DNA from: Setophaga petechia
Lineage: Eukaryota > Chordata > Aves > Passeriformes > Parulidae
NCBI GenBank assembly: GCA_024362935.1
Contig: JANCRA010000117.1
Span: forward strand, 806,001-870,000
Direction: 5' to 3'
DNA: 64,000 nucleotides
A program made the position numbers and the translations under genes. Shown here one piece after another: positions 1 through 64,000 of the stretch (the stretch's first letter is position 1; each line of letters opens with the position of its first letter). Under the pieces are notes generated by a model. It searched no databases, was not told where the DNA came from, and worked only from the letters and a program-made list of their open reading frames with translations.

Positions 1-299
1 ATATAAATATAAATATAAACTATATAAATAAGTATATATCGTTATAAAATATAAAAATTTTCAATCTACATAATCTGAATGCAAGTTACACGTACATAAT
101 ATAAAGATTTATAAATAATATAAATATAATATAAATATTAATATAAAGATATACTTATTTATATTTATTAATATAAATATATTAATATTCCATATATAAA
201 AATATATATGGAATATTAATATAAATATAAACTATATACATAAGTATATATCGTTATAAAATATAAAAATATTAAAATATGAATACAAATAGATAATTA

Positions 300-331
<32 letters not shown>

Positions 332-535
332 AATATAAATAAAAAAAAATTGAATGCAGATTTTATACATGTAGCCTATAAAATAATTCAATAATTCAAT
401 AATTATTGCAATAATTACTGCAATAATTCAAACCCCACTTTTTTTCAATAATTCAATAATTATTGCAATAATTATTGCAATAATTCAAACCTCACTTTCA
501 CCACAGGAAACGCCACAAAACCAGGCAGGAAATCC
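1..535. repeat. AT-rich intronic repeat with 20-30 bp duplications
   Basis: Very AT-rich sequence with a (TA)n run near 303-331 and a duplicated segment ending in CAATAATTCAAACC(C)CACTTT at about 385-500. The part at about 220-390 recurs almost exactly at 3610-3786 and in degraded form at 8250-8580. No coding potential. Confidence 0.8.
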
Positions 536-692
536 CATAAAAATCCCCACATGAGGATTTTTCCCTCCTATTTTTCCCCCCTTTCTACTTCCCCAAACTT
601 AGGGATCACCAGACAGGGAAAATCCCAGTGCTGGAGCACCCCAGGGCTGCACAAATGGGATTTTTTAGGGATTTTCTTCCCCCCAGCCCCAC

Positions 693-794
693 GTACTTGT
701 GCTTCAGCTTCTTCACTTCCCGGTCCTCCTCCTCCTCCAGCTTCTGGATGAAGCTCCTGAGGATGGGCATCTCGAATTTGATGTACTGGGCGAC
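693..794 (-). CDS. RASSF2: RASSF2 coding exon 9 (SARAH helix, first part)
   Basis: Encodes residues 266-299: [20 protein letters not shown], then [14 protein letters not shown]. This amphipathic charged helix is the N-terminal part of the SARAH domain that dimerises with MST kinases. The acceptor is CTCCCAG|GTCG and the donor TAC|GTGGGG. The terminal exon of the gene is expected left of position 1. Confidence 0.94.
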
Positions 795-3696
795 CTGGGA
801 GGGAGAGGAGCGGCAGAGGATGGTGAGGAGGGGGATGAACTCACCCACCGCCCCAACATCCCCTTAGATTTCACCAAAAATCCCAAAATTTTGCAGCAAA
901 CCCTAAAAAAAAAAATATTTTTGTGACCATCAGCTCGTGCAAAAAAGTGGATAATTATGGGGGAAAAGATCTGCCTAAGGTTGATTTATTTTATTTTAAT
1001 TTTAATTCGCCGCTGGGCGCTGGAGGTGGCTCTGAGTGTCCCCAGAGTCTCGGGGCTGTTATATTATATATAAAATAATTATTCCCAAAGTGACCCCAGA
1101 AGTGCCGGGTTTGGGGCGGGGTTCAGAGCGGAGCCGGCAGATGGCACAAGGGAGCCGCTGCCAGCGGCGGAAAAACAATTCCTGGGAAATTCCTGGGAAA
1201 TTCCTGTTCTGGGAGCGGGGCTGGGATGGCAGAGCGGGCTGGGAGTGCACTGGGAATGGAGTGGGAGTGAACTGGGAATGAACTGGGAATGGACTGGGAA
1301 TGGACTGGGAATGGACTGGGAATATACTGGGAATATACTGGGAATGGACTGGGAATATACTGGGAATATACTGGGAATGGACTGGGAATGGACTGGGAAT
1401 GCTCTGGGAATATACCGGGAATGGACTGGGAATATACTGGGAATGGACTGGAAATGAACTGGGAATATACTGGGAATGGACTGGGAATATACTGGGAATG
1501 GACTGGGAATGAACTGGGAATATACTGGGAATGGACTGGGAATGGACTGGGAATGGACTGCGAATGAACTGGGAATGAACTGGGAATACACTGGGAATGC
1601 ACTGGGAATGGACTGGGAATTAACTGGGAATACTCTGGGAATACACTGGGGGCTGTCCTGGGAATGGACTGGGAATGAACTGGGAATGAACTGGGAATGC
1701 ACTGGGAATGGACTGGGAATTAACTGGGAATGGACTGGGAATGAACTGGGAATGCTCTGGGGAGTTTCCCAGAGGATCAGGAGTTTTCATGGGCAGAGCA
1801 GCTCCTGCAGCCCCCGGCTGTCTCTGTTCACCGGGGACAAACCCTCCCCTGTGGGGTGAGGAGGGTCTGGCACAGAATTCCCACAAAGCCACCCCAGGAC
1901 CCCTGGCAGTGCCCCAGGCCAGGCCTTGGAGCCCCCTGGGACAGGGGGGTGTCCCTGCCATGGCAGGGGTGGCACTGGGTGGGCTTTGGGGTCCCTCCCA
2001 CCCAAACCTGGGACCCCCCGAGCCCCGCACGCCCCAGGGCGCACTCACGTCGTAGGTGACCTCCTCCACCTGGTCCTTCTCCATGAGGAACACCTTGGAC
2101 ACCTGCTCGCAGGGGCCCTGCAGCACGCGGGCCAGCAGCGGGAAATCGCTGCCGCGCAGCCGCTGCTTCTCTGCAACGGAACCGCGGCCTTGGCACCGGC
2201 GGGCACCGCGCCAGGGGGGTACCAGAGGGGCACTGTGGTACCGGCAGTGCCCATGTGGTACCGGCAGTGCCAGGCTGGTACCAGCAGTGCCAGGGAGGTA
2301 CCAGCAGGGCACAGTGGTACCGGCAGTGCCCATGTGGTACCGGCAGGGCACTGTGGTACTGGTAGTGCCAGGGTGGTACCAGCAGTGCCAGGGTGGTACC
2401 AGCAGGGCACTGTGCCAGGGTGGTACTGGCAGTGCTAGGGTGGTACCAGCAGTGCCAGGGTGGTACCAGCAGGGCACAGTGGTACTGGCACTGCCCATGT
2501 GGTGCTGGCAGTTGCAGAGTGGTACCAGTGGTGCCTGGGTGATACCAGCAATGCCAGGTGGTACTGGCAGTGCCAGGGTGGTACCGGTGGTGCCTGGGTG
2601 GTACTGGTGGTGCCTGGGCAGTGCCAGAGCAGTACCAGCAGTGCCAGAGCAGTACCAACAGTGCCCATGCGGTACCAGCAGTGCCCAGATGGTAGTGGCA
2701 CTGCCCATGAGGTCCCAGCAGTGCCAGAGTGGTACCAGCAGTGCCAGGGTGGTACCGGTGGTGCCTGGGTGATACCAGCAGTGCCAGGTGGTACTGACAG
2801 TGTCAGGGTGGTACCAGCAGTGCCAGGGTGGTACCAGCAGTGCCAGGGTGGTACTGGCAGTGCCAGGTGGTACTGACAGTGTCAGGGTGGTACCAGCAGT
2901 GCCAGAGTGGTACTGGCAGGGCCAGGACAGCACCAGGGCCAAGGTGGCAGCACCATGGGGATTTGGAGCACTCATGTCCAGGGGTTTGGGAATAATTTGG
3001 GGCACTCATGTCCAGGGATTTGGGGCACTCCTGGGCAGGGGTTTGGGGCACTCCTGTCTGGAGTAATTTGGGGCGCTCACAGCCAGGGGTTTGGGGCACT
3101 CATGTCCAGGGGTTTGGGGCACTCATGCCCAGGGGTTTGGGGCACTCATGCCCAGGGGATTTGGGGCACTCATGCCCAGGGGTTTGGGGCGCTCATGCCC
3201 AGGGGATTTGGGGCGCTCACCTCCACTCGTGTGCACCATGTACAGAGCAAACTCCTCTGCTGAGTTCTCGATCTGGGGAGAGACACAGAGCTCTGATAAA
3301 GGGACAGGTTCTGCCCTGGTATACTCTGTATCTATATATCTATATCTATATCTATATCTATCTATATCTATATCTATATCTATGTCAATATCTATATCTA
3401 TATCAGGTATAGATTTTAAATATTTTTTCATATATATGTGTGTATACATATATATATATAATGTGAATGCAGATTTTACACATATAATATAAATATTTTA
3501 AATATAATCTAAACCTTTATATATAATATTAAAATTCATATATAAAAATTCATATCTGTATAATCTGAATGCAAATTACATGTACATAATATAAAGAATT
3601 ATAAATAATATGAATATTAATATAAATATAAACTATATAAATATATATCGTAATAAAATATAAAAATATTAAAATATGAATACAAATAGATAATTA

Positions 3697-3743
<47 letters not shown>

Positions 3744-6700
3744 AAAATAATTTGAATGCAGATTTTATACATGTAGCCTATAAAACATTTTAATTTAGTT
3801 TAACCACAACACAAGCTGCACTCAGAGCACTGAGTGAGGAGTGGTGCCCATACCTTGAATTTGTTGAGCAGCAGTTTGAGCACCTGGGGCGTGGTCATGG
3901 TGCTGTTGATGCGCACGTTGGTGACGGAGCCGTAGGCGGGCGTGAACACCGAGGTCTGCGGGGCACGGCGGGCACTGAGAGCCCTGCCCGGCCCCCAGCG
4001 GGCACTGAGAGCCCTGCCCGGCCCCCAGCGGGCACTGAGAGCCCTGCCCGGCCCCCAGCGGGCACTGAGAGCCCTGCCCGGACCCCCTGGATCCCCCAGA
4101 CCCCCTGGACCCCCCCTTGGAGCCCCGTGTGAGACTCTGTCCTAAATTCCTCCCATTTTTGCCTCACAATCCTCACTGGGGACCGGAGAAGAAAAGACCC
4201 TCCCTGAAATCTCAGCTGAGAACATGGACTCCAAATGCCATTCTTTCCTCCTGAGGATACAATAGATTACCTGAGATTTGGTTTCAAGATTTGCCCCCTT
4301 ACCTCATCAAAAATGAGCATAATTAGAGTCCAGATGGACTGCACCCCTGAGATCACCCTGGCCATGGCCTGGTGAACTCCATGGGCTGGACACCGAAGGA
4401 CTCCATTGTTCTAAGTTTGGTAGCTCAATATCTTTCTTTTTTCCCTCCCTCTTTTCTTTATTTTCCCTTTTTTTACCCCAATTCCTCCCCAACACATTTC
4501 GCTGTGGTCATTCTTTCTTTTTTCCCTCCCTCTTTTCCTTATTTTCCCTTTTTTTACCCCAATTCCTCCCCATCGCATTTCTCTGTGGTCATTCAATAAA
4601 GGTACATTTATTTTGATTATCACTGCAAACCCCCTTGAAACCAACACACTCTCCATCCTCCCATAAATCTCAAAATCCCACGAGCCATTGAGGCCACCAC
4701 TCAACACCTCCTGACCCAAGCAGCTGCTCCTGCCCTTGTCTTGCTCTCCAGCACAACCAACGCACGGTCATGGCACCCCCTCGTGCCGTGGTGGCTCTTT
4801 GTGCACTCTGAGCTCACTCACCAGCACGAAACCCACCCGTGAGGATGGATGGTGACCCCGGGCTCACCTTGTGGTTGTAGAAGTGGCCGTTGATGGAGAA
4901 GCGGTGCCGCCGCAGCCGCCGCTGCTCCCCGGCCGTGCGGGCGCTGCCGCGGGGCCGGACGCCGACGTCGCTGCGGGTCCTCATCAGCTGCGGGGCCTCC
5001 TCCGCCCTGGGGGCTGCAAACACCTCCCACTGCAGCACTGATCCCAGAGGATCCACTCCTGGAGGATCCGAGCCCCAGGAGAGCCCTGGGACTGATCCTG
5101 GTGGATCCAAGCCTGATCCTGGTGGATCTGAGCCCCAGGACTGATCCTGGTGGATCTGAGCCTGATCCTGGTGGATCTGAACCACAGCACTGATCCCAGA
5201 GGATCCAGTCCTGGTGGATCTGAGCCCCAGAAGACCCCCGGGACTGATCCTGGTGGATCCAAGCCTGATCCTGGTGGATCCAAGCCCCAGGAGAGCCCTG
5301 GGACTGATCCTGGTGGATCTGAGCCTGATCCTGGTGGATCTGAACCCCAGGACTGATCCTGCTGGATCCAAACCTGGTGAATCTGAGCCCCAGGACCACT
5401 CCTGGTGAATCTGAGCCTCAGAAGAGCCCTGGGACTGATCCTGGTGGATCCAATCCCAGTGGATCCAAGACCTGGGACTACTCCTGATGGATCCGAGCCC
5501 TTGGACCACTCCTGGTGGATCAGAGCCCCAGGAGAGCCCTGGGACTGATCCTGGTGGACCCAATCCCAGTGAATCCAAGCCCTGGGACCACTCCTGGTGG
5601 ATCTGAGCCCCAGCACTGATCACGGTGGATCTGATCCTGGTGGATCCAAGCCAGATCCTGGTGGATCCCATCCTGGTGAATCCGAGCCCCAGGACTGATC
5701 CCAGTGGATCTGAACCTGGTGGATCCATGCCCCGGCACCATTCCCAATGGATCCAAGCCCTTGGACCACTCCTGGTGGATCTGATCCCAGTGGATCCCAA
5801 TCCCCGTGGATCCCAGCCCGGCTCACCTGTGCCATTCCCAGGATTCTCCGTGCCGGTGGCCGTGTCCACATCTGTCACCTGGATGTCCGGCAGGGTGCTG
5901 GGCTTCAGCACGGACCTGGGGGGACAGAGAGGGTGGGTGACCTGTGTGGGGTCCCTGTCCAGGGGCGCCTTGCCCAGGGGTGCAACCTGCACAGCCTGAC
6001 AGGCTGGAGGGAGGTTTTGGGGCTGTTTGTGTGGGTCTGGGGCTGTCTCTGTGTTTTTTGGGGCTGTTTGTGTGGGTTTGGGGCTGTCTCTGTGGTTTTT
6101 GGGGCTGTTTGTGTGGGTTTGGGGCTGTCTCTGTGGTTTTTGGGGCTGTATGATCTTGGGGCTGAATGATTTTGGGTTGTCTGTGTGTGGTTTTGGAGCT
6201 GTGTATTTTTGGGGCTGCCTGCCCATTTCTGGGGCTGTGTATTTTTGGGGCTGTGATTTTTTGGACAGTGTTTTTTGGGGCTGTGTTTTTCAGGGCTGTG
6301 TTTTTTGGGGCTGTGATTTTTTGGGACAGGGTTTTTTGGGTCTGTATTTTCAGGGCTGTGTTTTGGGGCTGTATTTTTAGGTCTGTATTTTCAGGGCTGT
6401 GTTTTGGGGCTGTATTTTTCAGGTCTGTATTTTTGGGTCTGTGTTTTTTGGGGCTGTGATTTTTGGGACAGGTTTGTTTTGGGGCTGTATTTTTAGGTCT
6501 GTATTTTCAGGGCTGTGGTTTTTGGGGCTGTGATTTTTGGGACAGGGTTTTTTTGGGTCTGTATTTTTAGGTCTGTGTTTTTTGGGGCTGTGATTTTTGG
6601 GACAGGTTTGTTTTGGGGCTGTATTTTTAGGTCTGTATTTTTGGGTCTGTGTTTTTTGGGGCTGTGATTTTTTGGGACAGGGTTTTTTGGGTCTGTATTT

Positions 6701-9700
6701 TTAGGGCTGTGTTTTTTGGGGCTGTGATTTTTTGGACAGTGGTTTTTTTGGGTCTGTATTTTCAGGGCTGTGTTTTTTGGGGCTGTGATTTTTGGGACAG
6801 GGTTTTTTTGGATCTGTGTTTTCAGGGCTGTGTTTTTTGGGGCTGTGATTTTTGGGACAGGGTTTTTTAGGGTCTGTATTTTTGGGTCTGTGTTTTTTGG
6901 GGCTGTGATTTTTTGGACAGTGGTTTTTTTGGGCCTGTATTTTCAGGGCTGTGGTTTTTGGGGCTGTGATTTTTTGGACAGGGTTTTTTTAGGGTCTGTA
7001 TTTTCAGGGCTGTGTTTTGGGGCTGTATTTTTCAGGTCTGTATTTTTAGGTCTGTGTTTTTTGGGGCTGTGATTTTTTGGGACAGGGTTTTTTGGGTCTG
7101 TATTTTTAGGGCTGTGTTTTTTGGGGCTGTGATTTTTGGGACAGGTTTTTTTTTGGGTCTGTATTTTTGGGTCTGTGTTTTTTGGGGCTGTGATTTTTGG
7201 GACAGGGTTTTTTTGGGTCTGTATTTTTAGGTCTGTGTTTTTTGGGGCTGTGATTTTTGGGACAGGGTTTTTTTGGGTCTGTATTTTTGGGTCTGTGTTT
7301 TTTGGGGCTGCCCCTGTCCTGACTCACCCGTGGGCGCCCAGGTTGCAGCCCGAGTGCCAGGAGGAGGAGGAGGGTGGCGGGCGGATGCGCTGGTTGTCGT
7401 CCTGCATCTGCAGGCGGATGGGGCGGCGCAGCCCCCACGAGATGTTCAGCAGCCCCTCCACGATCAGCTCCCCTTCCTCCTGCAGCCACAGAAAATGGGA
7501 ATTTTACACACAGAAAACGAGAATTTTACACACAGAAAATGGGAATTTTACACACAGAACATGGGGGTTTTACACACAGAAAATGGGAATTTTACACACA
7601 GAACATGGGAATTTTACACACAGAGAACGAGAATTTTACACACAGAAAATGGGAATTTTACATACAGAACATGGGGGTTTTACACACAGAAAATGGGAAT
7701 TTTACACACAGAAAACGGGAATTTTACACACAGAGAACGAGAATTTTACACACAGAACATGGGGGTTTTACACACAGAAAATGGGAATTTTACATACAGA
7801 ACATGGGAATTTTACACACAGAAAATGGGAATTTTACACACAGAAAACGGGAATTTTACACACAGAAAATGGGAATTTTACATACAGAACATGGGAATTT
7901 TACACATAGAAAATGGGAATTTCACATACAGAACACAGGGGGTTTTACACATAGAAAATGGGAATTTTACACACAGAACACAGGGGGTTTACACACAGAA
8001 AATGGGAATTTTACACACAGAACATGGGAATTTTACACACAGAACACGGGGGGTTTACACACAGAAAATGGGAATTTTACACACAGAACACAGGGGTTTT
8101 ATACTCAGAATATAAGGATTTTATACATAGAACATAAGGATTTTATATATAGAATATAAGGATTTTATATGTAGACTATAAAGATTTTATGCATACAATA
8201 TAAGGATTTTATATATAGAATATAAGGATTTTATATAGAGAATAGAAACATTTATATATAATTAAAAAAATCAGATATACATACATAAAATTCGAATGCA
8301 GATTTTATATATATAAGGTAAATATTATATATATATAATGTAAATATATATTATATATATGGTAAAGATTTATATATATAAATTCATATATCTATATCAT
8401 CTGAATGCAAACTTCATATATACAATATAAAGATTTAAAATATACATATAAATCCAAATGCAGATTGTATATATAGAATGTAAAGATTTTATATAATATA
8501 AATATTTATATGTAAAAAAAAATATATATATATATATAATGTGAATGTAAATTACACACCTATATAAATATAAAATTAGAATATAGATATTCTATATTTT
8601 ATATAAATTTGGAGTTCCCAGAGGAGCTGTGGCTGCCCCCTGGATTCCCTGTTGTCCCTCAATCCTCTCCTCTCTCACCTCCCGGTGCCTCAGCTGCAGG
8701 TTCTGCCCCTCGTAGTAGATGTTGTAGGTCTTGAGGTGCAGGAGCAGCTCATTCCTGGGGGAAAAAATTAAAAAAAAATTAAAATAAGGAAAAAAGGTGC
8801 TGAGATGGGGTTTGGGGTGAGGGGGGAGATGCTGAAGGCACCACAGTGACCCCTGAGCTGCTGCAGGAAAATCAGGAATTGCTGCTCTCTCTGAGGAACC
8901 CTCTGTGCTGCTGGGGACTCAAAAATCGCCTCATTTGAGGCAGATTTGGGTCTTTTCCTCCTCCCTTATTGAAGGTTTTGCAGCCACAATTAGGGGGGGA
9001 AGCTCCCCCTGAGGGTGTCCCCCATCAATGTCCCTAAAAGGCCCAGGAAACCCCAAAGGAGCTGGGGGCAGTTGGTCACGAGGTGGAAACCAAATAATTT
9101 GATCAGATTTCTGGGGTCACGCTGCAGTCACGAGTGGTCACAGGAGAGGCCACACCAGCCTCCTCCAGCTCAGAACAGAGCTCTGAGGGGCAAAACAGTG
9201 AGAAAAACAAAAATAAAATTAAAAAAAAAAGACAAAACCAGTCCAGATTGTGGGGATTGTTAGATATTGATTTATATTACACATGATATAGTGATATATA
9301 TTGTATATATTGTCATATGTTATACATTAGATAGTGTTGTTATATATTGTATATATTGTTATATATTATTATATATTGTATATATTGGTATATGTTGGTA
9401 TATATTGTACATATTGTTGTATATTGTTATATATTGTAGATATTGTTATATATTGTATATATTGTTGTATTCTGTTATATATTGTATATTTTATGTTCCA
9501 GATAACACATTCCACACCACATTCCCCATTTCAGGTTCCAGCTAAGCCATCCCCTATCCCACATCCCTTATCCCAAATACATTTCACATCCCATATCCAC
9601 CCCATATCCCACATCCCATATCCCATATCCATCCCATATTCCATATCCCATATACGATATCCCAGATCCCATAACCCACGTCCCATATCCCATATCCACC

Positions 9701-11431
9701 CCATATCCCCCCCATATCCCATATCCCATATCACACATCTCACATCCCGTATCCCACGTCCATCCCATATTCCACATCCATGCCACATCCCATATCCCAT
9801 ATACGATATCCCATATCCCAGATCCCATATCCAACATCCCATATTCCATATCCCATATCCCACACCCATCCCATATCCCACACCCCATATCCCATATTCA
9901 CCCCATATCCCAGACCCCATATCCCACACCCATCCCATATTCCATATCCCATATCTCATATTCCACATCCCATATCCCATATTCACCCCATATTTCAGAC
10001 CCCATATCCCACATCCATCCCACATCCCACATCTCACATCACACATCCCACATCCATCCCACATCCCAGACCCCATATCCCACACCCATCCCATATCCCA
10101 CATCCCATATCCCATATCCCATATCCCATATTCCACATCCCATATCCCATATCCGCCCCATATCCCAGACCCCATATCCCACATCCATCCCACATCCCAC
10201 ATCCATCCCATATCACAGACCCCATATCCCACACCCATCCCATCTTCCATATCCCATATCCCATATTCACCCCATATCCCAAACCCCATATCCCACATCC
10301 ATCCCATATTCCACATCCCATATCCCATATTCACCCCATATCCCAGACCCCATATCCCACATCCATCCCACATCCCACATCCATCCCATATCCCAGACCC
10401 CATATCCCACACCCATCCCATATCCCATATTCACCCCATATCCCAGACCCCATATCCCACATCCCATATCCATCCCATATCCCATATTCACCCCATATCC
10501 CACATCCATCATCCCCTGAGCACTGGGAATGCCCCAGCCCCATGTCCCCCATGTCCCTCCCGTGTCCCTCCCGTGTCCCTCCCGTGTCCCTCCCGTGTCC
10601 CCCCATGTCCCTCCCGTGTCCCCCCCCGTGTCCCCCCCGTGTCCCTCCCGTGTCCCTCCCATGTCCCCCCATGTCCCCCCGTGTCCCCCCGTGTCCCCCC
10701 GTGTCCCCTCCCCCGTGTCCCCTCCCCCGTGTCCCCTCCCCCGTGTCCCCCCATGTCCCTCCCGTGTCCCCCCATGTCCCCCATGTCCCTCCCGTGTCCC
10801 CCCATGTCCCCCCCGTGTCCCTCCCATGTCCCCCGTGTCCCTCCCGTGTCCCCCCGTGTCCCCCCATGTCCCTCCCATGTCCCCCCGTGTCCCCCCGTGT
10901 CCCCCATGTCCCTCCCGTGTCCCCCCGTGTCCCTCCATGTCCCTCCCGTGTCCCCCCATGTCCCCCATGTCCCTCCCATGTCCCCCCATGTCCCTCCCAT
11001 GTCCCCCCCATGTCCCTCCCGTGTCCCCCCCGTGTCCCCCCGTGTCCCTCCCGTGTCCCTCCCGTGTCCCCCCATGTCCCTCCCGTGTCCCCCCGTGTCC
11101 CTCCCGTGTCCCCCCGTGTCCCCCCGTGTCCCCCCATGTCCCTCCCATGTCCCCCCGTGTCCCCCCGTGTCCCCCATGTCCCTCCCATGTCCCCCCATGT
11201 CCCTCCCATGTCCCCCCATGTCCCTCCCGTGTCCCCCCCGTGTCCCCCCGTGTCCCTCCCGTGTCCCTCCCGTGTCCCTCCCGTGTCCCCCCCATGTCCC
11301 TCCCGTGTCCCCCCGTGTCCCTCCCGTGTCCCCCCCATGTCCCTCCCGTGTCCCCCCGTGTCCCCGTCCCCATACCTGGAGATGAATTTGTCCTTCCCGC
11401 AGGGCACCGCGCCCCCCGTGCTCAGCTCCAT
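693..11431 (-). CDS. RASSF2: RASSF2 gene, coding exons 1-9 (last exon off the window)
   Basis: Ras-association domain family member 2 is a non-enzymatic adaptor and tumour suppressor. It binds activated K-Ras through an RA domain and MST1/2 kinases through a C-terminal SARAH helix, and it shuttles to the nucleus. Nine exons with GT-AG borders and compatible phases join into 299 codons. Residue positions agree with the known 326-residue protein: a conserved N-terminal region (1-124), a basic stretch [10 protein letters not shown] near 160, the RA domain at about 174-265, and the start of SARAH from about 272. The sequence matches RASSF2 better than RASSF4 or RASSF6, especially [11 protein letters not shown] and [10 protein letters not shown]. 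The final ~27 residues, ending the SARAH helix, are not in 1-692 and must lie to the left. Every intron between coding exons contains tandem or AT-rich repeats. Identification is from remembered family sequence, not a search. Confidence 0.94.
1240..1762. repeat. 11-bp minisatellite (CTGGGAATGGA-type) in RASSF2 intron 8
   Basis: About 45 tandem copies of an 11-bp unit ACTGGGAATGG with A/T variants (ACTGGGAATAT, ACTGGGAATGA). The array is open in several frames on both strands, so the long apparent ORFs here are artefacts of the repeat. It fills about 40% of the intron between exons 9 and 8. Confidence 0.95.
1935..2012 (+). mobile_element. CR1 LINE 3'-tail fragment
   Basis: The run GTGTCCCTGCCATGGCAGGG, followed by a GGTCCCTCCCACCCAAACC tail, is the 3'-terminal consensus of avian CR1 retrotransposons. 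Similar tails lie at 50220 and 53900. It is short, 5'-truncated, and lacks the terminal octamer repeats. Confidence 0.65.
2049..2170 (-). CDS. RASSF2: RASSF2 coding exon 8 (end of RA domain)
   Basis: Encodes residues 225-265: [20 protein letters not shown], then [20 protein letters not shown]. It ends the RA domain and leads into SARAH. The acceptor is GTTGCAG|AGAAG and the donor GAC|GTGAGTG. Confidence 0.95.
2200..2935. repeat. ~20-bp minisatellite in RASSF2 intron 7, part 1
   Basis: More than 35 copies of a unit like GTGGTACCAGCAGTGCCAGG, many carrying a GGTACC palindrome. It starts about 30 bp upstream of the exon 8 acceptor and, with the array at 2950-3220, makes up essentially the whole 1050-bp intron. 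Confidence 0.95.
2950..3220. repeat. 23-25 bp array seeded at the exon 7 donor (RASSF2 intron 7, part 2)
   Basis: About 11 units of GGTTTGGGGCACTCATGCCC type. On the coding strand the intron starts GTGAGCGCCCCAAATCCCCT, and the units repeat TGAGYGCCCCAAA.CCCCT with CA replacing the G before TGAG. The array is therefore a reiteration of the first ~25 nt of the intron, with the GT mutated to AT in the copies. Confidence 0.85.
3221..3272 (-). CDS. RASSF2: RASSF2 coding exon 7 (RA domain)
   Basis: A short 52-bp exon encoding [17 protein letters not shown], a conserved RA-domain block. The acceptor is CCCCAG|ATCG and the donor GGAG|GTGAGCG. The intron downstream begins at once with a tandem array that reiterates the donor-proximal sequence (see 2950-3220). 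Confidence 0.93.
3325..3800. repeat. (TATATC)n and AT-rich repeat copy in RASSF2 intron 6
   Basis: A TATATC hexamer tract at about 3330-3405 is followed by AT-rich DNA. Positions 3610-3786 are nearly identical to 220-390, sharing TGAATACAAATAGATAATTA and GATTTTATACATGTAGCC. This indicates dispersal of an AT-rich element between introns of the same gene. Confidence 0.8.
3854..3955 (-). CDS. RASSF2: RASSF2 coding exon 6 (start of RA domain)
   Basis: Encodes residues 174-207 ([20 protein letters not shown], then [14 protein letters not shown]), the first strands of the Ras-association ubiquitin-like fold. The exon is 102 bp, exactly 34 codons. The acceptor is CCGCAG|ACC and the donor AAG|GTATGG. 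A 30-bp repeat lies about 15 bp upstream of the acceptor. Confidence 0.94.
3971..4085. repeat. 30-bp tandem repeat, about 4 copies
   Basis: The unit contains GGCACTGAGAGCCCTGCCCG. It lies 15 bp upstream (coding strand) of the exon 6 acceptor, so each unit carries a CTCAG trinucleotide context that could act as a weak alternative acceptor. Confidence 0.9.
4430..4600. repeat. Direct duplication, ~77 bp x2
   Basis: Two copies of a pyrimidine-rich segment running from TTTCTTTTTTCCCTCCCTCT to the GTGGTCATT end. Intronic in RASSF2, non-coding. Confidence 0.85.
4868..5013 (-). CDS. RASSF2: RASSF2 coding exon 5 (basic/NLS region)
   Basis: Encodes residues 125-173. The core is [15 protein letters not shown] followed by a basic [19 protein letters not shown] stretch, the segment reported to hold the nuclear localisation signal in RASSF2. 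The acceptor is TTTGCAG|CCCCC and the donor AAG|GTGAGCC. Confidence 0.93.
5035..5815. repeat. Minisatellite occupying RASSF2 intron 4
   Basis: Irregular units of 18-36 bp built on GATCCTGGTGGATCCAAGCC. The intron is 5014-5826 (813 bp) and about 95% of it is this array, leaving only short splice-site margins. BamHI-like GGATCC and GGATCT motifs alternate. Apparent long ORFs are repeat artefacts. Confidence 0.95.
5827..5915 (-). CDS. RASSF2: RASSF2 coding exon 4
   Basis: Encodes residues 95-124 ([20 protein letters not shown] and following). This is the variable linker before the basic/NLS region. The acceptor is CCCAG|GTCC and the donor ACAG|GTGAGCC. The phases (1 in, 1 out) fit both neighbours. 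Confidence 0.87.
6010..7312. repeat. 1.3-kb G/T-rich minisatellite in RASSF2 intron 3
   Basis: Units of 20-60 bp built from GGGGCTGTGTTTTTTGGGG, GATTTTTTGGGACAGGGTT and GGGTCTGTATTTTTAGG. The plus (template) strand is G-rich, so the nascent transcript would be C/A-rich. It ends 15 bp from the exon 3 donor. Confidence 0.95.
7328..7479 (-). CDS. RASSF2: RASSF2 coding exon 3
   Basis: Encodes residues 45-94 with [20 protein letters not shown], then [19 protein letters not shown] and [11 protein letters not shown], nearly identical to vertebrate RASSF2. The acceptor is CTGCAG|GAGG and the donor CACGG|GTGAGT. It is squeezed between two minisatellites: 7490-8110 begins about 11 bp before its acceptor, and the array at 6010-7310 begins about 17 bp after its donor. 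Confidence 0.94.
7488..8115. repeat. 21-22 bp minisatellite upstream of RASSF2 exon 3
   Basis: About 28 copies of ACACAGAAAATGGGAATTTT with variants (GAACATGGG, GAAAACGGG). It begins about 10 bp from the exon 3 acceptor. Beyond 8110 it degrades into a GAATATAAGGATTTTATA-type AT repeat. Confidence 0.95.
8116..8620. repeat. AT-rich degenerate repeat
   Basis: Repeats of ATATAAGGATTTTATATA and pieces of the same AT-rich element seen at 220-390 and 3610-3786, such as CGAATGCAGATTTTATATA. No coding potential. Confidence 0.75.
8679..8754 (-). CDS. RASSF2: RASSF2 coding exon 2
   Basis: Encodes residues 19-44, including [20 protein letters not shown] and LRHRE, a strongly conserved block of RASSF2. 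The acceptor is CCCCAG|GAAT and the donor GAG|GTGAGAG. It begins with one base completing the split codon from exon 1 and ends in phase 0. Confidence 0.93.
9265..9505. repeat. TATATTGT-type repeat in RASSF2 intron 1
   Basis: About 240 bp of TATATTGTTATATATTGTA-like units of 9-20 bp. Non-coding. Confidence 0.85.
9545..10512. repeat. CCCATATCC minisatellite, ~970 bp (RASSF2 intron 1)
   Basis: Units of 10-24 bp composed of CCCATATCC and CCCACATCCAT. On the coding strand this reads GGGATATGGGATATGG, so the pre-mRNA would carry a long series of GGG runs 4-6 nt apart. The motif spacing is compatible with G-quadruplex formation. The long apparent ORFs are artefacts. Confidence 0.95.
10535..11370. 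repeat. CCCGTGTCC minisatellite, ~835 bp, abutting the exon 1 donor
   Basis: Units of 9-11 bp, TGTCCCTCCCG and TGTCCCCCCA. On the coding strand they read GGGAGGGACACGGGGGG, strongly G-rich. The last unit is about 8 nt from the exon 1 donor at 11375. It is contiguous with the previous array, so about 1.8 kb of G-rich repeat follows the first coding exon. Confidence 0.95.
11376..11431 (-). CDS. RASSF2: RASSF2 coding exon 1 (start codon)
   Basis: The ATG is at 11431-11429 on the minus strand and encodes 18 residues ([18 protein letters not shown]) plus two bases of codon 19. The VPCG.DK.IS core is the conserved RASSF2 N-terminus. The first residues differ from the mammalian form, which is usual for this gene. 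The donor is AG|GTATGG. A G-rich minisatellite starts about 8 nt into the intron. The ATG was chosen because it is in frame and gives the expected spacing to the next exon. Confidence 0.85.
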
Positions 11432-11499
11432 GGCCGGGCGGGCATGGGGGGGACACGGCAGGGTCAGGAGAGCCAAAACAGCCACCCTCCTTCGGGGGG

Positions 11500-12100
11500 A
11501 GAAAAATAAAAATGGAAATAAAAATAAAAAATAAAAAATAAAAAATAATGGAAATAAAAAATAAAAAATATAAATGGAAATTAAAAAAAAAGAAATAAAA
11601 ATAAAAATGGAAATAAAAATAAAAATGGGAATAAAATAAAAAATAATAAAAAATGGAAATAAAAATAAAAATGGAAATATAAATAAAAGTATAAATATAA
11701 ATATATTTTATAAGTATAAACACATACATATAATGGAAATAAAAATAAAAATAAAAGTAAAACTAAAACTAAAAATAAAACCAAATTAAAATGAAAATGA
11801 AATGAGTTACAAATTTAAAAGCAATGAAAATAAATCAAAAATAAGAGTAACAGCAAGAATAAAAAGTAACGATAATAAATAATCAAAAGTAATTAAAATT
11901 AAAATTTAAAATAATATAAAATAATAAAACTTTAAATAAATAAATAAAAATTACATTTTAAATAAATAAATAAATAGGAAATGAAAAACTAAACGCAAAA
12001 ATAAAAAAAATTAATAAAATAAATATAATTTAAAGAAATGTAATAAATAAATAGATACAAATTAAAACTAAAACTAAAACTAACGAACTCAATAAATACA
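11500..12100. repeat. A-rich low-complexity tract
   Basis: (AAATAAAAAT)n-like sequence, about 600 bp, just upstream (coding strand) of RASSF2 exon 1. Non-coding. Confidence 0.9.
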
Positions 12101-12104
12101 AATA

Positions 12105-12320
12105 ACCCTCCCCGGGCTGGAAGAGGCTCGGAGGGGCGGGCGGGGCTCGGCGGCTGCTCCGGGACCGAGGGAGATCAGATAAGGACAGAGGCGCCCGAAC
12201 TCACTGAAAATTTAATCCCGGCCGGGATCTCCTTACTCTCCTCACGCCGAATTTGCATTCGCGGCACCCGCGGGTGTCCCAGCGCGGCCGGGGCCGGGGA
12301 TGGGAGGGGGAACGGGAATT
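12105..12320 (-). promoter_or_regulatory. Small CpG-rich block with a GATA motif upstream of RASSF2 exon 1
   Basis: About 200 bp of GC- and CpG-rich DNA (GGGGCGGGCGGGGCTCGGCG) flanked by AT-rich sequence. It contains CAGATAAGG at about 12177-12185, a good GATA-factor site. It could hold a 5' untranslated exon, alternative promoter or intronic enhancer of RASSF2, which is expressed in blood cells. This is inference from composition only. Confidence 0.35.
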
Positions 12321-13439
12321 TTCCTTTTCCCCGATTTTTTTTCTCTTTTCCATCCCCAGAGCTCAAAGGCGCCGGGCTGGGAGCGGCTGCTGCTCCCTTG
12401 GGTCATCCCAAGGGGAATTTCCAGGCAGGCAGAAATTCTGGGCTGATCCTCCACGGGTTTGTGATCCCAGCCGGGATTTTGGGCCACACAAATCCCAGAA
12501 TTTGTGAGGATTTGGTGGGAACCCCAAATCCCACCCGGGACAGGCCCTGGCTCAGAGCTCGGGGGAGTTTTGGGTTTGGGATGCTCAGTTTGGAAATCAG
12601 CTCTCAAAGAGGCCTCAGGATGGGGAACTGGGAGGTGTTCAATGATGAAAAAAGAGGTTTGGGGGTCATGCTTATCTTTGAATGGAAAAATTTAATTTTT
12701 CAGGGTCTTTTCCCTCCCTCTCCTCCTCCTGGAAGAGAAACTGAGGTGAATAAAAAGCGTTTGCGCCTCAGGGCTCTGATTTCCTCCACCTCCCACCTCG
12801 CCATGTGCTTCCTCCCAGCCCCCTGGGACACAAATCCTCCTTTTCCTGAAAGAAAAACCCCAAATTCACCCCAAAATCCAGCCCAGGGCAGTAAAACCTG
12901 CCAGGGGATGAGCCCAAACCCTAAAGCTCCTGCAGGGCTGCAATCCTGGGGGCTCCATCCCACACGCTGGGATAAAAAACTGATTTTCAACAGCAAAAAC
13001 CCCTCAGTGGCAGGAGGGGAAGGGCAGGAAATCGGCCCAGCCCAGCCCTGGGGCTCACAGAAAAAGCAGAAGGAGAAGAAAAATCGCGGAAGAGCAGACA
13101 AAGCTTTGGGTTTCCTGAGGAGCTGCCTGAGTATTCTGGTAAAATGGGGTCAAATTTGGAAAAAATTCAGCAAAATCCGGCACCAAACTTCCTCCTGTGG
13201 CCGCCTCCGTCCATCCTCCCACAGGAATAAATCTCATTTATCCACCACAAATGGAACCAGGAGGGGATTTTGCAGCTGGCTCAAGGGTTTGGGATGAATC
13301 TATGGGGTTTTGGGGCAGCAGCTGAGTGTGGGGTCCCAAATTTGGGGCTCCAGGTGTGAGGGGCAGGAGGGGCAGGAGGGGCATCCCCGGGTGGGGAACC
13401 CCTGGCAAGGGAGGAAAAGCTCTGGGGAGGTTCAAGGGG

Positions 13440-13855
13440 GATTAAAGGACATGAGAGATGTGAAAATGGTGCCAAAAACGCCAAAATGAGTGAAAAGAGC
13501 CCTCCTAGAGCAGCTAAATCACCAAAATGAGTGAAAAGAGCCCTCCTAGAGCAGCAAAAATAGCAAAAGGAGGGAAAAGAACCCTCCTACAACAGCAAAA
13601 TCACCAAAAGGAGTGAAAAGAACCCTCCTGGAGCAGCAAAAAGAGCAAAAGGAGTGGAATGAACCCTCCTGGAGCTGCAAAATCATGAAAGGGAGTGAAA
13701 AAAACCTTTCTGGAGCAGCAAAAACACTGAAGGGAGCGGAAAAAAAACCTTCCTAGAGCAGCAAAACCACAAAAGTGAGCAGAAAAAAACCCTCCTAGAG
13801 CAGCAAAATCATCAAAGTGAGTGAAAAATCCCTCCTGGAGCAGCAGAGCCCAGGG
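13440..13855. repeat. ~50-bp repeat, about 8 copies
   Basis: Unit contains GTGAAAAGAGCCCTCCTAGA followed by GCAGCAAAATCACCAAAA. Copies diverge by several substitutions. It lies between the RASSF2 coding exons and the CpG island. Confidence 0.9.
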
Positions 13856-14194
13856 TGGAGCCCTTGGTACCACTCAGAGCTTTGCTCCAGAGCATCCTGG
13901 AGATGCCCAGGGGCCAATCCCAATCCCAAAATCCCAATTCCCTCGAAGGGGACACGGGGATGAACAGGAGCCATAAAAATCCCCTTTTTGGGGTGGAAGG
14001 GGGAGCTCCAAAGGGCAGGTTCATCCTCCCGTGCCGAGGAGTTTCCTGTTTACACCCCGGCTCTGCCACCTTGGCCTCCGTCATCACATCCCCTTCCTAG
14101 CGCTCAGGAAAGGGGCAAATTCTTCCTTTTTTGGGTCTGCAGAGAAAACCAGGCTGGGAGCGGAGGGGAGAGGCGGCTCCGGGAGCGGGAATCA

Positions 14195-14665
14195 CCCGGG
14201 AGAGGCTGGGATAACCCGGGAAAGGCTGGGAATCACCTGGGAGAGGCTGGGATAACCCGGGAGAGGCTGGGATAACCCGGGAAAAAACTGGAATAACACG
14301 GGAAATGCTGGGATAACCCGGGAAAGGCTGGGATAACCCGGGAGAGGCTGAGATAACCCGGGAGAGGCTGGGAATCACCTGGGAGAGGCTGAGATAACCC
14401 GGGAAAAGCTGGGAATCACCTGGGAGAGGCTGGGACAACCCGGGAGAGGCTGGGATAACCCGGGAGAGGCTGGGATAACCCAGGAGATGCTGGGATAACC
14501 CGGGAGAGGCTGGGAATCACCTGGGAGAGGCTGAGATAACCCTGAAAAGGCTGGGAATCACCAGGGAAAGGCTGGGATAACCCGGGAAATACTGGGATAA
14601 CATGGGAAAGGCTGGGATAACCCGGGAGAGGCTGGGATAACCCGGGAGAGGCCGGGAATCACCCA
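14195..14665. repeat. 20-bp minisatellite (GGATAACCCGGGAGAGGCTG)
   Basis: About 23 copies with variants (GAATCACCTGGGAGAGGCTG). It borders the CpG island at its downstream side in RASSF2 orientation, so it probably lies in intron 1 or the 5' region. Confidence 0.95.
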
Positions 14666-14689
14666 AACCAAAGCGCTGGCCAAGTGGAA

Positions 14690-16110
14690 GTCTCTGCATT
14701 GCTCAACCCCGGCTCTTTGGGCCCGGCTCAGCTCCGGCCCCTCCCGCGCCTCCGTTTCCCCCTCGGAGCTGCCGCGGTTCCGCCCGGCCCGGCCCGAGCC
14801 TCTCCTGGCGCTTTGCAAAGCGCTCTTAGCACAGCTCCGGGGCAAACCGAGCACGGTTCCGGCCCTCTCTGCCTCCTCCGGGCCTGATAAAGCCCGGACT
14901 TGCTCCCCACCCCAAAACCAGCCCCCCTAAACCCCGTCCCGCATCCCGCAGCCCAGCCCGGCCGCATCCGCAGCCCCGCACAGCTCCTGCCCGGCTCCAA
15001 CACAACAAAACAAGGAAAAAAAAGTGGCCAAACCCCCCAAAACCGCGTATTCAGCAGGAGAGCGATGTTCTTCCCTGCTCCTGCAAAGAAATCTGCGGTT
15101 TCTGGGGTTTTTTTGCTGCCTCGGTCCCACCCCGCCCCGGCAGCATCCCCCGCTGGGGCGGGAGGCGCGGATCTGGCGCAGCCGAGCATTGTGGGAATAT
15201 CCCATCCCCGGAGAGGCCGCGATGCTCCCTCCCCGCGGCCCCGGCCGCCTCTCCCCGGCCCGAGGCCGCTCCGGTGCCCGAACATCGCCCGGAGGCGGCG
15301 CCGGGCACGGGCGGAGCGGGGCCGAGCCGAGCGCTCACCCCGAGGCGCGGATCCTGCGCTGGCCGCGGTTCCTGCGCTACTGCCGGGCTGGGATCGCTGC
15401 CCCGGGCCGCATCCCTACGCGGGGAGCGGCGGCCGCTCCATTGTTCCCAGCGCCGCTATTGTTCTCCGGCCCGGCCGCTCCGTCCTGCGGGGCACAGGGG
15501 AAGGGGCAGCGCTCAGCGCCCGCGGAGGGGCCGCGCTCGGGGCTCGGGTCAGCCGGGGACAGCGGGGCCGCGCTCGGGGCGAAGCCCTCGGGAGGAGCCG
15601 GCGGCCGCCAGGGGCTCCGGGCGGGCCCCGGGACAGCGCGGGCGGGACGGGGAGCGAAGGTGCCGAGCCCGGGCAGGAACCGCGGCCGCTCCGGCCCCGC
15701 GCGGGGGCGATGTCGGGGGCGCTCGGGGGGGATGAGGTGACCCCGGGGGTGGGGGACGGATCCCGGAGATCGCGGAGATCCCGGAGATCCCGGAGGTTTT
15801 CCGTGAGCTCCCGGCTGCGGGGGGGCCGCGGCTCAGCCCCGGGGCCGCTCCCGGCGCGGGGGACGGGGATGGGGATGGAGAGCGGGATGGGGATGGGGAT
15901 GGGGATGAGGGTGATGCCCCATCCCGCCCGCACTCACCCGGTGCCGGTGCCGGTGCCGCTCCGCTCGCAGCCGGTGCCCCGGAGGCCGCCCCTGGGCGGG
16001 GCGGGACGGGACGGGGAGGGGCGCGGGCGGGGCCGGGGGTGGCAGAGCAGGGGACACCCCCGCCCTCCCTGGGGACACCCCCGCCCTCCCTGGGGACACC
16101 CCCGTCCCTG
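14690..16110 (-). promoter_or_regulatory. CpG island, probable RASSF2 promoter
   Basis: About 1.4 kb of very GC-rich DNA with abundant CG dinucleotides and several GGGGCGGGG/CCGCCC motifs. It is the only large CpG island upstream of RASSF2 and lies 3-4.5 kb from its first coding exon. Possible 5' untranslated exon donors on the minus strand are GGGGTGAGCGC near 15335 and CCGGGTGAGTGC near 15938. RASSF2 promoter islands are known to be silenced by methylation in cancers. TSS not determinable by eye. Confidence 0.6.
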
Positions 16111-17995
16111 CCTCCCGCAACCGGGGCCAGCCCGGAACCCGCATCCCGGAGGACATCCCGGCCCCAGGATCCCTGCCCGGCTCCGGGATCCCTGCCCGGG
16201 TGCCCGGGCTGGGCACCCCAAGGGATGTCACCTCCGCGAGCCGCGTTGTCCCCGCCCGGACATCCCGAGGGATGCTCCAGGAACGTCCCTGGGCAGGTTC
16301 TGGGTTCCCCAAGGACACCCCGGCTCCAGCTGGGTCGCACCTGAGGAGCGAGGTCTGGAAGGATTCTCCATCCCTGGTGCCAAGAGCGGAGTCCCAGAGG
16401 ACACCTCGTCCCCACTGTCCCCAAAAATGCCCTATTTCCAGTGTTAGGAACAGGATCCCAAAAGGTTCCCCATTCCTGATGGCCAGAACAGGATCCCAAA
16501 AGTTCCCCCATTCCCAGTGTGAGGAACAGGATCCCAAAGGATTCTCCAATCCCACTGCCAAGACCAGGATCCCAAAGGAATCCCCATCCCACGCAGCCAG
16601 GCTGGAAATGCTCCCACAATCAGCTCCAGCTCTGTCCAGAATTCCCAGAGGGAATTTCTGGGCTGCATCCCCCAGGCTGGAGCGGCTGTTTCTGCCCTAA
16701 AAACCCCAAATCCTGGGATATCCAGTGCCAGAGCCGTGCCGGCAGCACAGAGGCTGCTCCCCTCGGCCTCGGGATCCCACCCGGATCCAAAACCGCCCCC
16801 GAGCAGGGATGGAGGAGAAAATAAATTGAAATAAAATCTGCCTGGAGCAGCAGCTGCAGCACTCAGCACTCCCAGGATCGGGGTCCCATCCTGCCCGTCT
16901 GGTTCTGGTGTCCTGGGGAGAGTTTGGGGCAGTTTGGGGGGAATTTGGGGCTGTTTGGAGAGAGTTTGGGGGTGCTCAGTATTCCAGAGGAGCAGCAGCC
17001 GTGTCCCTCCTCCTTTGTCTGCCCCTGACCTTTCCCAGAGCTTTGTGGCTCCTCTGGGCTTTTTTTCTTTTGAAGGAATTTGCCTAGAAACAGCCCACAC
17101 GAAAGGGAAAGGAAAAAAACCCCAAACAAGCCCAAAACAAAGAAATAATCAAAGCAGCTGCTTGAGCCAGACAGGCCTCTCTGCAGGCACAGGCTGCAAT
17201 GGGCCTTTTCCCCAGATTTTCTTGGATTTCTGTGTAAAATATGAGAAGTTCTGGCTCAGGGAGGCACTGACTCGGCAGAAGGGAGCGGGGCTGGGGCAGG
17301 ATTGATATTCCAGCAGCATCTCCAGGGCTGGCAGGGATGAGAGGCCCTTTGTGGTGGGGAGAGAGGACAATGGAGCCGGCCCCAAACCCCAGGAACTGCC
17401 CCCAAACACGGGGAGAGCTTCCCCTGACCCTCAGCTCCTGGGGGCGATGCAAACAGAAAAATAAAAATAAAATAAATAAAAATAAATCTGGGGTTCGGGG
17501 TGGGCACCTGCAGGAGCACAGGGGGATCTTGGCTGTGGAATTGGGGTTAAATCCTGATTTTTGCCAGGTCCTGCTCACTGCAGGGGTGGGAGGGGTAGGC
17601 TGGAGCCTGGAGGAGGGAATGGAGCAGGAATGGGAAGGGATCCCAGGAATGGGCAGGAAATCCCAGGAAGGGACAGGAGTCCCAGGAAGAATCCCAGAAC
17701 AGGCAGAAAAACCCAAGGAAGGGGCAGGAGTCTGTGCCTCTCCCCCATAAATCCAGGAATTCCCTGTGGTGGGAGCTGAGGGGTCCCAAAATCATTTGGG
17801 GGTTGTGGATTTGGGCAGCTCCAAAGCCTCCGGGTTGGGTCTTGCCATCACCTGGATTCTGAAATTAATAATCCATTAATCAATTAATTGGGAAGAAATA
17901 GATCAATTAGGGAGGAATCCTTCCCTTCCAACCCAAACCACTCCAGGATCTGTAATTCCACAATTCACCACCAAAGGAACAATCACTGCATCTAT
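16111..17995. other. Intergenic interval between RASSF2 and SLC23A2
   Basis: Largely unique sequence with a short CCCCCGCCCTCCCTGGGGACA triplet repeat at about 16065-16110 and a degenerate CCAGGATCCCAAA repeat at 16445-16580. I see no exon, RNA gene or long conserved reading frame. Confidence 0.5.
17905..17965 (+). mobile_element. CR1 LINE 3'-end remnant
   Basis: AATCCTTCCCTTCCAACCCA followed by AACCACTCCAGG resembles the CCCTTCCAACCCAAACCATTC terminus of CR1. Very short and diverged. Confidence 0.5.
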
Positions 17996-18002
17996 GCCCG
18001 CG

Positions 18003-18008
18003 TTTATT
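18003..18008 (-). terminator. Candidate polyadenylation signal of SLC23A2
   Basis: TTTATT on the plus strand is AATAAA on the minus strand, in an AT-rich context. It sits at the left edge of sequence that looks like a conserved 3'UTR, with GC-rich intergenic DNA to the left. Confidence 0.5.
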
Positions 18009-18884
18009 TATACTGAACAGCTTTAAAAATACAGAATAAAATAGCTTTATCTACTATTATTCACAACATCTGGTCCAAATATTACATTTTTAAATATTTA
18101 GTTGTTTAATGAAGCAATGTTAGAAAAAAAAAAAAAAAAGGAATAATAAAAAAAAAATCAGTAAAAGAATTACACATCTCAGAACAAGAACAACAAAAAA
18201 TAATCGAACAGAAAACCCCCCCAAAAATAAACTTTTGCTGTTGAACAAAAAAAAGTTTTACAGCCAAAGTCAGTCACGAAAAGTCATGGGAAAAAAAAAA
18301 AAGGAAATTTATCCCCACCGCCTAAGAACAGTCAATAGTTTGTTATGCCAGAGGTTGTTCTGAACAGACAAACACAGAATGCCCGGGCTGGCAGCACGGG
18401 GGGCACAGAGGGCACAGAGGGCACCAGAGCCACCCCGGGGCCACCCCAGCCCCAGCCAGGAGCACCCGGGGGCCCCGAGCCCACCCCGACCTCAGCCAGC
18501 CCCGGGACCCCCAAAAACACAAAACTGCACCCAGAGGGGCTGAGCTGCAACCAGGAGAGACCCCACAGAGCCAGGAGAGACCCCACAGAGCCAGGAGAGA
18601 CCCCACAGAGCCCCGCTCGGAACGGGAGAGAAAGGGGAGAAAAGAGAGAAAAAAGAGAAAAAATCCGATTGTGGTGGGAGAGGGGAAGGTGCGGGGTCAG
18701 CCGGGCTGCTCAGGCGGGGGAGGCACCCAAGGGCTCGGGCAGAGCAGCAGGGCCGGGCACGGCTGGCACCACCCGGGCAGGGCTGGCACCACCCAGGCTG
18801 GCACCACCCGGGCAGGGCTGGCATCCATGGGTTGGCACCACCCAGGCTGGCACCACCTGGGCTGGCACCACGAGCTCGTCCCCA

Positions 18885-19740
18885 CAGCATCACTGCTCAT
18901 CCCTACAGTGTCACTGTTGTCCCCTCAGTGTCACTGCTGTCCCTACAATGTCACTGCTCTCCCCTCAGTGTCACTGCTCTCCCCACAGTGTCACTGCTGT
19001 CCCCACAGTGTCACTGCTCTCAGTGTCACTGCTGTCCCCACAGTGTCACTGCTGTCCCCACAGTGTCACTGCTGTCCCCTCAGTGTCACTGCTGTCCCCA
19101 CAGTGTCACTGCTGTCCCCACACTGTCACTGCTGCCCCCTCAGTGTCACTGCTGCCCCCTCAGTGTCACTGCTGTCCCCTCAGTGTCACTGCTCTCAGTG
19201 TCACTGCTGTCCCCACAGTGTCACTGCGGTCCCCTCAGTGTCACTGCTGTCACTGTCACTGCTGTCCCCTCACTGTCACTGCTGTCCCCACACTGTCACT
19301 GCTGTCCCCACACTGTCACTGCTCTCCCCTCAGTGTCACTGCTCTCCCCTCAGTGTCACTGCTGTCCCCTCAGTGTCACTGCTGTCCCCTCACTGTCACT
19401 GCTCTCACTGTCACTGCTCTCCCCTCAGTGTCACTGCTGTCCCCTCAGTGTCACTGCTGTCCCCTCACTGTCACTGCTCTCACTGTCACTGCTCTCCCCT
19501 CACTGTCACTGCTGTCCCCTCAGTGTCACTGTTCTCAGTGTCACTCCTCATCCCCTCAGTGTCACTGCTCTCCCCTCAGTGTCACTGCTCTCCCCACACT
19601 GTCACTGCTGTCCCCACAGTGTCACTGCTCTCACTGTCACTGCTCTCCCCTCAGTGTCACTGCTCTCCCCTCAGTGTCACTGCTGTCCCCTCAGTGTCAC
19701 TGCTGTCCCCTCAGTGTCACTGCTGTCCCCTCAGTGTCAG
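18885..19740. repeat. 20-bp minisatellite within the SLC23A2 3'UTR
   Basis: About 43 copies of GTGTCACTGCTGTCCCCTCA with shorter 12-bp variants (CAGTGTCACTGCT). In the mRNA the unit reads TGAGGGGACAGCAGTGACAC (as U). If the inferred 3'UTR is right, this array is in the mature transcript. Confidence 0.93.
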
Positions 19741-20964
19741 CATTCTCACAATTCCTGGGTGTCAAGGACCCACTGAGGGCTTTGCTCCAATTCTGCCCCT
19801 CATCGGGCAGGAAACAACACAAGGCTCCAGTTCTGGGTAGGAACACAAAGATGGGTAAATAAAGTATACACAACCACTAGAGATTCGTCAATGAAGAAAT
19901 TCTACCATCACATGACATTGTCATGACACTCATACCACTCCCTCCCAGGAAAACACCGCTGTTATCCTGAGTGGAAATGTTATTTTCTTAATATATGGAA
20001 ATAAAATACTGCAATATTCATGTACAAACCAAGTTGTCATATTTCAAGTCAGTATTAAAAGGCAATAAAAGCAAATTTGGGGTTGAAAAGGTTTGAGCTT
20101 TCTGAGCCAAGTCCCTCCAATATGACAACGTGAATCAGTCATAGCTGCCAGCTACGAAACCTAAATTTCTATAGGCAGAATTTGCAAGTATTTGCTTTAG
20201 AAAACGAGTTTCAATGTGTCAGCAAGAACCCTTAATCGAACCTAAAAAAAATACAAGAGAGTATCAATTACAAAAATGCCAAGGTACTTTGTTTGTATAC
20301 ACTGATGCCACCTCTGATATGACAAAATGAGATTTCTACCATGAATATTTGCCCTTCCCTCTCCAGATCTGATTGGAAATTCTCATCACCTCTTCACTCA
20401 CCTCTCAGCTGCCAACTTCCCTGGGTGCTCGGGCTCTGGCTGTTGGAAAGGGAAGGACAGGGAGGAAAATCCAGCACTGGCAGTCAGGTGGCACCTGGAC
20501 GTCCCCAGCACACACAATTTGGGTTTAATTCTCCCCAAAGCTGCAGCTTCACCCTCTCCAGCCCTGCCAGAGCCTGGCAAGGGCACCTAAATCCCTGGAA
20601 TTTGGGGTTTTAATGCTCCCCAAAGCTGCAGCCTCATCCTCTCCACCCCTGCTCAGCAGAAAATCCCTGGAATGTGGAATTTCACAGCAGCCCCTTGGCA
20701 AAGTGACCAGACAAGGGACCAGAGAAGGGAAGGATTTCAGGTCCAAACCCCCCCTGCAGCTGCACAAACTCAGGGATTTCCTCCCAGAAAAGCACTGACC
20801 TTCCCTGGGAGGCCCAAGAGGGGACAGGGCAGCTCCTCTGCCCAAAATTCAGCCCAAAGCTGCCAAGCCCAGCTCAGCCCAGCCCTTCCTGCACACCCAG
20901 GGCTCCCTCCTGAGCCTGGGGCTCAGCCCTGACCACTCACCCTGGGAGGAAGGGGGGGCTTGTC

Positions 20965-21055
20965 CCAGTGCCCAAACTGGGATCCAAACTGATCCAAACT
21001 GGGATCCAAACTGATCCAAACTGGGATCCAAACTGATCCAAACTGGGATCCAATC
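20965..21055. repeat. 22-bp repeat, 4-5 copies
   Basis: Tandem GGGATCCAAACTGATCCAAACT. Short array in the inferred SLC23A2 3'UTR. Confidence 0.9.
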
Positions 21056-22934
21056 CCAGCTGCTCCCCAGGGCAGGGGCTGAGGGAATGGGCACAAACCA
21101 CAAAAAGAATGAAATCCAACAGAAACCTGGGCTGCACCTGCCTGGAGAGCTGTGGGGAAGGAGGGGAGCTCTGCTCCAGGGAGGAGACAGAATTTATCCA
21201 GATCTGCTGCCCTGGGACTTGGGAATCTGCCCTGGGAACTCACCTGGACTCCCTCAGCAGGTGAGGGACAGACTCTGCTCCCATCCCTCCCCTCTCTGCA
21301 CTCAGCTGGCCATTAAAGGCTTTTCCTCCCTCTCTCCACTCTTACAGGATAACCAGCTTTGGCATCTGACATTCCCCAGCCCCTCAGGCTGCACAGCCAC
21401 CACAGGTGGATTTGTTTTCCTTCTGCATGGGCATTTAAAACCCCATTTTAAACCCCATTTTTAACCCTGCCACCCACTTCTGGCTGCACACACAGCTGGG
21501 GGATCTGGAAGCTCCCACACCCAAACTGTGTGCAGGCAGGCAGGGGAACCCAACACCTCTCTCCCTGGGGAGGAAAACACTGAAAAATGAGCAAAAATGA
21601 CTTTTTTTTTTTTTTTGTTTCACAGGCAAACCAACCTCGTCTACCACACAACGACTTCCAGGCAGCTCTGGAGCCCAAGGGACACCAGGACTGCAAACTA
21701 CTGAGAGTTCCCCGAGGGAAGCAGGAACAAAGGCATGCTTGGGCACGGGGAAAACGGGGGAAAACAGTTTCTGGAAACAGCCATGGCATGCTGAGAACGA
21801 GCTCCACGAGCCATTCCCACTCTACACTACTCAGCTCCTTCCTCACCCTCCCCACCCCAACCCGACCATGCTTCAAAAACCCAGAACAAATTCCCCTGGG
21901 AGCAGACTCAGAGAAAGCAGAGCCCCTGTGCTCCTGTCCAGCAGTCAAACTTGGATAAATAGATCAGGGGGTTACAGGATCTACTGGTATGGTTTTCCCA
22001 GGAATACAAAATGCAAGCACCGTAGAGCATTACTGGCCTTGAAATTACATTACACAACATTTCCCTGATGATCTCCACAGCTGAAAATGCTTTTGGGGCC
22101 ACACTGAAGTCTAAAACTAACTTGCAATAGTAAGAACATTAAACAGGAATAAAACTGTTAATCATGAATGCATGATGAGCGTGAACACCCACATAACAGC
22201 AGAGCTGAGACTATTCCAGGAAAAAGGAAAGATCTGAGTGGAGCCCTGATTGGACCCAGTACCCGTGAAGCCATGGGTGGGTGAGGCTGCAGGTGCAGTG
22301 TCTCTGCTCCCCCAAAGCCCTCCCAGCAGCAATCAGCCTCTGGAGAGCCCCACAAGAGGAGAAGAGCCATCAGCAAAATAAAATAAAATAAAATAAAATA
22401 AAACCCTGCTCCGAGCCAAGCGTGGCTCTCCCTGCAGGGAACAACTGTTAATTGCTTGGAGCTGCTCAGCTAATTACCATCTCTGGCCAGGACACATCCT
22501 GCTGGACACAGGCACTGAGGGAAGCCTGCAGGGGCTGTGTGAGCTCACCTGGAGCTCCCCAGGGAGCCCTGCTGGGGATGCAGAGGTGCAGAAATGAGAA
22601 ATGCTGCCAGGAAAGGAAGGGGCTGCTGCAGGCTGAGCCAGCCACGGCTCTCAGAGGCAGAGGAATTCCAGAAAGTTCCTGTGAGAGCCCTGCTGTGGCA
22701 CTGAGAGCACAGAATGGACTCTCCTGAGCTGCCAGCATCAGCTGAGCAAGGGCAAAGCCCAGCAGCACCCAGGGCATCTGACACGAGTGAAGGAAACATT
22801 CCTCCTTTCCTCTATTCCCTTCCCCTCCTTCTCCAAGGTTCAGCTTTCCTGGCATAACCAACGCTGAGGGCTCCAATAAAATCACAATAAAAACAAAAAA
22901 TCTGCAGCAGCACCTCCACACCTCCAGCTAACCC

Positions 22935-23505
22935 AACAGAATCAGGTGCACAGCTCTCTCCAAACTCCCAACAGAATCAGGTGCACAGCTCTCTCCAAGT
23001 TCCCACAGAATTAGGTGCACAGTTCTCTCCAAGTTCCCAACAGAATTAGGTGCACAGTTCTCTCCAAGCTCCCAACAGAATCAGGTGCACAGCTCTGTCC
23101 AAGCCCCCAACAGAATCAGGTGCACAGCTCTGTCCAAGCTCCCAACAGAATCAGGTGCACAGCTCTGTCCAAGCTCCCAACAGAATCAGGTGCACAGCTC
23201 TGTCCAAGCCCCCAACAGAATCAGGTGCACAGCTCTGTCCAAGCCCCCAACAGAATCAGGTGCACAGCTCTGTCCAAGCTCCCAACAGAATCAGGTGCAC
23301 AGCTCTCTCCAAACTCCCAACAGAATCAGGTGCACAGCTCTCTCCAAGTTCCCAACAGAATTAGGTGCACAGCTCTCTCCAAGCTCCCAACAGAATCAGG
23401 TGCACAGCTCTCTCCAAGCTCCCAACAGAATCAGGTGCACAGCTCTCTCCAAGTTCCCACAGAATTAGGTGCACAGCTCTCTCCAAGTTCCCAAAATCAG
23501 CAGGA
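22935..23505. repeat. 35-bp minisatellite in the SLC23A2 3'UTR, ~16 copies
   Basis: Unit CAACAGAATCAGGTGCACAG followed by CTCTGTCCAAGCTCC. The copies are highly similar, with period-35 in-frame shadows. It lies 220 bp downstream of the stop codon in gene orientation. Confidence 0.95.
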
Positions 23506-23723
23506 TTTGCCCCAGAGACACCAGACCTGGCTCCCAGCACCCACAGCAGGAAAAGCTTTTTTTTTTTTTTCTTTTTTTTTTTTCTTTTTTTTTAAATCTG
23601 TCTCAGCTCTGGTTCCAGAATTTAAATGCAGATATACAAAACATATATTTTAATGCTTCTTAATCAGCAAGAAACTGCAAATACATCTTTGACTACAACT
23701 AGATAATAGAATTTCAGCTAAGG

Positions 23724-23956
23724 CTATACTGTAGCTTCTGAGTCTTCATCTGAACTCCTGCAGCTGCTGCTTTTCCTGAAGCCTTTCCACGTGTACCCCA
23801 CGAAGGTGGGGCTGATGGGCAGGAAGCTGAAACACCTGTACTTTTTGATGAAGTTCATGCCAAAAGGCAGATCATAGGTTTCCATGCCATCCAGGGATTT
23901 GCTGCCTTTGCCAACCCCTTTCTTCCACTTCCGAATTCCCCTCTCCTCAGGGCTTC
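23724..23956 (-). CDS. SLC23A2: SLC23A2 terminal coding exon
   Basis: Encodes [20 protein letters not shown], then [40 protein letters not shown] and [16 protein letters not shown], followed by TAG at 23726-23724. This cytosolic tail distinguishes SLC23A2 from SLC23A1. The acceptor is TTTTTAG|GAAGC. Confidence 0.95.
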
Positions 23957-26900
23957 CTAAAAATCAGAGTAAAAGGAGGAAAAGGTGTTGATATTTATGG
24001 ATATCTTGACATGGACACAAAGCAGAGCCTGAAAGAAGAATGGAAGATGTCCCAGGCTCCTCAAAAAGGGAAAAGCCACATTATCTGCTTTATTTTCTAA
24101 CTGGAATTCAAGGCCAATTTTTTCTCTGGAATGGAAGTAGGTTTGGATCTCAATCCCAGTTTTACTGGGCACAGCTTTCCTGTGTCTCCTGGAGACTGGT
24201 TTGGTTTTTATCAGGGTTTTTAGGTGTTGCACAGGATGGGATTCTAACCTGAGGTGTTCTCAGGGGGAGGGAGGGCAGGTGAGGATTCTGCTCCTGCTGT
24301 GGAAACAGCCCAAAAGCAGGGATCTCCTGCTGCTGGTCTGCCCCAGGGAATTCTGCTTTCACCCAGGGAATTCTGCTTTTATCCAGGGAATTCTGCCTTT
24401 CCCCCAGGGAATTCTGCTGTTTTTTCCAGGGAATTCTGCCCTTCTCCAAGGAATTCTGCTTTTCTCCAGGGAACTCTGCTTATACCCAGAGAACTCTGCT
24501 TTTATCCAGGGAATTCTGCCTTTCTGCAGAGATTTCTACCTTTCTCCAGGGAATGCTGCTTTTTTTTCCAGGGAATGCTGGTTTTTCTAGGGAATGCTGG
24601 TTTTCCTAGGGAATGCTGGTTTTTCTAGGGAATGCTGCCTTTCTGCAAGGATTCCTGCCATCCCCAGGGATTCCTGCCATTCTCCAGGGAATCCTGCCAT
24701 TTCCTAGGGACTCCTGCCATTCTCCAGGGAATGCTGTTTATACCCAGGGATTCCTGCCATCCCCAGGGATTCCTGCCTGCCATCCCCAGAGATTCCTGCC
24801 ATTTTCCAGGGAATGCTGTTTATACCCAGGGACTCCAGCCATTCTGCAGGGATTCCTGCCTGCCATTCTCCAGGAATGCTGGTTATACCCAAGGATTCCT
24901 GCCATCCCCAGGGACTCCTGCCTGCCATGCCCAGGGATTCCTGCCATTTTCCAAGGATTCCTGCCTGCCATTCTCCAGGGAATGCTGTTTATACCCAGGG
25001 ATTCCTGCCATCCCCATGGATTCCTGCCATTTTCCAGGAAATGGTGTCTATACCCAGGGATTTCTGCCATTCTCCAGGGACTCCTGCCATTCTCCAGGGA
25101 ATGCTGGTTATACCCAGGGATTCCTGTCATTTCCCATGGATTCCTGCCATGTTCCAGGGAATGCTGTTTATACCCAGGGATTTCTGCCATCCCCAGGGAT
25201 TCCTGCCTGTCTCCAGGGATTTCTGCCATTCTCCAGGGACTCCTGCCATTCTCCAGGGAATGCTGGTTATATCCAGGGATTTCTGTCATTCCCCAGGGAC
25301 TCCTGCCATCCCCAGGGACTCCTGCCATCCCCAGGAACTCCTGCCATTCTCCAGGGATTCCTACCTGTCTCCAGGGATTCCTGCCATCCCCAGGGATTCC
25401 TGCCATCCCCAGGAACTCCTCCCTGCCATCCCCAGGAACTCCTGCCTGCCATCCCCAGGAACTCCTCCCTGCCACCCCCAGGGATTCCTCCCTGCCATCC
25501 CCAGGGCCTCCTGCCACCCCAGGGTGCTCAGGGCTCCCAGCCAGGCTCACCTGGGATGGTGTTGTCCAGCACGAAGGCCACGCAGCCCCCGACGAACATG
25601 GCCGTGGTGAGCAGCACGTTCAGCACCTGATCAATGCCTGCAATTCCTGCAGCAACAGGAGAAACCTGCTGGGAACTCATCCCCACATCCCCCCAGCAGC
25701 TCCTGGGCCTGGGTTTGCTCTCCAAGGGCTCTGGGGGGTTGGTGCAGAACCTCCCCCAGGGCCCCAGCACGGGACATTGTTCCCCAAAAATGCAATTTTC
25801 AGGAAGTCTCAGCTGCTCACAGAAATGGCACAAAGCACCATCTCAGCTCCTGCTGCAGGCACAGCTAATCTGAGCTAGGCAGAAAACTGTGGAGTGCAAA
25901 GGAGAAGCAGTCAAACTGTAAAATCAACTTTTATATAATAATTCCTTTATAAATATTTGATACAATTATTCAAAAAATAATAATTATTATTTTAATAAAT
26001 AATCCTTTCTGTAAATCTTTACTTTTCAAAGGGGCAAGGATTCACAGCCCCACCTATGGAAGAACACTGCATTAACCACATAAAGCTTGAGGGATCTGCT
26101 TTTCTAACCACTTACAGCAGGACAGATATGCCCTTAAATCCTGGGCTGAAGGCATAGTGGAAAGAAAAGTCAGTTAATATTTGCTTTAAAAACCCCCCAG
26201 ACGAGCCCACAGCAGTGAAATATTTCCTTTGAGTCCATGTCTGGTGACACACACTGGTGTGAGCATTGCTGAGGGTCACATGAAAACAGAAAAACTTCCC
26301 AGGGAACTCCTCAAAGCTAAAATTCCATCAACAGCCTGCAGGGAAATCCACTGAAATTAAAATTCACACCCAGAACACGTCTGAGGGACAGAAAGGTTCA
26401 ACCCCCAAACAATTCCCCACCTGGAACACTCCCTGCAGGTCTCAGCCTCCCAAAAAATTCTCTGAACACACACAGAGCTTGTCTGGACCTACAGCCTTCC
26501 CTTGGGTTTTTCCCTCCAAAATTTGGGGTTTTTCCTCCACCATTTGGGGTTTTTCCTCCACAATTTGGCATTTTCCTCCACGATTTGGTTTTTTCCTCCC
26601 TAATTTGGGTTTTTCCTCCCTAATTTGGGTTTTTCCTCCACCATTTGGATTTTTCCTCCACCATTTGGATTTTTCCTCCACCATTTGGGTTTTTCCTCCA
26701 CCATTTGGGTTTTTCCTCCACAATTTGGTTTTTTTCCTCCACCATTTGGGTTTTTCCTCCACCATTTGGGTTTTTTCCTCCATAATTTGGTTTTTTTCCT
26801 CCCCCATTTGGGTTTTTCCTCCACCATTTGTTTTTTTCCTCCACAATTTGGGTTTTTCCTCCCCCATTTGGGTTTTTCCTCCACCATTTGGGTTCCCCCT

Positions 26901-29900
26901 CCTGCCCCTCTGTCCCTGGTGTGTTTCCCAGGTGAGCCCGGGGCAGAGGGGCAGGTGGGCAGCAGCAGGGGCAGTACCTGTGACCAGGGGGTTCTGTCTG
27001 AGGTAGCTGGGCAGCACCAGCCCGAAGAAGATGGAGAAGCCCAGCACGAAGAGGTTGCGGGAGGAGTTGAGGTCGATGAACTGCAGGTTGGACAGACCCA
27101 CGGCCGTGATCATCCCTGCACACCACAAACACCCACATCAGCCTCTGGGCACTCCTCCTCTTCAAAAACCATCCAAACCCAGCAAAATACCCCTGCAGAT
27201 ACCCCCAGCACATTTGGGATAATTTGTCAGAAAAGTGCACGGGGTGTTCCCAACAGCACAGCCACTGCTTTTCCTTCTTTTTCCTTTTAATCTGTATTTT
27301 TAGAAACAGCAAACCTGAGAATCAGTGCACATGAAACCACAGAGCACTGCAACCAGAGAGAGAAGATTGTGGTAGATTATTAGGAAAGGAAGATTGTGGT
27401 AGATTATTAGGAAAGGAAGATGATGGTAAATTATTAGGAAAGGAAGATGGTGGTAGATTATTAGGAAAGGAAGATTGTGGTAGATTATTAGGAAAGGAAG
27501 ATGTTGGTAGATGATTAGGAAAGGAAGATGTTGGTAAATTATTAGAAAAGGAAGATGTTGGTAGATTATTAGGAAAGGAAGATGTTGGTAGATTATTAGG
27601 AAAGGAAGATGTTGGTAGATTATTAGGAAAGGAAGATGTTGGTAGATTATTAGGAAAGCAGTGCTGCTCCTTCTCTGGGGATTTCCTTCTGTTAAGCAAG
27701 CCAGTAAACACCACTTTGTGGTTTATATATATTTCTATATATTTTATCTCTGTGATTTATATATATTTTATGTTTTATTTATATATATTATGTTTTATTT
27801 ATATTTATATATATTTTACATAAAAGGATCCCTCTTTTTCATTACAAAACATGCCTGGAGGAGCACACAGGTTCCTATTATGAAATAGGAGACAGAGAAG
27901 ATTGTGGTAGATTATTAGGAAAGCAACGTTACTCCTTCCTCTTGGGATTTCCTTCTGTTAAGCAAGCCAGTAAACATTGCTTCCTGTTTTATATAGATAT
28001 TTATATATATTTGTGTTTTATATATACACATATAATGTATTTATATTTATATATAATGGTACATTTATACTTATATGTATTTCATGGTTTATTTATATCT
28101 ATAGATATTTCATGTTTTATTTAATATATATTATGCTTTATTTCCATTTATATATAATGGTAGATTTATATTTTATATATATTTATTGGTTTATTATATC
28201 TATAGATATTTCATGTTTTATTCTATATATATTATGCTTTGTTTCTATTTATATATAATGGTAGATTTATATTCATATATATTTCATGGTTTATTCATAT
28301 CTATAGATATTTCATGTTTTATTTATTATATATTATGTTCTATTTATATTTTTATATATATTATATTTTATTTAATATTTATTATATATTATGCTTTATT
28401 TATATTTATATATATTTCACACAAAAGACCCCATCTTTTCCATGCCACAGGGTGCCTGCAGCAGCATAGAGGCTCCAGTTGCCAGCACTGCTCAGAGCAG
28501 CAGCCAGCCCAGCACAGCCCGGCCCAGCCCAGCCCGGCCCGGCCCAGCTCTGCCCCAGCCCAGCCCAGCTCCGCCCAGGCCGGCCCAGGCCAGCCCGGCC
28601 CAACCCAGCCCAGGCCAGCCCAGCCCAGCCCAGGGCCGGCCCAACCCAGCCCATCCCAGGCCAGCCCAGCCCAGGCCAGCCCAGCCCGGCCCGGCCCGGC
28701 CCCAGTCCAACCAAGCCCAGCCCAGCCCAGCCCAGCCCAGCCCAGCCCAGCCCAGCCCGGCCCAACCCAGCCCAGCCCAGCCCAGCCCAACCCAGCTCAG
28801 CTCAGCCCAGCCCAGCCCAGCCCAGCCCGGCTCAGCCCAGCCCGGCCCGGCCCAGTCCAACCCAAGCCCAGCCCAGCCCAGCCCAACCCAGCTCAGCTCA
28901 GCCCAGCCCAACCCAGCTCAGCTCAGCCCAGCCCAGCCCATCCCAGCCCGGCCCAGCCCAGGCCAGCCCAGCTCAGCCCGGCCCGGCCCAGCCCTGCCCT
29001 CACCGAACAGGGTGCAGAAGAGCGCGCCCAGCACGGGGGTCGGGCAGCGAGGCGAAGAGCGCGCTGAACTTGCCCACCATGCCCAGCAGCAGCATGAAGG
29101 CAGCTCCGTACTGGATCACCCTGCGGCTGCCAACCTGCGGGCACAGCACAGGGCACGGGTCAGGGCACCCTGCCAGCCCCACCTGCTCTGCTGCTTCTGC
29201 AGGGGGCTGGCACTGCAGGTCCCTCCTGGAGCCTGGGTGATTACACTCACAGGGGTATATGTGTGTGTATATATATGATATATACCATTATATATATAGT
29301 ATAGTGTATATATATTTTTATATATATTTATATATATACACACATATATAAAAATATACATATTATACTATACTATATATAAAATATATATATTATACTA
29401 TACTATATGTATTATACTACACCATATATATTATACTATATATACTATATACACAAATATATATTATACTATACAATATGTATGATACTATATTATACTC
29501 TATATTATACTATATATATTATATATACTATAATATATATAGTATATATATTTTAATATATACTTATATACACACACATATATAAATATATATATTATAC
29601 TATACTATATATAAAAACTATATATTATACTATATTATACTATACCATATATATTATACTATACACTATATACGATACTATATTATACTATATTATACTG
29701 TATATTATAGTATATATATTATATATACTATAATATATAGTATATATTTTTAATATATACTTATATATATATAGAAAAAAATATTATACTATATTATACT
29801 ATATTATATATATTATACTATATTATACTATATTATATATATTTGTGTATATATACTATATACACAAATATATATTATACTACATTATACTATATATGAT

Positions 29901-32900
29901 ACTATATTACACTATATATATTATATATAGTATATATATTTTTAATATATACTTATATATATACACACATATATATAAAATATATATATTATACTATGCT
30001 ATATATAAAATGTATATATTATACTATATTATACTATACCATATGTATTATACTACATATATTATATACACAAATATATATTATACTATACAATATATAT
30101 AATACTATATATGATACTATATTATACTATATATATATATATTATATATACTATATTTAAAAATACTATACTATAGTATACTAAAGAATACAGAAAGGAT
30201 ACTTACAGAATGCTAAAAAGATAATTATGACAACTTGTAACTCTTTGCAAAGTCTAGACACAGCTTGGTTCTGTAGCCCAGGTTTCATTTCAGCTCATTC
30301 CTGGCTCCTGTGTTATTGTACTCCCAGGTATATATGTAGATTATGTATATTATAGTATATATATTATAGTAGATATATATTATATATATACAGCTGCTCT
30401 GCAGCCAAGCTCAGCCTCCCCAGGCCAGCCCTAAAACCATCTGGAACTGCCTCAGTCACCAGGGGAGCTGGTGGAACCCAGCTATGGCAGAGAGAGCAAA
30501 ATGGGAAGGGAAATACATCAAATAAATCCTGTGTGCTGCTGGCCTGGGACACAGGGACAGAGAACCAGTTTGTGGGAAGGAGGGGCAGGATTTTCAGGCT
30601 TAGGTTAGCAGCTGAGAGCAGGGCTGAATGCAAATCAGGGCTGTGCTAACACTGAAACCAAGGGCCTGCACTTCCTTCCCAGTTTTATTTTAAGCATCCA
30701 GATCCAAGCAGGCTCTCTGTGGTGCAGGGGTGATGGATAAACCTGAAGTTGGTATTTTAACATCTTCTACAGCCACAAAAGATGCCCCAGGGACAACAAG
30801 AACTCCTTTACGTTGAGGTGGTTTCTAGAAAAGCCCTTTGCAGGTCCCCTGGTGCAGAGCAGGGTTCAAAAAGGAAATATTCATTTGTTCATCACGTGTG
30901 ACTGAGCTGAATGAGAGAAATGAGAAACACCAGATCCAACAGGCCTGGGGAGGGGAAAATCCTTCCTTGCCCCCATTGATCACTGCTGAGCTCCAGGTGA
31001 GCTCCCTCCCCTGCAAACAGAGCTCTGCTGCTCCATAACTGGAACTGGAACAGAATTTAACTGGCACCTTTCTCTGCTCTTATAGAAATGTTCATTTCTG
31101 CAGGGCCACTGAGATCCTGCCCTACAATTCTCTTCCTGCCAGAAACAGGCAAATCCTTTGAAGAGCTGCATGACAGTGACATTTATTTATGCAAACAAAT
31201 TAAAGCTATGAAAACATCCCAGGCAGCGTTCAGCTCAGGCTCTGGATTCATTCCCAGCACACACACACTTATTTTGGAGTGATTATTTTGGAGTGCATCA
31301 AATGGTACCTGGAGCCTCCATTTCAGCACCACCACCATGGCAGGAGCTGCTTTAGCCCCAGCTAATCAGAGCTAATTGATCTTGCTCTCATCAAGTAAAA
31401 CACACAAGCTCAAAGGCTCTGCAGCACCTCCATCCAGCAGAATTTAAATTTAAGTGTAATTGCACACCAATTTCAAGGCAGGGAAAAGCCCTGGTGATGC
31501 AGCACTGAAGATTTCCTCTCCCAAATCAACAGCAGAGCATCTCTGTGCCAAAATTCTGTGCCAGAATTCAACCTGGAGCTGAGGAACTGCTGGGTTTAGG
31601 GGAATGAAAGTGCAGAAAGGGAACAAGGGCACAGCCTGGGCAGCTCCACTCCCTGCCACAGCTGCCACTTCAACTTTCCACTGGCCCAGCCTGAAATGCA
31701 CTCACTTCTGTGGGCTGCTCACAGAAACAAGTGCTGTTAATTCATCTCAACCCCCACCCAGTGACACTGGAAGGGAGCAGAACAGAATAAACCTTTCTTT
31801 AAGGGTTTGTGTGAGCACAGCTCCTCTCCTAGGAGATCTCCAGCAGCTGGGTGGTGGCTGGCACAGACAGCAGATGGTGCTGTTAGTGCTGAGCTGCACC
31901 CCAAAGCAGCAGAGTCTCCCTTTGTGCAGCAGAAGGGAGGGCTGAGGACAAACACATCATTTATCTGGGGTCAGATCATTTCCTATCCTTGCACGAAGGA
32001 TTTATGGCTCCCACGTTCACCACCCTACAACAAGGTGGAGCTATTTACAACAGAAATCACTCTTGGTGCTCCTTACCAAGGTTAAATTAACATTATCAGG
32101 CAGATTTCTCTGCAGCCAAGGCCTCTCAGCCCAGCCAGGCACAGCAGAGGAGCTCCTCAAGCACTCACACATTTTATTGAGCAACATCTCCAGAAATACA
32201 CAAACCCCTGAGCCTTAAAGCAAACACTGAGGGTCCTTTAGCCCTGAAATGACCTTGGCTGCAGCCCTGTGCCAGTGCCATGTCCCAGTACAGGCTCAGG
32301 TAAACCCCAAGCAGCTCATGTTGCATTTTACTGTGTGTGAGGCATTAAGAAGTCACTTCCCAGTGATGCTTTCAGAGCAGGACACACAAAAAGCAGCAAT
32401 TTCTACAGAGTTTAGTGTTTATACCTCAACTCAAACACCCCAGAGCCCTGGAATGCTGCCTGGGTTTTCCAAGAGCCAGTTTATGCAGCTTTATGGGGAT
32501 TCTAACTGCATTTTACTCTGAATAAAAGGATTTTTGAGATCCTGATGTACAATAATGCATCTCCCTCAGACAAGAGCTGGTACAGACAGTCAGGTGCACT
32601 CAGAATAACCTGGGAAGTTTGTGAGCACAGGAATGGAGCAGAATGGGCTCCTGGAAGAGGATTATGAACACAGGAACCCCTGAGGGCTCCCAGCAATGCA
32701 CTTCACCTTTGTGATGCCCAGCACCCCGATGTTGGGGCTGGAGGAGGTGGATCCATTCCCTGTCCCAAACACTCCATCCAGAACACAGGAGAGCCCCTCG
32801 ATGAAAATCCCCCTGGAAAGCCCAAAGAGAGCACAAGAGCCAGGTTGGTACAGGCACACATTCACTGGGGGCTCCTGAGTGCCACAGGGGCATCTGCTGC

Positions 32901-35900
32901 ACCTGGAACCACTGAAATTCAGGGCTCAGGCTCCAACACACCTGGAAAACACTCTGGAGTTGTTTCCTGAGCCTCAGATCCCCACATTCTTAAACTGAGG
33001 AAATTTATATTAAAAATTCAGATAAAACTTAAGAGTTGCTCTGTTTCTAAACTGCATTCCACTTGAGTCTTAGATCCCCACATTCTTAAACTGAGGAAAT
33101 TTTCTTAAAAATGCAAATAAAACTTCAGAGCTGCTCTTTGTTTCTAAACTACATTCCAGGTAAATCTTAAGATCCCCACTTTCTTAAAATGAGGACATTT
33201 ATATTAAAAATTCAGATAAAACTTCAGAGCTGCTGTTTCTAAACTGGATTCCAGGTGAGTCTTAGATTCTCACTTTCTTAAAATGAGGAAATTATATTAA
33301 AAATTCAGATAAAACTTCAGAGCTGCTCCTTGTTTCTAAATTGCATTCCAGGTAAATCTTAAAGGTAAATCCACTTTCTTAAAATGAGGAAAGTATATTA
33401 AAAATTCAGATAAAACTTCAGAGCTGCTGTTTGTAAACTGCATTCCAGGTGATTTTGACAACCTCAATTCCAGAACCAGTCTGAGGTTCTTTCCCTGTGG
33501 AAATTGTGCTGGTGACTCCCACAGACTCCAGCAGGAATGGGACTGGGATTCCAATGTGACACAACAGCCCCAGGTGCCATTTCCACCCTGCATTCCAGAC
33601 CCTTGGTCCTTGTGTACCGAAGTGACCAAAATGCCACATTTCACCCCAGAGCACAACCCTGCTTATCCAAAAGGGGGAAAATCCCCAAAATCCCAGCAGG
33701 CTGGGCCAGTGGAGGCAGCTGAGGCTGGCACTGACCTGTTGATGGCGTGGATGGGAGGAGGAGGAGCACAGGACAGCCTGGCACAGGCGTAGTAGTCGCC
33801 GATGGACTCGATGATGCTGGCAACCACAGCACTGAGCATGCCAATCACTCCTGCAGCAGAGATGGTGGGCAGCCCCCACTGGACTGTGGAGAGAGGAAAC
33901 TGAAACATTCCTGCCCCACAAATGGGATCCAGGACATCTCTGGCTGCCCTGTGGGCTGGTGTTTGCAGGGGTGTTGGATGAGGGAAGAGATGGCAATGTT
34001 GACTCCATGTTTCAGAAGGGTGATTTGTTATTTTATGATAAATGTTATATTAAAACTATACTAGAAGAATAGAAGAAAGGATTTCATCAGCAGGCTGGCT
34101 AAGAATAGAAGAATGATAACAAAGGTTTGTGACTGACTGAGACAGTCTGGACAGCTGGGCTGTGATTGGCATTAATTACAAACAACCACATGAGACCAAT
34201 CCCAGATGCTCCTGTTGCATTCCACAGCAGCAGGTAACCTGGTAATGCATTGTTTGCATTTTGTTCCTGAGGCCTCTCAGCTCCTCAGGAGGAAAAATCC
34301 TAAGGAAAGGATTTTCCATAAAACATGTCTGTGACAGTCCTGGAGTGCCCAAACCCCTGCCAGGGGGCTCAGAGACCCTGGCACAGAGCCATTTTCTCCC
34401 CCTGAGCCCATTTTCTCCCCCTGAGCCCCTTTTCTCCCCCTATTCCCATTTTCTCCCCCTGATCCCATTTTCTCCCCCTGAGCCCCTTTTCTCCCCCTAT
34501 TCCCATTTTCTCCCCCTATTCCCATTTTCTCCCCCTGATCATATTTTCTCCCCCTGATCCCATTTTCTCTCCCTGATCATATTCTCTCCCCCTATTCCCA
34601 TTTTCTCCCTCTATTCCCATTTTCTCTCCCTGATCATATTTTTCTCCCCCTATTCCCATTTTCTCCCCCTATTGCCATTTTCTCCCCCTGATCCCATTTT
34701 CTCCCCCTGATCCCATTTTCTCCCCCGATCCTATTTCCTCCCCCTGATCATATTTTCTCCCCCTATTGCCATTTTCTCCCCCATTCCCATTTTCTCCCCC
34801 TATTCCCATTTTCTCTCCCTATTCCCATTTTCTCCCCCTATTCCCATTTTCTCCCCTATTCCCATTTTCTCCCCCTGATCCCCTTCCCAGCTCCATTCCC
34901 TGCCCTGGACAGGCTCCAGCCCCTCCATGTCCTTGTGCTGAGGGCCCATGGGGATGGAGGGGGCCCTCCCCAGTGCCCAGCTCTGTTTATTTATCTTTGG
35001 TGGGAACAACAAACCCCCCTCACTCTACACAGCCTGGCAAGTTCAAGGAGATGAAAGGAGCAAAGGAACAATTGCCAAACCAACTGCTTTGATCACACTT
35101 GGAAAAATCCCAGGGAATCATAAAACCTCACTAAAAAAAAAAATAAAAAAAAATTCCTCCTGTTCAGGAATCAGGAATTTGAGCTACAGCTTGTGAGAAA
35201 ACAATCCTGGCCAGTCAGGCAAATGGCACTGTGTTATTATTGCTCCAAAAAGTCACTTTGGTCACAAGTTTAGTCGACCAAAGAGGATGGCAACAGCCAG
35301 CTCTGATCACTGCACAAACACCTCCCAGCTCCACATTTCTGTGGTAGAGAAAATAAGATTAATTTAAGCCTGCAGAAAAGCCTGGCAGGTTTTCCACAGC
35401 AATTGCCTCGATGCTTTTATCTCTTTGAAATAGATGAGCCCCCTGCAACAAAGGGATCTTCAGTCACCCAGGAGTGAATGAACCTCACCAACACAAATGG
35501 GCTGATCAGGGTGGAGAAGTTTTCCTCCTCCTCTTTCCCAAAAGCCTCTGTTCTTCATCTGCTGCTTTAGAAGTGGTTTCTTTTAAGAACCAAAGCATTT
35601 GGGAAACCACAATGAAGCTGCCTCATCCCAATGTGGTGGCACAGCTGATAATTCCCGTATTTCTATTTTAAAATAATATTCCCTAATTACCCTGTTAATT
35701 TCTGAAGGGTGAGGGATTATTTCTCACACCATAAACCCAGCCTTTAGCAGCTTTAAACTTAGAGCTGGCCAACATAAAAACACCTCCAGAACGTTGGGTG
35801 AAGTGTTTGGTGCTGTCCTGTAAATGATTTCACTGCTCTCTGATAAGCAGGGCCTGGCATTCCCTGACTTGCCCGTGCCAGCAGTGCCTTGGCAAGTCAG

Positions 35901-38900
35901 GGCATTCTCCTGCTATGAGCAGCTGTGCTCACCCTCAGTGGGTGTGTTTGGGGCAGGGAAGTGCAGCAGGCTGGGAGGAACTCCCCACAGAAGTGATTCT
36001 TTAGACAATGAGAGCCAGGGAATCCAGCAGAGCTGTGGAAACCTGTCCCTGGCACAGTGCAGCACCACCAGCACTGCCAAGGATTGATAAATCAGTGATG
36101 ATCTCCAGGTTACAGGGGCAGTCACTTCTGTCAGGAGTCACCCAGACCAATCCTGCAAAGGGCAGCTCCAGAACCCCAGCCCTCCTTGGGTGAGACCTTA
36201 GGGAATCAGCTGAACACAAGGAAAACCAAAAAATACACACCAGCAGGCAAGGAGAGTGCTGTGTGCTGGACTGTGGAGTGCTTTGGACTGGGAGGGACCC
36301 TCAGAGCCACCAGCAGGGACCCCTCCCACTGCCCCAGGCTGCTCTGAGCCCTGTCCAGCCTGGGACTGCCAGGGATGGATCATCCACCACCCAAAGGTTA
36401 TGGATGGATCATCCATATCACCCAAAGGTTATGGATGGATCATCCACCACCCAAAGGTTATGGATGGATCATCCATATCACCCAAAGGTTATGGATAGAT
36501 CATCCATATCACCCAAAGGTTATGGATGGATCATCCACCACCCAAAGGTTACGGAATAAACCCCAGACAGAGCCAGCAGAGCTGTGGAACAGGAGCAATG
36601 GCCCTGCTGAGCTCCTGAAGAACCAGAGCAATGGCCCTGCTGGGTTCTGGGGAACCAGGGCTATGGAATAAACCCCAGACAGAGCCAGCAGAGCTGTGGA
36701 CCAGCAGCACTGGTCCTGCTGAGCTCCTGGGCAACCAGGGCCATGGATAAGCCACTGAGAGCCAGCAGAGCTGTGGAACAGGAGCAATGGCCCTGCTGGG
36801 TTCTGGGCAACCAGAGCAATGAATAAACCACTGAGAGCCAGCAGAGCTGTGGAACATGGAACAGCAGCAATGACACTGCAGGCCCCAGGAGCAGCACACT
36901 TACAGGGATAGGGCACCTTGAACAGCAGCACACTTACAGGGGTAGGGCACCTTGAACCACGGTGCCACCAGCAGCACTGGGCACTTACAGGGGTAGGGCA
37001 CCTTGAACCAGGGTGCCACCAGCAGCACTGGGCACTTACAGGGGTAGGGCACCTTGAACCAGGGTGCCACCAGCAGCACTGGGCACTTACAGGGGTAGGG
37101 CACCTTGAACCAGGGTGCCACCAGCAGCACTGGGCACCATGACCAGCACACTTACAGGGGTAGGGCACCTTGAACCACGGTGCCACCAGCAGCACTGGGC
37201 ACTTACAGGGGTAGGGCACCTTGAACCACGGTGCCACCAGCAGCACTGGGCACTTACAGGGGTAGGGCACCTTGAACCACAGTGCCACCAGCAGCACTGG
37301 GCACCATGAGCAGCACACTTACAGGGGTAGGGCACCTTGAACCAGGGTGCCACCAGCAGCACTGGGCACCATGAACAGCACACTTACAGGGGTAGGGCAC
37401 CTTGAACCACGGTGCCACCAGCAGCACTGGGCACTTACAGGGGTGGGGCACCCTGAACCAGGGTGCCACCAGCAGCACTGGGCACTTACAGGGGTAGGGC
37501 ACCTTGAACCAGGGTGCCACCAGCAGCACTGGGCACTTACAGGGGTAGGGCACCTTGAACCAGGGTGCCACCAGCAGCACTGGGCACTTACAGGGGTAGG
37601 GCACCTTGAACCACGGTGCCACCAGCAGCACTGGGCACCATGAGCAGCACACTTACAGGGGTAGGGCACCTTGAACCAGGGTGCCACCAGCAGCACTGGG
37701 CACTTACAGGGGTAGGGCACCTTGAACCAGGGTGCCACCAGCAGCACTGGGCACTTACAGGGGTAGGGCACCTTGAACCAGGGTGCCACCAGCAGCACTG
37801 GGCACCATGAGCAGCACACTTACAGGGGTAGGGCACCTTGAACCAGGGTGCCACCAGCAGCACACTTACAGGGGTAGGGCACCTTGAACCAGGGTGCCAC
37901 CAGCAGCACACTTACAGGGGTAGGGCACCTTGAACCAGGGTGCCACCAGCAGCACTGGGCACTTACAGGGGTAGGGCACCTTGAACCAGGGTGCCACCAG
38001 CAGCACTGGGCACTTACAGGGGTAGGGCACCTTGAACCACGGTGCCACCAGCAGCACTGGGCACTTACAGGGGTAGGGCACCTTGAACCAGGGTGCCACC
38101 AGCAGCACTGGGCACTTACAGGGGTAGGGCACCTTGAACCAGGGTGCCACCAGCAGCACTGGGCACTTACAGGGGTAGGGCACCTTGAACCACGGTGCCA
38201 CCAGCAGCACTGGGCACTTACAGGGGTAGGGCACCTTGAACCACGGTGCCACCAGCAGCACTGGGCACCATGAGCAGCACACTTACAGGGGTAGGGCACC
38301 TTGAACCAGGGTGCCACCAGCAGCACTGGGCACTTACAGGGGTAGGGCACCTTGAACCAGGGTGCCACCAGCAGCACTGGGCACTTACAGGGGTAGGGCA
38401 CCTTGAACCAGGGTGCCACCAGCAGCACTGGGCACCATGAGCAGCACACTTACAGGGGTAGGGCACCTTGAACCAGGGTGCCACCAGCAGCACACTTACA
38501 GGGGTAGGGCACCTTGAACCAGGGTGCCACCAGCAGCACACTTACAGGGGTAGGGCACCTTGAACCAGGGTGCCACCAGCAGCACTGGGCACTTACAGGG
38601 GTAGGGCACCTTGAACCAGGGTGCCACCAGCAGCACTGGGCACTTACAGGGGTAGGGCACCTTGAACCACGGTGCCACCAGCAGCACTGGGCACTTACAG
38701 GGGTAGGGCACCTTGAACCAGGGTGCCACCAGCAGCACTGGGCACTTACAGGGGTAGGGCACCTTGAACCAGGGTGCCACCAGCAGCACTGGGCACTTAC
38801 AGGGGTAGGGCACCTTGAACCACGGTGCCACCAGCAGCACTGGGCACTTACAGGGGTAGGGCACCTTGAACCAGGGTGCCACCAGCAGCACTGGGCACTT

Positions 38901-41900
38901 ACAGGGGTAGGGCACCTTGAACCAGGGTGCCACCAGCAGCACGCCGCGCCGCGCGTCCGTGCGCGCGTAGAAGCCGTACTTGGAGCTGTCCGGGGGGAAC
39001 ACGTCCGTCACCGTGAAGATGAAGCACAGCAGCCACGACACCAGGATGGCCAGGATGATCTGGGGACAGCAGCACAGGGGCACTGAGACCACGGCTGCCA
39101 CTCCAGGGGTGCTGCACAGCCCTGAGCCTGAGCTGGGGGAGATGGATCTGTGGGGAGCTTTGGGGGCTGCACGGGAGGTTTGTATGGAAAATACATGGCA
39201 TGTACAGATACTGCATGTAAAATACATGATATATACAGATACTGCATGTAAAATACATGCTATATATAAATACTCTATGGACTTGTATGGAAAATACATG
39301 GCATGTACAGATAGTGTATGTAAAAGACATGATATATACAGATACTGCATGTAAAATACATGATATATATAAATACTCTATGGACTTGTATGGAAAATAC
39401 ATGGAATATACAGATACTGTATGTAAAATACATGATATATACAGATACTGCATGTAAAATACATGCTATATATAAATACTCTATGGACTTGTATGGAAAA
39501 AACATGCAATATACAGATGCTGTATGTAAAATACATAATATACAGATACTGCATGGATTTGTATGGAAAAGACATGCTATAGACAGATACTGCATGTAAA
39601 ATACATGCTATATACAGATACTGTATGGATTTGTATGTAAAATATTTATTATATATATAGATACTGTATGCATTCATATGTAAAATCCATATTATACATA
39701 TTGTATGTAAAATATATACTATATATAGATACTGTATGTACTCATATGTAAAATACATATTATATATATAGTATGTAAAATATATACTATATATAGATAC
39801 TGTATGTATTCATATGTAAAATACATATTAGATATAGAGATTGTATGTAAAATATATACTATATATAGATATTGTATGTATTCATATGTAAAATCCATAT
39901 TATACATATTGTATGTAAAATATATACTATATATAGATACTGTATGTATTCATATGTAAAACACATATTATATATAGAGATTGTATGTAAAATATATACT
40001 ATAGATACTGTATGTATTCATATGTAAAATATATAACATAAATAGATGCTGTATGTAAATAGCATGTAAAATGCATACCATATATGGGTACTGTATGTAA
40101 AATGCATATGATATATAGATGCTGTATGTATTCATATGTAAAATACATATTATATATAGATACTGTATGTAAATAGTATGTAAAATAAATACCCTATACA
40201 CTGTATGTAAATAGTATGTAAAATGCATCCTATACATGATACTGTATGGAAAATACATCTTATATTTAGATACTGTCTGTATCTACATATAGATACCATA
40301 TGTGTCAAAACCAACAACATCCCACCTCCACCAAAACAGTTTTTGTTTTTGTTTTTTGGGTTTTTTTTTTGCCTAAGGAAGAACAAGTTCAAGGACTTAC
40401 AGGGAACATCTTGAAAAGCTGCAGCCTGTATGCTGTCCATCCTTTCTTGGATTTATAAATGGGCAGGGGAAATTTGACATTTCTGGCATACTGGGAGAAC
40501 AACAGTACTAGGAAAATAGTCCTGAGGAAAAAAAGGAGGATGAGGAGGGTGGGACAAGAGAGAAATGTCATTAGCACCAATACATGAGAAATTCTTTTTA
40601 GCACAACCCTCTTCAGACCCCTTGGATGCAGAATTTCAATTTAATTAGAAGTCAAGGCAGCAAAAGGATTAAAATTATTATTCCTCAAATGCCAAATTTG
40701 AATTCTGAAGAGCTGCAAAACTCAGCAGCTGCAAGGAGATAAATGGATCAGGGGCAGGCCCAGGCTGAAGGGGATTTTCAGTTTAAACTCCTGTGCTGCC
40801 CCTTCTTTCCTCAAACTCCACCTGTGGTCCAGGGCTGTCTGTAAAGCACAGAACTTGCTGCCAGCACCTGGCAAGAAACAGGAAAACTGGAGGGCTGTGG
40901 ACAGGAATTTTCACATTTCAAAATTTGCATCACACTTCAAAGCACTTGGGGAAATTTCTGTCAGGGAATTTTTTTCTGTTCTTCAGAATAATTTTTTTTA
41001 ATACAAATCTTTCACTAAATAGCTGCAAATGAAGCAGAATGGAGCCCAAGCCCCAAGATTTGCTGCCAGTGCAGTCACCAGTATTAGACATCTTGATTAT
41101 TATTCATTTCCCACCATCAATGAAACTGCCAAGCTCCTCCAGACACCAAAAATTATTTTTTACAGCTAAAATAAGCCCCCACTGTCCTGAAAAATCAGAA
41201 TTCAGGGCACGTTGCTCAATCCTGAATGAGCAATTCTCAATTCTCAACCCAGCTCAGCTCTGCAAGGGCCTCCCAAAGACTGGAGCTGTCTGAAGAAGCA
41301 AAGCTCTGCTGAAATCTGAGATTATGTTTTTATCAGCTGACTTGAAAAATGAAGAGAGGATTTTCAGCCTCTCTTCTGCCCCGGATCAGACACAAACCAG
41401 TTTTCCTCTCCCTCAGTCTCCAGGAAAAGGAGGGGCAATTACAGCCCTCAGCAGCACATGGGAAAAGCAAAATATCCATCTTTTCCATGCAGGAAACCCC
41501 AGAATCCCCCCAAAACCCACCAGGGGCTCCCCTCCCTCCCACACCAGCCCTGTGGACAGGGAGCTTTGGATTTGATTTAGCACAGAGCTGTAAAAAAATA
41601 CAATATTCAATTACTGCAATGAGTTTTCCACTGGCTGCACGGCAGAGGGGCTGTGGAACAGCACCAAAGCCTTGAATGCCCCAGGAAAATCTGGATAAAC
41701 AGGGAAATCAGGAATAACTGCCCCTTTTATGAATGGAATAAAGCAGCCATGGAACAAGGCAGGCCAGGAAATTGGGAATCCTGCAGCTCCCAGAGGCCCC
41801 CAGGTGATTCTGCAGAAATTCAGGACCTTGATCTCCTCAGAATGTCCAGGACAATTCCAGGAGCCACATCTCACTGAGTGGCTCCCACAGCTGTGGAGCT

Positions 41901-44900
41901 GCTCTCAACAATCCCCTGCACATTTCTGCAGGAGCCAGAAATATTTTATTGACTGGCTAACATTTAAATCCTGCTCCTGAATCGATTTTTTTTTCCATCT
42001 GCAAAAATGTCAACTTTAATTACACATTTCCACGTCCAATTCAAAGATGTGCTTGATTCGTTTAACAAATGAAGTTAGCCCCAACTTGCAGAGAAATTCG
42101 TTTTACAGACAAATAAAACGTTCCTTTGGATCAGCTGCTTAATACAATAAAATCACAAAAATACTCCTGATGCCAACACGCAAGATAAAACAGAATTAAA
42201 GAGCCCTTTTAATCATAAGCTGCACTTACAGGATACTTTACATGTTCAAAGCCCTGTGCAAACAGATTAGTGAGATCACAATCTGATCTCACCAAGGCAT
42301 TCCAGAGCCAGCACAGCCCAGTGCTGCACTTGGAGGAGCTTCAGCTCTGTTCTCCCAAAATTGGGGTTTCAATGGAGCTGTTTCAGCCTCTTTTCTCCTT
42401 AAAATGGGGTTTCAATGGAGCTGTTTCAGCCTCTTTTCTCCTTAAAATGGGGTTTCAGCCCCTTTTCTCCCCAGAATGGGGTTTCCAGCCTCATTTGCTG
42501 CTAATCCACACAGGAGCTTTTCTCTTCTCTTTATTTCATTTCCCTCACTTATTCCTTTTCATTCCTTCATTTCCCTGGCCCCTACAGCTGGTGGCACACA
42601 GGTCCCAGGCCCTGTGTCTCAGGGTGTGTGTGTCTCAGGGTGTTTATGTGTCAGGGTGTGTGTTTCTCATGGTGTTTGTTTCTCTCAGTGCTTGGTTCTC
42701 GTGGTGGTTCTCATGTGTTTCTCCTCATGGTGTGTTTCTCATGATGTGTGTTTCTTATGGTGTGTGTTCCTCACGCTGTTTGGTTCTCATGGTGTTTGGG
42801 TCTCATGGTGTGTGTTTCTCATGGTGTTTGTTTCCCATGGTGTTTGGGTCTGGTGGTGTTTGTTTCTCATGATGTTTATTTTTCATGGTGTTTCTCCTCA
42901 TAGTGTTTGGTTCCCATGGTGTGTGTTTCTCCTGGTGTTTGGTTCCCATGGTGTTTGTTTCTTGTGGTATTTCTTGTGGTGTTTTGTTCTCATGGTGTTT
43001 CTCATGTGTTTCTCCTCATGGTGTTTGTTCTCGTGGTGTTTGTTTCTCGTGGTATTTCTTGTGGTGTTTCTCCTCATGTTGTATTTGGTTCTAATGGTGT
43101 TTCTCCTCATGGTGTTTGTTTCTCATGGTGTTTGTTTCTCATGTGTGTTTCTCGTGGTGTTTCTCCTCATGGTGTTTGTTTCTCATGGTGTTTCTCCTCA
43201 TGGTGTGGGTTTGTCATGGTGTTTCTCCTCATGGTGTTTCTCCTCATGGTGTTTGTTTCTCATGGTGTTTGTTTCTCATGGTGTTTCTCCTCACAGTGTT
43301 TCTCCTCATGGTGTGTGTTTCTCATGGTGTTTCTCCTCATGGTGTGTGTTTCTTGTGGTGTTTCTCGTGTGTGTTTCTCATGGTGTTTCTCCTCATAGTG
43401 TTTGTTTCTCATGGTGTTTGTTTCTCATGGTGTTTCTCCTCATGGTGTTTGTTTCTCACGTGTGTTTCTCCTCATGGTGTTTGTTTCTCATGTGTGTTTC
43501 TCATGGTGTTCCTCATGGTGTCTGTTTCTCATGGTGTTTCTCCTCATGGTGTTTCTCCTCATGGTGTTTGTTTCTCATGGTGTCTCTCCTCATGGTATTT
43601 CTCCTCATGGTGTTTGTTTCTCATGGTGCTTCTCCTCATGGTGTTTCTCCTCATGGTGTTTGTTTCTCATGGTGCTTCTCCTCATGGTGTTTCTCCTCAT
43701 GGTGTTTGTTTCTCATGGTGCTTCTCCTCATGGTGTTTGTTTCCCGTGGTGTTTCTCCACACCAGCAGCACCTCTGCAGCCCAGCTGCCCCCAGCTCTCC
43801 CCCAGCACCCAAAGCCCGCGTGCCCAGCAGGAACCCCGGGTACTCACAGCATGGCGATGCCCCAGTGCTTGCCAGCCCTCTCCCCAGCAGCCTGGAAGCC
43901 CGAGAGGCCGATGAGGGCCACGGTGGGGGTGATGGTCAGGGGCCCGATGTAGCGCAGCAGGGCCCCGGGCAGCCCCAGCAGCCCGATCACCACCTCGATC
44001 AGCGAGGACATGATGATGGCACCTTGGATCTGAACACACAACAGGGCAGAGAGGCAGCTCAGTGCCATCTGACAGACAAGCCAAAGCCTTTGCTTTTCTG
44101 CTCTGGATTACAAACTGCAGTTAAAAGAATTCAGTGACACAGAAGAACTCAGCAAATTTTTTTTTTTCCCGTCATAAAACAGCTCATTATGTTTAAGTGA
44201 CTTATCGCTTTAAGCATAACACTTATGGTTTTCTCCACAAAACTGTTACACAACAGACCAGTGGGCCAGTCTGGAAGCTGTGTGGAAAGCACATCACACT
44301 GTCAGACAGGAGACCTGGGGTCCAGGCTAACCTTTAAGCTCTCAGATCGAACGGCAAGGGTTGGTGCGCCACGAGGTGATGCTCCTAGCTCCTAGGGGCA
44401 GAGTGTGTGCTGCATTGGTCACAAGTGCTCCTTAGAAGCTGGATTAGAGCAGCGTTGTGGTCTCAGGAGACTGTCAGCCCTCTTGGCTGCAGGGCTCTTG
44501 GCAGGATGTAGCTATGGTTTGAACATGGGGAAGAGAGAGGGGTTGTTTTTAATTAAGAAAAAGTTGGCAGCCCAAAGCAACGGGATGGGAGATCAATTCC
44601 ATGACACACGCCTTCCTTTGGACTACTCTACCTGCCACCCTGGCGTGGCACAGCCCTCAGCCTGCCCTGCAGGGCACCACGGCTTCACTCTGCAGTGCTG
44701 CGAGTGGAGAAGGAGCTGCAGGGGTCTCACAGGTCTTTGGGGAGAATCGACCTCTTATCTCAAGAGTCTCCAACTTAAACACTTGGGAAGGAACCAGATT
44801 TCCTAAGTGCAGATTCACCTTCTGGGCCAGCCCCAGAGCACAGGGACAGCAGGCAAGGGGCCTGGCAGCAGCTGAACTGCTGCACAAATCAAGGTTACAA

Positions 44901-45227
44901 GAAGAGTTTCCATCTCTCTGGAGCATTTCACTGCATGGCTTTTGGGATGTGGTAACTAACTCCTGGGACTGGCTGTCCAGCAATGAACAGGTGGAAAAGA
45001 TGAAGACTTCCATGGAATGAGCAAAGGGATATACTGACATGGAGATCGCAGTGAAACAAGAAATTACCAACTTAAAGACAAGAACACACAGATGATAAAG
45101 TGAGGAACTTAACTGGAGCTGGAGAGAGTGACAGCAAAAGGCAAGGCCCACATTACCTCTCGTATCCGGGGGTACCAGATGTGCTCGGTGTGCAGCAGCT
45201 CTGCCGTTCCGTTTGCAACTGTTACAT
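23724..45227 (-). CDS. SLC23A2: SLC23A2 gene, coding exons for the C-terminal ~460 residues
   Basis: SLC23A2 (SVCT2) is a plasma-membrane transporter that couples two sodium ions to uptake of L-ascorbate. It belongs to the nucleobase-ascorbate transporter family with about 12-14 membrane segments. Ten exons with matching phases run from an N-glycosylation sequon loop to the stop codon. The family signature P-N-x-G-x4-T-K ([10 protein letters not shown]) and the [12 protein letters not shown] block are intact. The C-terminus (KWKKGVGKG..., ending EDSEATV) matches SLC23A2 and not SLC23A1 or SLC23A3. The first ~190 residues, including transmembrane segments 1-3, were not found before the assembly gap. 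One exon carries a 1-bp frameshift (29035-29039). Another has its donor amplified 39-fold (36897-38945). Identification is from remembered family sequence. Confidence 0.93.
24340..25520. repeat. 1.2-kb minisatellite filling the last SLC23A2 intron
   Basis: Left half: CCAGGGAATTCTGCTTTT-type units of about 18-30 bp. Right half: CCAGGGATTCCTGCCATCC-type units of 20-24 bp. It begins about 30 bp from the donor of the preceding exon and covers about 75% of the 25550-23957 intron. Confidence 0.94.
25551..25646 (-). CDS. SLC23A2: SLC23A2 exon
   Basis: Encodes [20 protein letters not shown], then [11 protein letters not shown], a late membrane helix. The acceptor is GCTGCAG|GAATT and the donor CCCAG|GTGAGC. 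Confidence 0.96.
25650..26505. other. SLC23A2 intron, mostly unique sequence
   Basis: Includes an AT-rich stretch with AATAATTATTATTTTAATAA at about 25970-26000. No additional exon or RNA gene seen. Confidence 0.5.
26508..26895. repeat. 19-20 bp minisatellite (TTTTTCCTCCACCATTTGGG)
   Basis: About 20 tandem copies. The coding strand reads CCCAAATGGTGGAGGAAAAA. Lies about 80 bp downstream of the 26978 donor. Confidence 0.95.
26978..27115 (-). CDS. SLC23A2: SLC23A2 exon
   Basis: Encodes [20 protein letters not shown], then [20 protein letters not shown] and NPLVTG, nearly invariant in SVCT2. The acceptor is GTGCAG|GGATG and the donor ACAG|GTACTG. Confidence 0.96.
27362..27660. repeat. 27-bp minisatellite in an SLC23A2 intron
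   Basis: About 11 copies of GTAGATTATTAGGAAAGGAA followed by GATGTTG. A stray single copy recurs at about 27900-27925, next to a duplicated AAGCAAGCCAGTAAACA segment, showing a larger ~240-bp duplication. Confidence 0.93.
27715..28435. repeat. TA-rich repeat (TTTATATATATTTCATG)
   Basis: Irregular 35-60 bp units of TTTATTTATATCTATAGATA and ATTTCATGTTTTATTTAATA. Non-coding. Confidence 0.85.
28498..28998. repeat. (CCCAG)n pentanucleotide array, ~500 bp
   Basis: About 100 CCCAG/CCCGG pentamers. On the coding strand it is (GGGCT)n, G-rich with GGG runs 2 nt apart. It starts within about 8 nt of the donor at 29003. Confidence 0.95.
29004..29134 (-). pseudogene. SLC23A2: SLC23A2 exon with a 1-bp frameshift in a C run
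   Basis: The exon starts [33 protein letters not shown] and should continue [11 protein letters not shown]. The minus strand has five C after GAC (plus-strand GGGGG at 29035-29039) where four are needed. As written it continues R-A-G-R and does not rejoin the next exon in phase: it is 131 bp where 130 fits. Splice sites are intact (CCGCAG|GTTG, TTCG|GTGAGG). A homopolymer sequencing or assembly error is the simplest explanation, and the rest of the gene looks functional. Listed as broken because the reference reads that way. Confidence 0.8.
29265..30370. repeat. 1.1-kb AT-only low-complexity region
   Basis: TATACTATATTATAC-type repeats with larger internal duplications of about 250 bp (29290-29440, 29545-29650, 29940-30040). 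It interrupts an otherwise unique SLC23A2 intron. Confidence 0.9.
30375..32700. other. SLC23A2 intron, unique sequence
   Basis: About 2.3 kb of non-repetitive intronic DNA between the exons at 29134 and 32707. I see no exon, RNA gene or transposon with confidence. Confidence 0.5.
32707..32812 (-). CDS. SLC23A2: SLC23A2 exon with the family signature motif
   Basis: Encodes [20 protein letters not shown], then [15 protein letters not shown]. It contains the nucleobase-ascorbate transporter signature (Q/E/P)-N-x-G-x4-T-(R/K/G) as [10 protein letters not shown]. The acceptor is TTTCCAG|GGGG and the donor AAG|GTGAAG. Confidence 0.95.
32960..33455. repeat. ~96-bp tandem repeat, 5 copies
   Basis: Unit runs from TTCTTAAACTGAGGAAATTT through ATTCAGATAAAACTTCAGAG to the TAAACTGCATTCCAGGTGA end. 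Each unit contains a CCAGGTGAGTCTTA or CCAGGTAAATC segment on the plus strand. Lies just right of exon 32707-32812. Confidence 0.9.
33736..33883 (-). CDS. SLC23A2: SLC23A2 exon ([12 protein letters not shown] motif)
   Basis: Encodes [20 protein letters not shown], then [20 protein letters not shown] and PPPIHAINR. The ESIGDY block contributes to the substrate/sodium site in nucleobase-ascorbate transporters. The acceptor is CCACAG|TCCAG and the donor AACAG|GTCAGT. An LTR fragment lies 66 bp upstream. Confidence 0.95.
33950..34336 (-). mobile_element. Solo LTR (passerine endogenous retrovirus), sense with SLC23A2
   Basis: Read on the minus strand it starts TGTCACAGACATG and ends in CCCACA, 387 bp. 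Internal blocks such as GCATCTGGGATTGGTCTCAT and CTGAAACATGGAGTC match an LTR family I recognise from passerine genomes. No retroviral genes flank it, so it is a solo LTR. The polyadenylation hexamer expected before the U5 part is altered (AATAAC) and no clear target-site duplication was found, so it is old or its edges have eroded. It ends 66 bp before an SLC23A2 exon acceptor. Family name not assigned. Confidence 0.75.
34385..34875. repeat. 17-20 bp minisatellite (ATTTTCTCCCCCTGATCCC)
   Basis: About 26 copies with the variant CCCTATTCCC. The coding strand is GGGGGAGAAAATGGGAATAG. Directly follows the LTR by about 50 bp. Confidence 0.95.
34870..34965. mobile_element. Possible CR1 LINE fragment
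   Basis: CTGGACAGGCTCCAGCCCCT followed by CCATGTCCTTGTGCTGAGG resembles the reverse complement of the CR1 segment CAGCACAAGGACATGGA...CTGGAG. Short and diverged. Confidence 0.4.
34990..36265. other. SLC23A2 intron, unique sequence
   Basis: Non-repetitive intronic DNA; no exon or RNA gene seen. Confidence 0.5.
36270..36385 (-). mobile_element. CR1 LINE fragment
   Basis: GGACTGGGAGGGACCCTCAG, then CCCCAGGCTGCTCTGAGCCC and TGTCCAGCCTGG, follow the antisense CR1 3' region (TTGGAAGGGACCTT ... GTTGCTCAAAGCCCCATCCAACCTGG). 5'-truncated. Confidence 0.65.
36375..36550. repeat. 30-33 bp repeat, ~6 copies
   Basis: ACCCAAAGGTTATGGATGGA followed by TCATCCACC or TCATCCATATC. It starts inside the CR1 fragment end (GGGATGGATCATCCACC), so the array may have been seeded by CR1 sequence. 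Confidence 0.9.
36550..36895. repeat. 60-120 bp irregular repeat, ~4-5 copies
   Basis: Unit contains GAGCCAGCAGAGCTGTGGAA, then CAGGAGCAATGGCCCTGCTG and GGTTCTGGG. Lies between the CR1-derived array and the splice-donor array. Confidence 0.88.
36897..38945 (-). repeat. Splice-donor minisatellite: 51-bp unit = 40 nt of SLC23A2 exon end + 11 nt of intron
   Basis: By hand I count 39 occurrences of the donor motif (plus-strand CACTTAC), with starts from 36897 to 38896. Only the last, at 38896-38902, is the authentic donor of exon 38903-39059. Spacings between successive motifs: 26 x 51 bp, 7 x 65 bp, 4 x 46 bp, 1 x 34 bp. The coding-strand unit is exon GTGCTGCTGGTGGCACCCTG, GTTCAAGGTGCCCTACCCCT, then intron GTAAGTGCCCA. 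Nearly all differences are a synonymous CCC/CCG change. One unit has CTG for CCC, and one (37432) carries two changes. The 51-bp unit is 17 open codons ([17 protein letters not shown]). Confidence 0.97.
38903..39059 (-). CDS. SLC23A2: SLC23A2 exon whose 3' end and donor are amplified downstream
   Basis: Encodes [20 protein letters not shown], then [20 protein letters not shown] and [12 protein letters not shown]. The acceptor is CCCCAG|ATCATC and the donor CCCCT|GTAAGTG at 38902. Its last 40 nt together with the first 11 intronic nt are repeated another 38 times in the intron to the left. The split codon T|TC gives Phe with the next exon at 33883. Confidence 0.94.
39175..40290. repeat. 1.1-kb AT-rich minisatellite (ATGTAAAATACATGCTATA)
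   Basis: Units of 40-65 bp: GATACTGCATGTAAAATACA then TGATATATACA, with CTATGGACTTGTATGGAAA in the left half and GTATTCATATGTAAAATACA in the right half. It occupies most of the intron between exons 40401 and 39059. Confidence 0.93.
40401..40521 (-). CDS. SLC23A2: SLC23A2 exon
   Basis: Encodes [20 protein letters not shown], then [20 protein letters not shown]: a membrane helix followed by a basic loop. The acceptor is CCTCAG|GACT and the donor CCCT|GTAAGTC. Its phases fit the exons on both sides. Confidence 0.95.
40525..42630. other. SLC23A2 intron, mostly unique
   Basis: A small duplication of TTTCAATGGAGCTGTTTCAG at 42365-42440; otherwise no repeats, exons or RNA genes recognised. Confidence 0.5.
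42600..43760. repeat. 1.15-kb minisatellite (GTTTCTCATGGTGTTTCTCC)
   Basis: About 70 copies of a 12-18 bp unit (CATGGTGTTTGTTTCT, CATGGTGTTTCTCCT). On the SLC23A2 coding strand it is purine-rich (GGAGAAACACCATGAGAAAC). It lies about 90 nt downstream of the donor at 43847. Confidence 0.95.
43848..44029 (-). CDS. SLC23A2: SLC23A2 exon (two membrane segments)
   Basis: Encodes [20 protein letters not shown], then [20 protein letters not shown] and [20 protein letters not shown]. The hydrophobic runs fit successive transmembrane helices. The acceptor is GTTCAG|ATCC and the donor GCT|GTGAGT. A 1.1-kb minisatellite starts about 90 bp downstream. Confidence 0.95.
44030..45156. other. SLC23A2 intron with a unique ~850-bp block
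   Basis: Positions 44230-45070 differ in texture from the surroundings: no tandem repeats and scattered CG dinucleotides. They may be an old interspersed element, but no family could be named. A poly-T run sits at 44158-44167. Confidence 0.35.
45157..45227 (-). CDS. SLC23A2: SLC23A2 exon (glycosylated loop)
   Basis: Encodes [24 protein letters not shown], with an NGT sequon that fits the extracellular loop glycosylated in SVCT2. The acceptor is TTGGAAG|AT, giving a split Asp codon, and the donor GAG|GTAATG. This is the most 5' SLC23A2 exon I can find in the window. Confidence 0.92.
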
Positions 45228-45762
45228 CTTCCAAAGACACAAAAACAGGGGTTTCTCTTACTGCCCAGCCACTCTGCTCCACTCCACACAAAACAAATCC
45301 CTCCCCAGGCTGTGGCTGACCAAGGAGCCCCAATTCACACAGACAGTGAGTTCTGCTCAAATGGAGGCCAACAGCCAACCCCTCACTTCTCCCTCTGCTC
45401 CAAAACTCCCAGCAACCAGGGCTCCAACAGGAAAATGCCCTGATTTCCACACAGGAGGCTCAGCCAGGAGTTCTCTCCCCTCTCCAGTGGGAATGACTCA
45501 GCTGCACCCCAGGAATCCCAAACTCCAGTGCCTGCTGCTCCCCAGTGCAGTCACTCACTGAAGGAGCTGAGCCCTGGGACAGCCCCACCTGGCAGCTCTG
45601 GGAGGGCAAAGGGCTCAGGAGGAAGAGGAGCAAAGCTCTTTGTGACAACCTGCAGTCCTGGGAAAATGGCTTTGCCACCCAGGCTTATCAGAGAGTTTAT
45701 TTCAACAAGCTGGGCGTTAATCACATTTTGAATGTGAGTTAACAGAGATGTATAAACACCCA

Positions 45763-45966
45763 AATAACAGAAATTAAATTATGGGTCCAAAGGAGCCCTG
45801 GGAAGAGCTCCAGTCAGGAGTGAGCAGCCTGTGCTGCTGCTTCCCACTGCCCACAAGGCTAAAAAACACCCAAATAACAGAAATTAAATTATGGAGTCCA
45901 AAGGAGCCCTGGGAAGAGCTCCAGTCAGGAGTGAGCAGCCTGTGCTGCTGCTTCCCACTGCCCACA
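45763..45966. repeat. Tandem duplication, ~103 bp x2
   Basis: Two near-identical copies running from CAAATAACAGAAATTAAATT, through GCCCTGGGAAGAGCTCCAGT, to TGCTTCCCACTGCCCACA. Recent, with 1-2 differences. Confidence 0.95.
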
Positions 45967-46880
45967 GCCTTGGTACTGAATAACCACTGAACACAAAACT
46001 GCCAGAGTCATTTCCAGTCCAAGCTGAAGCAGAAGCTCCCATCCCAACCAGAATCTCTTCCCTCTGAAGCTCAAACCTCCCAGGACGACGACAGCAGCAG
46101 AGAAAAGAATGAAAAAGAACATCCCAATCCTGTCAAAACCTGTCAGGTATGACTCCAACAGGGGAAAACCCTGGTCTGGAGGTGATGCTGTACATTGCTC
46201 AAACTGCCTCCCACTCACCACTTCAAAGGGCTCACTTGGACTCGCTGCCTCCCAACACTGGGAACATTCCGGGAAGGAACATTTGCAGAATGCAAATGGA
46301 GCACAGGAATTACTTCATGCCACAGTTACAGCTCCTTTGTCCATGTTTTTGTATTTAAAAAATTCCCAGAAACAGAACTCCACAAGGACAATTTCAGGAA
46401 TCCTCTGTGGCAGATATTTTAACTCTGTAAAAAGAGAGGCTCTCCATATTCCCTGCTCTTTAGTCCCAGTTTTTATATCAGAAGCTGTGGCAGCTGCACT
46501 CCAGGTGAGCTGGGCCATTTGTCACTTAAACCTGAACAAGGATAAACAACAATTACCTGTGTTATTGCACTTCCACTTCTCCAGAGAGAGAATTGCTCTG
46601 GCAGGTGCTAAGAATGCAAAAGCACTGGCTTGGAACAGGGGTAACCTGGTGGGGAGAGGAGAGATGGTGACATTCTGTGGGGTGGGCACTCCAACCACCC
46701 TTTGCTATTAAACTGGGAAATAAATTGATTTCTCACCAAAAACAACCCAGTCAGAGAAACACAAAGACTTCACAAGGCAAAGAGCCAACAGCCCCTGCCT
46801 GGAGTTATGAACCAGGTGACTCCAGGGGCCAGGCAGTGTGTGCCAGCAGGGACACAGGGGGACACTAAGCTGGGGGAGCA
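45967..46880. other. Unique DNA upstream of the SLC23A2 45227 exon
   Basis: No match to the missing SLC23A2 upstream exons (expected [13 protein letters not shown] and the first three membrane helices) on the minus strand. No RNA genes seen. Confidence 0.5.
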
Positions 46881-46884
46881 GAGT

Positions 46885-47645
46885 GCTGAAGATGCAGTTT
46901 TTACCCTCACAGCTCTCTGGAGCTGCAGTTTTTACCATTCCAGCTCTTTGGAGGTGCAGTTTGTACCCTCCCAACTCCCTGGAGCTGCAGTTTTCACCCT
47001 CCCAGCCCTCTGGAGGTGCAGTTTTTACCCTCCCAACTCCCTAGAGGTGCAGTTTTTACCCTCCCATCTCTCTCAAGATGCAGTTTTCACCATCCCAGCC
47101 CTCTGGAGGTGCAGTTTTTACCCTCCCAGCCCTCTGGAGCTGCAGCTTTTACCCTCCCACCTCTCTCAAGTTGCAGTTTTTACCCTCCCAGCCCTCTGGA
47201 GCTGCAGCTTTTACCCTCCCACCTCTCTCAAGTTGCAGTTTTTACCCTCCCAGCCCTCTGGAGGTGCAGTTTTTACCCTCTCAGCTCTCTCAAGTTGCAG
47301 TTTTTACCCTCCCAGCCCTCTGGAGGTGCAGTTTTTACCCTCTCAGCTCTCTCAAGTTGCAGTTTTTACCCTCCCAGCCCTCTGGAGGTGCAGTTTTTAC
47401 CCTCCCACCTCTCTCAAGGTGCAGTTTTCACCATCCCATCTCTCTCAAGGTGCAGTTTTCACCATCCCAGCCCTCTGGAGCTGCAGTTTTTACCCTCCCA
47501 TCTCTCTCAAGGTGCAGTTTTTACCCTCCCAGCTCTCTCAAGGTGCAGTTTTCACCATCCCAGCTCTCTCAAGGTGCAGTTTTTACCATCCCAGCATTTT
47601 GGAGGTGCAGTTTTTACCCTCCCAGCCCTCTGGAGCTGCAGGCTC
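46885..47645. repeat. 30-36 bp minisatellite (GGAGGTGCAGTTTTTACCCT)
   Basis: About 23 units combining CTCTGGAGCTGCAGTTTTTA and CCCTCCCAGCC, alternating with CTCTCAAGTTGCAGTTTTTA variants. Higher-order alternation is visible (47100-47250). Confidence 0.94.
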
Positions 47646-47649
47646 CATC

Positions 47650-48465
47650 CCTCCCCTCTGCATGCCCCTGAGCACACTCATTTTGGAGTGCATGTGTCAA
47701 TAACAGCTGGGCTGATGGGAGCAGATTAGATGTTCCCAGTGCTCACCACCAGTAAATACAAACACCACAAGAATTTTCAAGATGACATTCTCAGCATTGA
47801 TGTTTATACTTCCCAAAAGATTTGAGAGGCCTGAAGAGGATCTACCTGCACCAAGTATGAATTTACTGACCTCACTGTACCTTGTGTAACAAATATCCCA
47901 AGGTCACTGAACTGCAGATGAACTCTGAACTATTCCACAAATATTGACATTAATGCATTGCCAGGAGATCCCTTGAACAGGAAATCCCAAGGTGTGACAC
48001 AGGGAATGAGGGCAGGAAAAAGAACTGCTCAGGCTCAGGTGAAGATCAGAAAATGCTCACAGGAGGAGAAATGTGGGGGGAAATGGTGAACAGAGAGCAC
48101 AGGAAAGATCAAACTTGGTATTAATGGGAGCTGTGAGGTTCACAGGAGCAGTCTGGGCAACTGCAAAGCCACCAAATGTTGGAAACTGCATCAGAAACTC
48201 CAACTTCATGGACTCCATGAGGCATCCAAGCAGGGCTGGCTGGACAGAACTCACCCTGGGAGCTCCCATGCAGAAACCCCAGCTCCAGGAAGTCAGGGCT
48301 GGTGGCTCAGGATGATTCAGCCCTGGTGCCCATGGCAGGGCTGCAATACCTGGAACAAGCTGCTACTGCTCCATCCCACCCACACAGCCCCCTCAGAGGT
48401 CTGGTAAACACACACTGCAAACACATTCTCCAGGGCTGAGCTCACTGCTGCCAGCCTGGCTTGCT
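47650..48465. other. Unique DNA before the gap
   Basis: No exon of SLC23A2 or other gene recognised. Confidence 0.5.
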
Positions 48466-48469
48466 GTGC

Positions 48470-48703
48470 ATCCCATCAAACACCAGCACAGGGAGGGAAA
48501 AGCACACCTCAGCTGCACTGCTATGTGACACAGGTAACCCCCAAAATACACCAGCACAGGGAGGGAAAAGCACACCTCAGCTGCACTGCTGTGTGACACA
48601 GGTAACCCCCAAAATACACCAGCACAGGGAGGGAAAAGCACACCTCAGCACCTGGTCCTGCTCCACTGTTATGTGACACAGGTAACTCCCAAAATACTGG
48701 GGA
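48470..48703. repeat. 63-66 bp repeat, 3+ copies, truncated by the gap
   Basis: Unit contains CACCAGCACAGGGAGGGAAA, then AGCACACCTCAGCTGCACTG and TGTGACACAGGTAACCCCC. The array runs into the Ns, so the gap probably arose because this array could not be assembled. Confidence 0.92.
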
Positions 48704-48803
48704 NNNNNNNNNNNNNNNNNNNNNNNNNNNNNNNNNNNNNNNNNNNNNNNNNNNNNNNNNNNNNNNNNNNNNNNNNNNNNNNNNNNNNNNNNNNNNNNNN
48801 NNN
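48704..48803. other. Assembly gap (100 N)
   Basis: Exactly 100 N, the conventional placeholder for a gap of unknown size. The missing 5' part of SLC23A2 should map here if the scaffold join is correct. Confidence 0.99.
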
Positions 48804-48889
48804 AGCCCTGGTGGCAGCTCTGTGCCCAGTGCAGCCCCTGCTCTCCAGCCCTGGCTGTTCTTTCTCTGTGCTTTGTTTTTGGTTCCAGT

Positions 48890-49015
48890 TTAGCTGCACA
48901 CGTAGAGTTGCCTTCCTTTGACCGAATGTTCGAATGTGAAATATTGTATATTTTAAAGTATTTACCCTATTTATATACTGTATGTTACTGTTAAATAAAT
49001 ATAAATTCCATTACC
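48890..49015 (+). terminator. Orphan 3'-end-like sequence with AATAAA
   Basis: AT-rich sequence ending TACTGTTAAATAAATATAAA, with AATAAA at 48994-48999 on the plus strand, looks like the end of a 3'UTR. No plus-strand coding exon is visible before it; one would fall in the gap. It could also be a chance signal. Confidence 0.3.
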
Positions 49016-49099
49016 TGGGGGCAGTTTCATTCAGCGCCGTGGGTGCTCCACGATTTCCAAACTCACATTCCCCATTCCCTTCCTGAGGGATTCCCTGGA

Positions 49100-49400
49100 G
49101 AAAAATATTCAGCAATATTCAATAGTCAGCAATGTTCAATATTCAGCAATGTTCAATAGTCAGCAATATTCAATATTCAGCAGTATTCAATGTTCAATAT
49201 TCAGCAATATTCAATAGCCAGCAATATATTCTGTATTCAGTAATGTTCAATATTCAGCAATGTTCAATATTCAGCAGTATTCAATGTTCAATATTCAGCA
49301 ATATTCAATAGTCAGCAGTATTCAATATTCAGCAGTATTCAATGTTCAATATTCAGCAATGTTCAATATTCAGCAGTATTCAATGTTCAATATTCTGGAA
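49100..49400. repeat. 17-bp repeat (CAATATTCAGCAATGTT)
   Basis: About 17 copies with insertions (CAATAGTCAG). Non-coding. Confidence 0.93.
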
Positions 49401-49724
49401 AAATGCAGATTCCCCTGCTTTTCCCCCCCATTCCTGTGCCAGTTTAATCTGATTTTTAAACCTGGAAAAATGCAGATTTCCAGAGGGAATCCTGCTGTTC
49501 TCCTTGCCCGAGCTGGGGGTCCCAGGGCAGGTTTGGGATGCCTGGGCTGAGCTCTGAGCTCTGCTGGGCCCGGCCTAGGCTGAGCCCAGCTCTGGGTTTA
49601 GGCAGAGTTTCCGTTCAGGCCTCGTGACATCCTGCCCGTGACACAGCTGAGGAAGGGCTGCTCCAGAGCCTGGCTGGGGAAAAAGGGAGCAAAATGTGCA
49701 GCTCCTTCAGCTGTCCGCAGAGTT

Positions 49725-50105
49725 CTAATCAAAATTTAAAAATTAAAATTTTTAATTTAATTTAAAAAATTAAATTTAAAATAAAAATAAAAATTGAAAT
49801 TTAAAGATGAAAACGAAAATTCAAATTAAAAAATAGCAAGTAAAATTCAATTTAAAATGAAAACAAAAAATGAAAATTAAAATTTAAAAATGGAAATGAA
49901 AATTCGAATTAAAAAAAAGGTGAAATTAAATTTAAAATTAAAATTAAATTTAAAATTAAAATAAAATTAAAATTAAAATAAAATTAAAATAAAAACATTA
50001 AAATTAAACACTTTAAAAATATTAAAATGAAAAATGAAATTGAAAATTAAAATTATAATATTGAAATTGAAACATTAAAATTAAACACTTTTAAAAAATA
50101 TTCAA
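49725..50105. repeat. A-rich repeat (AAATTAAAATTTAAA)
   Basis: Low-complexity A/T tract of 380 bp upstream of ARHGAP25. Confidence 0.9.
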
Positions 50106-50219
50106 ATGAGAAAGGAGTTGTTCCTGGGAGGATGAGGAGCCCTGGCAGAGGTGCCCAGAGCAGCTGTGGCTGCCCTGCAGCCCTGGCAGTGCCCAAGGCC
50201 AGGCTGGATCCCCCGGGGC

Positions 50220-50312
50220 AGTGGCAGGTGTCCCTGGCAGGTGTCCCCCCATGGCAGGGGTGGCCCTGGGTGGGCTTTGGGCTCCCTCCCAGCCCACTGC
50301 ACATCTCCACCC
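50220..50312 (+). mobile_element. CR1 LINE 3'-tail fragment
   Basis: CCATGGCAGGGGTGGCCCTG, then GGTGGGCTTTGGGCTCCCTC and CCAGCCCA, closely resemble the fragments at 1935 and 53900 and the CR1 3' end. Confidence 0.6.
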
Positions 50313-50329
50313 GCCCTTGGCGCTCACCC

Positions 50330-50885
50330 CTCCGGTTTCCTCGTCCTTTCCTCCCCGTTCATCCCCATCTGGCTGCCAAGGAAAAGCCAAACCCGAGCCC
50401 CCGGTGCCACCGGGGATGCCCAGGACGGGCCCGGGCGCCACCCTGGGCTCAGCCCGAGCTCTGCCGTCCCCAGGCCTTCCCCGGGCCGGGCTGTTCCTGC
50501 CCGGGGCAGCTCTCAGAGCTGCGGGAGCCCAGGCGGAGCTGCAGCACTTCCTCAAATGCCCCGAGCGGCGCCCGGGGAGCGGCCCCGCGCTGGGCTGGCG
50601 GCCCCGGGCTGGGCAGGGGACAGGGGGCACCGGGGCTGGCAGCAGCGGGGAGCGCGGCCGGGCAGCCCAGGCCGGGCAGGAAAGCAGGGCAGGAAAGGAC
50701 TTTTATGGGGTTTGGCTGCTCTCGGAGGCAGGAAGCTCGCTGGCAAACCCAGCCTCGCCGAGCCGCTGCTCTTGGTGGGGGGACCCCCACGGGACCGTCA
50801 GGGCTTGGCTCCAGCCCCCTCCTAAACAAGCTCACCTTGAGGAACGAGAGAAGAAAGAAAAAGAACAGGGACATCCTGATCCAGC
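50330..50885 (+). promoter_or_regulatory. Probable ARHGAP25 promoter / 5'UTR
   Basis: GC- and CpG-rich DNA (about 50400-50680) followed by a purine-rich GAGAGAAGAAAGAAAAAGAA stretch just before the start codon. Purine-rich ETS/PU.1-like tracts are usual near TSSs of leukocyte genes, but no TATA box or TSS can be fixed by eye. Confidence 0.4.
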
Positions 50886-50946
50886 ATGTCCCTCAAGCTG
50901 CCACGGAACTGGGATTTCAACCTGAAGATGGACGCTGCAAAAATAG
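50886..50946 (+). CDS. ARHGAP25: ARHGAP25 exon 1 (start codon)
   Basis: ATG at 50886 encodes [20 protein letters not shown] plus one base. This matches the long mammalian ARHGAP25 isoform nearly exactly. The donor is ATAG|GTACGG. A GGTGAG-rich array starts within 5 nt of the donor. Confidence 0.93.
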
Positions 50947-53900
50947 GTACGGTGAGGGCTCCTGTGTGAGAGCTCCTCTGGGAGGGTTCCTTGGTGAGGC
51001 CTCCTGCATGAGGGCTCATCTGTGAGGGTTCCTCCATGAGGGTTCCTTGGTGAGAGCTCATCCGTGAGGGCTCCTCCATGAAGGTTCTTCTGTGAGGGTT
51101 CCTTGGTGAGGGTTCCTTGGTGAGAGTTACTCTCTGAGGGCTCCTTGGTGAGGGCTCCTTTTTGAGGGCTCCTCGGTGAAGGTTCCCTCATGAGGGTTCC
51201 TTCTTGAGGGCTCCTTGGTGCCCCTTCATGAGAGTTCCTCCATGAGGGCTCCTTGGTGCCCCTCCATGAGAGTTCCTCCATGAGGGTTCCTTGGTGAAGG
51301 TTCCTTCATGAGGGTTCCTCCATGAGGGCTCCTTGGTGAGGGTTCCTCCATGAGGGTTCCTTGGTGCCCCTCCATGAGAGTTCCTCCGTGAGGGTTCCTT
51401 GGTGAAGGTTCCTTCATGAGGGTTCCTTCTTGAGGGCTCCTTGGTGCCCCTCCATGCCAGCAGGGCTCAGGCAGGGCTTGGAGGGCCCTGGGCCTGAGCC
51501 CAGCTGAGATTTTGGCTCAGTGGCCCCCGGTGACACTTTAGAGACAGAGCAGATGATTTGCAGATGATTTGCAAGAAGTGATTTGCAAATTTGTCAGCGA
51601 GGGATGCTGCCCCCCAAAACCTGGGTTAGGGGGGATTTAAACCACCCAGGCCTGTTCTGGTGGCACAAAGGCTCAGGCACAGGCTGGAGGGAACGGGATT
51701 TAGGGGTGATGATGATGGGGTGGTCAGGGAGGGGATTTAGGGGTGATGATGATGGGGTGGTCAGGGAGGGGTTTTAGGGGTGATGATGATGGGGGGTGGT
51801 CAGGGAGGGGATTTAGGGGTGATGGGGTGGTCAGGGAGGGGATTTAGGGCTGAGGATGTGGTCAGGGAGGGGCTGCAGAGCGCAGCCTGAGCCCAGGCCA
51901 TCCAAAAATCACCCTGGGGCTGGGTTTGGCTCGTGGTGAAACCCCTGGTGCTTTCTGCAGCTTCCAGCTGCTGGGTGAGCGCGACTTTGTGTGAGTTTGT
52001 GTGACATTATATATGCCTATGAGGTTTTGTGTGACTTTGTGTGAGTTTTGGTGAGACTTTGTGTGAATTTTTGTGAGTTTTGTGTGACTTTGTGTGAGTT
52101 TTGTGTGAGTTTTTGTGTGACATTGACTTTGTGTGAATTTTTGTGTGACTCTGTGTGGCTTTGTGTGTTTGCACTGTCTCCGGGGCTGCTGTGGCTTCAT
52201 TTGCAGAAATGTGAAAGTCACATTTGCAAATGTTTGCAATGTTTGCAGGTTGCCACCGCCCTCCCTGGCTCCTCGTGGCCTGGGGACACTTCCCCTGCTC
52301 CCCCAGCCCTGCCTGGGGCAGCCTTTGGAGAACTGCAAAGAAATTGATTTCAGTGAGACAGAAACTCCCCGGTGAAACCCCTTTGATTGTGTTTTTACTG
52401 CAGTTCCCCAGCAAAGGGGGTGCCAGGGGGCTCCTGCCCACGGCCCCTCCTGCCCTCCTGGCTTGGGGCAGCTCTCCCTGCTGGGGGAGGAGGTTTTGGA
52501 GGAAATGCCCAACCCTGGAGGCCGTTGGGGCAGGAAACGCTTGGGGGGCTCCCCCAAAGGGGCTCCTTGCCCTGGGGGATTTGGGGAGGGGACATGGGGA
52601 CAGCCCTGAGGTGAAGAATGGAGCCCTGAGGGTTCTCCAGCTCAGGAAATCACCACAGCCCCCGTTCCCTGCACTCATGGCTTTATTCTTGCCTTGCAGC
52701 CAAAAATGCCAACTCTGCCCAGCTGGGTTGGCTCTGGGGGGCTGCAGAGGCAAAAATCCCCTGGAAGTGACCCCTGCCAGGCATCTGGGGGTGCCCCAGG
52801 GCCGTGCCACCCGTGGGGACAGGGACACTGCTCTGCCAGCGCCCAACCCATGCTGGTGTTTTAACATCCCTGGGGATTTCCCAGCCCCACAAATGTGAGT
52901 TCTGCCCCACTGGGACCATCCCAGAGCAGAACGGGGACCTCCAGGGCCTCTGGGTCACTCTGCTGTGGCTGCTGCCCCGGGGAGGGTGCAGAAACCCCAC
53001 ACTCCATGAAAACAACCCCACGAACACCCCCAGCCGTGACTTTGCTCTCGCTGGGAGGCAGCGGCTCCCACGCAGGCAAAAGGAAGCTCAGCCTGGCAGC
53101 CTCTGCAGCCACTTCCTCTGACACGGGGCTGGGGCTCGGCAGAGCGCGGGGCCCAGAGCCTGCCTGTGGCCCTGTGTCCCTCTGTCCCCGCTCTGTGTCC
53201 CCGTGTCCCCACTCTGTGTCCCTGTGTCCCCACTCTGTGTCCCCGTGTCCCCACTCTGTGTCCCTGTGTCCCCACTCTGTGTCCTTCTGTCCCCACTCCG
53301 TGTCCCTGTGTCCCCACTCTGTGTCCCCGTGTCCCCACTCTGTGTCCTTCTGTCCCCACTCTGTGTCCTTCTGTCCCCACTCCGTGTCCCTGTGTCCCCA
53401 CTCTGTGTCCCTGTGTCCCCACTCTGTGTCCTTCTGTCCCCGCTCTGTGTCCCTCTGTCCTCATACTGCTGTTGCAGTGTCCCCTGTCCCCACACCCGTG
53501 TCCCTGTGTCCCCAGCCCCTGTCCCTGTCCCCATACCCAGTGTCTCCATACAGTGTCCCCCGTGTCCCCATTGCTGTGTCCCTCTGTCCCCACACCCGTG
53601 TCCCTCTGTCCCACACTCCTGTCCCTCTGTCCCACACCCCTGTCCGTCTGTCCCACACCCCTGTCCGTCTGTCCCACACCCGTGTCCGTCTGTCCCCAGC
53701 CCGTTCCCGCAGTGTGATGCCCGCGGACCCCTCGGCGCTGCCGCGGCCGGACAAGCTGGGCTGGCTGCGCAAGCAGCGCTCCATCGTCCGGAACTGGCAG
53801 CTGCGCTTCTTCGTGCTGCGCGGGCAGCAGCTGCTCTACTACAAGGACGAGGACGAGGCCAAGCCGCAGGTGGGGCCGGGACCCCCGAGGGGCCGGGGCT

Positions 53901-56900
53901 GGGGAGGTGCCCCTGCCATGGCACGGGTGGCACTGCTGGGGCTTTTCCCACCCCAGCCATTCTGGGATCCCATGATTCCATTAAATGTATTTTATTTTAT
54001 TTTATTTTATTTTATTTTATTTTATTTTATTTTATTTTATATTTTATTTTATTTTATTTTATTTTATATTTTATTTTATTTTATTTTATTTTAATAGGGC
54101 TGCCTAGCTCTCCAGGGGAGCTCCATCAACGTACTGGCCACCAACCCCGAGGAAGGAGGGAAATTCATCTTTGAGATCATCCCGGGTGAGGACACCCCAC
54201 TCTGCTCTGGACATGTGTATTTTCTGCTCTCTACTTGAGTATTTTCTGCCCGGTAGCTGTGTTTTCCTGCCCGGTAAATGTGCATTTCTGTTCCGCAGGG
54301 GTGGCCGGCGAGCAGCCGCGGGCGGGGCAGGAGCCGTGCGTGCTCATGGCCAGCTCGCAGGCGGAGCTGGAGGAGTGGGTGAAATCCCTGCGGAGGGCGC
54401 TGGGCTCGGCCTCGGGAGGTAAAAACGGGAATTTCTGTCCTGGGAATGCAGCTGGGGGGGTTTGGCTCAGAAATCCCCGAAAATGGGGCTGCAGTGCTGA
54501 GGACAGCCAAGGATGAACATTTCTGGGCTCACCTCATCTTCCTCTTCAACCTCCTTTCTCACCCTGAAAAAGTTCTTGAGAAAAGCTCCCATTCAGGGAT
54601 AAAGCCCTGAAAAAATGTTGGTTTTTACCTGCCAATCTCCTCACTTTGCTTTGCCCCTTCCTTTTCTTGCCCAGCCCATCCTTCCTGTGATTTCTGGGAA
54701 TTCTGGGAATTCCATCCTTTCTGCTCCCATTTTTCTGGGCTGGAAAGGGATGGGTTTGTCTGAGCTGGGAGATGGGAGAAAGGTTTTGATTGGAATGGGA
54801 GATGGGAAAAGGTCTTGATTGGAATGGGAGATTGGAGAAGGGTTTTACTTGGAATGGGAAATAGGAGAAGGGTTTTTCTCCCTTTTCCTTGGTTCTCCAC
54901 CCCTGTGAATGCAGTGAGGAGAGCTGCAGACACTTTATGTGGAGTTCAGAGTTTTTCACCAGCCCAGAGTGTGGAAACCCCAAAGCCACACCCTGAGCTG
55001 CGCCCCGTGTCCCCAGGGGTGTTCGGGCAGTGCCTGGCACAGACCATGGCCCAGGAGCAGAGGTTTGGGCAGCCCCTGGTGCCCATGGTGGTGCAGAAGA
55101 GCGCCGAGTTCATCCTGGAGCACGGCGTGGCCGAGGAGGGAATCTTCCGCCTGCCCGGCCAGGACAGCCTGGTCCGGCAGCTCCGCGACGCCTTCGACGC
55201 CGGGGAGAGACCCTCCTTCAGCAGGTGACACTGCTGCCCCCAGCCTGCCCCGGGGACACCCCCCGAGCCCTGCAGGAACCAGGAGCCCTCCAGAGGGGTG
55301 TGAGGGGAGAGGGGATCCAGCAGGAACCTTCCAGAAGGGATCGAGGAGGAGAAAGAATTCAGAAAGGCTTGAGTAAGGGAGGGGATTCAGCAGGAGCCTT
55401 CCAGAAGGGATTGAGGAGGAGAGGATCCATCAGGAACCTTCCAGAAGGGATTGAGGAGGATCCATCAGGAACCTTCCAGAAGGGATTGAGGAGGAGAGGA
55501 TCCATCAGGAACCTTCCAGAAGGGATTGAGGAGGATCCATCAGGAACCTTCCAGAAGGGATTGAGGAGGAGAGGATCCATCAGGAACCTTCCTAAGGACC
55601 TGGGGAGGAGAAAGAATTCAGAAGGGCTTGAAGAAGAGAGGGGATCCATCAGGAACCTTCCAGAAGGGATTGAGGAGGAGAAAGAATTCAGAAGGGCTTG
55701 AGGAAGGGAGGGGATCCAGCAGGAACCTTCCAGAGGGTCTTGAGGAGGAGAGTGAATTCAGCGGGAACCTTCCACAAGGGTTTTACCTGGAATGGGAGAT
55801 GGGAGAAGGGTTTTGCCTGGAATGAGGAGCTGGGAGAAAGGTTTTCCTCCCTTTTCCTTGGTTCTCCACCCCTGTGAACACAGGGACAGGAGCCAGGGTG
55901 ATGCTCCAGAACTGCAGCTCCCACTGGCTAAACTGGGTGAAGAAAAGAGATTTCCCCAAGCAGGGCAGGGAGGTTGAGGCTAAATGTGGGTGAAGAAAAG
56001 AGATTTTAGGTTCCCCAAGCAGGGCAGGGAGGTTGGGGCAGTCCCCGGGCCGGGCCCTGCTGGCTCTGAGTGTCCCTTGCTCCCTGCAGGGACACCGATG
56101 TCCACACCGTGGCCTCCCTGCTCAAGCTGTACCTGCGGGAGCTGCCCGAGCCCGTGGTGCCCTGGCTGCAGTACGAGGATTTCCTGCTCTGCGGGCAGGC
56201 TCTGGAGGCTGACGAGACAAAGGTAGAGCTGCTTTTGTTTTCCTCCTCCCAGCCCTGAAATCAGTTCCAGTGCCAGGGCATGCTCTGAGCTGCAGGGGCT
56301 GAGGGCACTGAGCAAGGCTTGGGAATCTGGGGAGAGAAAAAGGGAAAAAATTAAAAAGAAAAACTCCCCCAAAGCCAGTGGGGTTTTCCCAACGTGGGCA
56401 CAGGGGTTTGTGAATTTTAAAGCTTCAATTTCTGCTTCTCTTTGGGGTTAAACATGTCCAGAATGTCCACAAGATGCTGGAGGAGCTGAGGCAGGATCAG
56501 CTCTTCCAGAGCTTGGGTTGGGCTGGGCTGGGGGGGACCCTGCTCCTGCTGGGGCTGCCCTCATTGCTGAGCCCTGCAGAACATCCCATGGAGAGATGGA
56601 GCTCAAACCAGAGTCATGGAATTCCTGAGTTTGGCAGAGATCCCCAAGATCATCATCACCACCCCCAGGGTCACCCCGAGTGCCACCACACGTGTTTGGA
56701 GCTGTCCCAGGGCTGGGGACACGGGGAGACCCCACACAGGCATGGCTGGAGTGAGCAGGAGCAGTTCCTGGGTCCCAGGAACCCTCCTGGAGCTGTTTGT
56801 CACCATGTAGGGCCACCAGGAGCTCCTGAAGCAGCTGTCCCTCCTCCCCAGAGACAACTACAACCTCCTGAGCTACATCTGCAGGTCAGTGCCCTGCACG

Positions 56901-59900
56901 GGCCAGCCCAGCTTTGGTGCTGGGGACAGAAATGGCACCCCAGGGATGCCCCCTCCAGGCACAGCCTCCCTAAGCTGAGCTTTGCTTCCCTTTGAGCCAC
57001 CAGGGCCTGATTTTGGTAGAGGAGAATTCCAGCCCTGGGATAAACCCCCTGGGAATGTCTGAGCACAAATCCCCTGGGAATCCAAACCAGGTGTAGCTTT
57101 CCTGGACAAAACCCTGTGCACCAAACCCTCCAGGTTTCACCAGGGTGGGATCTGAGGAGGGGATTCCCTTCCTTCCTTCCTCCCCTTGGGAACAGCTCCT
57201 CTTTTATTCTGGTACCAGTTCACTCCTGAGGGTTTCTGTCCTTGTGACTGAGAGGAGGAGCTGGGAGGAGGAATCAGGATTTTTCCACCAGGATTTTTTG
57301 CCAGATCCCACCTCTGAAATGTGAAATATTTGCTGTGGGATCCTGGCAGGTTTCTCTATGAAATCCAGCTGAACTCCAGCGTCAACAAGATGAGTGTGGA
57401 CAACCTGGCCACAGTGATGGGGGTGAACCTGATCAGGCCCAGGGTGGAGGACCCTGCAGTCATCATGAGAGGTAAAAGGGACCCTGGAGGAGATGGAATA
57501 TTTTGAGGCATATGGAGGAATTTCAATATCCTGGAGGATATTTCAATTTTGAGGCATCCACAGCCTCAGAATTTCTGTGCTGCAGCTGAAAGAAAGGCAG
57601 AAATGTGCTGGGGCCCAGGGCAGAGCCCAGCTGAGTGTTTGCTGGGCTGTAAATGTGTTTGTGGTGACAAAAACCCCCTCAGGAACTGCCAAAGTGACAA
57701 AACCTCCCCTCATGGAGTTCAGCAGACTCAGGGAATTGCTGAGGTCATCTCTGAGCTGCTCAGGGCAGGAAGGTGTAAAATCCTTCTTGGGGGAGCAGAG
57801 GAAACTCAGGGAAATGTGGGTGCTCCTTTACTTTTATGCTGGATTATATATATATATGTATATATATATATTTTTTTTTTTTACTTAGGGATGGGATAAC
57901 TGAGAGTTGTTTTAAAATTTTTAATTCAATTTTTAGTCTTCTGTGAAGAGTGAGATAATATAGATGTTATAATTTACATTATTACAATTAGAAGTAAACT
58001 ATTTTTAATGACAATATATTTTAAGTGATTTTTGCTCTATTAGTTTTACAATAGAGCAAAATAATTTAATTTAATAATTTTAATAATTTAATAATTTAAA
58101 ATTACTTTTTGTGGGTCTTATTATAAAGTATTTTTTTAGTTCTATTTTTTAAAAGTATTTAGTCTTATTTGTAAGGCTATTTTTTGAAACTTATTTCCAG
58201 TTTATTTTTTTTCAAGATTTGTTTTATTTTATGGTATTTTTCAGCCACTTAAGGTTTGTATGTAGATGTAAACTCTGCGAGTCTTCTGTCAGGCATTGAG
58301 AATTTTCCACAAACCCATTTCCCACACTTTTACTCACTCCATTTACTTCATTTGGCTTTTTGGTCCCGCTCATTTTCTGCCCCACCTCCATTTCAGCCAG
58401 CTCAAAGCCTGGGGGTGCCAGGGGTCCCTGGCTCTGCCCTGATGCTCTGTGCTCCCCCAGGCACACCCCAGGTGCAGAGGGTGATGACAGTGATGATCAG
58501 CGACCACCAGGAGCTCTTCCCCCCCTCCAAGGACGAGCCTCCCTCCCCACCTGCCCCCAAAAACGAGAAGAAAGCTCCTGTCCCTCGCAGCTCCGTGGGC
58601 TGGGGGGCTGCAGAGGACCCCAGGGGCTCCACCCCACGGCACACGGTAAGCCTAGGCTCATTAAATAAATTAATTAATTAACCTACGTTCATTAAACGTG
58701 TGGTTAATTGTGGCAGGCTCTGACAGGTCAGAGAGCCCTAAAAGCATTTGCTATTTATGGGTTCAAAAGCTGTGTCTGTCACCCCTGGAATATTTACATC
58801 AGGAAAATGATGTGGATAAACTTTCCACTTTCCTGTGGAAAATCTGCTGCTCTGGGGAATATGAAAACTCCCAAAGCTTTTTGGCCCTAGCACATGAAAC
58901 CTTTCCAGCTCAGGCTGGTGAGGGGAAAACACTGAGGGTTAAAGGCTTTTCTTCAAAGGGATCCCTGCAAAAATCATAAATTTGGTGCAATTCAAAGTGG
59001 ATTTTAATGAAGAACTGTGGCCAGCATGTCCCAATGCGCCCTTGGTAAAGCTCTGTGCCCTGGCTGCCCCAGGGCTCTGTTTTGCAGAGGGATCACCCCA
59101 ATTTCAGCAGCAGCCCTGGCCCTGCTGCCACCTCGAGCGTCCCTGGGGAGGACTCGGAGCCCACGGCCACGCTGGGAACGTGGAAAACCCAGCCAAGGAA
59201 AAGAACCCAGACTCTCCCCAGCAGGAAACCCTTCCTGGCAGCCCCAGGGGACAAGGGCAGGAGTGATGCCCTGGCCAGTGACTTCTGGAAGAGCAGCCCG
59301 CGCCCCCTGGCCTGTGAGGGACACAAGAGAACCTTGTCCCACGATCTCTTCAAGCTGCTGGACCTGCACAGGGCTGCAAGCTGTGACAGCAGCGTGGCAG
59401 AGAGCGGGGAGGGCAGCGGCTCCAGCCCCAGCCCTGCCAGCAGCGCCTCTGAGAAGGAATTCCTGCCCTGCTTCAGCCCCTGCCACGAGCCAAGGGAGCC
59501 TGGCAGCCCCAGCAGCAGCCCTGCTGAGGAGCCCCGAGCTGAGCAGCACAGCAGGGAGTTCCTGCAGGGCGTGATCCACAAGCTGGAGAAGGATTTGGAG
59601 GAGCAGAGGAGTGACTACGAGGGGCAGGTGGACAGGTAACTGCAGGAGCAGCTCGTGGTGTGACAGCAAACACTGCAGATGGTTCACCAGCAGGTCAGGC
59701 AGGATGTCACAGCAGTGATCCGTGGTAAAACACAGCTGTTAGCAGGCAGGTCAGTGTGCTGCACTGCATGAGCTGTGGGTGATGGATTATTCCAACATCA
59801 GTGCTCTGTACCTCTTACCCACCATGCAGTGGCACTGCAGTGTTCCTGCAGCCCTCTGCACAATTCCTGCCATAATTCCTGTTATTACCATGAGATTGGA

Positions 59901-60573
59901 CCATCAACTCTCCAGAATTCACCTGCAGCATTATTCCACCATGGGCTGTAACCATCAGCCATGGATATTGTTATTATCATTATTATCCCATTATAAATAC
60001 AGATCACATTTATTGATTTATTGGATTGAGTTGTGTGGCCACTGAAGGGCTCAGGGCAGCACCTCTGGCTTGTTTTGGTGCTGAGAGAGTCTGAGGTCAG
60101 TTTCCTTGAGAGTCAAATGATTTCCCAGCCCTTTTCTAACCCAACCCAATCCAACCCAATCCAATCCAACCCAATCCAACCCAATCCAACCCAATCCAAC
60201 CCAATCCAATCCAATCCAATCCAATCCAATCCAATCCAATCCAATCCAATCCAACCCAACCCAACCCAACCCAACCCAATCCAATCCAATCCAATCCAAC
60301 CCAATCCAATCCAGTCCAGACCAGTCCAATCCAATCCTTTCATGCTCTGTTTCCCTTTGCAGCCTCCAGAAGGAAAACTACGAGGTGTGGGCCAAGGTGG
60401 TGAGGCTGAAGGAGGAGCTGGAGCAGGAGAGGAAGAGGAGTGGGGAGCTGGAGCTGAGGCTGAAGAACGCGGAGTGCTCGCGGGAGGAGCTGGAGAGGAA
60501 AACCAGGATGCTCGAGGAGGAGATAAAAAACTTAACGAAAGCCACGAGTCAAACTGGTGCCAAAACCAACTAG
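50886..60573 (+). CDS. ARHGAP25: ARHGAP25 gene, complete coding region in 11 exons
   Basis: Rho GTPase-activating protein 25 accelerates GTP hydrolysis by Rac and is mainly expressed in blood leukocytes, where it restrains phagocytosis and migration. The eleven exons join to 639 residues plus TAG, against about 645 in mammals. Domains: an N-terminal [14 protein letters not shown] leader; a PH domain (about 38-143, [20 protein letters not shown]); a RhoGAP domain (about 147-350, arginine finger R191 in EEGIFRLPG and the [13 protein letters not shown] block); a Ser/Pro-rich linker (about 350-560); and a C-terminal coiled coil (about 571-632). The leader, [14 protein letters not shown] and [12 protein letters not shown] motifs separate it from ARHGAP22 and ARHGAP24. 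Translation starts at 50886; Met27 in exon 2 is a possible alternative start. Identified from remembered family sequence. Confidence 0.95.
50948..51455 (+). repeat. 14-15 bp array starting at the ARHGAP25 exon 1 donor
   Basis: About 34 copies of GGTGAGGGTTCCTCC/GAGGGCTCCTTGGT-type units. Seven contain an exact GGTGAG (50951, 50993, 51049, 51105, 51119, 51147, 51335), the core of a strong 5' splice site. The array starts within the donor region itself (G|GTACGGTGAGGGCTCC). Confidence 0.92.
51685..51870. repeat. ~47-bp repeat, 4-5 copies
   Basis: GGGGATTTAGGGGTGATGAT followed by GATGGGGTGGTCAGGGA. In ARHGAP25 intron 1. Confidence 0.92.
51975..52170. repeat. TGTGTGACTTTGTGTGAGTTT repeat
   Basis: Irregular 10-24 bp T/G-rich units with several GTGAGT motifs (TTTTGGTGAG, TGTGTGAGTTT), in ARHGAP25 intron 1. 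Confidence 0.85.
52171..53155. other. ARHGAP25 intron 1, unique part
   Basis: About 1 kb of GC-rich non-repetitive intron. No exon recognised. Confidence 0.45.
53160..53698. repeat. 20-bp minisatellite ending at the ARHGAP25 exon 2 acceptor
   Basis: About 27 units of TGTGTCCCTGTGTCCCCACT, changing to TGTCCGTCTGTCCCACACCC in the last 130 bp. The final unit ends in the acceptor itself (TGTCCGTCTGTCCCCAG). A second TGTCCCCAG at about 53513 could serve as a decoy acceptor. Confidence 0.95.
53700..53869 (+). CDS. ARHGAP25: ARHGAP25 exon 2 (PH domain start)
   Basis: Begins [11 protein letters not shown] and continues [20 protein letters not shown], then [18 protein letters not shown]. The acceptor is GTCCCCAG|CCCG; the 540-bp pyrimidine-rich array before it forms the tract. 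The donor is CAG|GTGGGG. Confidence 0.95.
53900..53982 (+). mobile_element. CR1 LINE 3'-end fragment
   Basis: CCCTGCCATGGCACGGGTGG, then CCCACCCCAGCCATTCTGGG and ATCCCATGATTCC, include the terminal ATTCTATGATTC-like octamer region of CR1. The pentanucleotide array that follows may have grown from its tail. Confidence 0.65.
53986..54092. repeat. (TTTTA)n microsatellite at the exon 3 acceptor
   Basis: About 21 TTTTA pentamers, with two 6-bp irregularities, ending 5 bp before ARHGAP25 exon 3. It therefore forms the polypyrimidine tract. Confidence 0.97.
54098..54185 (+). CDS. ARHGAP25: ARHGAP25 exon 3 (PH domain)
   Basis: Encodes [20 protein letters not shown], then GKFIFEIIP. The acceptor is TTAATAG|GGC, five bases after a (TTTTA)n array. 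The donor is CCGG|GTGAGG. Confidence 0.94.
54299..54418 (+). CDS. ARHGAP25: ARHGAP25 exon 4 (PH domain end)
   Basis: Encodes [20 protein letters not shown], then [19 protein letters not shown], the last PH strand and the alpha helix with its conserved Trp. The acceptor is TCCGCAG|GGGT and the donor GGAG|GTAAAA. Confidence 0.95.
54420..55016. other. ARHGAP25 intron 4
   Basis: Contains 3-4 copies of a 26-30 bp GGAATGGGAGATGGGAAAAG repeat at 54765-54870. Otherwise unique. Confidence 0.6.
55017..55224 (+). CDS. ARHGAP25: ARHGAP25 exon 5 (RhoGAP, arginine finger)
   Basis: Encodes [20 protein letters not shown], then [20 protein letters not shown] and [28 protein letters not shown]. The Arg of GIFRLPG (residue 191) is the catalytic arginine finger. 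The acceptor is CCCCAG|GGGT and the donor AGCAG|GTGACA. Confidence 0.96.
55310..55830. repeat. 30-36 bp minisatellite in ARHGAP25 intron 5
   Basis: About 13 copies of GGATCCATCAGGAACCTTCC followed by AGAAGGGATTGAGGAGGAGA. The end blends into a GGAATGGGAGATGGGAGAAG segment shared with intron 4. Confidence 0.94.
56090..56222 (+). CDS. ARHGAP25: ARHGAP25 exon 6 (RhoGAP)
   Basis: Encodes [20 protein letters not shown], then [24 protein letters not shown], the conserved K-x-x-L-R-E-L-P-x-P-V helix of RhoGAP domains. The acceptor is CTGCAG|GGAC and the donor AAAG|GTAGAG. Confidence 0.96.
56585..56745 (-). mobile_element. CR1 LINE fragment in ARHGAP25 intron 6
   Basis: GAGTCATGGAATTCCTGAGT, then TTGGCAGAGATCCCCAAGAT and CATCATCACC, follow the antisense CR1 3' consensus (ATCATGGAATCATTAGGTTGGA...CCAAGATCATC). 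Confidence 0.65.
56811..56884 (+). CDS. ARHGAP25: ARHGAP25 exon 7 (RhoGAP)
   Basis: Encodes [24 protein letters not shown]. The acceptor is CATGTAG|GGCC and the donor GCAG|GTCAGT. Confidence 0.94.
57350..57471 (+). CDS. ARHGAP25: ARHGAP25 exon 8 (RhoGAP)
   Basis: Encodes [20 protein letters not shown], then [20 protein letters not shown]. It holds the N-K-M-x-x-x-N-L-A segment whose Asn contacts the GTPase. The acceptor is TGGCAG|GTTT and the donor AGAG|GTAAAA. Confidence 0.96.
57472..58460. other. ARHGAP25 intron 8
   Basis: Unique sequence with (TA)n/poly-T at 57846-57885 and an AT-rich stretch to 58250. No exon seen. Confidence 0.5.
58461..58645 (+). CDS. ARHGAP25: ARHGAP25 exon 9
   Basis: Encodes [20 protein letters not shown], then [20 protein letters not shown] and [21 protein letters not shown]: the last RhoGAP helix and the start of the linker. 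The acceptor is CCCCCAG|GCAC and the donor ACG|GTAAGC. Confidence 0.95.
58646..59087. other. ARHGAP25 intron 9
   Basis: 442 bp of unique sequence with a short TTAAATAAATTAATTAATTA motif at its start. No extra exon seen. Confidence 0.5.
59088..59635 (+). CDS. ARHGAP25: ARHGAP25 exon 10 (Ser/Pro-rich linker)
   Basis: Encodes residues 388-569: [20 protein letters not shown] at the start, [20 protein letters not shown] and [19 protein letters not shown] in the middle, and [20 protein letters not shown] at the end. The middle contains conserved phosphorylatable RKRTQT and KRTLS motifs. The start of the coiled coil is at the 3' end. The acceptor is TTTGCAG|AGGG and the donor ACAG|GTAACT. Confidence 0.94.
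59636..60130. other. ARHGAP25 intron 10, unique part
   Basis: Non-repetitive intron before the pentamer array; nothing else recognised. Confidence 0.5.
60135..60340. repeat. (CCAAT/CCAAC)n pentanucleotide array
   Basis: About 41 pentamers CCAAT and CCAAC, ending about 22 bp upstream of the last ARHGAP25 exon. It occupies the branch-point region of that intron. Confidence 0.97.
60363..60573 (+). CDS. ARHGAP25: ARHGAP25 exon 11 (coiled coil, stop)
   Basis: Encodes [20 protein letters not shown], then [39 protein letters not shown] and [10 protein letters not shown], with TAG at 60571-60573. A heptad-rich coiled coil typical of the FilGAP subfamily. The acceptor is TTTGCAG|CCTC; a CCAAT pentamer array ends about 20 bp upstream. 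Confidence 0.96.
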
Positions 60574-63500
60574 GAGGAGACTCCCAGCTTTTCACAGACA
60601 CCAAATGCAGCTGCAGGAATGCTCAGGAATTGCAGGTTCTGAGCCAGGGACTTGTATTGTCCAGGGTCCTGCTCCTGCCCACAGGCTGGGAGGGAGGAAG
60701 GAGAGCAGAGCTCAGAGGCTGCTTCATGCTCTGAACCAGGAAATGTCAGAAATATCCTTTAGCTTTTTTTGGGTGTGTTTATTTCAACTCTTCTGTCAGC
60801 TGCTCAGGTTACCTGGAGAACAGGCCAGCACTTCCTGCTGCTCAGCCAGGATTGCACTCAGAGGTTTGGGTTCTGGACCCACTGTGCCTTGACAAGGAGG
60901 AACAGAAGTGTCCCACTTCCAGCTGCTTGTCTGAGATACCCACAGGCAAAACATCCTTGGATCCCCACACTCCCACCAGAGGTACCCCAGTGTCTGCCAC
61001 CACTTCACAGCTGCCACTCACGAGTCTTTCCTGTGATTTCAGATGACCTTGACAAGAGCTGTTTTAGTGTTTATTTAATTTTTTACCTCTGCAAGAAGCT
61101 CCTCACCAATGTGAGCGTGAGCCATTAGGGAGAAGCTTCTCTGTGCACCCTTGTGAACATCTGGGCTGGAAATGCCACACGCTCCTTTCTGTGAAGATCA
61201 AAAGTGTGAGGAGGCCAATCATTCCTTCACAGCAGACTGGAATGACGTGCAAAGGCTTGGCTGGGGCTCAGAAATCCCCACGATTAGGACAAGTGCATTA
61301 TTTAAAATAAACTGCGCATTCCTGCGCTTCCGCTGCGATAGGCACAACAACCCCTGGCTGCAGGATCAGAGGCTCTCTTTGAAGATATTCCACCCATTAA
61401 CATTTGCAGGGTTTGCAGAGGTCATCTAGGGGAGAGAGAGACTTCCCAACAGAGGTCAGGTGGGCTGGAAGTTCCTGAGAGCCTGGAGGGGAGAGAGCCA
61501 CGGGCACCTTGAGCTGCTGCTGTGAGACTGAGGAGTTCTTTGCTTTAAAATGAGCTTTTTCCAGAGACAGGGAACCATGAACTGCCCGTGCCAGACCTGT
61601 GGAACTGCTCCCTCTTCATCCCTGAGGGGCTGGGTGTCCTGTTTGCTCAGCCCAGAGCCTGCTCTGGATTTTCTGCACTTGCACATCTTCTGCTGGAGAC
61701 CCCAGAACGTGAATCCCCCAAACCTGCCTGGTGCCCAGGCTGCGTTGCCTCCCTCCCTCTATTTCTGCAGCCAGGCCAGGAGGCTTTTTGGGGTGGGAGC
61801 AGCAGAGACTCTCTCCTGTTCCTGGGGCAGGGGACATTATAAACTCACGGTTTGGGGGTTTTGGGGCCTTTCAGCTCAGCAGGTTTTGGGCATTGACTCT
61901 GGATCCCCTGCAGAGGGTGATGCTGCTCCTGCCATATCAAAGCACAACAGACTGTCTACCACAGAGAAAAAAGATCCTTTCCAGCCCTGCCCTGTAGGCT
62001 TGGAAACCTCCAAAATTGACATTTTTCACCCCTTAACCCTCCCACTGCACCGTGAGGACACAAGAGCTTTACCAAGGTGATAACCCTGAGATCAGGCTGA
62101 GGATTTTCCTCTCCCTTTAAATGTGACATGACTTTCCAAATTAACCCAGATCCCATTGCATCCAAACCCTTTAAATTGTGCAGTGTGGGATGAAAGTCAG
62201 GCACCTTCCAGGCTGTCCTTTCAGTCCCCTCACTGCATTCTTCTCCCCTCACTGTGCTAGAACAGAAAGTCTGTTCTGCTCTTCTCAGGTATTCACTAAA
62301 TAAATTCTTTTAGGAATTCACTGTTGTGTCCAAGGGCTTGGTAGGCGCGAGAGGCAAGAAAACAAAACTTTCCTTCCCACATTATTGTGTTTGGATCCCG
62401 AGCCAGTCACGCTTATTGTGACTTATCCCCTCATATTTATCAAAGTTTTGTTTCTGGCACGATAGGAGTTTCCTTTTTTAGCCTGGCCACTGCCCAGAGG
62501 AGCACGTTGCTGGGGGAGGCGAGGTGGACGTGCAGGAAGTGTCCAGCCATGCCTGGGGAGCCTTGTCCAGGCCCAGGAGCAGGGAGAACATGCTGTTCTC
62601 CCCAGAGCTCCAGTGATGCACTCCATCCTCCCTTCCTTTACGTGGGAGCTGGAAGAGACCCCCAGACCAGGCTGATTTTGGGGAGAAAACACACCAGGCT
62701 GGGTGTCCCAGCAGCTGTTCACCCAGGTGGGCAGGGCAAAGTGTCCCCAAGGCTGGCAGCTGCCCCACTGTCCCCTTTCCCTGTGCTTTCTGCCACCTTG
62801 CTGCAGCACCAGGGGTTATGAAGCCACAGTGGCCTGCAGGAAAAATAACCTGGAAAAAAGGAGGGTCCTGATGGTGCCAGGGAGCACAGGGGATAGCAGG
62901 GGTTAAGGGTTGTCCAAATGAGCTCTTCCTTGGAGAAAATCCTCATCCCAAACCCAAACCCTGCAAGTTTAGGGGCTGGGAGGTTCAAGCAGGCCCTGAG
63001 TGCTGCTGTGCTCCACCCTTGGAGGATTTTACTCCTTGCATTGACTTTGGGGGGTCCACGCTGCCAAACTCTCCCCACCAGGGCCAGCAGGAGCTCCCCC
63101 TTTTCTCTCCAAGAGCTTCCCCAGCAGGTGATTGCTATGGGCAGGGCTGGGGTTCCCAATAAATGAGGTTTATAATTCAAACACAGAGGTTTGGGTGGGG
63201 TGTGTGGGGCAGAGCAGAGCTGGTGCTGCCTCTGCAGGACTGCAGGGTGTGCTCAGCCTTTAGAAACAGCAGAGATCCAGCCAGGTGAGCAGAGATGGAA
63301 ACAGCCCGTGCTCACAAAAAGCCCTTTTCACACAGAGCCCTGTCCCCAAGGTCCCCCTGCACCCCGGGGTGGCCGAGGGCCCGTCAGCACCGCTGGTGTG
63401 GCTGTGAAAATTTGCTTTATCACGCGTAAAAGCCGATGTGATATTTCAGCCCTCTTCACACCGTGTCCCGATAAGGGGCTGGGAACAGGGCAGGTTCCTG

Positions 63501-64000
63501 TAATCTGCACCAGGAGAGATTTCCCCCAGCCAGGGGCAGGGGCCAGCTCTGACCCCTGGCTCAGCCCCGGCCTGGCAGCTGCATCCCGAGCATGTGAGGG
63601 GTAAATCTCTGCCTTCCCTTCCTCATCTCCCTGATAAGGGCTGGCCCCGGCTGCCATCCAGCCCGAGAGGCTCCCCTCGAGCTCCACGTGCTCTGGGTGA
63701 GATCCACACTCGTCCCCCGAGGCCACCGGGGGCTTTGGAGCCTTTTCAGCGACACCTTTCCCCTGCCTGTCCCTTCCCGGAGCTCCAGGATGGATTTCTG
63801 AGCGCTGTCAAGTGTTCCCCTCACACGCATCCACATTTCTGATGCCACTAAAAGTCTGGTGCTGGTTTGAAGTGCTGAGAGCTCCATGGAAATGCCTTTC
63901 CAAAAGGAGTCAGGAGGTCAGCCAAGCACCCCAAGGACAGTTGTTCCCAACACAGCAGCTACAGACAGCGCTGAGGAGTGAAAGGTCAAAGCATCCACTG
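60574..64000 (+). other. ARHGAP25 3'UTR and downstream DNA
   Basis: Unique sequence. Candidate polyadenylation signals AATAAA lie at 61306-61311, 62299-62304 and 63158-63163; the first gives a UTR of about 740 nt. Several GATA-like motifs (62425-62465, 63417, 63468, 63633) occur further on. No downstream gene recognised before the window ends. Confidence 0.5.

Follow-up and report, generated by a model that had tools for sequence, protein, structure and literature searches.

The 64-kb window, by which we mean the whole stretch of DNA analysed here, carries eleven exons of SLC23A2. They follow one another in the right sequence along the minus strand, between 46.6 and 23.7 kb (23728-46646). The exons were mapped with human SLC23A2 as the reference, and they cover residues ~160-649; with the same reference as query, the N-terminal exons had no match within the window. 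The order of these minus-strand exons and the protein matches bear out the gene and the strand that a first-pass annotation of this DNA had proposed. At the C-terminal end, 281 of 282 amino acids are identical to Junco hyemalis SLC23A2 models when one exon is read with an extra C skipped, a match that suggests a sparrow-like songbird. The exon at 29004-29134 (minus strand, ...SLPDP) is frameshifted near 29040, where a run of C has one letter too many; the Junco models are intact there, and the extra letter is probably a consensus error and possibly a real lesion.

The coding exon at 38903-39059 (minus strand; 157 nt, or 52 amino acids plus one nucleotide) matches human SLC23A2 at 96% over 52 amino acids and solved SLC23A1 chains with an E value of 6e-17. 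Its last residues are VPYP, followed by a single nucleotide; the next exon (33736-33883, minus strand, ending ...HAINR), which has an acceptor AG directly upstream of 33883, begins TC-CAG-TGG at 33883 to give FQWGLP, the coding frame across this junction being normal. Pfam returned no family for the read-through open reading frame of the 38903-39059 exon, and Rfam returned no match in the 64-kb window.

This exon runs into a tandem array of 2,046 bp (36897-38942, minus strand), an exon-end/5′ splice-site minisatellite that occupies 40% of its ~5-kb intron and whose first unit is the last 40 nt of the exon itself (38903-38942). As the first-pass annotation had counted, the array presents 39 GTAAGTG donors, from 38902 down to 36903 on the minus strand, and 39 of 39 are perfect; they delimit 38 inter-donor units. 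The unit length of 51 bp given there describes the main unit, which consists of 40 exonic and 11 intronic nucleotides and accounts for 26 of the 38 intervals, but not the others, which measure 65 bp (seven), 46 bp (four) and 34 bp (one). Neighbouring donors are never more than 65 bp apart, so the heptamer is present in every unit. Read on the opposite strand as CACTTAC, the heptamer occurs 41 times in the whole window, against 4.56 expected (mean of 100 shuffles); the shuffle maximum was 11 and none of the 100 shuffles reached 41.

Ten sequence types (A-J) are found among the 38 units. In 25 of them (types A, C, D, G and I) the 40 exonic nucleotides are copied without a single change; they carry one change in each of the ten units of types B and E, carry two changes in the single units of types F and H, and are truncated in type J (one unit). 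Both changes in the type F unit would be protein-altering. The claim that each donor is preceded by authentic exonic sequence therefore holds to the letter for those 25 units, but not for the 13 that are changed or truncated. From -3 to +7 the sequence is identical at all 39 donors, and the upstream 40 nt are nearly so. The assembly (1.22 Gb, 687 contigs) holds 37 copies of a 29-mer core of the repeat, every one of them inside this array.

Reading frame through the donors

Each of the 39 donors was spliced in turn to the next exon and the product translated. The first eight (38902, 38851, 38800, 38749, 38698, 38647, 38596 and 38545; 38545-38902, minus strand) keep the frame without a stop, adding 0-7 copies of a 17-amino-acid block. 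Use of donor 9 shifts the frame, and any transcript made with one of donors 10-39 would be stopped by a TAA (exon nucleotide 561; 38498-38496, minus strand), which lies within the GTAAG of donor 9 and is read in another frame. Donor spacing and the frame reading place the limit of the open ladder at the first pair of 46-bp units (38454-38545, minus strand), which break the frame. Productive donors thus number 8 of 39, the other 31 leading to a frameshift or an early stop, and on this count we rejected the idea that all 39 offer a coding choice. Messenger RNAs that are frameshifted or carry a premature stop are usually subject to nonsense-mediated decay, the fate expected of mRNA made with donors 9-39.

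Origin, age and distribution of the array

The intron sequence at the last donor is GTAAGT-GTGCTGCT-CCTGG, and the exon contains GTGCTGCT-GG. Matching exon to intron in this way places one copy of the 8-nt microhomology in the exon (38935-38942, minus strand) and the other just past the GTAAGT of the last donor (36890-36897, minus strand). With the array removed, the two copies lie 46 nt apart, which is the length of unit C; 46-bp units of type C join exactly at GTGCTGCT, and the array has four 46-bp units in all. These features fit a founding duplication at the 8-nt microhomology as the simplest start, and the 65- and 51-bp units would then presumably be later products. Alternatively, the distal GTGCTGCT could belong to a truncated unit, as its first letters, and not be ancestral. 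The array also contains an exact self-match of 680 bp at an offset of 630 (38194-38873 against 37564-38243; the whole span is 37564-38873, minus strand), which is either a recent block duplication or an assembly error.

In the order of events that we infer, a tandem duplication between the 8-nt repeats of the exon and the intron start would first have copied the last 40 exonic nucleotides with their donor, slippage and unequal exchange would later have raised the number of donors to 39, and the copying of a 630-bp block would be a recent event. The locus shows a minisatellite that starts on the edge of an exon, probably by way of microhomology, and captures a splice site.

By hand count there are ~7 distinct substitutions in the array, over 65 unit positions, and none falls in the donor heptamer. 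Under no selection, the chance that no substitution falls in the seven donor positions is 0.45. This test of substitution placement gave no signal of selection on the perfect donors, and we rejected their perfection as proof of selection. A perfect donor in every unit is also what a recent expansion predicts; the youth of the copies, and not selection on each of them, is the best explanation of the intact donors.

We looked for the repeat in 149 homologs, namely the best 120 of 3,911 matches and 29 new ones among the best 120 of 3,943. The 17-amino-acid repeat is in none of these 149 best-scoring homologs, and among them the PW-PYP motif occurs once in 135, is absent from 14 and occurs twice in none. 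A protein search with the repeat region gave no match at 1e-3, a weak test in that the ordinary exon alone also failed to pass. The Todus and camel models, which seem to read shortly past the exon end, have VPYP-CKY and no repeat; this makes the junction old and, by comparison with these models, the array derived.

Among nine passerine models (from eight species), the 3′ half of the array-bearing exon is kept in three and the 5′ half in four, the preceding exon in five and the following exon in all nine; Pitangus, Prunella and Poecile have the array-bearing exon intact. Other exons are missing in seven of the nine models, and in four of the six that lack the array-bearing exon. A repeat that interrupts other songbird assemblies at this point would be expected to produce such loss, which suggests a trouble spot common to songbirds, and the array may explain the frequent loss of exon 38903-39059 from songbird gene models. 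The pattern is only suggestive, because the nine models are cluster outliers, biased towards broken ones, and because the exon is 65.6% GC. High GC alone can break short-read assemblies. PMC9516821 documents bird assemblies from which exons and genes are falsely missing on account of GC content and repeats.

Splice-site choice and readings of the array

The reading that we favour, with a probability of roughly 0.62, is that of a recent, mostly neutral minisatellite on an exon edge, whose first donors probably do most of the splicing. The first one or few donors presumably do nearly all of the productive splicing, because a normal protein is still needed from this gene and only 8 of the 39 donors allow one. 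Exon definition would impose this preference; occasional use of donors 2-8 would give in-frame insertions of 17-amino-acid blocks, and occasional use of donors 9-39 would give frameshifted or stop-bearing transcripts, for which decay is expected. As to how it arose, the array is most likely a neutral accident.

The 39 near-equal donors lie in one transcript and differ mainly in position, which makes the locus a natural test of splice-site choice, and junction counts would directly measure the position rule. Two tendencies clash here, exon-size limits favouring the first donors and intron-proximal preference favouring the last. Between comparable donors the intron-proximal one is favoured, by a means that the source states to be unknown (PMC6002489). 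Such a preference among equals would let later donors win and would strain the neutral reading. The predicted exposure of GUAAGU across the 39 copies is 0.044-0.48 (median 0.086, first donor 0.054), and at nine other SLC23A2 donors it is 0.001-0.051; in this folding model the array donors are predicted to be hidden no more than other donors, and to be mostly paired nonetheless.

It is conceivable, if unlikely, that several donors are used as a splice ladder or expression rheostat, the first eight giving insertions of 0-7 blocks of 17 amino acids and the rest giving targets of nonsense-mediated decay, and the amount of working transporter being tuned by how long the array is and where its 46-bp units lie. 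The run of eight productive donors followed by 31 unproductive ones would suit this, as would the -3 to +7 sequence common to all donors, the near-identical upstream 40 nt, and a predicted GUAAGU exposure that equals or exceeds that of nine other donors of the gene; in IFI6, moreover, repeat units are described (PMC4526556) as serving as alternative donors that yield three mRNA species. Against it stand the lack of a selection signal keeping the donors, the absence of the 17-amino-acid repeat from all 149 homologs taken from the top of the longer match lists, and a median exposure of 0.086, which is still a low open probability. We consider it very unlikely that the array is a copy-number-tuned rheostat in which donors 1-8 yield working or length-graded transporter, the 31 others yield decay-prone transcripts, and array length and the 46-bp units set the dose. 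Were this true, the dose of a vitamin C transporter could be changed in one generation by unequal exchange.

That the array is real and much shorter, a 630-bp block having been duplicated by the assembler, seems to us quite unlikely. An error of collapse or expansion would be located at the exact 680-bp match at offset 630, the one-nucleotide frameshift near 29040 in another exon suggests local consensus errors, and repeat-rich avian microchromosomes are said to remain hard even for long reads (PMC9516821). The ten unit types argue against such an error, however, and removal of one 630-bp copy still leaves ~1.4 kb; moreover, an array of 2 kb is small compared with long reads, and an assembly of 1.22 Gb in 687 contigs suggests that long reads were used. 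Highly improbable, finally, is a role as a U1 sink or anti-polyadenylation element, in which U1 sites near the intron start would slow splicing or protect the transcript from being polyadenylated early. It is established that U1 suppresses cryptic polyadenylation, and the array, with 39 U1-type sites, makes up 40% of the intron. Nevertheless, by the U1 pairing rule, full pairing is available at +1 to +6 only, the exon end CCT pairing poorly; the 5-kb intron is unremarkable, and a single U1 site is normally enough.

Related elements and the repeat setting

The first-pass annotation knew of no described vertebrate minisatellite of this kind at such a copy number. We rejected the claim of no precedent, which is contradicted by a human minisatellite that gives multiple splice donors, that of IFI6 (6-16, G1P3). 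In the IFI6 array a 12-bp donor-like unit is reportedly repeated ~26 times, starting near the end of exon 2. Like it, the SLC23A2 array has a unit of minisatellite size (34-65 bp) containing a 5′ splice-site consensus and begins in the end of an exon, with the real donor as its first unit. The unit differs: in SLC23A2 it is mainly 51 bp and includes 40 nt of real coding exon, whereas in IFI6 it is reportedly 12 bp. The SLC23A2 array, moreover, has 39 donors, the first eight of which stay in frame by whole 17-amino-acid blocks. It is thus an element of the IFI6 kind, set apart by the real coding exon in its unit. The human minisatellite was reported as providing multiple splice donors by Turri, Cuin & Porter (1995, NAR 23:1854), a case also cited in PMC2915984, and according to PMC4526556 it is two downstream repeat units that act as alternative donors to give the three mRNA species. 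Use of downstream units has thus been reported for IFI6; those of the SLC23A2 array are putative donors.

Among the open-licence papers that we searched there was no second splice-donor minisatellite. Tandem alternative splice sites (PMC8055015, PMC2878309) resemble the SLC23A2 array in that a single exon has several alternative 5′ splice sites a short way apart. TassDB2, however, describes them as lying 2-12 nt apart (PMC2878309), and the SLC23A2 spacings of 34, 46, 51 and 65 fall outside that range; the array also differs from them in having 39 sites made by tandem duplication.

Tandem repeats are common around the array. TRF arrays, 78 after merging, cover 39.6% of the window, and 47.6% of the intronic positions of SLC23A2 lie within 10 bp of one. 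Three of ten SLC23A2 donors are as close, the array-bearing one included (P 0.93), and we rejected the presence of an array near a donor as unusual in this gene. None of the 11 acceptors lies within 10 bp of an array, the nearest being 121 bp away (P 0.0008, from a post-hoc test in one gene); arrays seem to be kept away from 3′ splice sites. The ordinary intronic minisatellites that fill this gene and the window share the tandem structure of the splice-site array; of all the TRF arrays, however, just the one at 36897-38942 reaches into any of the 11 mapped SLC23A2 exons.

Several smaller observations concern the same stretch. On the plus strand, an open frame of 196 amino acids with a charged end, for which Pfam gave no family, lies at 59049-59636 and is perhaps an exon of a neighbouring gene. 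Two further arrays, 28504-28999 and 24343-25543, start at most 10 bp downstream of SLC23A2 donors (of the exons marked by VGSR and GIDQ) without exon overlap, and in a Geospiza model the 3′ part of the VGSR exon is lost. The neighbouring SLC23A2 exons at 40401-40520 and 38903-39059 both end in CCT|GTAAGT.
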